From Arsenophonus endosymbiont of Aphis craccivora (GTDB taxonomy: Bacteria; Pseudomonadota; Gammaproteobacteria; Enterobacterales; Enterobacteriaceae), in assembly GCF_013460135.1 (NCBI RefSeq), contig NZ_CP038155.1, positions 310,001-374,000 on the forward strand: a stretch of DNA of 64,000 nt. Direction: 5' to 3'. The notes below the pieces were generated by a model. It searched no databases. It had not been told where the DNA came from and saw nothing but the letters and a program-made list of their open reading frames with translations. The position numbers were made by a program, and so were the translations under genes. Below, in pieces: positions 1 through 64,000 of this stretch; position 1 is the stretch's first letter; each line of letters starts with the position of its first letter.

Positions 1-890
1 GCTGGAATTTTGAGACTTACCCGACCATCAAGTGTCGGTACATCAATTTCACCACCTAGAGCTGCAATCGCAAAATTAATGGGTACTTCGCAATATAAGT
101 TATTGCCATCGCGCTCAAAAATAGCATGTCTTGCGACATTGACCTGAACATATAGATCACCGGCTGGCGCGCCGTTTTCTCCGGCCTCACCTTCACCATT
201 TAAGCGAATACGATCGCCTGTATTAACCCCTGGTGGAATTTTTACTGATAAAGTTTTGTATTTCTCTACTCGGCCATGACCATAACATTTAATACAAGGT
301 TCTTTGATGATTTGACCACGACCATGGCAAGTTGGACAAGTTTGTTGAACTGCAAAAAATCCTTGCCGGATTTGTACCTGACCTGCCCCATGACAAGTTG
401 AGCAAGTTTCTGGTTTAGTGCCTGGTTTAGCGCCACTGCCGTTACAAACATCACATTTTTCTAAAGGCTGGATACGGATCTCTTTGCTGAACCCGCGCAC
501 TGCTTCCTCTAAGGTTAAGGTAATTTCGTACTGGAGATCAGCCCCACGAGCCGATCGCTGACGCCTACCACCACCAAAAATATCACCAAATACATCACCA
601 AAAATATCACTAAAATCAGCGCCAGAAGCAAAACCGCCGCTAAATCCACCGCCCATGCCACCTTGTTCAAAAGCTGCATGTCCATATTGATCATAAGCAG
701 CGCGTTTTTGCGCATCAGTTAAAATTTCATAAGCTTCTTTAATTTCTTTAAACTTACTTTCTGCTTCCTTGTCACCCTGATTGCGATCTGGATGATACTT
801 CATTGCCAGACGTTTATACGCTTTTTTGATCTCTTTCTCGTCAGCGGTTTTAGTAACGCCTAAAACTTGATAATAATCTCTTTTTGCCAT
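1..890 (-). CDS. dnaJ: Chaperone protein DnaJ (partial, 3' end outside window)
   Basis: This is the Hsp40 co-chaperone that delivers unfolded clients to DnaK and stimulates its ATPase in the cytoplasm. The frame is open from ATG at 890 to the window edge. The N-terminal J domain carries the HPD tripeptide in '[15 protein letters not shown]'. A Gly/Phe-rich linker follows ([23 protein letters not shown]), and then four CxxCxGxG-type zinc motifs ([32 protein letters not shown]). The visible part is about 297 codons of a family length near 376. It lies just downstream of dnaK on the same strand, the usual dnaKJ operon. No lesion is visible. Confidence 0.97.
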
Positions 891-916
891 ATTTATTTTA
901 CCCTTAACACACGGAA

Positions 917-944
917 ACGGGCGTAGAGTTCCCTCAACGCCCGT
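917..944 (-). terminator. Hairpin in the dnaK-dnaJ intergenic region
   Basis: An 8-bp perfect stem (ACGGGCGT / ACGCCCGT, 917-924 with 937-944) has a partly paired interior. It lies between the dnaK stop and the dnaJ start. There is no T-tract after it on the minus strand, so it is more likely an intercistronic RNA stability or attenuation element than a full terminator. Confidence 0.5.
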
Positions 945-1006
945 ACTCGGTTTTCAGTAACAGAGGAAATGATCCTTAACACCATTACTGTGCCCGCTAA
1001 GGGCCA

Positions 1007-2926
1007 CTATTTTTTATCTTTATCCTTGTCGTTGACTTCTTCAAATTCAGCATCAACAACATTATCATCCTGTTTAGCTTGGGCGCCAGCATCAGCGGTA
1101 CCTGCTTGAGCCTGCTGTTGAGCTAACTCGAGTAGCTTGGCCGAAGCTTGAACTAAAGCTTGAATTTTCTCTTCAATGATGGCCTTATCTTCACCTTTCA
1201 CCGCAGTTTCCAACTCAGAAATGGCTTTCTCTATGTTAGCTTTATCATCAGCAGGTAACTTATCAGCCGCTTCTTCAATTTGTTTACGCGTACCATGAAT
1301 CAATTGATCAGCCTGATTACGTACCTGAACTAATTCTTCAAACTTACGATCTGATTCCGCATTTGCTTCTGCATCGCTTACCATTCTTTGGATTTCATCT
1401 TCCTTCAGACCAGAAGATGCCTTGATGGTAATCTTTTGCTCGCGGCCAGTATTCTTATCTTTAGCTGATACATGTAAGATACCATCAGCGTCAATATCAA
1501 AGGTAACTTCAATTTGTGGCATACCACGCGGTGCCGCTTGAATACCATCCAAATTGAACTGCCCTAATGATTTGTTATCACCTGAGCGTTTACGTTCACC
1601 TTGCAATACATGAATGGTTACTGCCGACTGGTTATCTTCTGCAGTTGAAAACACCTGACTATGTTTAGTCGGAATAGTGGTATTTTTGGCAATTAACGCT
1701 GTCATTACACCACCCATGGTTTCAATACCTAAAGATAGTGGAGTTACATCAAGTAACAAGACATCTTTCACATCACCAGCTAATACACCACCTTGCACCG
1801 CCGCACCCATAGCAACCGCTTCATCAGGGTTAACGTCTTTACGGGGTTCTTTACCGAAAAAGTCAGCAACCGCTTTTTGCACCATTGGCATACGCGTCTG
1901 ACCACCAACCAGAATGACGTCGTTTATGTCATTAACATTTAAGCCGGCATCTTGCAGTGCAACTTTCAGCGGCTCCATTGAGCGCTCAACCAAATCTTCC
2001 ACCAGTGATTCAAGTTTCGCTCGAGTCACCTTAATATTCATATGCTTAGGACCACTTGCATCTGCAGTAATGTAAGGCAGATTGACATCAGTCTGCTGAG
2101 CAGAAGAGAGCTCAATTTTGGCTTTCTCTGCTGCTTCTTTTAAGCGTTGCATTGCTAGTGGATCATTGCGTAGATCAAAACCTTGTTCTTTCTTAAATTC
2201 ATCGACCAAATAGTTGATCAGACGATTATCAAAGTCTTCACCACCTAAGTGAGTATCACCATTAGTGGCCAGCACTTCATAGGTTTTTTCACCATTAACT
2301 TCATCAATTTCAATAATTGAAATATCAAAAGTACCACCACCTAAGTCATATACCGCAATGGTACGGTTACCTACTTCACGATCTAAACCATAAGCAAGCG
2401 CCGCTGCTGTTGGTTCATTAATAATACGTTTTACATCTAAACCAGCAATGCGACCTGCATCTTTAGTTGCTTGACGCTGAGCATCATTAAAATAAGCTGG
2501 TACAGTAATAACAGCTTCAGTAACGGGTTCACCCAGATAATCTTCAGCCGTTTTTTTCATTTTTTTCAACACCTCAGCGGAAACCTGAGGAGGAGCCATT
2601 TTTTGCCCCTTAACATCCAACCAAGCATCACCATTATCTGCAGCAATGATTTTATAAGGCATAATAGAAATGTCACGTTGAACTTCTTCATCTTCAAAGC
2701 GACGTCCAATCAGACGCTTAATGGCAAAAAATGTATTTTGTGGGTTTGTCACAGCCTGACGTTTTGCCGGCTGCCCCACAAGAATTTCACCATCTTGAGT
2801 ATATGCAACAATAGAAGGTGTGGTACGATCACCCTCACTGTTTTCCAATACCCGCGCATTTGTGCCATCCATAATAGCTACACAAGAGTTAGTTGTACCC
2901 AGGTCAATCCCGATAATTTTACCCAT
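1007..2926 (-). CDS. dnaK: Molecular chaperone DnaK (Hsp70)
   Basis: DnaK is the ATP-dependent Hsp70 that binds exposed hydrophobic peptide segments with DnaJ and GrpE. The 639 residues match the family length (E. coli 638). The nucleotide-binding domain begins [17 protein letters not shown] and contains the phosphate loop '[15 protein letters not shown]' and '[15 protein letters not shown]'. The interdomain linker [15 protein letters not shown] is near residue 390, followed by the beta-sandwich and helical lid. The acidic tail ends in [16 protein letters not shown], resembling the EEVKDKK signature. It is first in the dnaKJ operon behind a heat-shock type promoter. The gene is fully intact amid many pseudogenes. 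Confidence 0.99.
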
Positions 2927-2973
2927 CTAAACAGCCTCCAAAGGGAATTCTTAACCAATCTAGTTACCAACCT

Positions 2974-3001
2974 ATATGAGGCTCAATGAATTTTTTTCAA
3001 G
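2974..3001 (-). promoter_or_regulatory. Probable sigma-32 heat-shock promoter of dnaKJ
   Basis: On the minus strand CTTGAAA (3001-2995) is followed after 13 nt by CCTCATAT (2981-2974). This fits the sigma-32 consensus CTTGAAA-N13-15-CCCCATnT. It lies about 50 bp upstream of the dnaK ATG. The assignment is by consensus match only. Confidence 0.75.
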
Positions 3002-3278
3002 GGATTTTTTCCCTGACCTCAAAAAAAATCTACCTAACGAGACACCTTGTGACAGGTTGATAGATTGACCATTGGTAACTACGCTATTCATTAAAGTGGG
3101 GACATAAAAATATTCATCAAGGGGAAAGTAAAAAAATATTTTTTAATATGAAAAATCATTTTAATCTTTGTTTTGAACCAAACACTACCTATTATACTTG
3201 CTTGATGTAAGCCCTGATAGCATATAAAAATTTATATCATATTGAATATTATATATTTAATGACATTTAGAGGAATGT

Positions 3279-3845
3279 ATGAGTGCAAATAATATTGCCA
3301 ATCCAGGCCCATTAGGTTTGATGGGTTTTGGTATGACAACAATTTTATTAAATATTCACAATGCTGGATTTTTTCCATTAACTTCAGTAATACTAAGTAT
3401 GGGTATCTTCTATGGTGGTATTGCCCAGATTATTGCCGGTATTTTTGAATATAAAAAAGGAAATACCTTTGCCGCAACGGCATTCTCATCTTATGGCTTG
3501 TTTTGGCTGAGCTTAGTTGGTTTATTAATGCTGCCTGAAATAGCGTCGGTGCAAGTAACATCCGCAGATTTTCTGGCAGTTTACTTGGCATTGTGGGGTA
3601 TCTTTACCTTATTTATGTTTGTTGGCACGTTAAAGGCTAATCGCGCACTACAATTCGTTTTTGCTAGTCTGACCGTACTTTTTGCGCTGTTAGCAATCGG
3701 TAATATGTATGGAAAGCAAACGATTCTTACTATTGCTGGTTACGAAGGTATCATTTGTGGCGCCAGCGCTTTTTACCTTGCTATGGCAGAAGTTATTAAT
3801 GAACAATTTGGCCGTACAATATTACCTATTGGTAATAGGCCTTAA
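3279..3845 (+). CDS. satP: Succinate-acetate/proton symporter SatP (YaaH family)
   Basis: This is an inner-membrane acetate/succinate:H+ symporter of the GPR1/FUN34/YaaH family. The 188 residues equal the E. coli length. The family signature N-P-[AG]-P-L-G-L-M-G-F appears near residue 7 ([18 protein letters not shown]). Six hydrophobic segments follow, and the end [15 protein letters not shown] matches E. coli SatP closely. The ATG at 3279 follows an AGAGGA Shine-Dalgarno. The gene is divergent from dnaK and convergent with mog, as in E. coli, and it is intact. Confidence 0.95.
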
Positions 3846-4036
3846 ACAGCATCCTGCCACATTAATAAAGCAGTTTTATATGCTTTATTAACACCCTGCT
3901 CTATTCGCCACTATGACGACACTAGAGAATTTTTGGCTTTAAAATTGACGCTAATTGATGGCAGGGCAATTTAACAGCGGCTTTAATCATTACTAAAGTT
4001 ATTTCCTAATGCCGAAAATAGCCAGATGAATCCATT

Positions 4037-4612
4037 TTATCGCATGGCTGATTTAGGTCTAAATGCTTTAATCACGTTGGGATTGGTTTCAACATAGGGA
4101 CCCTCTAGTAATTGGATACAGTAAGGCACGCTAGCGAAAATTCCGGCAACAATTTCACGTCCATGTTCATCTTTTAAACCGGCTAATGTTTCTGTAATTG
4201 ATTTTGGTTGTCCAGGTAAATTCAAAATCAATGTTTGCTTGCGGATCACGCCAACTTGGCGTGAGAGGATCGCCGTTGGCACAAAATGCAAACTAATTTG
4301 CCGCATTTGTTCACCAAAACCAGGCATTTGCCGATCAGCAATCGCCAGTGTCGCATCCGGTGTTACGTCACGTATCGCTGGGCCAGTGCCACCGGTGGTT
4401 AAAATTAAATGACAAGCAAATTCATCAACCAGCTCACAGAATGTAAGTTCAATAATTTTTTGTTCATCAGGGATCAAACGTGGCTCAACCGTAAAAGGGG
4501 TTTTTAGTGCCATTGAAAGCCAGTTTTTAAGTGCAGGGATCCCCTGATCTTGATAAATTTCATTGGCTGCCAGATCTGAAACAGAAACCAAACCTATGCG
4601 CAATTTATCCAT
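4037..4612 (-). CDS. mog: Molybdopterin adenylyltransferase
   Basis: MogA adenylates molybdopterin before molybdenum insertion in molybdenum cofactor synthesis. The open frame extends upstream to 4765, but the start at 4612 gives MDKLRIGLVSVSD, which aligns with the E. coli start, so the upstream part is untranslated. The product is 191 residues (E. coli 195). The MoaB/Mog motif LTTGGTGPAIRDVTPDAT and the stretch MPGFGEQMRQISLHFVPTAILSRQ are present. It follows talB after a terminator-like hairpin. No lesion is seen. Whether this genome still makes molybdoenzymes cannot be judged here. Confidence 0.95.
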   Translation of the reverse strand: MDKLRIGLVSVSDLAANEIYQDQGIPALKNWLSMALKTPFTVEPRLIPDEQKIIELTFCELVDEFACHLILTTGGTGPAIRDVTPDATLAIADRQMPGFGEQMRQISLHFVPTAILSRQVGVIRKQTLILNLPGQPKSITETLAGLKDEHGREIVAGIFASVPYCIQLLEGPYVETNPNVIKAFRPKSAMR

Positions 4613-4742
4613 GAGATCCTCAAATTTGATATTGAAAACAAGATGTTTAATACTAAATCTATTAAACTTATGCTGTAGCGATACAAAGGCAAATAATATT
4701 GTTGACTGCCCTTGAGCACCATCAGACCAGCAAGTAAAAGCA

Positions 4743-4774
4743 AAAAGCCCAGTACGATAATCCACTAGGCTTTT
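4743..4774 (-). terminator. Rho-independent terminator after talB
   Basis: The minus strand reads AAAAGCCTAGT, a 10-nt loop, then ACTGGGCTTTT and further T/G bases. This is an 11-bp stem with one G-U pair, 24 bp past the talB stop. Confidence 0.75.
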
Positions 4775-4797
4775 AGGTTATAACAGAGAAATGTTAA

Positions 4798-5751
4798 TTA
4801 CAGCTGCTGGGCAACCATTTTTTCCAATTTTTCCTGATCAATAGCAAATTTACGAATACCATCCGCCAGTTTGTCCGTTGCCATGGCATCTGCATAATGT
4901 TGCCAATAGAATTCTGCTTCTGTCATCGGCTTAGGCGGTGACTGAATTTGACCATTAAATGCCAATTTGCGGGGCACTTCACCTTGGGCTTCAGAAAGCT
5001 CTTTAAGTAATGCTGGAGAAATTGTTAAACGATCACAGCCTGCCAGTTGCAAAATTTCACCGCTATTGCGGAAACTTGCCCCCATGACAACCGTTTTATA
5101 GTCGTGCTGCTTATAATAATTGTAAATTTGTGTAACAGAAATAACGCCAGGATCTTCTTGTGGCGCATACTCTTTTGTATCGGTATTCGCTTTATACCAA
5201 TCAAGAATACGACCGACAAAAGGTGAAATCAGATAAACACCGGCTTCAGCACAAGCTCGTGCCTGAGCAAAAGAGAATAATAGCGTTAAATTACAGTTAA
5301 TACCCTCTTTTTCCAACTGCTCTGCCGCGCGGATCCCTTGCCAGGTTGAAGCCAATTTTATCAAAATACGCTCATTTTTAATGCGGGCACGATTATAAAG
5401 CTCAATAATATGCCGCGCTTTATTAATACAGGCTTCGGTATCATAGGAAAGGCGCGCATCAACTTCGGTTGAAATTCTTCCGGGAATTAATTGCAGGATT
5501 TCTAACCCAATATTAACAACCAATTTATCACACGCATCAATAATTTGTTGCTCACGTGATTGACTTTGTTGCCGTGCCCATGAGATCGCTTCATCAATGA
5601 AAGGCAGATATTCTGGGATCTGAGCCGCATTAAGGATCAAAGAAGGGTTAGTTGTTGCATCTTCAGGTTTATAAAGCTTTATTGCGCTTATATCACCTGT
5701 ATCTGCTACAACCGTCGTTATTTTTCGTAAAGAGGTTAATTTATCGGTCAT
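4798..5751 (-). CDS. talB: Transaldolase B
   Basis: Transaldolase moves dihydroxyacetone units between sedoheptulose-7-P and glyceraldehyde-3-P in the non-oxidative pentose phosphate pathway. The 317 residues match E. coli TalB. The substrate-side motif [10 protein letters not shown] is near residue 31. The Schiff-base lysine lies in [17 protein letters not shown] near residue 132, and the phosphate-binding region contains [13 protein letters not shown]. The gene sits upstream of mog and divergent from yaaA, as in E. coli apart from the missing yaaJ. It is intact. Confidence 0.98.
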
Positions 5752-6010
5752 TTTTTAATCCCGTTGTTATTGAGATGAAGCCGAGGCTCAAAATCCTATC
5801 TTGCTGTGATAATATCATTCATTGATATTACAACAAATAAATTCACCACCATTGTTTTGTTGTCGATAACAAATTTTGTTAGCTTATTTTCACACCCTAC
5901 TATCGTTTAAATAGCAATAATTAACGTTAAATGCTACAAATAAGCCTAATGATAGCCATTTACTATTTTGATTAAAGTTGTTTATTTATGAATTTTACTA
6001 GGTATTAATT

Positions 6011-6787
6011 ATGCTTATCACGATTTCACCTGCCAAAACACTTGATTATAAAAGTCCGCTTGCCACCACAGAATATAGTCAGCCAACCCTATTATCACAG
6101 GCTGAGCAATTGATTCAGATATGTCGTAAACTGACACCGGCTGAAATTGCCAGTCTAATGCATATTAGTGATAAATTAGCCGGTTTAAATGCAGCGCGTT
6201 TTGGACAGTGGCATGCTAATTTTACCCCAGAAAATGCCCGACCTGCTATTTTAGCTTTTAAAGGTGACGTCTATACTGGCCTGCAAGCAGAAAATTTTAA
6301 GCCAAAAGATTTCACCTTTGCCCAAAAACATCTTCGTATTCTATCAGGCTTATACGGTGTATTACGGCCACTTGATCTGATGCAACCTTACCGATTGGAA
6401 ATGGGAACTAAACTCAATAATAAACAAGGAAAAGATCTTTATGCCTTTTGGCGGGATATCATTACTGAAAATCTTAATCCGGCCTTAAGCAAGCAAGGTG
6501 ATAATATTCTGATTAACCTAGCTTCAGATGAATATTTTAATGCCGTGAATAGCAAAAAACTGGATGCTTATATTGTGAAACCTATTTTTCTAGATGAAAA
6601 ACAGGGGAAATATACAGTCATCAGTTTCTATGCGAAAAAAGCGCGCGGATTAATGAGTCGCTTTATTATTCAAAATCAACTAAAAAATATTGAACAACTG
6701 ACTGAATTTAACTTAGCCGGTTATCAATTTAATAACGCTGCTTCCAAAGATAATCAGCTAGTGTTTAAACGATCACAACATGGTTAA
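6011..6787 (+). CDS. yaaA: Peroxide stress protein YaaA (DUF328/UPF0246)
   Basis: YaaA is linked in E. coli to limiting free intracellular iron during peroxide stress. The 258 residues match the family, starting [16 protein letters not shown]. The conserved blocks [35 protein letters not shown] and NLASDEYF are all present. It converges on thrC across a bidirectional hairpin into which IS-1 has inserted, so its coding sequence is undamaged but its natural terminator is split. Confidence 0.95.
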
Positions 6788-6796
6788 CAATGGAAG

Positions 6797-7851
6797 GGCT
6801 TTGTTGAATAAATCGAACTTTTAGGTGATTGGCGGAGCTGATCGCTAAATTCGTTTCAACATCAGGTCCCCATGGCAAAGCAAAAGTTTAAAATTACCAA
6901 CTGGCCCGCGTACAACAAGGCACTCAGACAACGCGGTTCCCTGACGGTCTGGCTTGATGAGTCGGCCATCGCTGGATGGACTGACAGTTCTTCGCCTGAA
7001 GGTCGTGGCCGGCCGCTTTACTACAGCGATATGGCTGTTACCACTGTCCTGATGATGAAGCGTGTGTTTAACCTGTCGCTCCGGGCATTACAGGGCTTCG
7101 TTGATTCGATTTTTAAACTCATGTCTTTGCCGCTGTGCTGTCCGGACTACTCGCTGGTCAGCAGACGAGCAAAGAGCGTCAACATCAGCATAAAAACGCC
7201 AACGCGTGGTGAAATCTCGCATCTGGTCATCGACAGTACCGGTCTGAAGGTCTTTGGCGAAGGTGAAAGGAAAGTCAGGCAGCATGGGGCTGACAGACGA
7301 AGAGTGTGGCGCAAGCTTCATCTGGCAGCAGACAGTGTGACTCATGAGATTATCTGTGCCGACTTATCGCTCAGCGGAACGACAGATGCGCAGTCACTGC
7401 CGGGCCTGATTAACCAAACCCACCGGAAAATCAGGGAAGTGTCAGCAGACGGTGCTTATGACGCCTGTTACTGCCACGACGCGTTGCTAAGAAAGAAAAT
7501 CAGGCCCCTTATCCCGCCGCGAAGCGGAGCGAAATACTGGCCGGACAAGTACCATGAACGTAACCATGCGGTGGCGAATCAGCGTCTGAGCAGGAGTAAT
7601 GATATGTGGAAAAAGAAAGTGGGTTATCACCGGCGTTCAGTGGCAGAAACAGCGATGTTCCGCATAAAAACTTTGCTGGGTGGCCATCTGAGGCTGCGTG
7701 ACTATGAGGCTCAGGTAGGTGAAGCAATGGCGATGGTCAAAGCGCTGAACCGTATGACGTTGTTGGGTATGCCACACAGCGTCAGGATCGGATAACAGCT
7801 GTAGCAGAGGGAGCCATCCTGTCGGCTAATTCTGATTTATTCAACAAAGCC
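6797..7851 (+). mobile_element. IS-1: complete IS903-type (IS5 family) insertion sequence
   Basis: This is a 1055-bp element with perfect 18-bp terminal inverted repeats (GGCTTTGTTGAATAAATC), the ends known for IS903. It is flanked by a 9-bp target duplication CAATGGAAG at 6788-6796 and 7852-7860, so it arrived by simple transposition. The target was the left arm of the yaaA/thrC terminator hairpin. Its G+C richer sequence stands out from the AT-rich chromosome. Confidence 0.97.
6872..7795 (+). CDS. IS903-type transposase, full length (IS-1)
   Basis: This DDE transposase is 307 residues, the full IS903 length, and very similar to the Tn903 IS903 enzyme. The catalytic triad is visible: D121 in HLVIDSTGLKV, D193 in VSADGAYD, and E259 in SVAETAMFRIKTLLGGH. 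Relative to the other copies here it has R instead of W at residue 133 (GERKV) and S instead of A at 175. Neither is a catalytic position. It may still be active. Confidence 0.96.
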   Translation: MAKQKFKITNWPAYNKALRQRGSLTVWLDESAIAGWTDSSSPEGRGRPLYYSDMAVTTVLMMKRVFNLSLRALQGFVDSIFKLMSLPLCCPDYSLVSRRAKSVNISIKTPTRGEISHLVIDSTGLKVFGEGERKVRQHGADRRRVWRKLHLAADSVTHEIICADLSLSGTTDAQSLPGLINQTHRKIREVSADGAYDACYCHDALLRKKIRPLIPPRSGAKYWPDKYHERNHAVANQRLSRSNDMWKKKVGYHRRSVAETAMFRIKTLLGGHLRLRDYEAQVGEAMAMVKALNRMTLLGMPHSVRIG

Positions 7852-7852
7852 C

Positions 7853-7874
7853 AATGGAAGCTAACGCTTCCATT
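7853..7874. terminator. Bidirectional terminator between yaaA and thrC, duplicated in part by IS-1
   Basis: AATGGAAGC (7853-7861) pairs perfectly with GCTTCCATT (7866-7874) around a 4-nt loop, between convergent yaaA and thrC. The IS-1 target duplication copied the left arm, so the thrC side keeps an intact hairpin and the yaaA side is left with half of one. Confidence 0.7.
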
Positions 7875-7888
7875 TCAGATCATTGTTA

Positions 7889-9180
7889 TTAAGTCGCATG
7901 CATAAATAAAAATTTACGCAACAAAGCAAAATCAGCTGGTAATTGATGGGAAAATATCGGTAAATTAGCTCGTTTTGCTAAAGCAGCTGGTAATGGTAAT
8001 GTTTTAGCAAGAATACGATCAACACTCTGTTTAAATTTTGCTGGATGTGCGGTACTTAAGAACAGCCCATATTCATCATCTTGCAACTGATCACGTAAAA
8101 TAAGATAAGCAACTGCGCTATGTGGCTCAGATATATAGCCTTTACTAGCCAGTTGTTGAACGGTTTTTTCAGTCATTCTATCATCAACAACACCATGACT
8201 AAGCTCATCAAGCTCCCATTTTTGCCGCTGTAAAAGTGTCTCTATCCGTGGCCAATTATTGGGTTGGCTGACATCCATTGCATTTGACAGAGTCGCTATC
8301 GTTTGATTAGGCAACCCCTTTGCCCTCAGACAGATAGCGTGGAACAGTATCATTAACATTAGTAGCAGCTATAAAACGCTTCACCGGTAGCCCCATTGCT
8401 TTGGCAAATAAGCCGGCGGTTAAATTACCAAAATTACCACTGGGTACGGAAATAACTAACTGTTGGCGGTTTTCAACCGCTAACTGTGCAACAGCCTCAA
8501 AATAATAACAAATTTGCGCCAATAACCGGCTAATATTAATAGAATTCGCGGAGGTTAAACATAATAGCCGTTTTAATTCCTCATCATCAAAAGCCTGTTT
8601 TACCAGCCTTTGACCATCATCAAAGTCACCCTTGATTGCGATAGTGTGGATATTTTCCCCTAGTGTACAGAATAATTTCTCCTGTAAAGGCGTGATCTTA
8701 TTTTTCGGATAGAGAATAATAACCTGAACATTTTTAAGACGATAAAAAGCATGGGCTACGGCGGCGCCAGTATCACCTGAAGTAGCGGTTAAAATAGTAA
8801 TGGGTTGGTTACTGGCAATTTGTGCCAATATTTGTGCCATAAATCGGCCACCAAAATCTTTAAATGCTAAGGTTGGGCCATGATACAACTCCAGGCTGGC
8901 AATATTTTCTTCTATTGGTCTAACAACTAACGGAAAATTGAACGCCTGTTTAACACACTCTGTCACTTGTTCTAATGGCATTTCATCGCCAATATAGGCT
9001 GATAAAATATAGCTACTACGGGTGATAAAATCGCACTGTAACAATTTAGCTAGCTGTTCATCATTCAGTTTTGGTACATTAAGCGGGGAAAAAAAGGCCC
9101 TGCTGCTGACTAAGCCCTTGTTTAACTTCCTGCACAAAACTGACCTGCTCACTTTGATTTTTTAAATTATATAATTTCAT
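7889..9180 (-). pseudogene. thrC: Threonine synthase, two frameshifts
   Basis: ThrC converts O-phosphohomoserine to threonine with pyridoxal phosphate. The ATG at 9180 gives MKLYNLKNQSEQVSF, matching E. coli, but the frame is lost at a T7 tract near 9090. A long middle frame then carries LELYHGPTLAFKDFGGRF (PLP lysine region), TATSGDTGAAVAHAFY and SVPSGNFGNLTAG. It shifts again in CAAAGGGG near 8330. The last frame carries ATLSNAMDVSQPNNWPR to the normal end. Total span equals about 430 codons, so only small indels have occurred. Unless slippage rescues it, threonine synthesis ends here. Confidence 0.93.
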
Positions 9181-9182
9181 TT

Positions 9183-10112
9183 TTAGCCTATCACTCTTGC
9201 ACCAACTTGATCTAAACGACACATGTGCACAAAACCTGTTCTATTTTGTAGGTAATATTGTGTCAGCCATTGCATTACTTTTTCTGCTGTCTTTCTTTCA
9301 TAGCAAATTGCAAATAATGTCGGCCCAGAGCCAGAGATACCACAAGCGACTGCGCCGATATTTTTTACTTTTTTGCGGGCTACGATAAAACCGGGCAATA
9401 TTTGAGCACGATAAGGCTCAGCGATCACATCCTGTAACATATCGATCGCTAAATCAGTTTGCTGGGTATGGCAGGCATGAATAAAACCGGCTAATAATCG
9501 ACCATGATTAATCGTATCCTGCCGTTGATAATGGCTCGGCAGAATCGCCCTCGCTGCTGCTGTGGCAACCTTGATTCCTGGGTAAGCCATCACCCAAATC
9601 CAATCCGCAAAAATAGGGATTGATTGACTCAGCACATTATTTTGTTCGACTATCAGTTGCATACCGCCCAAATAACAGGGCGCAACGTTATCATAATGAA
9701 TACTACCAGCGACACGCCCTTCCAATTTTCCCATCATTAATAACAAGCTGTTTTTATCAAAAGGGCGACCGCTATATTCATTTAATGCCATCAGCGCTGC
9801 TACCACTGAGCAGGCACTAGAGCCTAATCCAGAACCAATCGGCATATTCTTTTCTAATGTCATTTCAACATTGAGAAATTCACCCAATTCTTGACAAAAC
9901 AGTTGCCAGGCCTGATAGACGATATTTTGCTGCGGCAGCTGAGGCAATTTGCCAACAAAAGAGCCGCTGTTTTTCAAATTAAACTTATCTGTCTTCACGA
10001 CCGAGACACAATCACCTAATTGCCTATTATCTACCGGAGAGATAGCCGCACCTAATACATCAAACCCAACACTGACATTACCTATCGATGCGGGTGCATA
10101 AACCTTGACCAT
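9183..10112 (-). CDS. thrB: Homoserine kinase
   Basis: ThrB phosphorylates homoserine with ATP (GHMP kinase family). The 309 residues match E. coli (310). [24 protein letters not shown] is the N-terminal motif, and the ATP-binding motif [17 protein letters not shown] is near residue 90. The C-terminal [10 protein letters not shown] is present. It lies between the thrA and thrC pseudogenes in the normal operon order and is the only undamaged structural thr gene, so it is probably isolated from a working pathway. Confidence 0.97.
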
Positions 10113-10113
10113 T

Positions 10114-12580
10114 TTATGCTCCTATTTTCCTTGTTAACGTCCGTCATATATCGACAAATACCCCTGCGGCAGTAACATCATTACCCGCACCGTAACCTCT
10201 TAATACTAATGGAATGGGCTGATAATAGCGGGTATAAAATGTTAAAGCATTTTCACCATTTTTAACTTTATAAAGTGGATTGTGTTCATCGACTGCCACC
10301 ATTTTTACCTGACAACAACCGTCTTTAATTAACCCGATATAACGAAGAACCTTTCCCTGTGCCGTTGCTTGGCTAACCCTTATTTTAAAATTTTGATCTA
10401 ATTGTGTTAATTGTTGAAGAAAATGGTTAACGTTACCACTAACATCAAAAGAGGCGGGCAATATAGGTTCAATTTCAATATCATTAAGTTCAAGACAATA
10501 ACCGGCTTCACGCGCTAGGATCAACAGCTTACGAGCAACATCGATACCAGAAAGATCATCTCGAGGATTTGGTTCAGTAAAACCTTTTTCTTTTGCTAAC
10601 AGCGTCGCCTGCGATAAAGACACCCCTTCATCGAGTAAACCAAAAATATAGGAAAGTGAGCCAGAAAGAATTCCGCTAAACTCTAGCAATTCATCACCGG
10701 CATTGAGTAAATTCTGCAAATTTTCAATAACAGGTAAACCAGCACCAACATTCGTTTCATACAGAAATTTGCGTTTTGATTGCTCAGCAACCAATCGGAG
10801 CTGGTGATAATAATCCATACTATCTGTATTGGCTTTTTTATTTGGCGTAACAATATTAAACCCCGCCTTAAGCAAAAAAGCATAGTGCTTCGCTATTTGC
10901 TGATCAGCGGTACAATCAACGATGACTGGATTGAGAAAACAGGGTTTATCCTGTAATTGGCACAGATCACTTAAACTAAAAGCTTGTTTAGATTGTGATA
11001 ATGCTATTTGCCAATTATCCAGCGTTAAGCCTTTAATATCAGTTAACATCACCCGCGAATTAGCAATTGCACAAACTCGTAGATCAATATGTTTCTTTTT
11101 CAACCAATTTTGTTGCCGATAAATTTGTTCAATTAAAGCATTGCCAACACCGCCAACACCAACAACAAAAACATTGATAATTTGAGAGGTATCAAACAAC
11201 ATTTGGTGACATAATTGTGCAGCGATTGTAGTCATATTATTATCAATCACAGCAGAAATTGAACGCTCAGAAGAGCCTTGTGCAATAGCGACAATGTTAA
11301 TATTACCAAGCGTCAAGGCAGAAAAAAAACGGGCTGATATTCCCTTGAAAGTTCGCATTCCATCACCAACGACTGAGATAATAGCAAGCTGCTCAATGAT
11401 ATCCAATGAGCTAAGCAAACCTTCCTTTAATTCCAAATAAAACTCTTCAGTCAGTGCTTTATATGCCTCAGCTAATTGATCCTGATGCAGACAAAAACTA
11501 ATACTATATTCAGAAGAAGATTGCGTGATTAATACAATTGAAATTCCCTTATACGACATGGTGGAAAAGATGCGAGAAGCCATACCTACCATACCCTTCA
11601 TACCCGGCCCAGAGACATTAATCATCGCCATATTATTTAGACTGGTGATCCCTTTAATTGGCATACACTCACGGTTTTCAACATTACCAATCAAAGTGCC
11701 ATTGCCATTAGGCACTGAGGCATTTTTAATTAAACATGGGATCTGAAATTGGGCAATCGGAGCAATTGTTCTCGGATGGAGGACTTTAGCGCCAAAATAG
11801 GAGAGCTCCATGGCTTCTTGATAGGATATTTCTGTTAGCAAACGAGCCTCTGGTACAATACGGGGATCACAAGTATAAACACCATCAACATCGGTCCAAA
11901 TTTCACAATAATCTGCCTGTAAGCAAGCAGCAAGAACAGCGGCAGAGTAATCTGAGCCATTACGTCCTAATATTACCGGTTCATTGTGCAAATTACCGGC
12001 GGTAAAACCCGCTAACAAAATAAGATGATCTTTAGGTATATTCAACGCGCTAATGCGCTGGCTCGATTCACGGATATCCACTGTCGCGCTAAGGATAGTG
12101 CCATTCAGCGAATAAATTTTCTACTGGATCAATAATCGTTATTAGATAGCCACGGGCACGCAGTATCGATGACATAATAGCAATCGAAATTTTTTCGCCG
12201 CGACATATTAATCCGGCATGAATACTTTCTGGGCATTGTCCCAATCCTAATAGCGAAATGCCATGTAAGGTTTGCTCAATTTGAATAAACTCATTTTCAA
12301 TCATTTGCCTGACTTTTTCATATTCAAAATCAGATTGCTTGTTCTTCAAACCGGACAGCAAGGTAGAAAAAATGTCTTTCACCGCCTTGATATGCACAGT
12401 AATATCAGCGCCCGACGTCGCAGCATCGATCATAGCAACAAGATAATCGGTGATCCTCGCTGGTGCCGATAAAACTAAAGCCACCGGCCCTTGTGTAAAT
12501 TTATCCGCGACAATATTAGCAACGTTGAGCATTTTATTATCATTAGCAACCGACGTTCCACCAAATTTGAGCACACGCAC
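10114..12580 (-). pseudogene. thrA: Bifunctional aspartokinase I / homoserine dehydrogenase I, frameshifted
   Basis: ThrA catalyses the first and third steps from aspartate to threonine. The start MRVLKFGGTSVAND is at 12580. The N-terminal frame ends near 12089 after [12 protein letters not shown], and the next frame resumes at [10 protein letters not shown]. It continues through the kinase ([13 protein letters not shown]), the ACT domains and the dehydrogenase ([31 protein letters not shown]). A second lesion, TGA in place of a Leu codon at 10144-10146, removes the last nine residues, which can still be read to TAA at 10114. Overall length matches the 820-residue family. Confidence 0.93.
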
Positions 12581-12606
12581 TGGTTTTTTCCTCCTGAAAT
12601 TGCGTT

Positions 12607-12640
12607 AAAAAAAACCCGCATCATTTGCTTGGATGCGGGC
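12607..12640 (-). terminator. thr operon attenuator terminator
   Basis: On the minus strand CCCGCATC and GATGCGGG form a stem (12639-12632 with 12622-12615), followed at once by a run of eight T. It sits between the leader peptide stop and thrA, where the E. coli thr attenuator lies. Confidence 0.93.
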
Positions 12641-12670
12641 TTTATGTTCGATTTTGATTTTAGTTATGCG

Positions 12671-12739
12671 TCAGCCCGCCCCATAACCAATGGTTACGGT
12701 AGTGGTAATAATGGTGGTATTGAAGCTGGTCTTACGCAT
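12671..12739 (-). CDS. thrL: thr operon leader peptide
   Basis: This 22-codon ORF lies upstream of the attenuator. Seven codons are Thr and three are Ile, with the core TTIITTTVTI at residues 8-17. Ribosome stalling at these codons under Thr/Ile shortage would prevent the terminator and allow thrABC transcription, as in E. coli. The peptide ends GYGAG, like the E. coli leader's GNGAG. It is intact although two of the three genes it controls are broken. Confidence 0.93.
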   Translation of the reverse strand: MRKTSFNTTIITTTVTIGYGAG

Positions 12740-12780
12740 CACTGTCCTAAGTTTCTATTAAAAAATATTTAGCTATATAC

Positions 12781-12809
12781 TGGTTAAAACAATTTTAATG
12801 CAAAGTCAA
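12781..12809 (-). promoter_or_regulatory. thr operon promoter
   Basis: TTGACT (12809-12804) and TAACCA (12786-12781) are separated by 17 bp on the minus strand, about 40 bp upstream of thrL. From memory the block resembles the E. coli thr promoter, which also has TTGACTT followed by TTTAACCAATATA. Confidence 0.65.
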
Positions 12810-13291
12810 ATAATTTGTTCTTTAATTACTAAAACTAATTAAACATATTCATTTCTTTGTTAAGTAACTATTACCAATAGAATACATTTCACTTTAAGCA
12901 GATAAAAAAACATAACCGAATAAATGATAATTTTTATCTATTTACAATCAGCAACGCTTGTATGTTAACAGATAAATAATAATATGAAGCTTGGCGTTTA
13001 TATTTTTCATATAAATTACATTAGTGCCTATTTTAATTTAAATACAATATTTTATGACACAAAAAATCATATAATTTAAGTAATAATCTTTATAATAGCT
13101 TTATTTCGATTTTGACGTGTATCAACAAAAGTCATTTTTTTAGGTGGTAAATAGGCTTTTAGCTGTTATATTGCTGTTAACATAAAATGAGAAAAGAATT
13201 GTTTAGTAAATTTCTTTTAGGTTCGGCATAATTGTTTTTTTGTTACAAAAAAATTATATGAACTTTAATGATATTCGCTAAGCTTTCATTA
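12810..13291. other. AT-rich gap where arcA/creBCD/lasT would be expected
   Basis: About 480 bp of very AT-rich sequence between the thr promoter and the creA terminator. I see no coding frame, RNA gene or conserved remnant. In E. coli creBCD, arcA and lasT lie between creA and thrL, so the gap probably reflects deletion. Confidence 0.5.
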
Positions 13292-13309
13292 GGCTTTGTT
13301 GAATAAATA
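13292..13309 (+). repeat. Solitary IS903-type terminal inverted repeat
   Basis: GGCTTTGTTGAATAAATA matches the 18-bp end of the eight IS copies at 17 of 18 positions, but no element body or partner end is nearby. About 23 bp further on, TTTTTAGGTG-TTGG also resembles the IS interior TTTTAGGTGATTGG. It may be an old excision or deletion scar, or the end of a diverged relative. Confidence 0.55.
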
Positions 13310-13315
13310 TAACAT

Positions 13316-13351
13316 ATTAAACCCCTTTTTTTAGGTGTTGGGGGGTTTAAT
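13316..13351. terminator. Hairpin downstream of creA
   Basis: ATTAAACCCC (13316-13325) pairs perfectly with GGGGTTTAAT (13342-13351) around a 16-nt loop, 8 bp past the creA stop. The A/T flanks could serve termination in either direction. Confidence 0.6.
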
Positions 13352-13358
13352 AAATATA

Positions 13359-13832
13359 TTAATGCCATGGCATAATTGGCACAGCACTAATAGCATTTTT
13401 AGGCGATCCATCAATTATTTTGTCTGAATAAGTTAAATAAATAAGTGCATTCCGTTGTTTATCGTAGAAACGTACTACTTGTAGTTTTTTGAAAATCAAT
13501 GAAGTACGTTTTTGAAAAACAACTTGCCCCTTTTTATTATTTAATTTAATTTTGTCATCTATAATTATTGGCCCAACCTGTTGACAAGAAATTGCCGAAT
13601 CAGCAGTATCTTCTGCCAGGCCGAGACCTCCTTTAATACCGCCTGTTTTTGCTCGACTCAGATAACAAGTTATATTATTAATATCCGGATCGTCAAATGC
13701 TTCAATAACAATTTTATTATCAGGACCAAAAAGTTTAAATACCGTATCAACAGCACCGATTTCTTCTGCCAATATTGAATTTGGTAAAAAAAATATTATT
13801 AAAATAGATAGTAATTTTGACAAATTTAGCAT
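13359..13832 (-). CDS. creA: CreA family periplasmic protein
   Basis: CreA is a small conserved exported protein of unknown biochemical role, named from the E. coli creABCD locus. I chose the start at 13832 rather than 13856 because [24 protein letters not shown] is a good signal peptide with AGGA upstream. The mature part begins [28 protein letters not shown]. It continues through [21 protein letters not shown] and ends [15 protein letters not shown], as in E. coli. The gene is intact but isolated, since creBCD are absent from the window. Confidence 0.93.
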
Positions 13833-14825
13833 GATATCAATTTTCCTTAATAACACTCATTAAATAATAAAATTATTTTTACATTATTAATATCCATAAA
13901 AATAATAAAATAGCTATATAAAGCAATTTAGTATTAAATGGATGTTTATAATAAAGTCTTTATACTATTTATAGGTGATTATTTAAACCAGGTACTTCTA
14001 TGGATCAAAGCAATATTATCCGCGATTTACTGTATTGGATAGACACACATCTAGATCAGCCGCTATTTCTCGATAACGTCGCAGCTAAAGCTGGTTATTC
14101 AAAATGGCATTTACAGCGGATGTTTAAAAACATTACTCAGCAAGCTATTGGCTCTTATATCCGTGCTCGCCGGCTTTCCCGTGCGGCTGTTGCTCTTAGG
14201 CTGACTAGTCGGCCAATTCTTGATATTGCACTGCAATACCGTTTTGATTCACAGCAAACCTTTACTCGTGCGTTTAAAAAACAATTTGGCATTACACCAG
14301 CTCTCTATCGTCACAGTGAAGAGTGGTGTGCTACAGGTATGCAACCACCAATCACTCTAGAAGAACAAAAATTACCAAATGTGTCCTTTGTCACACTAGC
14401 ACCGAAACATTTAATGGAAATAGAACAAACTTGCTCATATATATTAGAAAAATGGTCTACTGCCTGTGCTGAAATGTGCCAACATTTCTGGCAATATTAT
14501 CAAGATAAAACAAAAATTATACCTAATGAAGTTTATGGATTATATCGTGTCGTGCATAGCTCAGAAAAGTATGATGAACAAACGGTTTCATATATCACTG
14601 CAGTCGAACCACAATATGCTGATAATGAAAATAATTTATACCATTCAGTTATCATCGAAGGCGGTGATTATGCCCTCTTTACTTTTGAAGGAAAACCAAC
14701 AAAAAGTGATCTACAACAGTTTTTATATATGATTTATGGTGTTTATATGCCTAATCTCAAGCTAACCCGTCGCGCGGGACACGATATAGAACATTATCAG
14801 CTGAAAGATCCTAATAATCCTGAAT

Positions 14826-15880
14826 GGCTTTGTTGAATAAATCAGAATTAGCCGCCAGGATGGCTCCCTCTGCTACAGCTGTTATCCGATCCTGACGCTG
14901 TGTGGCATACCCAACAACGTCATACGGTTCAGCGCTTTGACCATCGCCATTGCTTCACCTACCTGAGCCTCATAGTCACGCAGCCTCAGATGGCCACCCA
15001 GCAAAGTTTTTATGCGGAACATCGCTGTTTCTGCCACTGAACGCCGGTGATAACCCACTTTCTTTTTCCACATATCATTACTCCTGCTCAGACGCTGATT
15101 CGCCACCGCATAGTTACGTTCATGGTACTTGTCCGGCTAGTATTTCGCTCCGCTTCGCGGCGGGATAAGGGGCCTGATTTTCTTTCTTAGCAACGCATCG
15201 TGGCAGTAACAGGCGTCATAAGCACCGTCTGCTGACACTTCCCTGATTTTCCGGTGGGTTTGGTTAATCAGGCCCGTCAGTGCCTGCGCATCTGTCGTTC
15301 CGCTGAGCGATAAGTCGGCACAGATAATCTCATGAGTCACACTGTCTGCTGCCAGATGAAGCTTGCGCCACACTCTTCGTCTGTCAGCCCCATGCTGCCT
15401 AACTTTCCATTCACCTTCGCCAAAGACCTTCAGATCGGTACTGTCGATGACCAGATGCGAGATTTCACCACGCGTTGGCGTTTTTATGCTGATGTTGACG
15501 CTCTTTGCTCGTCGGCTGACCAGCGAGTAGTCCGGACAGCACAGCGGCAAAGACATGAGTTTAAAAATCGAATCAACGAAGCCCTGTAATGCCCGGAGCG
15601 ACAGGTTAAACACACGCTTCATCATCAGGACAGTGGTAACAGCCATATCGCTGTAGTAAAGCGGCCGGCCACGACCTTCAGGCGAAGAACTGTCAGTCCA
15701 TCCAGCGATGGCCGACTCATCAAGCCAGACCGTCAGGGAACCGCGTTGTCTGAGTGCCTTGTTGTACGCGGGCCAGTTGGTAATTTTAAACTTTTGCTTT
15801 GCCATGGGGACCTGATGTTGAAACGAATTTAGCGATCAGCTCCGCCAATCACCTAAAAGTTCGATTTATTCAACAAAGCC
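14826..15880 (-). mobile_element. IS-2: complete IS903-type element inside rob
   Basis: 1055 bp with both perfect 18-bp ends and matching 9-bp target duplications ATCCTGAAT at 14817-14825 and 15881-15889. Simple transposition into the 3' end of rob. Confidence 0.97.
14882..15805 (-). pseudogene. IS903-type transposase with nonsense mutation (IS-2)
   Basis: The reading frame is full length but Trp223 (AKYWPDKYHER in other copies) is TAG. Translation stops before the catalytic E259, so this copy cannot transpose by itself. Other differences are G124D next to the catalytic D121 and P177T. Confidence 0.95.
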
Positions 15881-16062
15881 ATCCTGAATGTAACTACAAT
15901 AATCCAGAAAACCATATAGCCTCATTTGATTATTTTGTGCCGATTAAAAGAACGCCTTCCACCAGCTAAAACGAATTGATTATAATAGTTACTCCCTAAT
16001 CAAATCCAAGGGAATATTTCCCTTGGCAAAATTATTCTTACATTATTTAATTATTACCAGAG

Positions 16063-16710
16063 TTAAATTTGCTGTTCATCTAATGCTGGCTCAACTAAAT
16101 GAGAGATATCCCCTGCGGTTTCTACTACCCAACCATTGGCCAACCAAGGCGTTTCCTGAAAAGCTACCTTTGAAATAGAGCAGTTACGTAAACGTAAACG
16201 CCTTTCAGCGTAAGTCGGCACAACCAGTATGCGATTAAGTAATGCTCCTAACCATATCCCATGACTAACCAATAAAGGTATACTCCCTGCTGGTAAAGAA
16301 CGACACTTCTCTAGCGTAGTAAACATGCGTTCTGTTATCTCTCCCATAGATTCACCATCGGGAATACGTGCTCCAGGAGAGCTATTAACTAAATTTCGAC
16401 GCCAACGCTCTTCTTCGTCACTTAACGAACTAATTGCCCGCCCTTCAAGGATCCCCATGTTCAATTCCCTTAACCGTGGCTCAAGAATAATGTTACAATG
16501 GCAAGCTTGCGCGATAATTTCTGCCGTTTTCTGCGTGCGCCCTAAGTCGCTGGATATAATGTGAGTGATGCCAATTGATTTCACTCTTTCAGCAACCAAT
16601 TTAGCTTGTCTAATGCCAACTTCAGTGAGTGGGCTGTCAGATTGTCCCTGAATACAGTGAGCCACGTTCCATTCAGTTTCTCCGTGGCGAACAAGATAGA
16701 CCTGTAACAT
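16063..16710 (-). CDS. gpmB: Phosphoglycerate mutase-like phosphatase GpmB
   Basis: A 215-residue histidine phosphatase superfamily protein, the same length as E. coli GpmB/YtjC. The catalytic LVRHGETEWN motif is at residues 6-15, the second histidine is in PLLVSHGIWLG, and SSDLGRTQKTAEII provides the substrate-pocket arginine. E. coli GpmB has little or no mutase activity, so a phosphatase role is more likely. Its position between rob and yjjX is the E. coli order. No damage is seen. Confidence 0.94.
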   Translation of the reverse strand: MLQVYLVRHGETEWNVAHCIQGQSDSPLTEVGIRQAKLVAERVKSIGITHIISSDLGRTQKTAEIIAQACHCNIILEPRLRELNMGILEGRAISSLSDEEERWRRNLVNSSPGARIPDGESMGEITERMFTTLEKCRSLPAGSIPLLVSHGIWLGALLNRILVVPTYAERRLRLRNCSISKVAFQETPWLANGWVVETAGDISHLVEPALDEQQI

Positions 16711-16761
16711 AATAATTTTCCGTTATACTTCACAAAATAATATTTTAAAGCATACTAATTA

Positions 16762-17283
16762 ATGTATAAAGTAATCGCAGCAACCGCAAATCCGGCCAAA
16801 ATAAACGCTATTCATTTAGCATTTTAAGCTGTTTTTGGTGCTGGCAATTATCAAATAGAAAGTATCAATGTTAGTAGTAATGTAGCCCAACAACCAATTG
16901 GTAATACGGAAACCCGCACAGGTGCACGCCAGCTTGTTATGGCTTCACGTCAAGTTCGTCCCGAAGCCGATTTGTGGGTAGGTATTGACGCTGGGGTTGA
17001 AGATGAAATGACTTTTGCCTGGATAACCATTGAACATAAACAAATTCGCGGTGAATCGCGTTCTGCCAGTATTATGTTACCGGAGCAAATTTTGTTTAGT
17101 ATTCAACAAGGCCGCAAGTTAGGCGATGTGATGGCTAATATTAAACACAACGAAGGGGCAATTGGTTTTTTTACCAATGGTTTACTCAGCCGTACCAGTG
17201 TCGACCAACAAGCGCTTATTTTAGCATTAGCACATATCCAACATGAAATTTATAAAGAACTTAAGGTGCTACATGACAGCTAG
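16762..17283 (+). pseudogene. yjjX: Inosine/xanthosine triphosphatase YjjX, nonsense codon 22
   Basis: YjjX hydrolyses non-canonical ITP/XTP. The ATG at 16762 gives MYKVIAATANPAKINAIHLAF, then TAA at 16825-16827. The same frame continues [17 protein letters not shown] and on through [24 protein letters not shown] and GAIGFFTNG to 17283, which is the family pattern. A few residues before GAIGFF are missing relative to E. coli. Re-initiation at 16939 would lose the nucleotide-binding N-terminus. Confidence 0.9.
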
Positions 17284-17354
17284 CTCATGTCAGTGTAACC
17301 AAATCGTATAAAAAGTGGCTAAAGGTGTACATTTTACAATTTAATAAAAGATGT

Positions 17355-17675
17355 TTATGGCTTGAGTAACTGCTGTTCCAACCAAACTTTCACCTCTTTA
17401 GTCGCACTCTTCAGACTATTAGAACCCCGCGTGATGGTTGCAATTCCGACACCTAACTCACTTTTAAGCTCTCGCTGACTCATTTCACCGTCCATTAATG
17501 CCTGAATTATCCGAACTCTAGTCCCCAATGCCACACGTTCATCTGGGGTTAAAAATAATTGTAAAATGGGTTGCTGTAACTCTTGTTGGAAAGCACTACG
17601 CAATAATTCGACAAAGCGTTGCCAATCACTATTTTCTTCAGGTTGAAGGGCTGGATCAATAAGATAGTTTTCCAT
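17355..17675 (-). CDS. trpR: Trp operon repressor
   Basis: TrpR binds tryptophan and represses trp, aroL, aroH and mtr. The 106 residues match the family (E. coli 108). The helix-turn-helix [25 protein letters not shown] is intact and nearly identical to E. coli, as is [20 protein letters not shown]. It lies between yjjX and slt as in E. coli. It is one of the few regulators in the window left intact. Confidence 0.97.
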
Positions 17676-17748
17676 AATATATACCGCTATACTATTTAAC
17701 TAGTACAATAGCATAACATAAACAGCTCGGTGATGGACATAAAGATCA

Positions 17749-19588
17749 CTAATAGTTCATCATCCATTCGCTTTTTGTTAATATTTTAACTGAGTTACCG
17801 AGAAAATATTGATAAAAAAGATTGTAGACAAGTACATTTTTAACATAACGTCGCGTTTCAGAAAATGGGATACTTTCAATAAAAGAGATAACATCTAATT
17901 TTCCGTTACTGATTGCTACCCAACGCGCCACTCTGGCAGGTCCAGCATTGTAAGCAGCACAAACTAATACCCGGTTAAATCCAAATTGCTGAAAAACTGT
18001 CTCCAAATATGCGGTACCAAGCTCAATATTTTTTTCTGGATCAATTAACTTACTACTATCAGTATAATCTGCAATGCCATTCAATTTTGCCACTTGTTGT
18101 GCTGTCTGTGGCATTAATTGCATCAAACCAATCGCACCCGCAGCAGAACGCACTTGTGGATTCCAACCACTTTCTTGTCTGGCAATTGCCATGGCAAAAC
18201 TTTTATCAATTTTTTTATCTTTTGTGTGCCGTTCAAATTCACGTTCCCAGGCAATAGGAAAACGCTCTGTTAAATGATCCCATAGTTTGGCAATAATTGT
18301 CGCCTGTACACTCAAATCAGCCCACCGATGTTCAAATGCATAGCGTGCTAGTTGCTGTTGGCGGATTTTTTTCTGTCTGATAAGCAGATTAATCCATTCA
18401 GTGCGGGCTAAATTTTCCTTTTTCCAAAACAACAATTCACCTATTCGCTGTACCTCAGGCAATAAATCGATATCATTTTCAGGTTTAGCGGCAACCGCAA
18501 TATTTATAGGATACGGAATGTTCAATTTTTGTGCCGCAACCATAGGATAAAATCCGCGCCGTTTCACCAAGTTGAATAATATCTTTTTACCTTGCTTAGG
18601 CTTACCTTGAGCGATTAGGGTAATAGCCTGCCAATATTGCCACTCTTCCTTATTTCGGCTTTCTTTAGATAATTGCTTTAACCATTGCGCAAGCGAAACC
18701 ATATCATTGCTGGCCAGCGCTAAACGCACCCTTCGTTCACGTAAAGAAATTGAAGATGAGTGTTGAATAACAGTATCACGCCACTTAGCTTGTTTTAGCG
18801 TCACCTCACCAAATAATTGCCAGGCGATATCATCCTTCAATTGCTGCTGTTGTAAAGGGCTCATTTTCTGTGCTTGGATAATAATCGGTATCGCAGCCTT
18901 GGCATTCTCTCCCGACTGCCTGCAAAGCGGTTAAAAAACAACAATATCACTTGTCGATTAAACGCCGATGGCTTGACCAGGCTGGCAAATTTCACCACTA
19001 AAGAGGGATCTTGCTGTAATTTGGCCAAGCGCTGGCCGATAATTTGATCTTTAGTTGGCAACCGATTGACTAGGCTGGTAACCAGAGCAGCATCATTGCT
19101 TTTAATAGCTAAAAAAATACGTTGCAAAATCAATTCAGTGGTTAATGGTCCAGCCCGTTGCCAACGGGTAAAAAGCTGTTCGCACGCTTGGGGTAGTAGA
19201 TAGCCGTGTAACAAAATCTGTTTCGCTCCCTGCCACGCCGCTTGCTTATTACCTGTTTGCCATTTGGCATAGTAATAATTACAACGAGCAATAATCGGCC
19301 TCGGCGGTGAAGGGCTAAAAGCTAGTAAGCTATGCCATTCTTTACGCTGGGCAAGCTGATTGACAAAAAGGGTAGACAACTTTTGATTGAGGGGAAAATG
19401 GGGATATTGTTTGATAAAAGTCTCAACTTGCGCTCCAGAAATGGTATTAAGATCTTGCGTCAATCGCCGATATGCCAGATAAGGATAAAGCGGATATTCG
19501 GTTAATGTTGGCATCAAACTTGCGACCCGATGATTATCATTAGCATCCCAGGCTTGCTTAATTGCCTGATAACGCTCACGTTGAGCGG
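17749..19588 (-). pseudogene. slt: Soluble lytic transglycosylase Slt70, 5'-truncated and frameshifted
   Basis: Slt70 cleaves peptidoglycan in the periplasm to 1,6-anhydromuropeptides. The first readable codons, directly beside IS-3, encode QRERYQAIKQAWDAND, matching the N-terminus of mature Slt. The start codon and signal peptide are therefore lost to the IS-3 junction. A frameshift near 18915 splits the alpha-superhelical domain. The C-terminal catalytic domain is readable: AIARQESGWNPQVRSAAGAIGLMQLMPQTA with the catalytic Glu, and AAYNAGPARVARW. Without signal peptide and frame this is dead. Confidence 0.94.
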
Positions 19589-20647
19589 GGCTTTGTTGAA
19601 TAAATCAGAATTAGCCGCCAGGATGGCTCCCTCTGCTACAGCTGTTATCCGATCCTGACGCTGTGTGGCATACCCAACAACGTCATACGGTTCAGCGCTT
19701 TGACCATCGCCATTGCTTCACCTACCTGAGCCTCATAGTCACGCAGCCTCAGATGGCCACCCAGCAAAGTTTTTATGCGGAACATCGCTGTTTCTGCCAC
19801 TGAACGCCGGTGATAACCCACTTTCTTTTTCCACATATCATTACTCCTGCTCAGACGCTGATTCGCCACCGCATGGTTACGTTCATGGTACTTGTCCGGC
19901 CAGTATTTCGCTCCGCTTCGCGGCGGGATAAGGGGCCTGATTTTCTTTCTTAGCAACGCGTCGTGGCAGTAACAGGCGTCATACATAAGCACCGTCTGCT
20001 AACACTTCCCTGATTTTCCGGTGGGTTTGGTTAATCAGGCCCGGCAGTGCCTGCGCATCTGTCGTTCCGCTGAGCGATAAGTCGGCACAGATAATCTCAT
20101 GAGTCACACTGTCTGCTGCCAGATGAAGCTTGCGCCACACTCTTCGTCTGTCAGCCCCATGCTGCCTGACTTTCCATTCACCTTCGCCAAAGACCTTCAG
20201 ACCGGTACTGTCGATGACCAGATGCGAGATTTCACCACGCGTTGGCGTTTTTATGCTGATGTTGACGCTCTTTGCTCGTCTGCTGACCAGCGAGTAGTCC
20301 GGACAGCACAGCGGCAAAGACATGAGTTTAAAAATCGAATCAACGAAGCCCTGTAATGCCCGGAGCGACAGGTTAAACACACGCTTCATCATCAGGACAG
20401 TGGTAACAGCCATATCGCTGTAGTAAAGCGGCCGGCCACGACCTTCAGGCGAAGAATTGTCAGTCCATCCAGCGATGGCCGACTCATCAAGCCAGACCGT
20501 CAGGGAACCGCGTTGTCTGAGTGCCTTGTTGTACGCGGGCCAGTTGGTAATTTTAAACTTTTGCTTTGCCATGGGGACCTGATGTTGAAACGAATTTAGC
20601 GATCAGCTCCGCCAATCACCTAAAAGTTCGATTTATTCAACAAAGCC
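19589..20647 (-). mobile_element. IS-3: IS903-type element at a rearrangement junction
   Basis: Both 18-bp ends are perfect and the length is 1059 bp because of a 4-bp insertion (ACAT) near 19983. The flanks GTTGAGCGG (left) and CAGTGAACC (right) do not match, so there is no target duplication. One side is slt and the other aas, which are far apart in E. coli, and both are truncated exactly at the IS ends. Confidence 0.95.
19645..20572 (-). pseudogene. IS903-type transposase, frameshifted (IS-3)
   Basis: The 4-bp insertion turns ADGAYDACY into ADGAYV-stop at residues 193-197. Catalytic D121 and D193 are in the first part and E259 in the out-of-frame second part. This copy shares S39N and S191L with IS-5, so the two belong to one sublineage. 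Confidence 0.94.
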
Positions 20648-20987
20648 CAGTGAACCATGAACGCTAATTCTTCCTTCAGGAAAAATGACGATAGGACGCC
20701 CTTTTTCTATTTCTCTAACTAAAGTTCGAATAGCCATTGGGTTGGCAGGATCAAGCGGAACAACATCGGCATAGGGTTTTAATAATTTAATAAAGCGTGG
20801 TGTGCCGATAGATGAATAAACAGCAAAAAGGGGGCGAATAGGTAAAAAAAGAGCGAGTAGGATCCCGTCTAAAAAATAGACATGATTAGATGTTATTAAA
20901 CATCGCTCATATTCTTTAAGTTTTATTTCACCAACCACAGTCACGCGAAAAAAACTGGAATATTACGCGCAATAATTTTATCAGCAT
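20648..20987 (-). pseudogene. aas: Aas acyltransferase N-terminal remnant
   Basis: Aas is the bifunctional 2-acylglycerophosphoethanolamine acyltransferase/acyl-ACP synthetase of lysophospholipid repair. Only about 110 of some 719 codons remain. The ATG at 20987 gives [13 protein letters not shown], then the frame is lost in an A7/T7 run (six would be in frame). The next frame reads [32 protein letters not shown] with the NHxxxxD acyltransferase motif, then IVIFPEGRI. It is cut off at IS-3. Confidence 0.92.
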
Positions 20988-21069
20988 ATCTCTTTCCTTA
21001 CTCCTTAATGTTATTGATCATTTTAGAGTACATCTTTCACCGAAGATGACTAACATGGCAAAATTGAGA

Positions 21070-21591
21070 TCATACAAAGTATTTTTTATCTTTTTGCAAA
21101 AAATGATCTATTTGGTAAACAATTTTTGTCGTCGGTAAGTCGGCATCAATAATGTAATCAGCGGTATCTAACATAGAACCTTCTCTTTCATTCATTACTT
21201 CAGCTATCTCTTCTGCTAAGGGCTTACCTGTTAATGTTGGTCGTTGTGAAATTTCAGGATCAGCAGACAGACGCCTAATCAATACATAAGATGGAGCTTG
21301 TAAATAAATAATACAGCCATTTTTTTTCATAAAATCACGATTTTCTTTCAGTAAAATAATCCCTCCTCCCGTTGAGATCACTGAGTTTGGCTGTTGTATT
21401 GATCGCAACACGCTGGACTCCAAATCACGAAAGCAATCCCAACCATCTCGTTTAACTAACTCGGCAATACTTATTTTAGCATTTTGTTTACCTAACAAAT
21501 CGGTATCAAAAAAATGACACATCCTAGATTCAGCTAACGTTCTTCCTACTATTGTCTTCCCTGTACCTCTTGGTCCAATAAGATAAAGCAT
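21070..21591 (-). CDS. aroL: Shikimate kinase II
   Basis: AroL phosphorylates shikimate at the 3-hydroxyl on the way to chorismate. The 173 residues match AroL. The Walker A loop is LIGPRGTGKTIVG at residues 4-16, DTDLL carries the shikimate-binding Asp, and STGGGIILLKENR is near residue 76. The lid segment RPTLTGKPLAEE is typical of AroL rather than AroK. It is a single gene, intact, downstream of the aas remnant. In E. coli aroL is TrpR/TyrR-regulated, and trpR is also intact here. Confidence 0.94.
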   Translation of the reverse strand: MLYLIGPRGTGKTIVGRTLAESRMCHFFDTDLLGKQNAKISIAELVKRDGWDCFRDLESSVLRSIQQPNSVISTGGGIILLKENRDFMKKNGCIIYLQAPSYVLIRRLSADPEISQRPTLTGKPLAEEIAEVMNEREGSMLDTADYIIDADLPTTKIVYQIDHFLQKDKKYFV

Positions 21592-21702
21592 ATCAAGTCG
21601 TCCTAATCGATAATTTATTTAATTAGTTAGAATATATATGTAAGCTTACAAGCGAGATTTAAAATTTACAAAAGTAAAAATTCTAAATTTCCACGATTAA
21701 AA

Positions 21703-21728
21703 GAAAGCCACACAACAACAGTGTGGCT
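21703..21728 (-). terminator. Terminator after proBA
   Basis: AGCCACAC (21706-21713) pairs with GTGTGGCT (21721-21728) around a 7-nt loop. On the minus strand it is followed by TTTCTTTT. It lies 23 bp beyond the proA stop. Confidence 0.8.
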
Positions 21729-21750
21729 CAAAAAATCTTGAAGTAATGAC

Positions 21751-23007
21751 TCAAGAACGTGTTAAATTATCTCCATAACCAATCCATTGATAGGTTGTTA
21801 ATGCATCTAATCCCATCTGACCTCTTGCATGCAGTTTTTGTGTGCTTACAGCAACCTCTGCACCTAACCCAAATTGTCCGCCATCTGTAAATCGCGTACT
21901 GGCATTAACATAAACCGCCGCAGAATCAACGCGCTGAATAAAATAATCAGCGTGTTGAATTGATTGGGTCAAAATAGCGTCAGAATGGGCCGTTCCATAA
22001 TCCCGAATGTGATTAATCGCAGCATCGATATCGTTGACGACTGTAACGTTAACATCAAGCGATAACCATTCATCACGGTAATTCTGCTCCAACAATTCAA
22101 CAACGCTTGCCAGGCTTGACTTTAAATAGGACATTGCATGCCGACTGGCATGTAGAGTCACATTTTGCTCAGCCATTTTCTCAGCCAAAAGCGGTAGAAA
22201 TGTAGCTGCAATACTTTTATGAACTAATAACGTTTCCAATGAATTACATGCACTTGGGCGCTGCACTTTAGCATTCACGATCAGTGGTAGTGCTTTGTTA
22301 AAATCAATATGCTGATCGACATAAATATGACAGACACCAATACCACCAGTGATCACTGGGATGGTTGATTGTTCACGGCATAGCTTATGTAAACCTCCAC
22401 CACCACTCGGGATCAACATATCTATATAGCGATCCATTTTCAGCAATTGGGTTACTAATTTTCTGTCTGGATCATCAATAGATTGAACCGCTGCCTGTGG
22501 AATATCATTTTGTTGCAACGCTTGCTGAATAACTTTAACGATTGCTTGATTAGTCTGTGAGGTCTCTTTACCACCACGTAAAATTACCGCATTACCGGTT
22601 TTCAAACATAACGAGGCAACATCGATCGTTACATTCGGACGCGCTTCATAAATAACACCAATCACGCCCAGTGGAACACATCGACGTTGTATATTTAAGC
22701 CATTATCTAATAAGCCGCCATCGAGTATACGTCCAACCGGATCAACTAATTGACATAACTTTCTTACATCATTCGCAATAGCATCTCATCGCTCAACAGT
22801 TAGCAATAGTCTGTCTTGCATAGCTGAATTCATATGGCCAGCTTTTGTGGCTTCAATATCCTTAGCAGTAGCAGCTAAAATTGCATCACTCTGTTGTTGC
22901 AGGCAATCAGCTATATCCATTAAGACATTATTTTTCTGTTTTGTATTTAACCCTGCCAGGTACCATGAAGCTTGTTTAGCCGCTTTGCCTATTTTTTCCA
23001 ACATCAT
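21751..23007 (-). pseudogene. proA: Gamma-glutamyl phosphate reductase, one in-frame stop
   Basis: ProA reduces glutamyl-5-phosphate to the semialdehyde in proline synthesis. The frame runs from [15 protein letters not shown] at 23007 and spans 418 codons, equal to E. coli (417). TGA at 22786-22788 follows LLLTVER. After it the frame is open and carries [43 protein letters not shown] and [26 protein letters not shown]. The single lesion suggests recent loss. An internal start could yield a 304-residue fragment lacking the N-terminal domain. Confidence 0.92.
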
Positions 23008-24112
23008 TTACTCACTATCATATCGTCACGGTGAACAGCAACAGCACCATACTCATAACCCAAAATTCGATTAATTTCTTGCGAATGATATCCTGCGATT
23101 AGGCGTAAAGCATCGCTATTATAATGAGTCACCCCATGCGCTAAATCTTTGCCTAATAAATTAAGAATACGCACAACGTCGCCGCGCGAAAAATTACCAC
23201 TAATTTTCTTTATTCCTTTTGGTAATAGTGAGCTGCCTTTTTGGTGGATAGCCAAAGCAGCACCCTCATCGACAACAATTTCAACCGCCAGAGGCGCGCC
23301 AAAAATCCACCGTTTTCGGTTTTCCATCGGCGTTTTTAAGCGATGAAATTTTGTTCCTACTTGCAGACCTTCGAGCACATTTGCGATCACATTAGGCTTA
23401 TCACCGGCGGCAATAATCACTTCAATTCCCGCTAGGCCAGCAATGCCCGCTGCTTGCAACTTTGTTGCCATTCCACCAGTGCCTAAACCGGTCACACTAT
23501 CACCTGCCATGCATCTTAGTTCATCATTAATATCATGAACTTCAGTGATCAATTGTGCATTTGGATTGTTGCGTGGATCTGCGGTATACAGTCCCTCGAT
23601 ATCCGTTAATAATAGTAACTTATCTGCATCAGCTAAAATTGCAACCAATGCCGATCAATTATCATTATCACCAACTTTAATTTCGGCTGTCGCAACGGCA
23701 TCATTTTCATTGATAACAGGAATAATACGGTTATCCAGTAACGCTTGTAATGTGTTGCTTGCATTCAAAAAACGTTCGCGATCTTTAATATCAGCTCTGG
23801 TCAATAACATCTGACCAATATGAATACCATAAATGGAAAACAACCGTTCCCAAAGTTGGATAAGATGGATTTGCCCAACCGCCGTGAGTGATTGTTTCGA
23901 AGCAATTGTTTCAGGTAATGTTGGATAACCTAAATGCGCTCGACCAGCAGTAATTGCACCCGAGTGACAATGATAATGTGGTGACCTTTTTCATGCTGCT
24001 GTGCGCATTGTCGCACTAATTCAACAATACTAGCCTGATCCAAACAACGCGATCCACCCGTTAATACACTTGTTCCTAATTTTATCACCAAAGTTTGGCT
24101 ATTGTTCATCAT
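23004..24112 (-). pseudogene. proB: Glutamate 5-kinase, frameshift plus nonsense
   Basis: ProB phosphorylates glutamate and commits it to proline. The start [22 protein letters not shown] is at 24112. A 1-bp deletion near 23975 (ACTCGGGT where ACTTCGGGT is expected) breaks HHIIIVTSGAI. The original frame resumes with [24 protein letters not shown] at 23655-23657 replaces Leu in GDNDNLSALVA. The PUA domain ends [17 protein letters not shown] and overlaps the proA start by a few bases, as in the normal operon. Confidence 0.93.
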
Positions 24113-24243
24113 GCTTCTGCCATTAACTCTCTATAACAATAAATATTTAGCCATCAGTTTTACTAAGTAAGAAGCGTTATGCCAACTGACATAATGCAAT
24201 TTTAATGAAAAGTTAATTTTACAATAGTTGCCAACAATATAAG

Positions 24244-24633
24244 CTATATATTAATTGCAACCAGTTTAGGGCAAGGGGTTAATGTTAATTCCAATGTATG
24301 CAGTGAATCACCTAAACGTTTGTGGAATTCTTGCAATGTCTCTTCAAGCGACTTGATAATATTTGATTTATTAATTTCGATATGCTGCCAATTACCCGCT
24401 TTATCAAACATACCTAATTTATAATGATATACAAATCCGTCAAGTTCTCGTCTTAATTCCAACCACCATCCCCAAAATTCACGCTTTTCTGGAGCAGTCT
24501 TTGCATTAACACAAATAGCAAGGCAGTCGAAAAAAAAGAGATCATCCTGACATTGAGATTAGCGGAGATAAGGTCCTAACCTGGTAACATGCTTCAATAA
24601 TTTACTTTTAGAATAATTTGAAGTTAAAGCCAT
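24244..24633 (-). pseudogene. crl: Sigma-S-binding protein Crl, nonsense codon 25
   Basis: Crl binds RpoS and helps it form holoenzyme. The frame starts at 24633 and reads KLLKHVTRLGPYLR. TAA at 24559-24561 then interrupts where E. coli has REGKCEDN. It continues FFFDCLAICVNAKTAPEKREFWGWWLELRRELDG and FDKAGNWQHI to the normal end. The total of 129 codons agrees with E. coli Crl (133). The GWW core is still present but not translatable from the natural start. Confidence 0.9.
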
Positions 24634-24683
24634 AATAAGGATCTACTTGTTGTTAAGCTACTTTTTTAGCAAATAAGAAAAAA

Positions 24684-24745
24684 TAATCAAGTAATCAAGT
24701 AATCAAGTAATCAAGTAATCAAGTAATCAAGTAATCAAGTAATCA
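24684..24745. repeat. Octanucleotide tandem repeat (TAATCAAG, 7.75 copies)
   Basis: Seven perfect direct copies of TAATCAAG plus a partial copy lie in the 118-bp gap between the crl start and the frsA stop. There is no spacer between units, so this is a simple variable-number tandem repeat rather than a CRISPR. Confidence 0.97.
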
Positions 24746-24751
24746 CAAAGA

Positions 24752-25998
24752 TTATTCAATTTTGCTTTTCAGCCAACTCACTACTGTAGAAAGTGACTGA
24801 TGAAAATTTTGATACAACGGCTTGGTTGGTAAAGTCAATAACTTACAGTCAATGGACGAACGTACGACAAGTAGTGCGTCTTCTGTAGGACTAAAAATAT
24901 CATTTTGCCAGTTGACAGCCATAAACGGTACAGAACAGCGACGCCCTAATAATCCCTGTTTTTTTAGCGAATAACAACTTAGTTCTGAACGTAAAACAGC
25001 TTCATCTACCTGATAGAAACCTAATCGACTGGCAAAGAGGTCAATATTCATTACCGGTATTTGATCCTGATATTTTTGTTCAGTAAGCAAGCTGTGGACG
25101 ATGGGACCTAAAACTGCAACGCCTTTTAAGCGTTTGGGTTCTAAATAAGCTAAGCGAAGTGCAATATTGGCACCAAAACGCAAACCAATTACACCTATTC
25201 GAGTATGATCGATCCATGGAATATTAGCCAATTGATTAAGTACCTGTTGATGCAGCGCGCTAGTATCCTGAGAAAGTTTATATTTAATAGAATAGCCAAT
25301 TGATGGCATATCCAGGGTTAACATAGCAAAACCTTGCGGGGCCAGATAGTTGTTGAAAAGGCGGTAATAATCTAGTTGTAAACTATCTAATGTGCCACAA
25401 ACTAAAATCGTGGGACACGGGCCTTGGCTGGTATCCGGTAAATGTAAAAAACCAATTACCTCTTTTTTACCATCCGCTATTTTGCAAGAAATTTTTTTCA
25501 GTCGAAAATCGGTCAATTGTGCTGCATTTTCATAAGCTTTATTAGCTAATAACACCGCTTGTTCGGCAAGATTATCACCTTTAAGATGAGGATATGCGGC
25601 AATACTATATAAATTAGCTGCCCGTAACCAAGCTTGGCTTGCTGCTATTTTTGTTGGCAATTCAAGTGCTTTTTCCTGCCAGACCATGGCTTGTTTTGAA
25701 CACTCATAAGCCCAATTTCCTGGCTGGTAACCAATTATGGTATCGAGTAAGTTATCAAAACTTCGAATACGATTATTTGCCGCTACTGCTTCAATCTCCA
25801 GCCCATCGTTGCCACGCCAAATCCATATTAGCCGGTTAGCATACGATACCAACTAACATAACTCGTCCCTTCGAATGTTGAGCTATGCTTCAATAAATGC
25901 GTTTTAGGCACGCTATAAGTCACCAGAGCAGAGTTCTCAGTTTGTTTCAGTTTTGATTTAGGCTTAAACAGCTTTTCTGACAGATTTTTTTCACTCAT
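24752..25998 (-). pseudogene. frsA: FrsA (YafA) esterase-like protein, 5' frameshift
   Basis: FrsA is an alpha/beta-hydrolase-fold protein reported to bind the PTS component IIA-Glc. The natural start at 25998 gives MSEKNLSEKLFKPKSKLK and runs to WYRML. A 1-bp deletion at about 25829 (CTAACCGG where CTAAACCGG is expected) then shifts the frame. The rest, NRLIWIWRG to the stop, is open, including YNIAAYPHLKGDNLAEQ-like sequence and LRFGANIALRLAYLEPKRLKG. The reconstructed length is 415 residues (E. coli 414). A start at 25852 could make a protein lacking the first 49 residues. Confidence 0.9.
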
Positions 25999-26106
25999 AT
26001 TGACTTTATTCAGTTAAAAACTTTAGCAATGAAAAAGGGATGCGATTAGAATCACTATATAATATACTTTATTTCACTAATCAAAGCGAAATAAATAAAA
26101 TAATTA

Positions 26107-26568
26107 TTATTGTTCACAAAGCGGCTTAATAAAAACCTCTGTTTCCATATCCCAAGGTTGTTCTATCCAGGTATTTTGCGGTATATCAATAACATAATTA
26201 TCAACTAATGGACGCCCAGCTGGTTTAGCAAAAATAGTCACAAAATAGCCTTTGGGATACATATCCCTGATAGCTTGCGCTGTCACGCCAGTATCGACCA
26301 AATCGTCGACCACAATATAACCTTCACCATCGCCGTCCACTCGCTTAATAACCTTAAGTTCTTTCTGGTTATTATGGTCGTAACTTGAAATACAGACCGT
26401 ATCAATATGGCGTAGACCCAATTCACGAGCAACAATAGCACTTGGAACAAGTCCACCGCGGCTAACCGCAATAATGCCTTTCCATTGCTTGGCTGGTAGT
26501 AAGCGTTGTGCCAAAGTACGGGCATGCATTTGCAACATATCCCATGTTACGATGTATTTTTCACTCAT
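26107..26568 (-). CDS. gpt: Xanthine-guanine phosphoribosyltransferase
   Basis: Gpt salvages guanine, xanthine and hypoxanthine with PRPP. The 153 residues match E. coli (152). The N-terminus [20 protein letters not shown], the ISRGGLVP-like loop [18 protein letters not shown], and the PRPP-binding motif [16 protein letters not shown] are all present. It lies upstream of frsA and divergent from pepD as in E. coli. It is intact. Confidence 0.97.
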
Positions 26569-26808
26569 AAAATTCTGATCCCAACGACTAGAGACAATTT
26601 TAGAAAAGCATATTAGTGGAGAAAATATTGCGCGAGATTATAGTGATTTGTAATAACAAAACCCAGAAATTAATGAATATTATCACAATTCACTAAAGGA
26701 ATAGATGTTAGAAGGTGATATTCTGAATTAATAAAATAAATAATATTTACCAAAACTGCGGAATTAATTAGCAATCTTAATAATAAGGGTAGTAATAGGA
26801 GATAAAAC

Positions 26809-28269
26809 GTGTCTGAACTTTCACAGCTTTCACCACAGCCGCTTTGGGATATTTTTGCACAAATTTGTGCAATTCCTCATCCATCTGGACATGAAGAAGC
26901 ACTTGCTTCCTATATTATTCAATGGGCGGAGAGCAAAAAATTTAGCGTTGAACGCGATAAAGTCGGTAATATTCTTATTCGCAAACCGGCAACCGCCGGC
27001 TTGGGGAATCTTCGACCTGTCGTGCTTCAAGCCCATTTGGATATGGTGCCACAAAAAAACAGTGATACTCAACACTATTTTACTCAGGATCCTATCCGTC
27101 CTTACGTAGATAATGAATGGGTGAAAGCGCAAGGTACCACATTAGGAGCAGATAATGGCATCGGTATGGCCTCTGCTTTAGCTGTACTGGATGATGAGCA
27201 TGTTAAACATGGACCAATAGAGGTTTTACTCACCATGACAGAAGAAACCGGCATGGTTGGTGCTTTTGGCATACAGCCAAATTGGCTACAAGCAGATATT
27301 CTGATCAATACCGATTCCGAAGAAGAAGGCGAAATCTACATGGGTTGTGCCGGCGGCGTTGATTTTACCACCACCTTTAAATTGGCAAGAGAAGCCATTC
27401 CAGCTGATCATATAATCTTCAAAATAACACTTAAAGGGTTAACCGGTGGTCACTCGGGTGGTGATATTCATTTAGGCTTAGCTAATGCGAATAAACTATT
27501 GGCGCGTTTTCTAGCAGGTCATGCCAGTGAATTACAATTAAAGCTCATTCATATTCAAGGGGGTAGCTTACGTAATGCGATCCCTCGTGAGAGTGAAGCA
27601 ATTTTTTCAGTGCCCATATCAGTAGCAGCGAATTTAGAAACCAGTAAAAATTACTATCTAGCGATGCTAAGATCTGAATTTGCAGCGCTTGAAAAAAACT
27701 TAGTCATTACGCTTGATGAGACAACAACAGAATTATTTGCGCTAACCGCAGATTGTCAATCTCGCTTATTACATTTTCTCAATGCTGCGCCTAACGGTGT
27801 TATTCGGATGAGTGACGACATCAAAGAGGTTGTTGAAACTTCACTCAATACCGGCGTTGTTAATATGGATGAAAAAAAGGCCGAAATTACTTTTTTAATT
27901 CGCTCATTAATTGAAACGGGCAAAGATTATGTTGTTAACATGTTGACATCATTATCGATGCTTGCCAGTGCGGAATGTGAACATAAAGGCAGTTATCCTG
28001 GCTGGCAACCAGATCCGAAATCGCCAGTCATGGCACTTGCTAGCGATATCTATCAGCAACTATTTGGCAAAACACCTAAGATCATGGTGATCCATGCTGG
28101 TTTAGAATGTGGGCTATTTAAAAAAACTTATCCTCAAATGGATATGGTTTCCATTGGGCCAACGATATATGGCGCCCACTCACCCGACGAGCGAGCTAAC
28201 ATTAAAAGTGTCGAGAAATACTGGCAACTGTTAACATCAGTACTTAAATCAATACCTGAAAAAGGTTAA
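26809..28269 (+). CDS. pepD: Aminoacyl-histidine dipeptidase (peptidase D)
   Basis: PepD is a cytosolic M20-family metallopeptidase that hydrolyses Xaa-His and other dipeptides. The 486 residues match E. coli (485). Zinc-binding and catalytic motifs are VLQAHLDMVPQK, GTTLGADNGIGMASALAVL, LTMTEETGMVGAFG and NTDSEEEGEIYMGCAGG, with HAGLECGLF and the final GAHSPDERANI. The initiator is GTG at 26809 (GATAAAACGTG), preceded by AGGAGA. No damage is visible. Confidence 0.97.
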   Translation: MSELSQLSPQPLWDIFAQICAIPHPSGHEEALASYIIQWAESKKFSVERDKVGNILIRKPATAGLGNLRPVVLQAHLDMVPQKNSDTQHYFTQDPIRPYVDNEWVKAQGTTLGADNGIGMASALAVLDDEHVKHGPIEVLLTMTEETGMVGAFGIQPNWLQADILINTDSEEEGEIYMGCAGGVDFTTTFKLAREAIPADHIIFKITLKGLTGGHSGGDIHLGLANANKLLARFLAGHASELQLKLIHIQGGSLRNAIPRESEAIFSVPISVAANLETSKNYYLAMLRSEFAALEKNLVITLDETTTELFALTADCQSRLLHFLNAAPNGVIRMSDDIKEVVETSLNTGVVNMDEKKAEITFLIRSLIETGKDYVVNMLTSLSMLASAECEHKGSYPGWQPDPKSPVMALASDIYQQLFGKTPKIMVIHAGLECGLFKKTYPQMDMVSIGPTIYGAHSPDERANIKSVEKYWQLLTSVLKSIPEKG

Positions 28270-28276
28270 TAATTGT

Positions 28277-28300
28277 AGCAGGCTAAACTAGCCTGCTTTT
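28277..28300 (+). terminator. Terminator after pepD
   Basis: AGCAGGCT, a 5-nt loop, and AGCCTGCT followed by T residues, starting 8 bp past the pepD stop. The end touches the dinB stop codon, so it may serve both convergent genes. Confidence 0.85.
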
Positions 28301-28729
28301 CACCAGTTCAGTATTAACTGCTTTTCTATCTGTGGATTTTGTAAAGTTATATGTAGACCTACTAATCTAACACCGCGATCTGCCGCCTCTGTTGCCAAAT
28401 TTGCTGTGATCACCTTTACTTAAAATCGGATAACTATGCTCTTGAGTCGTTAACTGAAAATCGGTAAATTTCATCTTAACGCCTTGACTTGCAATGCTAA
28501 GCTCCGGTTTAATTTTTGCTAATCGAGTCTCAAGTTCTGGATAAAGTCGTTCAATAATTTTCATACAGTCATCCCATTGATAAATATCCTTAGCAACAGT
28601 ACGCTCTACCCCAACTGATTTAGGTAAACGCTCACTATTAATGCTACGTGGATCTACGCCATGACTAAGATCACATAAAATTTGACCAAACTTACCTAAT
28701 TCTTTCACTAATGTAATCAAATCAAATTG
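28300..28729 (-). pseudogene. dinB: DNA polymerase IV C-terminal remnant
   Basis: DinB is the Y-family translesion polymerase. Only the last 143 or so codons remain, starting FDLITLVKELGKFGQILCDLSHGVD beside IS-4. The little-finger domain follows: RSINSERLPKSVGVERTVAKDI, ERLYPELETRLAKIKPELSIASQGVKMKFTDF. A frameshift near 28418 displaces the end, which reads RGVRLVGLHITLQNPQIEKQLI in another frame. The polymerase catalytic palm is gone. Confidence 0.93.
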
Positions 28730-29784
28730 GGCTTTGTTGAATAAATCGAACTTTTAGGTGATTGGCGGAGCTGATCGCTAAATTCGTTTCAACATTAGGT
28801 CCCCATGGCAAAGCAAAAGTTTAAAATTACCAACTGGCCCGCGTACAACAAGGCACTCAGACAACGCGGTTCCCTGACGGTCTGGCTTGATGAGTCGGCC
28901 ATCGCTGGATGGACTGACAGTTCTTCGCCTGAAGGTCGTGGCCGGCCGCTTTACTACAGCGATATGGCTGTTACCACTGTCCTGATGATGAAGCGTGTGT
29001 TTAACCTGTCGCTCCGGGCATTACAGGGCTTCGTTGATTCGATTTTTAAACTCATGTCTTTGCCGCTGTGCTGTCCGGACTACTCGCTGGTCAGCAGACG
29101 AGCAAAGAGCGTAAACATCAGCATAAAAACGCCAACGCGTGGTGAAATCTCGCATCTGGTCATCGACAGTACCGGTCTGAAGGTCTTTGGCGAAGGTGAA
29201 TGGAAAGTCAGGCAGCATGGGGCTGACAGACGAAGAGTGTGGCGCAAGCTTCATCTGGCAGCAGACAGTGTGACTCATGAGATTATCTGTGCCGACTTAT
29301 CGCTCAGCGGAACGACAGATGCGCAGGCACTGCCGGGCCTGATTAACCAAACCCACCGGAAAATCAGGGAAGTGTCAGCAGACGGTGCTTATCACGCCTG
29401 TTACTGCCACGATGCGTTGCTAAGAAAGAAAATCAGGCCCCTTATCCCGCCGCGAAGCGGAGCGAAATACTGGCCGGACAAGTACCATGAACGTAACCAT
29501 GCGGTGGCGAATCAGCGTCTGAGCAGGAGTAATGATATGTGGAAAAAGAAAGTGGGTTATCACCGGCGTTCAGTGGCAGAAACAGCTATGTTCCGCATAA
29601 AAACTTTGCTGGGTGGCCATCTGAGGCTGCGTGACTATGAGGCTCAGGTAGGTGAAGCAATGGCGATGGTCAAAGCGCTGAACCGTATGACGTTGTTGGG
29701 TATGCCACACAGCGTCAGGATCGGATAACAGCTGTAGCAGAGGGAGCCATCCTGGCGGCTAATTCTGATTTATTCAACAAAGCC
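28730..29784 (+). mobile_element. IS-4: IS903-type element at a rearrangement junction
   Basis: 1055 bp with perfect ends. The flanking 9-mers ATCAAATTG and TGGCTGTAC differ, so no target duplication exists. The left side is dinB, the right side flgB. Both genes are cut at the IS border, consistent with recombination between two IS copies. Confidence 0.95.
28805..29728 (+). CDS. IS903-type transposase, full length (IS-4)
   Basis: A 307-residue open frame with D121, D193 and E259 intact. It differs from the others at D197H (ADGAYH where ADGAYD is normal), four residues after the catalytic D193. That position is strongly conserved in IS903-like enzymes, so activity may be reduced. Confidence 0.93.
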   Translation: MAKQKFKITNWPAYNKALRQRGSLTVWLDESAIAGWTDSSSPEGRGRPLYYSDMAVTTVLMMKRVFNLSLRALQGFVDSIFKLMSLPLCCPDYSLVSRRAKSVNISIKTPTRGEISHLVIDSTGLKVFGEGEWKVRQHGADRRRVWRKLHLAADSVTHEIICADLSLSGTTDAQALPGLINQTHRKIREVSADGAYHACYCHDALLRKKIRPLIPPRSGAKYWPDKYHERNHAVANQRLSRSNDMWKKKVGYHRRSVAETAMFRIKTLLGGHLRLRDYEAQVGEAMAMVKALNRMTLLGMPHSVRIG

Positions 29785-30015
29785 TGGCTGTACCGCAATA
29801 TGTTTGGCGGAGGTTACCGCCAGCGATAACTATTTACCGCTGACTGAATTTGCCATCAGTTTTTTTTCTAATTGAGCACTAAAATCGATATCACGTGCCT
29901 GGTAGCCCGGTGTATCAGCATGCGCAATATTGGCTGATAAAATAGACTGGCGCTGGTGCCTTAGTGACAGTGCCTGTTGCTGAAACCTCAGCGTTGCATC
30001 GAGTTTATCGAGCAT
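29785..30015 (-). pseudogene. flgB: Flagellar rod protein FlgB remnant
   Basis: FlgB forms the proximal rod. The start [22 protein letters not shown] is at 30015, with [19 protein letters not shown] as the rod-family N-terminal motif. TAG at 29830-29832 follows VSGK, then LSLAVTSAKHIAVQP runs into IS-4. About 77 of some 138 codons survive. It is divergent from flgA, as in other enterobacteria; flgC onwards is lost at the junction. Confidence 0.93.
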
Positions 30016-30207
30016 AACTTTCCTCTGTTAACGATAGAGATCCAATTTTGACAATATTTTAGGGCAGTAGCTTATAGGCAGAATAAAAAGTCAAAGGCGG
30101 GAAAAAACGATTATTAATAGTTTATTTATCACATTATCAGCGAAATAATGCTTTACACTGCTGGCTATACAGATAATGGTTGGTTAAATAGTGGCTATTA
30201 AATAAAA

Positions 30208-30882
30208 ATGAAGAGGAAATTTGTGGTTAATCGAATATTTGTTTTACTACTACTCTTGCTACCTGTTAGCGTCAGAACAGCTGTTAGTCTGCCAAAGACG
30301 TTACAGAACTATTTTAACCAGCAGTATCTCAAGAAAGATAAGGTGACAATTATCATTCTTACCCCTGCAGAACAGTTTCCTAGCTGTCACACATTACAAA
30401 TTAAACCGGCGCCTTCCCAACAATACTGGGGGAAATTAATCCTACCTGTTAGTTGTGATGAAAAAAAATATTATCTTCGCTTAGCCGTTAGTGTTGAAGG
30501 CACTTATTGGGTAGCTAATAAACCGATAAAACGTAATTCGGTTATTAATCAGCATAATGTGATGGCTAAACTCGGTATGTTAGAAAAATTACCACACGGC
30601 ATTATCCGTGATACGCGTAGCTTAATGGATAACTTTAGTTTACGTGATATTGCTGCCGGACAGCCCATTACGCAGAATATGTTACGCCCTGTCTGGGTTA
30701 TTCAGGCCGGTAAAAATGTGATTGTTTATGCTCAAGGTCGCCATTTTCAAGTGAAATATGCAGGCAAGGCGATTAATAATGCCGCTGAAAATGAGCCTGT
30801 GCGGATCAGGATGCCAGCAGGCCAAATTATCACTGCGATTGCACAAAAAGAGGGTAATGCCAAAATTACGCTAAAAAATTAA
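30208..30882 (+). CDS. flgA: Flagellar P-ring assembly chaperone FlgA
   Basis: FlgA is exported to the periplasm and assists P-ring (FlgI) assembly. The 224 residues match the family (E. coli 219). A signal peptide is visible (MKRKFVVNRIFVLLLLLLPVSV). The SAF-like C-terminal domain contains VANKPIKRNSVINQHNV, and the end VWVIQAGKNVIVYAQGRHFQVKYAGKAINNA is typical of FlgA. The frame is intact, but its partner flgI is not in the window and the rod genes are broken. Confidence 0.92.
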   Translation: MKRKFVVNRIFVLLLLLLPVSVRTAVSLPKTLQNYFNQQYLKKDKVTIIILTPAEQFPSCHTLQIKPAPSQQYWGKLILPVSCDEKKYYLRLAVSVEGTYWVANKPIKRNSVINQHNVMAKLGMLEKLPHGIIRDTRSLMDNFSLRDIAAGQPITQNMLRPVWVIQAGKNVIVYAQGRHFQVKYAGKAINNAAENEPVRIRMPAGQIITAIAQKEGNAKITLKN

Positions 30883-30982
30883 AGTTTTTGGTCGCTAAGC
30901 CGTTATAAGATCTATAAAACATGATAGTAAACCTTAATGATAACTATCACAACTAAACCGATTAAATAACAGGATGTAACTC

Positions 30983-31276
30983 ATGAGCATTGAAAAAACC
31001 ACTCCACTCAGTGGTATAGCAGCGCTTTCGCACCATGAAGAGCCACAACCACAACCCAAAAAAGTGAAACCATCAGTCACTAGCGACGAAAAAGACCCTA
31101 TCTTTACCTTAAGTTTGAGTGGATCAGCAGAAAAACTATTGCAAGCCAGCAACAAAGATATTCGTCAGCCCTTAGTTGAACAGGTACGACAGAAAATTGA
31201 ACGTGGCGCATTAACCGTCAATGCAGAAAAAATTGCTGATGCCCTGATCCAATTAAATACCAGCATACGTGATTAA
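30983..31276 (+). CDS. flgM: Anti-sigma-28 factor FlgM
   Basis: FlgM binds and inhibits FliA until the hook-basal body is built and exports it. The 97 residues match E. coli. The start is MSIEKTTPLSGIAALSH, and the sigma-binding C-terminal half reads VEQVRQKIERGALTVNAEKIADALIQ. It overlaps flgN by 8 bp. It is intact alongside an intact fliA, but with the export apparatus broken FlgM could not be secreted, so FliA would stay inhibited if both are expressed. Confidence 0.95.
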   Translation: MSIEKTTPLSGIAALSHHEEPQPQPKKVKPSVTSDEKDPIFTLSLSGSAEKLLQASNKDIRQPLVEQVRQKIERGALTVNAEKIADALIQLNTSIRD

Positions 31277-31724
31277 ATCGATGACCCAACAGACGCAACA
31301 GGAGATCCTCATTGAGCAACTTTCCCAATTGGAAACGCTCAAGGAGCTACTCAATATTGAATATCAACTACTGATTGCTGGTAAAGTTGATTTATTGCGT
31401 TTAAATGAAGTGACCGAAAAAAAACAGTATTGGTTAACCGCACTACGCCATAGTGATGAAAAACGCATTACTTGCAGTCAACAAGGCAATTGTTTGCCGC
31501 CCTATCAGCAAGATAAAACTCTGGCCTCTATCTGGCAAAAAATTGAACTGCAAATTAAACATCTTTATCAACATAATAGCCAAAATGGGCTGCTGCTTAA
31601 GCAGCATATGCAGATCAATCAAGAGCAATTAACCTTCCTTAAAAAACGTCATAGTCCAACACTGTATGGTGAACATGGCCAGACAGAAAATGTCGTCGCC
31701 AGCGGTTACCGAATCAAAATTTAA
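31269..31724 (+). CDS. flgN: Flagellar export chaperone FlgN
   Basis: FlgN is the cytoplasmic chaperone for hook-associated proteins FlgK and FlgL. The product is 151 residues with mostly helical, Gln/Leu-rich sequence (LIEQLSQLETLKELLNIEYQLL). It has the family's conserved C-terminus GLLLKQHMQINQEQLTFLKKRHSPTLYGEHGQ. It is downstream of flgM with a short overlap. No lesion is seen. flgK and flgL are not in the window. Confidence 0.92.
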   Translation: MIKSMTQQTQQEILIEQLSQLETLKELLNIEYQLLIAGKVDLLRLNEVTEKKQYWLTALRHSDEKRITCSQQGNCLPPYQQDKTLASIWQKIELQIKHLYQHNSQNGLLLKQHMQINQEQLTFLKKRHSPTLYGEHGQTENVVASGYRIKI

Positions 31725-31923
31725 TCCTCAGGCATTGACTAGCAATGCCTTATTTGCGATTGAGCAATACGATATAACGCTGCTATAAACCGATTACCAA
31801 TCACCAACATATTGCTAACCATAGTAAAATCCGATCACGAGGGAAAGATATTGCAGAGAAAATTTTGTTGATGGTGATGAACGCTTTTACCACCTAAAAG
31901 TGATCAAAGTGTTCATCATTATA

Positions 31924-34005
31924 TTAATTAACCGTTTGGCCAATAAAGGAGGTTAAACGAATTTTCCGTTCGTCACTGATCTCAAGACTGGAAACTACCG
32001 CAAGCTGGGGTAAACTTCGACGTAAAAAACGTGACATTAAAGGACGTAAGCTATGATTGACAATTAACACCTGTGGTGCACCAATTAAACTTTGATTATT
32101 GATAGCTTCAATCGCTTGTTGCTCAATATTACCCGCCAGCCCCGGCTCTAATCCACCGCCCGATTGTAGTGCTAGGATCAAAACTCGCTCAAGGCTAACA
32201 TCCAGACCAATGGCTTTGATCTCTAGTTTATCACCAAACCAATGCTGCGTGATCGCCCTGGCTAACGCAATACGAACCAAACTGGTCAGTTCCGTTACCT
32301 CTTTTTGATCTGCCGCATGCTCTGCTAAGGTTTCAATGATGGTGCGCATATCACGTATCGGCACCTGCTCACTTAATAAATTCTGTAATACTTTATGAAA
32401 CAGCGTTAAATTGATCACATCAGGCATCATGATCCTGCGTCAGTTTCGGTAACTCTTTACTGATCCGTTCATAAAGCTGCTGCGCTTCCTGACGACCAAA
32501 TCATTCACTAGCAAAGCGACTTAACAGATGATTAAAATGCGTCGCAATTACCGTACTAGCTGCAACCACCGTATAACCTTGCACTTGCGCCTGTTCACGT
32601 AATGCTTCATCGATCCAGATAGCCGGTAAACCAAAAGCAGGCTCTTGGGTCGCATCACCGATCAATTCCCCGATAGCACCACCTGGGTTAATTGCCAACC
32701 ACCGCCCTGGATAGGATTCCCCCCGACCAATTTCTACCCCTTTCATTAAAATACGATAGACTTCGGGCTTCAACGCCATATTATCGCGAATATGTAACAC
32801 CGGCGCTAAATAACCTATCTCTTTGGCAAATTTTTTGCGGATGCCGCCAATTCGATTAAGCAGCTCGCCATTTTGTCCCTGATCAACCAATGGGATCAAA
32901 CGGTAACCAACCTCCATACCCAATGGATCTTCAGGCTGAACATCATCCCAACTAACCTCTACCTCCTGGTAACTCTGTTCAATCTTTTGTTGTTGCTCAA
33001 CATCAATTACCGGTTTGGCCGAGCGTTTCATCAATTTCCAACCAATAAAACCTAATACCAAAGTAAAGAGCAAAAAAACAATATTTGGCATACCGGGGAC
33101 AAGCCCAAGCAAACCTAATACTCCCGCCGTTAACATCAATACCCTTGGGTTATCAAATAGTTGGCCCAACATCTGCTCGCCGACATCTTCATCAGTCTCA
33201 ACCCGGGTAACAATCACACCAGCAGCGGTAGAAATAATTAATGCCGGGATCTGTGCCACCAGGCCGTCACCAATGGTGAACAAGGTATAGATACTCGCTG
33301 ATTCACCCAACGTTAAACCATGTTGAGCGACACCAACCACTAACCCACCAATGATATTGATCGCCATAATCATCAGTCCGGCGATGGCATCACCACGCAC
33401 AAATTTACTAGCACCATCCATTGAACCATAAAAATCAGACTCTTGGTTAACTTCTTTCCGTCGCGCTTACGCTTCATCAACCAAGCCGGCATTCAGATTA
33501 GCATCAATCGCCATCTGCTTACCTGGCATACCATCTAACACTAAGCGGGCACCCACCTCTGCTATTCGACCAGCACCTTTGGTGATCACCATAAAGTTAA
33601 TCAGAATCAGAATAATAAAAACCACAATGCCAATCGCAAAATTACCACCCACCAGAACATGGCCAAAGGATTCAACAACCTTACCTGCTGCCGCCGATCC
33701 GGTATGTCCCTCTAATAAAATAACGCGGGTTGAAGCCACATTGAGTGATAGCCGTAATAAAGTGGAAAACAGCAAAATAGTTGGAAATGCCTCAAATTCA
33801 AGAGGGCGCTTGGTAAACATGGCCACTAATAACACCATAATCGAAAGGGCGATATTAAAAGTGAACAACATATCTAATAAAAAAGCGGCAATGGCAATAC
33901 CATCATCGACAAAATTAATAAGATTAATATTGGTCCGGCTAAAATTTGCCATTGAGTATCTTTTAAGTCTTTAGGTAAACGCAATCGTGAGGCTAAGTTA
34001 GCTAT
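31924..34005 (-). pseudogene. flhA: Flagellar export gate protein FlhA, multiple lesions
   Basis: FlhA is the large export-gate subunit. The expected first codon at 34005-34003 is ATA, followed by [25 protein letters not shown] 1-bp deletion near 33890 falls after MMVLPLP. TAA (33467-33469) follows [12 protein letters not shown] (32501-32503) replaces Leu in SELFGRQEAQ, and another frameshift lies near 32430. Between these the eight-helix channel part ([29 protein letters not shown]) and the cytosolic domain (GYRLIPLVDQG, KVLQNLLSEQVPIRDMRTI) are easily recognised. At least five lesions mean long-standing loss. Confidence 0.96.
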
Positions 34006-35149
34006 GAGTATTATTATCTCCTGCAAAATCCAGTCCCTGAGGTACTGATACATTAGTGGTTTTCTTTGGTTTCAATCCGCCTTCTCGCTGCCAACGTCTG
34101 AGCTGATATACCCAGGCCAACACCTATGCTACCGCGGCATAAAGTGTTGCCGGAATATGACCACCGACTTTGCTATGGCTATAAAGCGCTCTTGCCAGAG
34201 GTGGTGACTCCAGCACTGGAATACGATTTTCTTCACACAGTTGCTTAATATTTAATGCAATTAATCCAGCCCCTTTGGCCAATACTTTAGGGGCTTGCAT
34301 GTTTTGATTGTCGTACTGTAAAGCAACTGCATAGTGAGTCGGGTTAGCAATAATAACATCTGCCTTTGGCACATCAGCCATCATTCTACGGCGGGAAATA
34401 TCTCGCTGTTGCTGACGAATACGTGCTTTAATGTGTGGATCGCCCTCTTGCTGTTTGAATTCATCCTTGATTTCTTGGCGAGTCATTCTGAGTTTTTTCA
34501 AATGGCTAAGCAGCTGATAAAGAAGATCAAAGCCGATTAGTGGAATAAGCATAAATATGGCAATATAAGCAGCAAATATCATTAATTGTGTCGCCTGAGT
34601 TAATGCCAGATAACGCGGTTCGGTGACTAAATGATAAAAGTGAGGCAGATTGACCCACACAAAAAGGCTGATACCAATAGAAACTAATATAACTTTCAAT
34701 AATGCTTTAAACAGTGCTGCCAATGCATGGATTGAAAATATGCGTTTCAATCCAGAGATTAGATTTAATTTTTTCCAGTCAAATTTAATCGACTTAAAAT
34801 TAATATGTATACCACCAAAAAAACTAGGAGCAGCAAAAGCGATTAATACCAATCCGGCTATAATCGGCAATAATGCGTTGAGGCCAACTTTAATCGACTC
34901 AAACACTCATTTAGGCAATAGGTGACTATTGTATAAAATATATTTATTAAAATAGAAAGTCTGTGAAAAAAGTATATGGAGCTTTTGATAACAATAATGG
35001 CCACAAACCCAGAATAGCGAAACACCGGCAATTAACATGCAAAAAGAACTTAATTCACGGGAACGAACAACCTGGCCATCTTCCTTTGCTTTTTCCTTTT
35101 TTCGGGCAGTAGGTTCTTCGGTTTTTTCTAAATCACTCTCTTGTGCCAC
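33998..35149 (-). pseudogene. flhB: Flagellar export protein FlhB, two nonsense codons
   Basis: FlhB is the substrate-specificity switch of the export gate. The frame starts MAQESDLEKTEEPTARKKEKAKEDGQV at 35149 and keeps one register for 383 codons (E. coli 382). TGA at 34907-34909 interrupts after residue 80, and TAG at 34124-34126 replaces Glu in AAVAEVLAWVYQLRRW. The autocleavage motif NPTH is present in ADVIIANPTHYAVAL. The end overlaps the flhA start position, the usual flhBA coupling. Confidence 0.95.
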
Positions 35150-35527
35150 TCCCTTTTACTCCGTTAATTTTCTTTTGACAAAGGAAAGACGCTAAGCTTG
35201 CCATAATAAAATCAACTTAAAAGGAAGATAACAGAGAAGGAATAGTTATTATTTCCGCTATTAGCTCAGATGGAAAAATTATAATAAGATAAAAATAGTT
35301 AATATTTCTTCACTATATAGAATCATTAAGTTATGGCTAATATCCATTGATATTAATTTGCTGATATAACAATGAGTGATCGTTTTATCTATTTTGTTTT
35401 TTTCATTCTATAAAATACGATCATGAGGAAAATGTACAACCTGATTAAAACTATTAATATTTCACATCTTTATAAAATGAATCTATACTGTATAAACTAG
35501 GTAAATATTATTTGGTTAGGGATTATT

Positions 35528-35838
35528 ATGAGAAAATTACTATTAACTTGTAGCATGGGTTTATTCGCATTTATCATCACTGCTTGTTCAGAAGAAGAGA
35601 AAAAATCGACTATATCGGTGCAACCGATACCTGTAAAGCTTATCTCTCTGAAGTTGATTCCTTAGTTACTAAGGCTTCTGAAAACCCACAAACCAAAGCA
35701 CAACTTGATTCTATAAAAAATCAACTTGAAGATGGTAAAAAACAGATCATTGCCCTGCCTAAAGATCAGCAAGATAAAGCTTGCCGACAAGGCATCGATG
35801 CGATGAAGCAGATAAAACAGTCGTTAAATATGAAGTAA
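35528..35838 (+). pseudogene. Small lipoprotein (DUF5339-like), homopolymer frameshift
   Basis: The ATG at 35528 encodes a lipoprotein signal peptide, MRKLLLTCSMGLFAFIITAC, with lipobox ITAC, then SEEEKK. The frame then breaks in an A6 run at 35601-35606. With A7 it would continue IDYIGATDTCKAYLSEVDSLVTKASENPQTKAQ and end at TAA 35838. The mature domain is a short acidic helix with two cysteines. I think it resembles DUF5339 proteins but am not certain. It stands alone between flhB and motB, where chemotaxis genes would normally be. Confidence 0.7.
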
Positions 35839-35839
35839 A

Positions 35840-36065
35840 TAATATTCTATCATTATTTTAGAAGAGATACATTGCTTATTTTATTTTGAATAATCTTGTA
35901 TCTCTTTTATTTTTGTTGGCTATTGTAAATCATCAATAACCATAAATGACCGCGAACTATCCACCGTAAGTCCACCAGCCAGTTTCTAAACTTAACGCTA
36001 TAAGATTCAGCTTCTTTGTGTTACCTACTGCTTATACTTCATTCTTATATTTTACGTCATTTATT
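35840..36065. other. Non-coding stretch downstream of the lipoprotein remnant
   Basis: AT-rich sequence without a convincing reading frame. TAGAAGAGATACATTG and CTTGTATCTCTTTTA form an imperfect hairpin near 35859-35910 that could terminate the lipoprotein transcript. No remnant of cheA, cheW, cheY or cheZ is recognisable. Confidence 0.4.
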
Positions 36066-36300
36066 GAATAATCTGTTCAATTTTCTGCTCAAAAATTCCA
36101 GAAGCAAAATATTTCACCGCATATTTGCTGGCTCCGCTTTAGAGACAATAATAATGTCTTCCGTCCTATGAACCATAATTCTCAGTGGGTAATAGGACGG
36201 ATCACGCTTTTTAATCATTTCTTGCACAAGATAAGGCGCTGCCACACAACCAACAACGCCCTTGTTCGGTTGTTGAGCCAGAATTTGTCATATAACTTTG
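36066..36300 (-). pseudogene. Unidentified coding remnant
   Basis: On the minus strand one frame reads LAQQPNKGVVGCVAAPYLVQEM, continuing IKKRDPSYYPLRIMVHRTED and IIIVSKAEPA. It then shifts frame into KYAVKYFASGIFEQKIEQIIQ and a stop. The composition looks protein-like across the shift, so this is probably a decayed gene. I do not recognise the family. It is not an obvious chemotaxis protein. Confidence 0.4.
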
Positions 36301-36559
36301 CGTATTGACACTGTTTAATGTAAAAAACTATCTCATCAGATTTTCAACAAAGATAGTTCTATTGTTATAACTGACAAAAGCCAGATTTTGCAGCATAAAT
36401 TTTAACAAAAAGTGAATAACCCCAACGAATAATGACCTTATGAAATATTAAAAACAACAATATTTGCGCCATCTCATTCAAAACGTTCTTCTGCTTTATG
36501 AAAATATTTGATAAAGAGCGTCTAAATAGTTATTTATTTTTTCGTTGAGGTAACATTAT

Positions 36560-37489
36560 CTACCATTGTCGGTAGATAATATTGCTGATGTACGAAAGCA
36601 ATGACGAATTCTTCAATTGACTGCCTTTTTCTTTACTCTCTTTTGTAAGCTGTGGCCGCTGATTTTCATGAATAATTGCCGCTTCACGCTCTTTATTTAA
36701 CACCAAAATACTAATTCGACGATTAGCGGCTGCCGCTGGATTGGTTTCTAATGGTACCGTTGAGGCCATGCCTACCACACGGATGATTTTATATTCTTTC
36801 AAACCACCACTAATTAATGTACGGCGTGAAGAATTTGCCCTATCTGCCGATAATTCCCAGTTACTATAACCATAACCGCCATTAGCATATGGGGTACTAT
36901 CAGTATGGCCAGCAAGACTAATTTTATTCGGATAATCATTCAATACCGGTGCTAAAATATGGAGAATTTTTCGCATATTTTTGTCAATTACCTCACTGCC
37001 GGTGCCAAACATAGGCCGACTTTCACCATCAATAATTTGTATCTGTAACCCGTCATCAATTAAATCTATTAATAAATTAGATTTTACATCCTGCAAACGA
37101 GGATCATTCATAATTAATTGTTCCAGACCCTGTTGTAATTTTTTAAATCTTTCTGGTTCACTGTCTGGTAGTTGAATCGTCTGTTCTACTGTTATATCAC
37201 CGTCTTGATAAATAATTTCTTGGCCACCACCAGGTATAGGGTTAGTAACATCACTACTATTAGTGCCTTCATTTAATGAAGTTTTCAGTGGCGTACGAAA
37301 ATAATCGGCAATACGAGTCAGTTCCTGAGGACTAGAAATAGATAAAATCCACATGACTAAAAAGAAAGCCATCATAGAGGTCATAAAATCGGCATAAGCA
37401 ATTTTCCATGAGTCAGTGTGATAATAAACCATTTTTTTACGCCGTTTTTTCTTGATGATGATAGTAGATTTTGCTGTTTTCATAATCAA
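36560..37489 (-). CDS. motB: Flagellar motor stator protein MotB
   Basis: MotB anchors the stator to peptidoglycan and, with MotA, conducts protons. The 309 residues match E. coli (308). The single transmembrane helix contains the proton-carrying Asp in KIAYADFMTSMMAFFLVMWILSIS. The OmpA-like peptidoglycan-binding domain has NKISLAGHTDSTPYANGGYGYSNWELSADRANSSRRTLI. It overlaps the end of motA by 4 bp. The frame is intact, but its partner has lost a membrane segment and the rest of the flagellum is broken. Confidence 0.95.
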   Translation of the reverse strand: MIMKTAKSTIIIKKKRRKKMVYYHTDSWKIAYADFMTSMMAFFLVMWILSISSPQELTRIADYFRTPLKTSLNEGTNSSDVTNPIPGGGQEIIYQDGDITVEQTIQLPDSEPERFKKLQQGLEQLIMNDPRLQDVKSNLLIDLIDDGLQIQIIDGESRPMFGTGSEVIDKNMRKILHILAPVLNDYPNKISLAGHTDSTPYANGGYGYSNWELSADRANSSRRTLISGGLKEYKIIRVVGMASTVPLETNPAAAANRRISILVLNKEREAAIIHENQRPQLTKESKEKGSQLKNSSLLSYISNIIYRQW

Positions 37490-38298
37490 GAATCTTTAAC
37501 ATCAGAAGAATTGGTACCAATCGGATTTTTCATACTACGAACATGATTTTCTAATTCATAAAAAGAGGGCCTATCATCTAAAAACAGCGTTTTCCGACCA
37601 AATTCTACCGCAATTCGTGGGGCATAACCGTTAAGGAATGACAGTAAAGTGACTTTAATACATTCCATCATCTTAATTTGCTGATGGCTCTTTTGTCGCA
37701 CCAAATTTGCTAATGGTGAAATAAAACCATATGCCAGTAGAATTCCCAGGAAAGTTCCAACCATCGCATTAGCAATTAATATTCCCATCTCGCCAGCAGG
37801 CCTATCCGCAGAAGCAAGTGCATGCACCACCCCCATCCCCGCGGCAACTATACCAAAAGCAGGTAATGAATCACCTAACATACTTAAACTAACCGCAGGG
37901 ATTTCAGCTTCATGTTCAAAAGTGGCAATTTCTTCATCCATTAATGCTTCAACCTCATGGGCATTCATATTGCCAGTAACCATTAATCGCATATAGTCAG
38001 TTAAAAAGCTTATTAAATGCGGATCATTTAATAATTTAGGATATTGAAAAAAAATGTCACTCTGATGTGGATTTTCAATATCTCGCTCCAACGATAAAAT
38101 TCCTTCTTGGCGCGCTTTTGATAGTAATAGAAATTGTAGTGCCATTAGATCCATATAAATTATTTTATTATATCGCGAACTTGTTAGTAATTTTGGTAAT
38201 ACCTTCAATGTTGCTTTAATCGCTTTGCCATTATTTGCTACAATAAAACCACCTAATACTGCTCCAATAACCACAAGATAGCCTAAGAATATAAGCAC
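37486..38298 (-). CDS. motA: Flagellar motor stator protein MotA with internal deletion
   Basis: MotA is the four-helix stator subunit. The frame is open and recognisable (MLIFLGYLVVIGAVLGG..., GDSLPAFGIVAAGMGVVHALASADRPAGEMG, YGFISPLANLVRQKS), but it is 270 residues where the family has 295. The missing part is one block of 27 residues directly after VLGGF. It corresponds to the E. coli region with YLMTGG, LYQPAE and VIIAGAGIG. This removes the first periplasmic loop and most of transmembrane helix 2. The functional Arg/Glu loop and both prolines are kept. It is likely non-functional although the frame is intact. Confidence 0.9.
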   Translation of the reverse strand: MLIFLGYLVVIGAVLGGFIVANNGKAIKATLKVLPKLLTSSRYNKIIYMDLMALQFLLLSKARQEGILSLERDIENPHQSDIFFQYPKLLNDPHLISFLTDYMRLMVTGNMNAHEVEALMDEEIATFEHEAEIPAVSLSMLGDSLPAFGIVAAGMGVVHALASADRPAGEMGILIANAMVGTFLGILLAYGFISPLANLVRQKSHQQIKMMECIKVTLLSFLNGYAPRIAVEFGRKTLFLDDRPSFYELENHVRSMKNPIGTNSSDVKDS

Positions 38299-38422
38299 CT
38301 GATATTCCCTTTATTGATAATGATGAACTAGAGATCCGTATTCAAAGCTAACATACCGACCTATAAGAGAGCTATGGTAAACCTAAACCATCATTTTCTA
38401 TTTTATAAGCTCAGTTGCTACA

Positions 38423-38992
38423 CTACTGAATTTTCCCCAATACTTGCGCATGAATATCGGCAAATTGACAAGAATGTTTACGTTTTTTGATCGCCCTTGA
38501 AGGTGGTTGGCATAAACTACAAGCAAAAATGTTCACTGGTTGGTGTGCATGGGTAATAAAAGTTCCACCACAGCAGCGACAAGTTGATGGTTGCAACATG
38601 CCACTATCAACAAATCGAACTAGCGTCCATGCCCTTGTCAAAGCAAGTATATGTGGTTTGCTTGGTTCAGTGCCGCATTGTTCCAGATACAAACGATAAG
38701 CCCGTACGACAGCATTTATTCCCCTATAATGACCACTGGTTAATAAAAATCGATAAGCATTATAAAACATAGAAGAATGAATATTTTGTTCCCAAGTAAT
38801 AAACCAATCGGTTGATAATGGCAACATACCTTTAGGTGGTGGATTACCCAGTAATTCCTTATATAACTTAATTAATCGTCCTCGGCTGAGTTGAGTTTCA
38901 CTTTCCAACATTTGAAGACGTGCACCTAAATTAATTAAATCTATAGCCAAATGGATATCTTTTGCTTCTTGAACAATACTTTTACTCACCAT
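38423..38992 (-). CDS. flhC: Flagellar master regulator subunit FlhC
   Basis: FlhC with FlhD forms the hexameric FlhD4C2 activator of class 2 flagellar promoters. The 189 residues match E. coli (192). The zinc site cysteines are in CRCCGGTF and [12 protein letters not shown]. The segment [28 protein letters not shown]-like is near the N-terminus. It is intact, but flhD immediately upstream is truncated by IS-5, so both partner and promoter are lost. Confidence 0.95.
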
Positions 38993-38994
38993 AA

Positions 38995-39115
38995 TTATGC
39001 CCTTCTTTTTATCGATTTATCATTTTTCGATAATTGTTGGAACAAATGAGTTGATAATAAAATTCCGGTGTGAATTTGTTGTAGATCATCAACACGAGAT
39101 TCTTTAGTTAATTGT
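38995..39115 (-). pseudogene. flhD: FlhD C-terminal stump truncated by IS-5
   Basis: The sequence beside IS-5 reads [20 protein letters not shown], then [19 protein letters not shown] and stop. It matches the C-terminal third of FlhD ([21 protein letters not shown] in E. coli). About 39 of 116 codons remain. The promoter and N-terminal part lie beyond the IS junction. The flhD stop is 3 bp from the flhC ATG. Confidence 0.95.
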
Positions 39116-40170
39116 GGCTTTGTTGAATAAATCAGAATTAGCCGCCAGGATGGCTCCCTCTGCTACAGCTGTTATCCGATCCTGACGCTGTGTGGCATAC
39201 CCAACAACGTCATACGGTTCAGCGCTTTGACCATCGCCATTGCTTCACCTACCTGAGCCTCATAGTCACGCAGCCTCAGATGGCCACCCAGCAAAGTTTT
39301 TATGCGGAACATCGCTGTTTCTGCCACTGAACGCCGGTGATAACCCACTTTCTTTTTCCACATATCATTACTCCTGCTCAGACGCTGATTCGCCACCGCA
39401 TGGTTACGTTCATGGTACTTGTCCGGCCAGTATTTCGCTCCGCTTCGCGGCGGGATAAGGGGCCTGATTTTCTTTCTTAGCAACGCGTCGTGGCAGTAAC
39501 AGGCGTCATAAGCACCGTCTGCTAACACTTCCCTGATTTTCCGGTGGGTTTGGTTAATCAGGCCCGGCAGTGCCTGCGCATCTGTCGTTCCGCTGAGCGA
39601 TAAGTCGGCACAGATAATCTCATGAGTCACACTGTCTGCTGCCAGATGAAGCTTGCGCCACACTCTTCGTCTGTCAGCCCCATGCTGCCTGACTTTCCAT
39701 TCACCTTCGCCAAAGACCTTCAGACCGGTACTGTCGATGACCAGATGCGAGATTTCACCACGCGTTGGCGTTTTTATGCTGATGTTGACGCTCTTTGCTC
39801 GTCTGCTGACCAGCGAGTAGTCCGGACAGCACAGCGGCAAAGACATGAGTTTAAAAATCGAATCAACGAAGCCCTGTAATGCCCGGAGCGACAGGTTAAA
39901 CACACGCTTCATCATCAGGACAGTGGTAACAGCCATATCGCTGTAGTAAAGCGGCCGGCCACGACCTTCAGGCGAAGAATTGTCAGTCCATCCAGCGATG
40001 GCCGACTCATCAAGCCAGACCGTCAGGGAACCGCGTTGTCTGAGTGCCTTGTTGTACGCGGGCCAGTTGGTAATTTTAAACTTTTGCTTTGCCATGGGGA
40101 CCTGATGTTGAAACGAATTTAGCGATCAGCTCCGCCAATCACCTAAAAGTTCGATTTATTCAACAAAGCA
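39116..40170 (-). mobile_element. IS-5: IS903-type element at a rearrangement junction, one end altered
   Basis: The left end is perfect. At the right end the outermost base is A instead of C (ATTCAACAAAGCA). Flanks GTTAATTGT and ACGATAAAT do not match, so no target duplication. The left neighbour is flhD (cut) and the right neighbour an unrelated ORF (also cut). Confidence 0.94.
39172..40095 (-). CDS. IS903-type transposase, full length (IS-5)
   Basis: A 307-residue open frame with D121, D193 and E259. It carries S39N and S191L, shared with IS-3 (S191L also with IS-7). The protein looks active, but mutation of the terminal base at one IS end may impair mobilisation of this copy. Confidence 0.94.
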   Translation of the reverse strand: MAKQKFKITNWPAYNKALRQRGSLTVWLDESAIAGWTDNSSPEGRGRPLYYSDMAVTTVLMMKRVFNLSLRALQGFVDSIFKLMSLPLCCPDYSLVSRRAKSVNISIKTPTRGEISHLVIDSTGLKVFGEGEWKVRQHGADRRRVWRKLHLAADSVTHEIICADLSLSGTTDAQALPGLINQTHRKIREVLADGAYDACYCHDALLRKKIRPLIPPRSGAKYWPDKYHERNHAVANQRLSRSNDMWKKKVGYHRRSVAETAMFRIKTLLGGHLRLRDYEAQVGEAMAMVKALNRMTLLGMPHSVRIG

Positions 40171-40645
40171 ACGATAAATATAAATAGGCTAATGTATCAA
40201 GAATTGTGATGAAATCATTTTTACCAGCATATTTATCTAATTGATGTATATTATATTGTTCAGCAGATTTACTGTCATATATATCAAAAAATTCCATATT
40301 ACAATCGTTCATATACAAACTTTGAATAAGATGTTTATATAATCTGGCATCAGATACAGCATTAAGATTCTGCAATTCTTTAGCAATTATTCCTGGTACA
40401 ATATTAGCGTTAACCTCTTTATCTTCGTAATAATAAATATTACTATTATCTATTCTTTTTTTTATTTCTGAGCACAATAAAGTAATAGATGATTTTACTC
40501 CTTCTTGCTTGCTATGCTCATCTGCAAAAAAAAATTCAACCGATTGATTACAAACACCCTTTAGCTTATCGATGATAGCATGATTAATATTACTCTTGAC
40601 TTTTCTATAACATTGACTAATAGAATTAATATTAGCTATACGCAT
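40171..40645 (-). pseudogene. Unrecognised ORF, 3'-truncated by IS-5
   Basis: The ATG at 40645 opens 158 codons (MRIANINSISQCYRKVKSNI...) that run into IS-5, where four more residues and a stop are read. The product is hydrophilic, rich in Asn, Ile and Tyr, without signal peptide or membrane segment. Recognisable stretches are NHAIIDKLKGVCNQSVEFFF, SNIYYYEDKEVNANIVPGII and MEFFDIYDSKSAEQYNIHQL. Its composition is even more AT-rich than its neighbours, suggesting accessory origin. I cannot assign a family. The original C-terminus is elsewhere or lost. Confidence 0.6.
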
Positions 40646-40822
40646 AATTTGTTATTTCAACCATCTCAAAAACAACAAATATCAATAATTTCATTATTAA
40701 TTAATATAACAAAACCACCTAAAATAAAAAGAATCTACTAAACCAAATAGTGAACAAATCTCAGATTAAATAATAAAATGGCTGCTGATTAATCGGTGGA
40801 TCAATCAGCAATCGTTAGCGTG

Positions 40823-42310
40823 TTATTGGCTGGCTTTATATTCAGCTTCCGCTTTAATAAAGCGTTTCACGGCGCTCTGGCTAGGTGCGGTAGTTAACAG
40901 GCTAACGACAACAATGGCGATTGAGGCAAAAATAAAACCGGGAATAATTTCATACAAACCAAACCACTTATATTGCATCCATATCAATACCGTTAAAGCA
41001 CCGACCAACATACCGGCTAAAGCACCATAGCGATTCATACGTTGCCACAAGACAGAAATCAAGATCACTGGACCAAAGGCCGCGCCAAAGCCTGCCCAGG
41101 CGTTGCTAACTAAAACCAATACTTTATTATTGGGATCAAGAGCAATAAAAATAGCCATTGCCGCCACCACTAACACCATGGCACGACCAACCCAAACTAA
41201 CTCTCGCTGGCGAGCTTTAGGTCTGATAAACGGTTTATAGAGATCTTCAGTCAACGCACTGGCACAAACCAATAATTGACAACTCAAGGTACTCATCACA
41301 GCAGCTAAAATGGCTGATAACAATATCCCGGCCAGCCAAGGATTAAATAAAATAATGGCTAATTCCATAAATACCCGCTCAGGATTAGCCATAACCGCAC
41401 CGGCAACGGCAGGATGCAGATCAAAATAAGCAATGGCAAAAAAACCAACCGCAATCGTGCCTGCTAAACAGAGTACCATCCAGGTCATACTAATACGCCG
41501 TGCCCGCTTAATGGTTTGCGCTGATTCAGCTGCCATAAAACGTGCTAATATATGCGGTTGGCCAAAGTAGCCTAAGCCCCATCCCAATAAAGAGATAATG
41601 GCAATAAAATTTAATCCTTTAAACATATCTAGATATGCGGGATCTTTATTGTTAATAAATGTTACCGCGCTGTCCAAGCTACCGACAGCAAAGATCACCA
41701 TGATTGGTGTTAATAATAAGGCAAAAATCATCAAAGTAGCTTGTACCGTATCCGTCCAGCTAACGGCTAGAAAACCGCCCAAAAAAGTATAAATAATGGT
41801 GGCTAATGCACCTAGCCACATCGCTTGCTGATAGCTTATGCCAAAAGTATTTTCAAACAGTAATCCGCCGGCCACCACACCGGAAGCACAATAGATAGTA
41901 AAAAAAACCAAGATCACCAAGGCCGAAACAATACGCAACATTTTACTTTTATCTTCAAAGCGGCTGGTAAAATAGTCAGGTAATGTAAGCGAATTATGAT
42001 TATTTTCGGTTTGCACGCGTAATCGCCCAGCGACTAATCGCCAATTTAAATAAGCGCCTAAAGATAATCCGATCGCAATCCAGCTTTCCGCTATTCCGCT
42101 TAGAAAAATAGCGCCCGGTAATCCCATTAATAACCAACCACTCATATCTGATGCACCAGCAGAAAGCGCCGTTACTACCCCACCTAAACGACGTCCGCCT
42201 AAAATGTAATCATCAAAACTGGTTGTTGAACGATAGGCCCAAAAACCGATTAACAACATCACAAAAATATAAATCACAAACATAATTATCATTGGGTAGC
42301 TTAATGTCAT
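40823..42310 (-). CDS. putP: Sodium/proline symporter PutP
   Basis: PutP imports proline with Na+ across the inner membrane (SSS family). The 495 residues match the family (E. coli 502). It has about 13 hydrophobic segments. The sodium/solute motif region is ILGGRRLGGVVTALSAGASDMSGWLLMGLPGAIFLSGIAESWIA, and GWGLGYFGQPHILARFMAAES is the SSS signature. It is divergent from putA across the put control region. It is intact. Confidence 0.97.
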   Translation of the reverse strand: MTLSYPMIIMFVIYIFVMLLIGFWAYRSTTSFDDYILGGRRLGGVVTALSAGASDMSGWLLMGLPGAIFLSGIAESWIAIGLSLGAYLNWRLVAGRLRVQTENNHNSLTLPDYFTSRFEDKSKMLRIVSALVILVFFTIYCASGVVAGGLLFENTFGISYQQAMWLGALATIIYTFLGGFLAVSWTDTVQATLMIFALLLTPIMVIFAVGSLDSAVTFINNKDPAYLDMFKGLNFIAIISLLGWGLGYFGQPHILARFMAAESAQTIKRARRISMTWMVLCLAGTIAVGFFAIAYFDLHPAVAGAVMANPERVFMELAIILFNPWLAGILLSAILAAVMSTLSCQLLVCASALTEDLYKPFIRPKARQRELVWVGRAMVLVVAAMAIFIALDPNNKVLVLVSNAWAGFGAAFGPVILISVLWQRMNRYGALAGMLVGALTVLIWMQYKWFGLYEIIPGFIFASIAIVVVSLLTTAPSQSAVKRFIKAEAEYKASQ

Positions 42311-42780
42311 CTGTCCCTCTCCATCGTTTTTCTCTTTTTGAGTTTTGTTAGTATGCAGGCATGCAAGTTATAATTTTGAATTAACGAAAATTAGACTTAT
42401 TTTTAACGCATAAACTGACTTTTTATTTTCCTATTCTTCTTGAAATTTTATTTTGATGAAAATATAATCAACTCAATAAATAAACCATAAAATAACAAAA
42501 ATTTAATAGTTATTGGGCCAATAATCAGAAAACTAGCCACAAATGTTAATTTGTTTGGTGATATATTTAGTTAAATAATTATAAAATTAATTAATTTAAT
42601 ATTCTTTTATTTATTTATGTTTCAGCAAGATATAACAATACTTATAATAAAATCTATTTTAATTAATACAAAAATAGATTTATTTCACATTTCTCACACT
42701 TTCATTAGTTAACAATATTGCACCAAATTAAAACATAAAGGATATTGTTAAATTACCGACTTCTAACAATCAGCAAAAGA
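42311..42780. promoter_or_regulatory. putP-putA intergenic control region
   Basis: About 470 bp of very AT-rich DNA between divergent putP and the putA remnant. In E. coli this region holds PutA operators and CRP/IHF sites. I cannot pick out individual operators by eye, and I see no ORF. Confidence 0.4.
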
Positions 42781-42804
42781 ATAAGAATTAGTCGCCGCAT
42801 AACT

Positions 42805-42938
42805 GCAGTCATTCTTTCTGTTGATAAAGTAACCAGATAAGGTATTGAAACAACTTTACAAAGCCTGGAGCTTAGATCGATTAGTTAACAGGACAGGCAA
42901 TATTTAATTATCTTAGACACTTTGATAATGAGGAAACT
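42805..42938 (+). pseudogene. Decayed ribbon-helix-helix domain of PutA
   Basis: Directly upstream of the putA ATG, and in the same frame, QAIFNYLRHFDNEET (42894-42938) matches the end of the E. coli RHH domain (QAIFSYLEQLENSDT). TAG at 42882-42884 falls where a Trp codon (HWLIKQ) is expected. Further upstream, in a different frame, VDKVTR-stop-GIETTLQSLELR (TAA 42838-42840) resembles LDDATRERIKSAATRID. The DNA-binding domain was therefore present and has been destroyed by at least two stops and a frameshift. Confidence 0.8.
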
Positions 42939-45900
42939 ATGGTTCAATTCCCGGCTACCAAAGTTAATGAAAAAGAAAATTCATCTAGTGACATCGCAAT
43001 ATGCCCTAAAACAGGAAAGCCCTCCTTTTTAAATTTTGCACAGCATATTTTACCTCAATCCGCAAAACGCTCAGCAATCACTGCAGCCTATCGATTACCT
43101 GAAACACAGCTATTACCTCTATTAGTGCAACAGGCACAGCTACCAGAAACTGAGACACAAGCGGCTTATCAACTAGCCTATCAGCTAGCAAAAAATCTAC
43201 GTCAGCAAAAAAAGAGTGTTGGCCGTTCTGGTTTAGTCCAGAGTCTATTACAACAATTTTCTCTCTCGTCGCAAGAAGGGATTGCGCTTATGTGCCTGGC
43301 TGAAGCACTGCTGCGCATCCCCGATAACGCTACCCGTGACATATTGATCCGCGACAAAATTAGTGGTGGTGACTGGAAGTCACATATTGGACAGAGTTCA
43401 TCATTATTTGTTAATGCCACCACCTGGGGTTTGCTAATTACGGGCAAATTAGTTGCCAGCCATCATGAAACTAAACTTACCAGTGCTCTTAACCGGATCA
43501 TTAGTAAAAGTGGTGAACCCATTATTCGTCAAGCTGTGAATATGGCAATGCGGCTAATGGGTGAGCAATTTGTCACTGGTGAAACCATCACAAAAGCACT
43601 AAGTAATGCGCATAAAATGGAAAATGAAGGTTTTAGCTACTCGTATGATATGTTAGGTGAAGCAGCCTTAACCGATGAAGATGCCAAAAGCTACATGGCT
43701 GCTTATCAACAAGCGATTGATGCTATTGGTAAAGCTTCCGACGGCAAAAGCATTTATGCCAGTGCCGGAATTTCCATTAAACTATCTGCCCTCCATGCAA
43801 GATATTGCCGGGCTCAATATGAGCGGGTGGTGTCTGAGCTTTACCCTCGTCTGTTCACATTAACCTTACAAGCACGTCATTACAATATTGGCATTAATAT
43901 TGATGCTGAAGAAGCCGATAGATTGGAAATTTCCCTAGATCTGTTAGAAAAGCTGTGCTTCGAACCGCAACTAGCCGGCTGGGATGGAATTGGCTTTGTC
44001 ATTCAGGCATATCAAAAACGCTGCCCCTATGTTATCGATGAAATTATCGATTTAGCGCAACGCAGTCAACACCGTTTGATGATCCGACTGGTAAAAGGCG
44101 CTTATTGGGATAGTGAAATTAAACGCGCGCAAATAGATGGTCTTGAAGGTTACCCGGTCTATAGCAGAAAAATTTATACTGATGTCAGTTATCTGGCTTG
44201 TGCGCGTAAATTGCTGTCGGTGCCCAATTTGATTTACCCCCAATTTGCCACCCATAACGCCCATACCTTAGCCACGATTTATTATATGGCTGGTGAAAAT
44301 TATTATCCTGGCCAATATGAATTTCAATGTTTACATGGCATGGGAGAAGAGCTATATCAACAAGTTGTCGGCGCCATCGCCGAAGGTAAACTTCATCGTC
44401 CCTGTCGTATTTATGCGCCAGTCGGTAGTCATCAAACCTTGTTGGCTTACCTGGTGCGCCGCTTACTGGAAAATGGCGCAAATACGTCATTCGTTAATCA
44501 GATTGCCGATCCTAATATTCCATTAGATAAACTGGTAGCCGATCCAGTGCAACAAGTGCTGGTGGCGGCTGAAACGGCAGGCCAACTGGGTTTGCCACAT
44601 CCACAAATCCCACTGCCTCGTGCGCTATATGGCAGCAAGCGCCTCAATGCTATTGGTATTGATTTGACCAACGAACATCACCTGGCGGCACTGGCGCAGA
44701 CTCTACTGACCACCCCTCTCTGTTATCAGGTTAAACCTTTACTGGCAGGAGAACCGCCCTCGCCGGCTGAAATTTCAGCCCGACAGCCGATCACTAATCC
44801 GGCTAATTTTGACGATATCGTCGGCTATGTCCATGAAGCAAGTCTAACCGAAGTCGAGCATGCGTTGGAAATTGCTACCGACGCAGCTACTCGCTGGGCG
44901 ACGATTCCCGTCATACAACGAGCGGCCATTTTGCAACAAGCGGCTAGCCTGATGGAGCAGCAATTCTCCCGTTTAATTGGCGTATTGATCCGTGAAGCCG
45001 GCAAAACCTTTAGTAATGCCATTGCTGAAGTGCGCGAAGCGATCGATTTTTTGCGTTACTACGCCGTACAGATCAGTGAAAATTTCAATAATGAAAGCTA
45101 TTCGCCACTGGGTGTGGTGGTTTGCATTAGTCCGTGGAATTTCCCACTGGCGATTTTTAGCGGCCAAATCGCTGCCGCTTTAGCGAGCGGTAATAGCGTA
45201 TTGGCCAAACCGGCAGAGCAAACACCGATTATTGCCATGCTAGCGGTTGAGTTACTGCACCAGGCGGGCATTCCCCGCGATGTTCTCCAGCTGCTGCCCG
45301 GTAGCGGCGAGCGAGTGGGTAGCAAACTGATCAGTGACAAGCGGACGAACGGTGTGATGTTTACCGGTTCAACCCAGGTGGCCAAACTGATCCAGCATAA
45401 TCTTGCCGGCCGACTCAATGCTCAGCAACAGCCCATTCCACTGATTGCCGAAACCGGCGGCTTAAATGCCATGATTGTTGATTCATCCGCACTGACGGAG
45501 CAAGTTGTCAATGACGTTATCATTTCAGCCTTCGATAGTGCCGGTCAACGCTGCTCTGCCCTACGTATTCTTTGTATCCAGGAAGAGGTCGCTGAACGCA
45601 CACTGACGATGTTAAAAGGCGCGATAGACGAATACCGAATCGGTGATCCTAGCCAGCTGGCAACCGATATTGGCCCGGTCATTGATAGCGAAGCACAGCA
45701 TAATATCGAACAGCACATTGCCCAGATGCGTCAAGCAGGGAAAACCCTGTATCAGGCTGAGCAAACTAGCCAACAGCATGATAATCAATGGCAACAAGGC
45801 ACCTTTGTCCGACCCACCTTAATTGAAATTGACCATTTTAATGAACTGAAAAATGAAATTTTTGGCCCGGTACTACATATTTTACGCTTTAAGCGCCATC

Positions 45901-46775
45901 AACTAACCAGCCTGATCAAACAAATTAATGACTCAGGTTATGGCTTAACTTTAGGGCTGCATAGCCGTATTGATGAAACTATCGCCGACGTTTGCCAGAC
46001 GGCCAAAGTAGGTAATATTTACGTTAACCGCAATATGGTCGGTGCGGTAGTTGGGGTACAACCATTTGGCGGAGAAGGACTATCGGGTACCGGGCCAAAA
46101 GCCGGTGGCCCGCTTTATCTCTATCGATTGCTCAGCCAAAGGCCAGCTACCATCATGGATAAACTGTTTACGCCACCAGATAATCGCTATCCAGTTAAAC
46201 ATGGCCAACCATCATTGCAGCCATTAACGCCCTTTGCTGCCTTCTGTGATTGGGTAAAAAATCGCCATCATGTAACTGTTGCTGCGGTTATTGACCTCTA
46301 TCAGCCATTGACCGCAACTAGCATCTGCCATCAGCTGCCCGGCACAACCGGAGAGCATAATAGTTATAGGCTAGTGCCACGCGGGCGGATTTTGTGTCTG
46401 GCGGAAACAGAAGCGGATGCAGTGATCCAGCTGGCAGCAGTGTTAGCGATGGGATGTCAAGTGCTATGGCCAAATAATGCCATCCAGCAGCAATTGCAGG
46501 CAGAGTTGCCTGCTTTAGTCAACCAGATGATCAGGCTAGCTGATAATTGGCAACTAACCGACTGCCAATTTGATGGGGTTATTTTTCATGGCGATCGCAA
46601 TCAGTTACAAACTGTTTGTCAAGCAGTGGCTGAACGTGAAGGGCCAATTATTTCCGTGCAAGGATATCGATCCGGAGACCAGCATTTATTCCTTGAGCGT
46701 TTAGTCCATGAACGAGCTGTCAGTGTCAATACTGCGGCGGCCGGCGGCAATGCCAGTTTAATGACACTAGAATAA
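42939..46775 (+). CDS. putA: Bifunctional proline dehydrogenase / P5C dehydrogenase PutA lacking the DNA-binding domain
   Basis: PutA oxidises proline to glutamate in two steps (FAD, then NAD+). The open frame of 1278 codons begins MVQFPATKVNEKENSS, with GAGGA upstream of the ATG. It omits the N-terminal ~47-residue ribbon-helix-helix repressor domain of E. coli PutA (1320 aa). The PRODH barrel is intact (GINIDAEEADRLEISLDLLE, IRLVKGAYWDSEIKRAQ, FATHNAHTLATI). So is P5CDH (ISPWNFPLAIF, AETGGLNAMIVDSSA with the Glu, SAGQRCSALRIL with the Cys, VGVQPFGGEGLSGTGPKAGG). It should be enzymatically competent but unable to repress putA/putP. Confidence 0.95.
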   Translation: MVQFPATKVNEKENSSSDIAICPKTGKPSFLNFAQHILPQSAKRSAITAAYRLPETQLLPLLVQQAQLPETETQAAYQLAYQLAKNLRQQKKSVGRSGLVQSLLQQFSLSSQEGIALMCLAEALLRIPDNATRDILIRDKISGGDWKSHIGQSSSLFVNATTWGLLITGKLVASHHETKLTSALNRIISKSGEPIIRQAVNMAMRLMGEQFVTGETITKALSNAHKMENEGFSYSYDMLGEAALTDEDAKSYMAAYQQAIDAIGKASDGKSIYASAGISIKLSALHARYCRAQYERVVSELYPRLFTLTLQARHYNIGINIDAEEADRLEISLDLLEKLCFEPQLAGWDGIGFVIQAYQKRCPYVIDEIIDLAQRSQHRLMIRLVKGAYWDSEIKRAQIDGLEGYPVYSRKIYTDVSYLACARKLLSVPNLIYPQFATHNAHTLATIYYMAGENYYPGQYEFQCLHGMGEELYQQVVGAIAEGKLHRPCRIYAPVGSHQTLLAYLVRRLLENGANTSFVNQIADPNIPLDKLVADPVQQVLVAAETAGQLGLPHPQIPLPRALYGSKRLNAIGIDLTNEHHLAALAQTLLTTPLCYQVKPLLAGEPPSPAEISARQPITNPANFDDIVGYVHEASLTEVEHALEIATDAATRWATIPVIQRAAILQQAASLMEQQFSRLIGVLIREAGKTFSNAIAEVREAIDFLRYYAVQISENFNNESYSPLGVVVCISPWNFPLAIFSGQIAAALASGNSVLAKPAEQTPIIAMLAVELLHQAGIPRDVLQLLPGSGERVGSKLISDKRTNGVMFTGSTQVAKLIQHNLAGRLNAQQQPIPLIAETGGLNAMIVDSSALTEQVVNDVIISAFDSAGQRCSALRILCIQEEVAERTLTMLKGAIDEYRIGDPSQLATDIGPVIDSEAQHNIEQHIAQMRQAGKTLYQAEQTSQQHDNQWQQGTFVRPTLIEIDHFNELKNEIFGPVLHILRFKRHQLTSLIKQINDSGYGLTLGLHSRIDETIADVCQTAKVGNIYVNRNMVGAVVGVQPFGGEGLSGTGPKAGGPLYLYRLLSQRPATIMDKLFTPPDNRYPVKHGQPSLQPLTPFAAFCDWVKNRHHVTVAAVIDLYQPLTATSICHQLPGTTGEHNSYRLVPRGRILCLAETEADAVIQLAAVLAMGCQVLWPNNAIQQQLQAELPALVNQMIRLADNWQLTDCQFDGVIFHGDRNQLQTVCQAVAEREGPIISVQGYRSGDQHLFLERLVHERAVSVNTAAAGGNASLMTLE

Positions 46776-46790
46776 TTTTTCATTGCCAAC

Positions 46791-46823
46791 AATAAAGCCT
46801 TAGCGATTTGCTAAGGCTTTATT
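46791..46823 (+). terminator. Terminator after putA
   Basis: A perfect 14-bp stem (AATAAAGCCTTAGC / GCTAAGGCTTTATT) with a 5-nt loop lies 16 bp past the putA stop. It is A/T-flanked on both sides and may also serve convergent fliZ. Confidence 0.93.
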
Positions 46824-46867
46824 TATCTAATAACTGTGAAATAATGTAGTTTCTATCCATAGCAATC

Positions 46868-47383
46868 TTATGCTGAGTGATCGGCCTGCCAGTCTAGGAA
46901 TTGCTCATATTTACGCAACGCAATATTGTAATTACTAAAGGCAGAGTCGGTCATTTTATCCTGCATCTGAGCCTGAATTTTTTCAATCTCCAATTCAGCG
47001 AGCGGAAATTGTATTTCACTTAACAACTCATCCAGTCGACGCAGCCGCACCACATATTCACGTACGGTACTATGGCTCATTTCAGTCTCATTAAACAGAT
47101 ACTGTTTAAACGACATAATATCAAAATAGCCAGTATCACTATTACAATAGATTTCACTACAAAAACGACATAACGCGGTAAATTTATGCTGTAACTCGGC
47201 CCAAGCTTGCCAATCAACCAGCTCGGTCATCGCTGAAATCGCTTCTTTATTCAGAATTTGATCATTAAACACCAATGAAATCCGATCAAGGGTTTTGTTA
47301 CAGTGTGCGCAGTGAATTTGACTATGTTTATAGTCTTTAACATAACGGCTCAGCGGCCGCTTCTTTTGGTTAGAAACAGACAT
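46868..47383 (-). CDS. fliZ: Flagellar/sigma-S regulator FliZ
   Basis: FliZ links motility and the RpoS regulon as a DNA-binding antagonist of sigma-S and, in some relatives, an activator of flhDC or haemolysin genes. The start at 47383 gives MSVSNQKKRPLSRYVKDYKHSQIHCAHCNK, aligning with E. coli FliZ. The upstream in-frame ATG at 47416 is less likely. The integrase-like core contains FDIMSFKQYLFNETEMSHSTVREYVVRLRRL. The product is 171 residues, intact, downstream of fliA. Confidence 0.92.
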   Translation of the reverse strand: MSVSNQKKRPLSRYVKDYKHSQIHCAHCNKTLDRISLVFNDQILNKEAISAMTELVDWQAWAELQHKFTALCRFCSEIYCNSDTGYFDIMSFKQYLFNETEMSHSTVREYVVRLRRLDELLSEIQFPLAELEIEKIQAQMQDKMTDSAFSNYNIALRKYEQFLDWQADHSA

Positions 47384-47430
47384 ATTAGATAAGCCCTGTG
47401 TGTAAATCGTAAACAAAAAAATAAAAAATA

Positions 47431-48153
47431 TTATTTATCTGGATTTAAGCGCGCTCGTAGCCGTTTTATCGCCTGGCTATGTAGCTGGCTGACGCGGGAT
47501 TCCCCGACATTCAACACCGCGCCTATCTCCTTCAGGTTCAGATTTTCTTGATAATATAGCGTCAAAACCATTTTTTCCCTTTCAGGCAAACATTCTATCG
47601 CCTTTATAATATTTTTGCGAATATCAGTTGCTATTAAAGTTTGCAGCGGATTTCGCTCGTCGTCAACCTCAATAATCGGTTCACAGCTCTCACCATGCAC
47701 TGCATGCCACTCATCATAAGAGCATAATTGACTATTGTTGCTATCCTGCAATAACTGCTGATACTCCGACAGACCGATGTGCAACTTATCAGCAATCTCC
47801 TGCTCGCTCGCCGGTCGGCCTAGCGCTTGCTCAAGCTGCTGCATCACTTTGGCCGATTCCCGCGCCAGGCGGCGCACACTACGCGGCACCCAATCGCGGG
47901 CGCGTAATTCATCTAACATCGCTCCACGCACCCGTTGCACGGCATAAGTAGCAAAAGCGGTATCTTGCGTCATATCAAATCGCTCGATCGCATCTAACAA
48001 ACCAATACCGCCAGCCTGAATTAAATCATCCAGTTGCACGCTAGCAGGTAATCTCACTTGCAGTTCTAATACTTCATGACGTACTAAAGGAAGATAGCGC
48101 TCCAATAGTACATCTTTTTCAATTATCCCATCCTGGGTGTAGAGATCGTTCAC
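47431..48153 (-). CDS. fliA: RNA polymerase sigma-28 factor FliA
   Basis: FliA directs transcription of class 3 flagellar genes. The 240 residues match E. coli (239). Region 2 reads LPASVQLDDLIQAGGIGLLDAIERFD and TAFATYAVQRVRGAMLDELRARDWVPRSVRR. Region 4 reads LPEREKMVLTLYYQENLNLKEIGAVLNVGESRVSQLHSQAIKRLRARL. All are intact. It lies between fliZ and fliC as in E. coli. It is retained in frame although most of its structural target genes are broken. Confidence 0.97.
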   Translation of the reverse strand: MNDLYTQDGIIEKDVLLERYLPLVRHEVLELQVRLPASVQLDDLIQAGGIGLLDAIERFDMTQDTAFATYAVQRVRGAMLDELRARDWVPRSVRRLARESAKVMQQLEQALGRPASEQEIADKLHIGLSEYQQLLQDSNNSQLCSYDEWHAVHGESCEPIIEVDDERNPLQTLIATDIRKNIIKAIECLPEREKMVLTLYYQENLNLKEIGAVLNVGESRVSQLHSQAIKRLRARLNPDK

Positions 48154-48498
48154 AGTAAGAACCTGTCATTGATAACAGGCGCTTATTATCCGAAATTGAG
48201 GCGGCAAATAATGGCGTAAATAGTGCTATAAAACGGGCTTTTTTTACTTATCTATTATTTTTAACCACCTCAATTAACCGAACACGGAACCTAGCGGCAA
48301 ATTATGGTCAGTGTCAAAAGCATTGACTTAGGCTAATTGATCGCCATTTAGGGCAATACTTTGTTGCTTGAGGATGGTGCCGTCAGGAGGGATGTCAGTG
48401 AATCAGGCAGGATAGCTTGCGACGATCACACCATATTACAATTAATTGCTATTAATAATTATTGATTTTAACAGTGATGGCGATAATATCTTATAATA
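48154..48498. other. fliA upstream region
   Basis: About 345 bp between fliA and the fliC terminator. It must hold the class 2 promoter for fliAZ, but I see no unambiguous element and no ORF. Confidence 0.35.
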
Positions 48499-48520
48499 CA
48501 GGCCGGCAAAAGCCGGCCTG
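48499..48520 (-). terminator. Hairpin downstream of fliC
   Basis: CAGGCCGGC, a 4-nt loop and GCCGGCCTG form a perfect 9-bp GC-rich stem 34 bp past the fliC stop. The T-tract is weak. Confidence 0.75.
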
Positions 48521-48554
48521 CAAAATATTACCAAAATAATGACTAATTCAACTA

Positions 48555-49784
48555 TTAACGCAGTAAAGAAAGCACTGACTGGTTAGACTGATTAGCCATT
48601 GCCAATACTGTGGTGCCAGCTTGTTGCAAGATTTGGGCATTACTTAAGTTAGACACTTCTTCGGCAAAATCGGCATCCAAAATACGGCTACGGGCAGCAG
48701 ATAGGTTGTTAACTGTATTGGTTAAATTCTCAACCGCTGATTCCAGCCGGCTCTGTATGGCACCCCATTGGCTACGTTTAGCAGAGACATCATCCAAGGC
48801 TTTATCAAGTTTTGCAAAAACTTGATCCGGTGTTACCGAACCTGCACCTTGACCTGTACCTTGGCCACCTGGTAAGGCCGTACCTACAGTACCGGCATGG
48901 CTAGTGTTGATTTTAGTACCAACTGTGATACCCACTTCTTTATCAGCACCACTAGCATCAGCTGCTAAAGTCACCTCGTAAACGTCGCCTGCAGTCGTTT
49001 TCAATACATATTGATCCGCAACCGAAGCACCCGCATTATCCAGCTTTTGATGCAACTCATACCCTGAGCTTAATGCATTACCTACCTGTAAGACCAGAAG
49101 CACCAGAATTAGTTATTGTAACCTTAGCTGCATCCAAGACACCTGTGGCAGTATTTCCGGTGAAAGTTAGATCGGCATCAAGTCCAGCTGCTGTTGCTGC
49201 AGTTGAGTTATACTGCACTGTCGCTGCCGTTCCCGATGACGCAGTTGCTGCGAATACATTTAAATCAATATCTTTAATATCTAGAGTAGCGATAGTGGTT
49301 GCCGTTACATTTACCCCAATTTGTTCACCATGGTTGGCACCCGTTTGCAGCATTATCGTGCCATTGGTATCTAATGTTTTATTGCCGTTAAATTCGGCTT
49401 GGTTAATAATACGGCCAATTTCCTCTATACGCTGTGCTACTTCAGCTTGCAGCGTCGCAATATCTTTGTTTGAGTTAGTACCGTTACTGGCCTGCACCGC
49501 TAAATTACGGATCGCCTGCAAGTTATCATTCACCTGTGACAACGACCCTTCGGCGGTTTGTGCTAACGAGATACCATCATTGGCGTTACGCGTCGCCTGT
49601 TTCATACCCATAATGTTAGAGGTCATGCCATTGGCAATTGACATGCCGGCCGCATCGTCTTTGGCACTGTTAATGCGCAGGCCAGTAGATAGAAGTTGGA
49701 TAGTGGGCCCAAGTTATTTTGGGTTTTATTTCATGCTTTTTGCGCATTTAACGCAAACATATTGGTATTGATAACCAGAGCCAT
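48555..49784 (-). pseudogene. fliC: Flagellin FliC, nonsense and frameshifts
   Basis: Flagellin is the filament subunit. The start MALVINTNMFALNAQKA at 49784 is followed by TGA at codon 18. The frame is then lost near 49700, and [18 protein letters not shown] appears in the next register. After it come [39 protein letters not shown] and the variable D2/D3 part. Another frameshift lies near 49085, within LTGR. The C-terminal D0/D1 is readable (LESAVENLTNTVNNLSAARSRILDADFAEEVSNLSNAQILQQAG...SLLR). Conserved ends with dead frames show loss of the filament. Confidence 0.96.
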
Positions 49785-49842
49785 AATAATTCCTTTATTT
49801 AAATTTAACTTTTTAATTGGCCAAAACTTTTGGCTGTTTTGA

Positions 49843-49869
49843 TTAGCGTCACAGCGGTTTGATACTTTA
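49843..49869 (-). promoter_or_regulatory. Probable sigma-28 promoter of fliC
   Basis: On the minus strand TAAA (49869-49866), 15 nt, then GACGCTAA (49850-49843), against the consensus TAAA-N15-GCCGATAA. It is about 60 bp upstream of the fliC ATG. Two mismatches in the -10. Confidence 0.6.
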
Positions 49870-49905
49870 ATTTTTTGTGGCAACAAATTCATTTGGCCTG
49901 ATTAT

Positions 49906-49932
49906 TTAACTTCTATTAGCTGAGGCCGATAA
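49906..49932 (+). promoter_or_regulatory. Probable sigma-28 promoter of fliD
   Basis: TTAA (49906-49909), 15 nt, then a perfect GCCGATAA (49925-49932), 45 bp upstream of the fliD ATG. This matches the FliA consensus with one mismatch in the -35. Confidence 0.75.
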
Positions 49933-49976
49933 TCATGGTAATCAGGTTTAACTAATCAAATAGGATAGGAAAAATC

Positions 49977-51378
49977 ATGTCAAACATGACTTCGTTGGGT
50001 GTAGGATCAGGCATGCCAATTGAACAATGGCTAGAGAGTATAGAGGCCAATGAAAATCAAAGATTACGGCCGTTAAAACAGAAGCAACAAAAATATAATC
50101 AAAAGATCAGTGCTTATGGTTCATTGCTGGCTCAGTTGGATAAATTACAACAAGCCGCTGAATCATTAATGAAGTTTGATAAAATTAGTACCACTTCAGT
50201 CAGTAAAAATCATAACACGGTAACTGTTAGCAGCGACGAAAAAGCAGTGGCTGGTAGTTATGAAGTGAAAGTTGAGCAACTGGCGCAGGCCCAATCGTTA
50301 GCCACCACTAAGGTTGATGATGTAAAAAAAATTAGCTGGCCCTGTTGCGGCAGGCCAAGAGCGGATATTAGTTATCAAGCAAAACAGTGAAAAACAACCG
50401 CTGGAAATTAAATTAAGCGCGCAGCAAACATCACTGATTGAAATCCGCGATGCCATCAATAAAACCGATAGCAATGTCAGTGCCAGCCTGGTGAAAATAA
50501 AAGAGGGGGAACACCAATTAGTACTCACTTCAAAAAAAACCGGCACCGATTCGGCGATGGAGATTGAAGTTAAAGGTGATAGCGAGCTAAATAAGATCCT
50601 AAATAGTAGCCAAATGCAACCAACCGTTGCTGCTGAAAATGCTAAAGTTACCATTAATGGTATCCAAATTGAGTACAGTAGTAATGAAATTAAAGACGCT
50701 CCCGAAGGGATCACATTTACCCTGGTTAAAACGGCAGAAAAAGATAAAGCTAGCGGATTAATATCAGAAACCGTCACTGTAGCTCGCGATATCGAACCGA
50801 CTAAAAAGGCGATCAAAAACTGGGTTGATGCTTACAATAATCTGCATAGCTTTTACAAAACACAAACCAAATATGAGCCAACCAAATTAGGTGAAGCGCC
50901 TTCTGCCAATAATGGCGTACTATTAAACGATCGCAGTTCAGCAATGAGCTTCTCGCAAGTGAAAAATTTGACCTTCAATGTGCAAAATCGGCCGGATATG
51001 AATCATTTGAACCATTTTGGTATCGGCTTTAATCATGAAGGCAAACTCACTATTGATGATAAAAAACTGGATAAAACGCTAAAGGATAACCCGGTGAAAG
51101 TTAAACAATTTTTTATGGGCGATGGTGAAACAACCGGTTTTGCCACTGAAACCTTTAATTATCTTAAAAAGACGCTGGATACCCTGGAAGGCCCACTACA
51201 TCTCACCACAGAGTCACTGAATAAACAGATAAAAATACTCAATAACAAAATGGAAAGTGCGCAAAAGAATATTGAAACCAAACTTAAAACTCTGCGGGAC
51301 AAATTTATTGCTATGGATAAAGCCATCAGCTAGATGACACAAAGCAGCAACTCTGTAATAGCCTTACTGACGAAATAA
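49977..51378 (+). pseudogene. fliD: Filament cap protein FliD, A8 frameshift plus nonsense
   Basis: FliD caps the filament. The frame MSNMTSLGVGSGMPIEQWLESIEANENQRLRPLKQK breaks at an A8 run (50323-50330). With A7 it continues [22 protein letters not shown] and joins the second frame. That includes [28 protein letters not shown] and [30 protein letters not shown] at 51331-51333 near the end (MDKAIS-stop-MTQSSNSV) replaces an expected Gln, and the natural end is TAA at about 51378. Two lesions. Confidence 0.92.
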
Positions 51379-51381
51379 ATT

Positions 51382-51635
51382 ATGAATACATCAGCAGCTG
51401 AAACTTTATATACTCATGTTGATATCGAAAGCCAGGTTTTAAATGCTTCCCCTTATCAGCTAGTACAAATTTTATTTGATGGTGCCTTGAGTGCCTTAAA
51501 ACGGGCGGTAATTTATATTGAACAAAATAATATTCAGCAAAAAATCCGTGCTATCTCAAAAGCGATTGCTATTATTAATGAGGGATTAAATAGTGGCGTT
51601 GATCTAGAGCATGGCGGTGAAATTGCTGAAAATAT
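51382..51635 (+). pseudogene. fliS: Flagellin chaperone FliS, N-terminal part only
   Basis: FliS keeps flagellin soluble before export. The start MNTSAAETLYTHVDIESQVLNASPYQLVQILFDGALSALKRA is typical. The frame follows FliS to GLNSGVDLEHGGEIAEN, about 84 codons of some 130. It then changes abruptly to FliI sequence in another register, so the C-terminal helix is missing. fliT, which should follow, is absent. Confidence 0.92.
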
Positions 51636-51847
51636 CCCGTTATCAACGTAATCAAGATCTGATTAATGTTGGCGCTTATGCTGCGGGTAGTGATCCGATC
51701 CTGGATCAAGCCATTCAGCTTTATCCCAATTTGCAGCAATTTTTACGCCAGGATTGCGATCAATACTGTTCAAGGGAGACTTCCCACCAACAGCTTTGTC
51801 AGTTATTTCCTGCGACTAGTTCTGAAAACCCTAGTGAGGAACCATGA
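51636..51847 (+). pseudogene. fliI: Flagellar ATPase FliI, C-terminal remnant fused behind fliS
   Basis: The register starting at the junction reads ISRYQRNQDLINVGAYAAGSDPILDQAIQLYPNLQQFLRQDCDQY. It matches the C-terminal domain of FliI (E. coli: YQEVRTLIQIGEYQRG...AIDTYPDICTFLRQSKDE). Only about 70 of some 450 codons remain. The stop overlaps the fliJ ATG (ATGA), the normal fliI-fliJ coupling. The intervening fliT, fliE, fliF, fliG, fliH and most of fliI are deleted. Confidence 0.88.
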
Positions 51848-52285
51848 AGCAAACAAACTCCTTCGCACTATTACATAATTTCAGCCATAACGACAGCCAC
51901 CAGGCGGCACTACAGTTATCGCATATTCAGCGGCAGCATCAACAAATGCAACAACAGCTAATACAATTGCTACAGTACCAAGATGAATATCGCCAACAGC
52001 TTAATAGCATACTCCACCAAGGAACTTCTTCCGCAATATTACAACATTATCAACAGTTTTTACTGACGCTTGAACAAGCGATCACGCAACATCAACAACA
52101 GCTAGTTAGCTGGCAGCAGCGTGAAACTGATCGCCAAAAAAAATTGCCAGGGAAAACAGCAAAAAACTAACGCCTTCAATAAGCTACAACAACGTAGTGA
52201 ACGTTTACAGAAAAAACAGGCTGATTTTATTGAACAAAAACAAATGGATGAAATAGCACAACGTGCCGTTTTAAGAACATCATAA
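51844..52285 (+). pseudogene. fliJ: Flagellar protein FliJ, A8 frameshift
   Basis: FliJ is the coiled-coil export chaperone that works with the FliI ATPase. The first frame is Gln-rich coiled coil (QYQDEYRQQLNSILHQG..., HYQQFLLTLEQAITQHQQQLVSWQQRETDRQ), matching E. coli FliJ. It breaks at an A8 run (52136-52143). With one A more it continues NCQGKQQKTNAFNKLQQRSE to MDEIAQRAVLRTS, the family end. Reconstructed length is about 147 residues, as in E. coli. It overlaps fliK (TAATG). Confidence 0.88.
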
Positions 52286-53506
52286 TGATAGATACATCGG
52301 TAACATTTAGCGCTGGCGCGCACTCCTCTAAGCAACAGTTATCATCACCAACAGAACATACGGCCAATTTTGCTCACATGCTAGCTAACTATTCATCACC
52401 AGCAAAAGAGAAAAAACCACCAGACAGCGCTAACTCAGATCTGGCCCAACAAGAAAATGAATTATCGGCTATCAATGGCTTTTTGGCGGATGAAGTCACT
52501 GCACAAATCAACGACAGCGCCGACTTATCCCTTGAGCAAGAATTGACACTGTTAGCTGATAATCAACTTATTGATCAACTTCCGATTTCACTGGCAACCA
52601 TAGCCTCGCAGCTAAAGCAGGAAAATAGTCCCGCCGGTTTATCAGAAGAATTACTCGAGCAGACTAATAGCCAAACATTAACTGATGATATTGAGCAGCG
52701 GGATAAAAACCTTAGTTTAAAACATCTTACTCTGCTATCAACCACAAATAATCCCTCAATTGACTTTCCTCTGTCCAATATATCATCGCCGTTTGTTAAA
52801 CCGGACGCCGCCCAATCTCAGTCACAATTGACTAAACAGGATATATCGCCATTGCAGTCATTACTGGCAAAACAAGGCGTCTCGCCATCTGAAGCATTAT
52901 TACCACCAATTCAGGCTAATATCGCTGCCACCAAGCCAGACTCAGGCAATAGAAAACCCAGCACTAGCTACTGGATCGATAACCAATAATACCACGATAT
53001 CATTAACATCATTAATGCCAAACTCAACAACATTAAGTCACTCAATTTCACCTACCATCAATTTTATTGCCTTGGCTACCACGATTGATCATCCTGAATG
53101 GGGACAAAAATTTAGTGAGCAGATCTTATTTCTCAGTCGTCATGGTTCACAACAAGCGGAGCTACGGCTTTATCCCGAAGAATTAGGCAACCTACAGATC
53201 CAACTTAAAGTTTTCGATGATAAAGCTCAACTCTCTATTGTTACGGCTAACCAACAAATCCGTCAGTTTATTGAAACAAATCTGCCTCAGTTACGTCATG
53301 CATTATCAGAACAAGGCATAGAACTGGGTCAAACACATGTTGGTGATCAGCATAATAAGCAACATAGTGATGAAAATAGTCAACCGTTCAAATCACCATC
53401 ATCAATCGCTGATGATCGACAGCAACAGACAAAAGATGATGCATTAGTCAGATCCCAACCAATTATGCAGACCGCCATAACAACCGGTATTGATATATTT
53501 GCTTAA
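52285..53506 (+). pseudogene. fliK: Hook-length control protein FliK, frameshifted
   Basis: FliK measures hook length and triggers the FlhB switch. The N-terminal part is low-complexity and Ser/Gln-rich, as usual. A frameshift near 52955, in an AAAACCC stretch, separates it from the C-terminal switch domain. That domain reads HPEWGQKFSEQILFLSRHGSQQAELRLYPEELGNLQIQLKVFDDKAQLSIVTANQQIRQFIETNLPQLRHALSEQGIEL, a clear FliK core. Total span is about 407 codons. Confidence 0.9.
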
Positions 53507-53747
53507 AATTATTAGCCATCTTTATTATTTTGACAGGGGAAAATTTCCCCTACTATTTTCAACATTTATCAATGACAAAATAACCTCCCATTTTTATTGT
53601 TTTATTCCTCCGTCAAAATATTCATTGAGCCGGATAATTATATCGAAATGCAGAAACAGGGATAACACGTTAATTGATAATAGTTTCATTATCCCAAGTA
53701 AAATCAAAAGGAATTACCTGTCTATGTCCAAGTCTCAACGTCAAGGA

Positions 53748-54802
53748 GGCTTTGTTGAATAAATCGAACTTTTAGGTGATTGGCGGAGCTGATCGCTAAA
53801 TTCGTTTCAACATCAGGTCCCCATGGCAAAGCAAAAGTTTAAAATTACCAACTGGCCCGCGTACAACAAGGCACTCAGACAACGCGGTTCCCTGACGGTC
53901 TGGCTTGATGAGTCGGCCATCGCTGGATGGACTGACAGTTCTTCGCCTGAAGGTCGTGGCCGGCCGCTTTACTACAGCGATATGGCTGTTACCACTGTCC
54001 TGATGATGAAGCGTGTGTTTAACCTGTCGCTCCTGGCATTACAGGGCTTCGTTGATTCGATTTTTAAACTCATGTCTTAGCCGCTGTGCTGTCCGGACTA
54101 CTCGCTGGTCAGCAGACGAGCAAAGAGCGTCAACATCAGCATAAAAACGCCAACGCGTGGTGAAATCTCGCATCTGGTCATCGACAGTACCGGTCTGAAG
54201 GTCTTTGGCGAAGGTGAATGGAAAGTCAGGCAGCATGGGGCTGACAGACGAAGAGTGTGGCGCAAGCTTCATCTGGCAGCAGACAGTGTGACTCATGAGA
54301 TTATCTGTGCCGACTTATCGCTCAGCGGAACGACAGATGCGCAGGCACTGCCGGGCCTGATTAACCAAACCCACCGGAAAATCAGGGAAGTGTCAGCAGA
54401 CGGTGCTTATGACGCCTGTTACTGCCACGATGCGTTGCTAAGAAAGAAAATCAGGCCCCTTATCCCGCCGCGAAGCGGAGCGAAATACTGGCCGGACAAG
54501 TACCATGAACGTAACCATGCGGTGGCGAATCAGCGTCTGAGCAGGAGTAATGATATGTGGAAAAAGAAAGTGGGTTATCACCGGCGTTCAGTGGCAGAAA
54601 CAGCGATGTTCCGCATAAAAACTTTGCTGGGTGGCCATCTGAGGCTGCGTGACTATGAGGCTCAGGTAGGTGAAGCAATGGCGATGGTCAAAGCGCTGAA
54701 CCGTATGACGTTGTTGGGTATGCCACACAGCGTCAGGATCGGATAACAGCTGTAGCAGAGGGAGCCATCCTGGCGGCTAATTCTGATTTATTCAACAAAG
54801 CC
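53748..54802 (+). mobile_element. IS-6: complete IS903-type element in fliL
   Basis: 1055 bp with perfect ends and matching 9-bp duplications CGTCAAGGA at 53739-53747 and 54803-54811. Simple transposition into the eighth codon region of fliL. Confidence 0.97.
53823..54746 (+). pseudogene. IS903-type transposase with nonsense mutation (IS-6)
   Basis: Leu86 is TAG (FKLMS-stop-PLCCPDY), so no catalytic residue is translated from the natural start. R71L is a second change. The rest of the frame, with D121, D193 and E259, is otherwise intact. The copy is mobile only if another copy supplies transposase. Confidence 0.95.
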
Positions 54803-55275
54803 CGTCAAGGAAAACGCATAAGTCGGATCATGCTAACCATTATCGCGTTACTCTTAATATTAAGTTGTTTTATTGCTGGCTACTGTTGGTGGCTATACCA
54901 AATAAAAAAACAGGTTGAATATCAACCAGCAAAAAGAACCCTGGTGATCCCGGTATTTATGTCCCTAGGGGCGTTTACGGTGAATCTGATTGATAATGAT
55001 AAACGCGATCGCGTGTTGTATGTGGAAATTACTTTACGCCTTACCGATGAAGAGACACGTAAACGCCTACATGATTTTATGCCTGAAGTACGCAGTCGAA
55101 TATTACTGTTGTTATCCCGCCAAAAAGCGACTTAGTTAGTAACAGAAGCCGGCAAGATCCACCTAATGTCTGAAATTAAACAGGCATTAAGACCGACTTT
55201 TGAATCTGAATTAGAAGAGTCTGAGCAAATTATTACCGATGTATTATTCACAACATTTATTTTACGATAAATCCC

Positions 55276-56292
55276 ATGAGCGAGAATTTTCTTTCACAAA
55301 CAGATGGTGATGCCCTGTTAAATGATGCTCCAGCTGGTAATCCTGTTGTCAGCAAAGCGAAAAAAACATCTACAGCTAAAAGGGCTATCCATCCTTACAA
55401 TCCGAATACCCAAAGACGTACTGTTCGCGAGCGACTACAATCCCTGGAAATGATCAACGAGCATTTTGCCCGTCAATTTCGGATGAAATTATTTAATCTC
55501 ATGCGCTACAGCCCGGATATTACAGTCGGTTCAATAAAAATTGAGCCTTTCTGTAATTTTGCCGACAATCTGCCTGCGATGAGTAACTTTAACCTGATCC
55601 AACTAAAGCCACTGAACGGAACCGCCCTTTTCACTTTTGAAACTAATTTAGTTTCTATTGCGGTTGATAATCTGTTCGGTGGAGATGGCCGATTTAACAC
55701 CGCTATTGATGAGCGGGAATTTACCCATACCGAATAGCGCATTATTGATAAAATGGTAGAGTTAGCACTCGATGCCTATAGTGATGCATGGCAAATTGTT
55801 CACAAAATCCAGGCAATCTATATTCGTTCTGAATCACAGGCAAAATTTACTAATATTACCTCTTCACCTAATGATATCGTCATTACTACTCCATTTTTAA
55901 TGGAGATTAACAATATGATCGGTGAATTTAATATTTGCATTCCTTTTTCTATGATCGAACCTCTTTATGAATTATTAACCAACCCGCCAGTTGAAAAGAT
56001 GAAACAAGATGGCGGCGTCTGGATGAACGGTTGGGTTAAACAGGTTAAATATTCTGAATTAGAGTTAATTGCTAATTTAGTTGAACATCCAACGCGACTG
56101 TCTAATATCCTCAAACTGCAAGAAGGGGATGTGATCCCTATTGAAAAACCTGAACGTCTTATGGTCCATGTCGATTGTGTGCCCGTGCTAACCAGTAAAT
56201 ATGGAACATTGAATGGGCAATATGCTCTTCGTGTCGAACATCTTATTAATCCAGTTGTAAACGCTCAGGAAGAGGAGCAAAACCATGAGTGA
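55276..56292 (+). pseudogene. fliM: Flagellar motor switch protein FliM, one in-frame stop
   Basis: FliM is the C-ring protein that binds CheY-P and FliG. The frame is continuous for 338 codons (E. coli 334). TAG at 55735-55737, in FTHTE-stop-RIIDKM, sits where Gln is typical. The CheY-binding N-terminus is present but weak (FLSQTDGDALL). The middle domain has RRTVRERLQSLEMINEHFARQFR and FNLIQLKPLNGTALFTFE, and the C-terminal domain ends LINPVVNAQEEEQNHE. Single lesion, so recent. Confidence 0.94.
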
Positions 56293-56704
56293 CACCAACG
56301 ATTTTACTGAAAATCAAGCTAACACTTCTGCTGAAGATATCTGGATAGAAACCATTGCTCAGCAATCTAAACCGCCGAAACCAGGCGATAATGGGCCGGC
56401 TATCTTTGATAATTTGGAAATGCAAAATATTGAAAATCAATTTTCATATATCAACATGATCATGGAGATCCCGGTAAAACTCACTGTTGAGTTAGGACGT
56501 ACCAAAATGACTATCAAAAAACTATTAACCTTGACGCAAGGTTCGGTTGTTTCACTCGATGGTTTGGCTGGTGAAGCGTTAGATATTCTGATCAATGGCT
56601 ATTTGATCGCACAAGGTGAAGTGGTAGTGGTCTCAGAAAAATATGGTATTCGTATTACTGATATTATTACTCCATCAGAACGCATGCGTAGGTTGAGTCG
56701 ATAA
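56285..56704 (+). CDS. fliN: Flagellar motor switch protein FliN
   Basis: FliN forms the base of the C-ring with FliM. The 139 residues match E. coli (137). The SpoA domain reads MIMEIPVKLTVELGRTKMTIKKLLTLTQGSVVSLDGLAGEALDILINGYLIAQGEVVVVSEKYGIRITDIITPSERMRRL and is complete. It overlaps fliM by 8 bp. It is the only structural gene of the fliLMNOPQR run without any visible lesion. Confidence 0.96.
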   Translation: MSDTNDFTENQANTSAEDIWIETIAQQSKPPKPGDNGPAIFDNLEMQNIENQFSYINMIMEIPVKLTVELGRTKMTIKKLLTLTQGSVVSLDGLAGEALDILINGYLIAQGEVVVVSEKYGIRITDIITPSERMRRLSR

Positions 56705-56707
56705 ATT

Positions 56708-57153
56708 ATGCCAGCCTATTCGTCTTTTTTCATATCTGGCGCGGCTGATAACGTGGCCCCTTTATTAAAAGGGGGCGCTACGCCAAATAGTCCAATGCTT
56801 TCAGGCAGTAGCATGTTAACTGAAATGAGCAGTTCCTTATTACTAATTATTGGCTGTTTACTGATTACGTTATGGCTAGTGCGCCGTTTCTTACTAAGCG
56901 TTATCTACCCACTGGCACAAACGCCATCAAGGTAATAGATAACTATTCATTAGGTAGTAAAACCAAAATTACTATTATTGAAGTTGATCAACAAGCGCTG
57001 GTGCTCGGTGTTACCGAAGACAACATTAGCTTGCTACATAAAATGCCGGCCAAAACAGAACTAAGCGAACAAGCTGAGGCAAAATCTGCTCCACCTTCTT
57101 TTGGCCAATTAATAAAAACATGCTTAGTAAAAAGTAGAAACAGTGATGCGTAA
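56708..57153 (+). pseudogene. fliO: Flagellar protein FliO, frameshifted
   Basis: FliO is a small membrane protein needed for FliP assembly. The first frame includes MLTEMSSSLLLIIGCLLITLWLVRRF (membrane helix). It goes off at about 56890, and YLPTGTNAIKVIDNYSLGSKTKITIIEVDQQALVLGVTEDNISLLHKMP continues in another register, typical of the FliO soluble domain. The stop overlaps the fliP start. One frameshift. Confidence 0.88.
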
Positions 57154-57883
57154 ACGGCTATTTTTATTATTAGGCACGCTATTTTGGCTGCCATTCTATA
57201 CCTACTATGCTATACCCACCATCGTTAGCCAGCCATTAGCCAATGGCGGTCAGAGCTAGTCATTGCCAGTGCAGACGCTTATTTTTATCACCGCGCTCGG
57301 TTTTATTCCTGCGCTGCTGCTGATGACCACCAGTTTTACTCGCATCATCATCGTCCTAGGCTTATTACGTAATGCATTAGGCACCACGACCGCACCACCT
57401 AATCAAATTTTATTAGGCCTGGCACTATTTATGACTTTTTTTGTCATGTCACCCGTATTTGATAAAATTTATCAAAATGCTTATTTACCCTTTATTGAAG
57501 AGAAAATTACCATTGAAGTGGCTTTATCTGAAGGCGCTAAACCCTTACGTCAATTTATGTTACAACAAACCCGACAACCTGATTTAGCACTATTTTCCCG
57601 CTTAGCCAATGATAAAGAGTATCAAACACAAGCTAATGTTCCGCTGCGTATTTTAGTGCCGGCATTTATTACCAGCGAACTAAAAACAGCTTTTCAAATC
57701 GGTTTTATGATATTTATTCCTTTCCTGATTATCGATCTGGTGGTTGCCAGCGTATTAATGGCGTTGGGTATGATGATGGTTCCGCCTGCCACTGTTGCGA
57801 TGCCATTCAAATTAATGTTGTTTGTTTTGGTTGATGGCTGGCAATTAATTTTATGCTCATTAGCGCAAAGCTTTTTTAATTAG
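57146..57883 (+). pseudogene. fliP: Flagellar export gate protein FliP, one in-frame stop
   Basis: FliP forms the core pore of the export gate. The start MRKRLFLLLGTLFWLPFYTYYA is a signal sequence. TAG at 57257-57259 replaces the Trp of GGQSWSLPVQTL. The remaining frame is open through [58 protein letters not shown]-like and [27 protein letters not shown]. Length with the stop ignored is 245, identical to E. coli. Initiation downstream at 57263 would lose the signal peptide. Confidence 0.93.
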
Positions 57884-57891
57884 GAGTAAAA

Positions 57892-58161
57892 ATAACACCG
57901 GAAACAGTGATGGAGCTTGGTATTGATGGGATGAAAGTTGCTATTGCATTAGCAGCACCACTGTTGCTGGCGGCGTTGATCAGTGGTTTAATTATTAGTT
58001 TATTGCAAGCAGCCACCCAAATTAATGATATGACCATGTCTTTCATTCCTAAAATTATTGCTGTTTTTGTTACCGCGATAGTAGCCGGCCCATGGATGTT
58101 AGAACTATTTATCGAGTATACCCGTCAGTTAATCACTCAACTACCGCAATTTATTGGTTAA
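57892..58161 (+). pseudogene. fliQ: Flagellar export gate protein FliQ with ATA at the expected start
   Basis: FliQ is a two-helix gate subunit. The sequence ITPETVMELGIDGMKVAIALAAPLLLAALISGLIISLLQAATQIN aligns with E. coli FliQ from its first residue (MTPESVMMMG). Here the first codon is ATA at 57892-57894, 7 bp after AGGAGT. The frame is otherwise perfect to TAA overlapping fliR (TAATG). Translation might start at GTG 57907 or ATG 57910, missing five or six residues and far from the ribosome-binding site. It could be a weakly expressed gene rather than a pseudogene. Confidence 0.75.
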
Positions 58162-58681
58162 TGATGATCACTTTTACCACCGATTTTTTTTATACTTATG
58201 TTAACCAACTATTTTGGCCATTTGTGCGAATATTAGCCCTATTTAGTATTGCACCTTTTTTTGCTGAAAAACAAATTCCTAAAAAAAGCAAAATTGCCCT
58301 AGCCTTGATGATCACGATTTTAATCTCAACGTCATTGCCTTTACCGCAAATTCCGCTCTTTTCTGCCATGTGTTGTTGGATATTAATACAACAAGTTTTA
58401 ATCGGTTTATTAATGGGACTGACGATGCAAATTGCCTTTGCCATCGTTCGTTATGCAGGGGAAATATTAGGCATGCAAATGGGGCTCTCTTTTGCATTAT
58501 TTGTTGATCCGTCAGCCGGCCCCAATATGCCAATTATAGCGAGTTTTGTGAATCTATTATTACTACTCTTGTTTCTCTCTTTCGATATTCATCTTTGGCT
58601 GTTGTCACTGTTAGCAGATAGTTTTCAAACCATTCCGCTGCTATCATCATCATTAAATAGCAACAGTTTTATATTAGTTGC
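58161..58681 (+). pseudogene. fliR: Flagellar export gate protein FliR, truncated by IS-7
   Basis: FliR is a gate subunit with about six membrane helices (E. coli 261 aa). Here MMITFTTDFFYTYVNQLFWPFVRILALFSIAPFFAEKQIPKKSKIALALMI is followed by VRYAGEILGMQMGLSFALFVDPSAGPNMPIIASFVNLLLLLLFLSFD. About 174 codons of FliR remain before IS-7 cuts the gene; a stop follows inside the IS. Confidence 0.93.
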
Positions 58682-59742
58682 GGCTTTGTTGAATAAATCA
58701 GAATTAGCCGCCAGGATGGCTCCCTCTGCTACACCTACACCTGTTATCCGATCCTGACGCTGTGTGGCATACCCAACAACGTCATACGGTTCAGCGCTTT
58801 GACCATCGCCATTGCTTCACCTACCTGAGCCTCATAGTCACGCAGCCTCAGATGGCCACCCAGCAAAGTTTTTATGCGGAACATCGCTGTTTCTGCCACT
58901 GAACGCCGGTGATAACCCACTTTCTTTTTCCACATATCATTACTCCTGCTCAGACGCTGATTCGCCACCGCATGGTTACGTTCATGGTACTTGTCCGGCC
59001 AGTATTTCGCTCCGCTTCGCGGCGGGATAAGGGGCCTGATTTTCTTTCTTAGCAACGCGTCGTGGCAGTAACAGGCGTCATAAGCACCGTCTGCTAACAC
59101 TTCCCTGATTTTCCGGTGGGTTTGGTTAATCAGGCCCGGCAGTGCCTGCGCATCTGTCGTTCCGCTGAGCGATAAGTCGGCACAGATAATCTCATGAGTC
59201 ACACTGTCTGCTGCCAGATGAAGCTTGCGCCACACTCTTCGTCTGTCAGCCCCATGCTGCCTGACTTTCCATTCACCTTCGCCAAAGACCTTCAGACCGG
59301 TACTGTCGATGACCAGATGCGAGATTTCACCACGCGTTGGCGTTTTTATGCTGATGTTGACGCTCTTTGCTCGTCTGCTGACCAGCGAGTAGTCCGGACA
59401 GCACAGCGGCAAAGACATGAGTTTAAAAATCGAATCAACGAAGCCCTGTAATGCCCGGAGCGACAGGTTAAACACACGCTTCATCATCAGGACAGTGGTA
59501 ACAGCCATATCGCTGTAGTAAAGCGGCCGGCCACGACCTTCAGGCGAAGAACTGTCAGTCCATCCAGCGATGGCCGACTCATCAAGCCAGACCGTCAGGG
59601 AACCGCGTTGTCTGAGTGCCTTGTTGTACGCGGGCCAGTTGGTAATTTTAAACTTTTGCTTTGCCATGGGGACCTGATGTTGAAACGAATTTAGCGATCA
59701 GCTCCGCCAATCACCTAAAAGTTCGATTTATTCAACAAAGCC
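58682..59742 (-). mobile_element. IS-7: IS903-type element at a rearrangement junction
   Basis: 1061 bp because of a 6-bp insertion near the left end (GCTACACCTACACCTGTT where others have GCTACAGCTGTT). Both 18-bp ends are perfect. Flanks ATTAGTTGC and CATAATAAG differ, so no target duplication. The left neighbour is fliR and the right an alcohol dehydrogenase remnant, both truncated. Confidence 0.95.
58744..59667 (-). CDS. IS903-type transposase, full length (IS-7)
   Basis: A 307-residue open frame with D121, D193 and E259. It has S191L like IS-3 and IS-5 but keeps S39. The 6-bp insertion lies outside the coding region, between the stop and the terminal repeat. It may be active. Confidence 0.95.
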   Translation of the reverse strand: MAKQKFKITNWPAYNKALRQRGSLTVWLDESAIAGWTDSSSPEGRGRPLYYSDMAVTTVLMMKRVFNLSLRALQGFVDSIFKLMSLPLCCPDYSLVSRRAKSVNISIKTPTRGEISHLVIDSTGLKVFGEGEWKVRQHGADRRRVWRKLHLAADSVTHEIICADLSLSGTTDAQALPGLINQTHRKIREVLADGAYDACYCHDALLRKKIRPLIPPRSGAKYWPDKYHERNHAVANQRLSRSNDMWKKKVGYHRRSVAETAMFRIKTLLGGHLRLRDYEAQVGEAMAMVKALNRMTLLGMPHSVRIG

Positions 59743-60710
59743 CATAATAAGATTAAAATTCATCTTTTTACTGATGCTAAATTGGTGTCATCGTTATAGA
59801 TCGTAAAGCAGTCGATCGATTGTTATCAACATGAGCAGATTGATTGTATTGTTTCAATTGGTGAAGGGGCAGCCTATGATTATGCTAAGGCAATGATTTA
59901 TTTACAATCTCATCACGCCATTTTTATTAGTAATAATATTTAAAAACATGGCCTTTAATTACTATCAATACAACTTCCGCCTCAAATATTGATAATTTTA
60001 ATCCATTGCTTGATCAAACTAAAAATGAGTTGATCAATTTGGCTATTGCTGGATCACGTATTACCCCATTACTTTCAGTGACTGAGCCAGAGTTAATGCT
60101 AGGTTTATCAAGTGAATTTATTGCTGCATTAGGCATGAACTCTTTAACCTATGCAATTGAGGCTTATGATTCAACCGCAGCTAATCCTGTTACCGATGCA
60201 TGTGCTCTAAGTGCGATAAAAATATTGAGTAATGCTTTACGTCGAGCGGTTAATTATTTATTAGATCTACAGGCGCACGAAAGTATTGCTTATGCGCAGT
60301 TTCTGGCCAGGATGGCTTTTAATAATCCTTCACAGGGATATGTACAAACCTTAGCCTGGCAAGTGAGCCATTGTTATCATCAACCGTTAACAATTTGCAA
60401 TGCCGTTTTGTTGCCTCAAGTGCAAGCTTTTAATCTAAAGGTAGTAGCGAAAAAGTTAAAAAATATTGCTGGGGCAATGGGTATTCGAGTTGCTCATATG
60501 ACCGATCAACGTGGTGCAGAAGCTTGTATTGCTGAAATAAGGCGGCTAAATTGTGATCTTGGTCTGCCTTCGGGACTGAGAAGATTGAATGTTCAGGATA
60601 GTGATTTAGCTAAATTAGCTCAAGCCGCATTAAAAAGTGCCACCGGTATCACTAATCCTGTTCAGGCTAATATGACTGATTTGATCACTATTTATCAATT
60701 AGCAATGTAG
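59743..60710 (+). pseudogene. Iron-containing alcohol dehydrogenase remnant
   Basis: Group III alcohol dehydrogenase. The 5' part (59743-60005) is in pieces: IDCYQHEQIDCIVSIGEGAAYDYAKA recalls the NAD-binding GGGS region. From 60006 the frame is open: FIAALGMNSLTYAIEAYDSTAANPVTDACALSAI, then FNNPSQGYVQTLAWQVSHCYHQPL and CNAVLLPQVQAFNL. The metal ligands of the family (D..THAIE, AHQ, PHG) are replaced (N, Y, W, L), so the protein is dead even where the frame is open. The 5' end is cut at IS-7. Confidence 0.85.
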
Positions 60711-60817
60711 TCTTCATTTTATAACTAATTATTTTTAGAGAATTGTGCTCTTTGAATTATATTAATAAGTAGGTAAGTATAATGTAACTACTGAGTTGAT
60801 CGGAGGTAATGAGATTT

Positions 60818-61651
60818 ATGAAGAAGGTCGCTATCATTGGTTTAGGCTGGTTAGGATTACCCTTGGCACTTGAGTTAATGCAGTCAGGAATGGCAGTGGT
60901 TGGTAGTAAAACCACGTCAGATGGTGTAAATGCAGCAAGAATGTCAGGTATTGATTGTTACCAGCTTCGGTTTACGCCAGATATTGAATGTGAGGCCGAA
61001 GATCTGGAACAGTTAATGAATGCTACGTATGTGCTGGTTATTATGTTACCGGTCAATAAAACCGCTGAAGGTGGTATTGGTTATTTGAAGGCGGTACAAC
61101 TTTTAGTTGATACTGCACTTTCCTACGCTATACCACGTATTATTTTTACAAGTTCAACATCAGTATATGGTGCACAAAGTGGAACTTTAAATGAAGATGC
61201 TAAGTTATATCCTAATACCGAGGAAGGCAAAACGCTGGTCGAGGTAGAAAATTGGTTACACCAATTGCCAAATATATCGGTAGATATTCTTAGGTTAGCT
61301 GGTTTAGTGGGTGAAGCTCGACATGCAGGACGGGTTTTAGCTGGTAAAACAGCCTTAACTGGCGGAAATGAGCCGGTTAATCTTATTCATCAAGATGATA
61401 TCATTACTGCGATAAAATTATTAATATTACGACCAGAGGGTGGCAATATTTATAATTTATGCGCACCTGAACATCCGGTTAGATCATCTTATTATACTGC
61501 GGCGTCGCAACGGGTAGCTTTACAACCGCCAGAGTTTATTGCTGAATCAACGCCTATTATAGGGAAAATCATTGATGGTAGCCGTATTTGTAAGGAGCTT
61601 GGTTTTGAATATAATTACCCTGATCCTGGCAATATGCCAATGAGTTTATAA
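60818..61651 (+). CDS. yeeZ: NAD(P)-binding oxidoreductase YeeZ (SDR-like)
   Basis: YeeZ is an uncharacterised Rossmann-fold protein of the extended SDR type. The start at 60818 gives MKKVAIIGLGWLGLPLALELMQSG with the GxGxxG dinucleotide loop. It aligns with E. coli YeeZ (274 aa) and is 11 bp after GGAGG; the upstream in-frame ATG at 60809 is too close. FTSSTSVYGAQSG has the SDR serine and Tyr region. The end reads IIDGSRICKELGFEYNYPDP. About 277 residues, intact. Confidence 0.92.
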   Translation: MKKVAIIGLGWLGLPLALELMQSGMAVVGSKTTSDGVNAARMSGIDCYQLRFTPDIECEAEDLEQLMNATYVLVIMLPVNKTAEGGIGYLKAVQLLVDTALSYAIPRIIFTSSTSVYGAQSGTLNEDAKLYPNTEEGKTLVEVENWLHQLPNISVDILRLAGLVGEARHAGRVLAGKTALTGGNEPVNLIHQDDIITAIKLLILRPEGGNIYNLCAPEHPVRSSYYTAASQRVALQPPEFIAESTPIIGKIIDGSRICKELGFEYNYPDPGNMPMSL

Positions 61652-61990
61652 TTAGTGAATTGATTGTAAGATATATTTGCAGCTAGGCCGTTTGTAAAAT
61701 TGTCGGTTAGCGCCAAAAATTAGTAATTAAAGGCTTTTGGGCTGATTTATTTGTGCCATCGGCGAACAACTATTGCCTGATGATTATCGGTTTTGCTGCT
61801 TATGGTGAGTAATTATATTATCTCAATTCTATCAACTGAAACAGTTGACAATCTATTTTTTCTACCTCAATTTGTGTCGTAGATCAAAGATAGAGATATT
61901 CTTTATGTTTTTTAGCTAACTTTAATCATTATAAGCTCTTTATAGTAGCATACTTGATATATTTTAATCAGAAAGCGCGGGAGATCGATA
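61652..61990. other. Gap between yeeZ and dacC
   Basis: About 340 bp with no convincing ORF, RNA or terminator. Scattered G+C richer words near 61735-61800 could be traces of a decayed gene, but I cannot identify one. Confidence 0.35.
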
Positions 61991-63220
61991 ATGAAAAAGA
62001 GCTTGATGAAAATAATTAATCGTTTGACAACTGGATTAGGTCTATTATTTATTTTTGTTTCCTCGATGAATGTTCATGCCGATGGATCGTAGGTTACACC
62101 GCAACTTGATGTAAAAGCTTATGTACTGATGGATTACCATAGTGGCAAAGTTTTAACAGCCAATAATCCAGATGAACGTTTAGATCCAGTTAGTTTAACA
62201 AAAATTATGACCAGTTATGTAGTGGGTCAAGCAATTAAAGCGGGTAAAATTAGCGTTAATGATCTGGTCACCGTAGGAGAAGATGCTTGGGCAACCGGTA
62301 ATCCTGTTCTACGAGGATCTTCTTTAATGTTTTTAAAACCCGGTGATAGGGTTTCAGTGCTGGATTTAAATCGTGGTATTGTCATGCAATCTGGTAATGA
62401 TGCCTGTATTGCATTGGCTGATTATGTTGCGGGCAGTCAAACTGTTTTTGTCGATCTTATGAACCAGTATGTTACCTCATTAGGCTTAAAAAATACTCAT
62501 TTTAAGACCGTACACGGCTTAGATTCAGAAGGCCAATTTAGTACTGCCCACGATATGGCGGCATTGACTAAGGCATTAATTAGAGATGTGCCGGATTAAT
62601 ATTTATTACACAGCGAAAAAGTGTTTACCTACAATAAAATTAAGCAATACAATCGCAATCGTTTATTGTGGAGCAAAAGCTTGCAGGTGGATGGGGGTCA
62701 AGACCGTACATACCAGCTAGGCGGGGTATAATCTTATCACTTCGGCAACGAATGGTCCAATGCGATTAATTGCTGTTGTGTTGGGGGCATCGATTGATCG
62801 CATTCGTTTTACCGAAAGTGAAAAGCTGCTAAATTGGGGATTTCGTTTTTTTACAGCCATTGTTCCTATAACCGCAGATAAGCCATTTACTACTGAAAAG
62901 GTATGGTATGGTATGGTATGGTATGGTATGGTAACCAGTCTACGGTGTTATTGGGAACTGAAAAAGATGCAGCAATCACTATCCCGAAAGGAAGAGAACA
63001 AGACCTAAAAGCGACCTATAGTCTGAACTCAGATTGTCTTAAAGCTCCATTAAGCAAAAATCAGGTGGTTTGGACAATTAATTTCTTTTTAAACGATCAA
63101 TTGATTGATAAACGCCCGCTCGTAGTGAAACAAGCAATAGAGCAGGGTGGTTTTTTGAGTCGATTATGGGACTATATTGTTGTCACTATTTCCAGTTGGT
63201 GGCATGCATTATTTGGTTAG
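61991..63220 (+). pseudogene. dacC: D-alanyl-D-alanine carboxypeptidase DacC (PBP6), multiple lesions
   Basis: PBP6 trims pentapeptide side chains of peptidoglycan. MKKSLMKIINRLTTGLGLLF is the signal peptide, and TAG (62090-62092) follows VHADGS. The transpeptidase core reads [23 protein letters not shown] (catalytic Ser and Lys) and [22 protein letters not shown] (62597-62599) follows IRDVPD. A frameshift near 62690 precedes the KTG motif, which has become KTV, with TAG at 62718-62720. The expanded GTATG repeat at 62901 shifts the frame again. DRIRFTESEKLLNWGFRFF marks DacC rather than DacA or DacD. Confidence 0.93.
62901..62930. repeat. Pentanucleotide tandem repeat (GTATG x6) in dacC
   Basis: Six perfect copies of GTATG lie where DacC encodes VWYGN (two copies would suffice). 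Four extra units add 20 bp and change the frame, while three extra would be neutral. Confidence 0.96.
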
Positions 63221-63234
63221 TTAAATCGTTAGAT

Positions 63235-64000
63235 GGCTTTGTTGAATAAATCAGAATTAGTCGACAGGATGGCTCCCTCTGCTACACCTGTTATCCGATC
63301 CTGACGCTGTGTGGCATACCCAACAACGTCATACGGTTCAGCGCTTTGACCATCGCCATTGCTTCACCTACCTGAGCCTCATAGTCACGCAGCCTCAGAT
63401 GGCCACCCAGCAAAGTTTTTATGCGGAACATCGCTGTTTCTGCCACTGAACGCCGGTGATAACCCACTTTCTTTTTCCACATATCATTACTCCTGCTCAG
63501 ACGCTGATTCGCCACCGTATGGTTACGTTCATGGTACTTGTCCGGCCAGTATTTCGCTCCGCTTCGCGGCGGGATAAGGGGCCTGATTTTCTTTCTTAGC
63601 AACGCATCGTGGCAGTAACAGGCGTCATAAGCACCGTCTGCTGACACTTCCCTGATTTTCCGGTGGGTTTGGTTAATCAGGCCCGGCAGTGCCTGCGCAT
63701 CTGTCGTTCCGCTGAGCGATAAGTCGGCACAGATAATCTCATGATTCACACTGTCTGCTGCCAGATGAAGCTTGCGCCACACTCTTCGTCTGTCAGCCCC
63801 ATGCTGCCTGACTTTCCATTCACCTTCGCCAAAGACCTTCAGACCGGTACTGTCGATGACCAGATGCGAGATTTCACCAAGCGTTGGCGTTTTTATGCTG
63901 ATGTTGACGCTCTTTGCTCGTCTGCTGACCAGCGAGTAGTCCGGACAGCACAGCGGCAAAGACATGAGTTTAAAAATCGAATCAACGAAGCCCTGTAATG
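63235..64000 (-). mobile_element. IS-8: IS903-type element, partial at window edge
   Basis: The left end is a perfect 18-bp repeat after TCGTTAGAT. A G/T change at GTCGACAGG distinguishes it near the end. The element runs beyond the window, so its target duplication cannot be tested. Confidence 0.95.
63291..64000 (-). CDS. IS903-type transposase, partial (IS-8)
   Basis: The visible C-terminal 236 codons are open with D121, D193 and E259. Private changes are R112L, T157N and A233T, so this copy has drifted a little from the others. The start would be outside the window at a position equivalent to 64214. Confidence 0.93.
   Translation of the reverse strand, partial: LQGFVDSIFKLMSLPLCCPDYSLVSRRAKSVNISIKTPTLGEISHLVIDSTGLKVFGEGEWKVRQHGADRRRVWRKLHLAADSVNHEIICADLSLSGTTDAQALPGLINQTHRKIREVSADGAYDACYCHDALLRKKIRPLIPPRSGAKYWPDKYHERNHTVANQRLSRSNDMWKKKVGYHRRSVAETAMFRIKTLLGGHLRLRDYEAQVGEAMAMVKALNRMTLLGMPHSVRIG

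What the first reader, a model, noticed from the sequence alone, without database searches (positions are those of the whole stretch)
40171..40645. Unrecognised AT-rich ORF truncated by IS-5
158 open codons without family resemblance, no signal peptide, hydrophilic with mixed helical segments, sitting alone at a rearrangement breakpoint. Length, composition and isolation are typical of accessory proteins such as effectors or toxin-like genes in insect symbionts, but no motif supports a specific function.
Basis: inference. Interest (0 to 1): 0.5.

Follow-up and report, generated by a model that had tools for sequence, protein, structure and literature searches.

The report
Remnant of an unknown gene
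A jumping-DNA element has cut off the end of a gene with no detectable relatives in an insect-symbiont-like genome, leaving what is probably a dead leftover; it is an ordinary sign of genome decay.

Summary
The ORF is real: it starts at 40645 on the minus strand, runs 158 codons to an IS5-family element and stops 3 codons inside the IS tip. None of 5000 shuffles gave so long an open run or such 3-base periodicity. No credible relative was found in Pfam, NCBIfam, PHROGs, PADLOC, PDB sequences, plasmids, phages, two scans each of viral contigs and genome contigs, or four overlapping genome samples. The single-sequence AlphaFold model is unusable (mean pLDDT 36.9).

The surroundings are a rearrangement scar. 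This IS copy has no target-site duplication, whereas 24 of the 54 copies I examined do. flhD codons 1-72 gave no match in the genome. Homology with two relatives ends at 40723-40726, just past putP. No reciprocal IS junction was found by exact pattern.

Best reading: the 5' part of a lineage-restricted accessory gene, stranded by IS-associated rearrangement and probably a pseudogene. The effector/toxin idea has no positive support; the only export-gate (FHIPEP) matches over cut-off are two pieces of a broken gene in the flagellar cluster.

The parts
40172..40645 (-). 158 codons of the orphan ORF outside the IS; ATG at 40645
40160..40171 (-). last three codons and stop of the open frame, read in or at the tip of the IS
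39116..40169. IS5-family element, 1054 bases as matched, no target-site duplication; the base after its right tip is A where 46 of the 48 copies have C
39172..40095 (-). IS5-family transposase, 307 aa, intact frame
38998..39115 (-). 3' remnant of flhD, cut off by the IS; codons 1-72 gave no match in the genome
   Evidence: match G000:C1:348998-349126, residues 73-115; family of the intact G005 copy
38423..38992 (-). flhC, intact frame
40646..40722 (.). AT-rich leader between the ORF and the end of homology with relatives; no promoter evidence above shuffles (5 found in 40100-41000, 6.0 expected)
40723..40726 (.). end of DNA homology with G001 (40723) and G005 (40726): non-IS junction of the orphan segment
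40782..40811 (-). terminator-like hairpin after putP, separating putP from the ORF
40823..42310 (-). putP-like sodium:solute symporter (Pfam SSF)

Best explanation
A real but lineage-restricted protein-coding gene of unknown family once lay downstream of putP. Rearrangement involving the genome's many near-identical IS5-family copies brought an IS end into it; its 3' end is lost or untraceable, and what remains is 158 codons plus three codons and a stop read from the IS tip. The fragment is most likely a pseudogene in a decaying genome. Shown: an open, coding-like frame; truncation at an IS end; no target duplication; loss of flhD's 5' part; loss of synteny on the putP side; no reciprocal IS junction by exact pattern. 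Inferred: that the gene was longer, that it was acquired horizontally, and that it is now inactive.
For: Length and periodicity beyond 5000 shuffles each. The IS copy lacks a target duplication while 21 of 48 copies in fetched loci and 3 of 7 in the window (one copy is in both sets, so 24 of 54 together) keep a perfect one, so this copy's two flanks do not come from one simple insertion. flhD residues 1-72 gave no match in the genome at E up to 10. The amino-acid permease that follows putP in G005 (Pfam) gives only two matches of 51 and 54 bases in this genome. modA lies about 60 kb away beside another IS copy. No exact match for the expected reciprocal junction. No second copy of the ORF. Neighbouring genes are broken too: flhA.
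Against: The frame is still intact over all 158 codons, which would suit a gene that is recently broken or still used; the original length is unknown, so the loss could be small. Relative to G005 a one-step deletion does not give this order: there putP lies about 55 kb to the left of flhC on the same strand, here to the right, so several events are needed. Not every IS copy was seen: one search scored 40 of 297 first-look candidates and did not list six further window copies found. One search scored 40 of 62 candidates, and allowed no mismatch.
Confidence: 0.75

Rival explanations
1. The truncated gene encoded a host-directed accessory protein (secreted effector or toxin-like).
For: AT-rich, restricted to this lineage among the genomes searched, at a mobile-element boundary. 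Such cargo is reported for Arsenophonus nasoniae plasmids and prophages (PMC7157526, passages seen), and related strains keep a type III system (PMC12090721, section 9).
Against: No family or motif match. FHIPEP gives over-cut-off matches only for two pieces of a broken gene in the flagellar cluster, so no type III export gate was found here. AT-richness is shared by an ordinary gene, CreA, at 31% GC.
Confidence: 0.12
2. The ORF is a piece of prophage or other mobile-element cargo, unrelated to host interaction.
For: Weak PHROGs match to a tail family (phrog_6305, E 0.003, residues 50-129). Part of the AT-rich DNA beside another recombinant IS copy looks phage-like to me (L067; not tested).
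Against: The PHROGs match is weak and the second one is to an unrelated family (esterase/lipase, E 0.02). tblastn against 50,697 phage records found nothing at E up to 1; two viral-contig scans found no relative.
Confidence: 0.2
3. A still functional short protein of 161 aa that uses the IS-supplied stop.
For: No stop or frameshift in 158 codons.
Against: The end is set by the IS tip; flanking genes are broken; no promoter signal above shuffles.
Confidence: 0.08
4. A chance open frame in AT-rich intergenic DNA.
For: Orphan status; the codon-usage score was exceeded by the best of 2000 shuffles.
Against: 0 of 5000 shuffles reach 158 codons and 0 of 5000 reach the periodicity.
Confidence: 0.03

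Closest known systems
IS-truncated accessory pseudogenes of facultative insect symbionts (general knowledge; Arsenophonus strains with 15.7-17.8% pseudogenization in PMC12090721, section 5)
   Same: AT-rich lineage-specific ORF cut by an abundant IS in a genome with broken flagellar genes
ISEcl3-like IS5-family elements (IS903-like terminal repeats: recalled)
   Same: Full-length match at 85.8-85.9% to plasmid copies annotated ISEcl3; best hit 87.4%, annotated IS5 family
   Different: It is only the element that truncates the ORF, not the ORF itself

Membership tests
IS5-family insertion (the truncating element) | IS5-family DDE transposase | tested here: met
   NF033579 337.6 bits, cut-off 140; Pfam DDE_Tnp_1_5
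IS5-family insertion (the truncating element) | 9-base target duplication around this copy, as expected of a simple insertion | tested here: not met
   7 of 9 bases differ; 24 of 54 copies examined have a perfect one
Type III secreted effector | recognisable effector family or domain | tested here: not met
   no match over cut-off in Pfam, none in NCBIfam
Type III secreted effector | a type III injection apparatus in the genome | tested here: not met
   FHIPEP only: two over-cut-off pieces of a gene with internal stops in the flagellar cluster; the third match is below cut-off and overlaps GrpE in frame. Other apparatus genes were not tested
Toxin-antitoxin or defence gene | match to a known defence family or a paired small gene | tested here: inconclusive
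   no PADLOC match; the 3' side, where a partner could lie, is missing
Phage protein (PHROGs 6305, tail) | significant profile match over most of the protein | tested here: inconclusive
   E 0.003 over 80 of 158 residues; no phage relative by tblastn
DUF3615 (Pfam) | score over the curated cut-off | tested here: not met
   13.5 bits against 24.8

The most novel reading that the evidence does not exclude
The fragment is the only surviving piece seen here of an undescribed protein family that served this symbiont lineage at the host interface, and intact members exist in unsampled sister strains.
Probability: 0.1. Interest if true: 0.4.

Novelty: new member of a known kind. Interest (0 to 1): 0.12.

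Why it matters
It illustrates how dense, near-identical IS copies dismantle accessory and motility genes and leave coding fragments that annotation pipelines may list as hypothetical proteins. If an intact family member were found, it could be placed and tested; as it stands it is ordinary decay.

Tried and rejected
Weak matches examined and rejected. G250 (L061, E 0.00143 for one genome among 394) lies in a topoisomerase gene (Pfam). G374 (L062, E 0.00404) covers residues 8-126 at 22% identity in an ORF without a Pfam match; I judge it chance but cannot exclude it. G527 (L068, E 0.0097 among 392) lies in an NAD-dependent epimerase gene. G003 (L003, E 0.08) is a same-genus 40-residue match with four stops between annotated-looking genes; 11 of 27 residues agree in its core. 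A decayed relative there cannot be excluded, but nothing around it aligns. DUF3615 is below cut-off. The only plasmid DNA match is a 30-base piece in a Rossellomorea record, judged chance. One held locus (L059, E 0.025) was not followed.

The AlphaFold model (one sequence, mean pLDDT 36.9) was too poor to search, so no fold search was run. No Rfam family matched in 38000-43000. The paper search on IS recombination gave a listing only and was not used as evidence. In one search the codon table was trained on 14 gene entries, one of them (CreA) entered twice by mistake, and it includes flhC and CreA, so their own scores are not independent.

Full report
Observation. The minus-strand frame starting at 40645 is open for 158 codons up to the IS and closes three codons later at 40160, inside the IS terminal repeat. 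In 5000 dinucleotide shuffles of 40170-40822 the longest open run was 128 codons. Codon-position GC is 37/25/18%, and the periodicity statistic is 40.2 against a shuffle maximum of 25.0 in 5000. The codon-usage score (0.141; shuffles -0.020, sd 0.048) points the same way but the best of 2000 shuffles reached 0.168. The frame is therefore very probably a real coding sequence.

Relatives. Nothing credible was found. Pfam gave one match under cut-off and NCBIfam and PADLOC none. PHROGs gave three weak matches, the best at E 0.003 to a tail family. PDB sequences gave none at E up to 10. tblastn against 72,556 plasmids and 50,697 phages gave none at E up to 1. Two scans each of genome contigs and viral contigs, which detect close relatives only, gave none. 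Whole-genome searches, in overlapping samples and counting the window's own genome as a match each time: 2 of 39 relatives at E<=1; 3 of 394 in the order, 2 of 392 in the family and 1 of 398 in the phylum at E<=0.01. That leaves four non-self matches. Two fall inside a topoisomerase and an epimerase. One is in an ORF of no Pfam family (L062). One is a short same-genus match with stops (L003). I take all four as chance, the last two with less certainty. The tools warn that records very near the window's genome may be left out, so same-species homologues cannot be excluded.

Surroundings. The IS at 39116-40169 is an IS5-family element, 85.8-85.9% identical to plasmid copies annotated ISEcl3, the best plasmid match being 87.4%. 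Forty-eight copies with both ends were read in fetched loci and seven in the window, 54 in all without the shared one. Twenty-four have a perfect 9-base target duplication; 30, including this one, do not. More copies may exist, since one search scored 40 of 297 candidates. On the left side the IS cuts flhD: only residues 73-115 were found in the genome. On the right side DNA homology with two relatives ends at 40726 (G005) and 40723 (G001). In G005 the next gene is an amino-acid permease, then modA; G001 appears to have the same order by eye, not aligned. In the window's genome the permease is reduced to two matches of 51 and 54 bases elsewhere, probably paralogues, and modA sits about 60 kb away, next to another IS copy. 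In G005 putP lies about 55 kb to the left of flhC on the same strand; here it is to the right. One deletion cannot give that order, so several rearrangements are implied. An exact search for the reciprocal junction of this IS copy found none.

Mechanism. The simplest account is that an accessory gene lay beside putP in this lineage and that IS-associated recombination or deletion removed its 3' end together with the 5' part of flhD. The fragment now ends at a stop supplied by the IS. Loss of function is inferred from truncation and from decay around it: the FHIPEP gene in the flagellar cluster is in two pieces with internal stops.

Effector hypothesis. No positive evidence was found. FHIPEP, the export gate shared by flagella and type III systems, gave two over-cut-off matches, both in the flagellar cluster. 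The third match, below cut-off, overlaps GrpE. One family is not a full test of secretion systems. Reports that Arsenophonus strains carry type III systems and many hypothetical genes on mobile elements (PMC12090721: abstract and sections 5 and 9 read; PMC7157526: passages seen) keep the idea open for the ancestor. The genus name of this genome is recalled from gene content; no call names it.

Verdict.

Noticed in passing
window 31969-33895 (-): FHIPEP gene in the flagellar cluster (flhA-like) is in two pieces with internal stops.
   Followed up: partly
window 38998-39115 (-): flhD is truncated by the IS while flhC beside it has an intact frame; in G005 it is flhC that has a stop and flhD that is whole.
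   Followed up: partly
window 48555-49644 (-): Two adjacent flagellin-like ORFs look like one gene broken by a frameshift (identity by eye).
   Followed up: no
window 39116-40169 and L009: These two of 48 IS copies have a base other than C after the right tip (A and T), and neither has a target duplication.
   Followed up: no
L067 5016-7564: Recombinant IS copy beside modA with DNA on its far side that resembles phage tail-fibre genes by eye.
   Followed up: no
window 13359-13856 (-): CreA gene at 31% GC, an AT-rich ordinary gene that shows low GC alone is weak evidence of foreign origin.
   Followed up: yes
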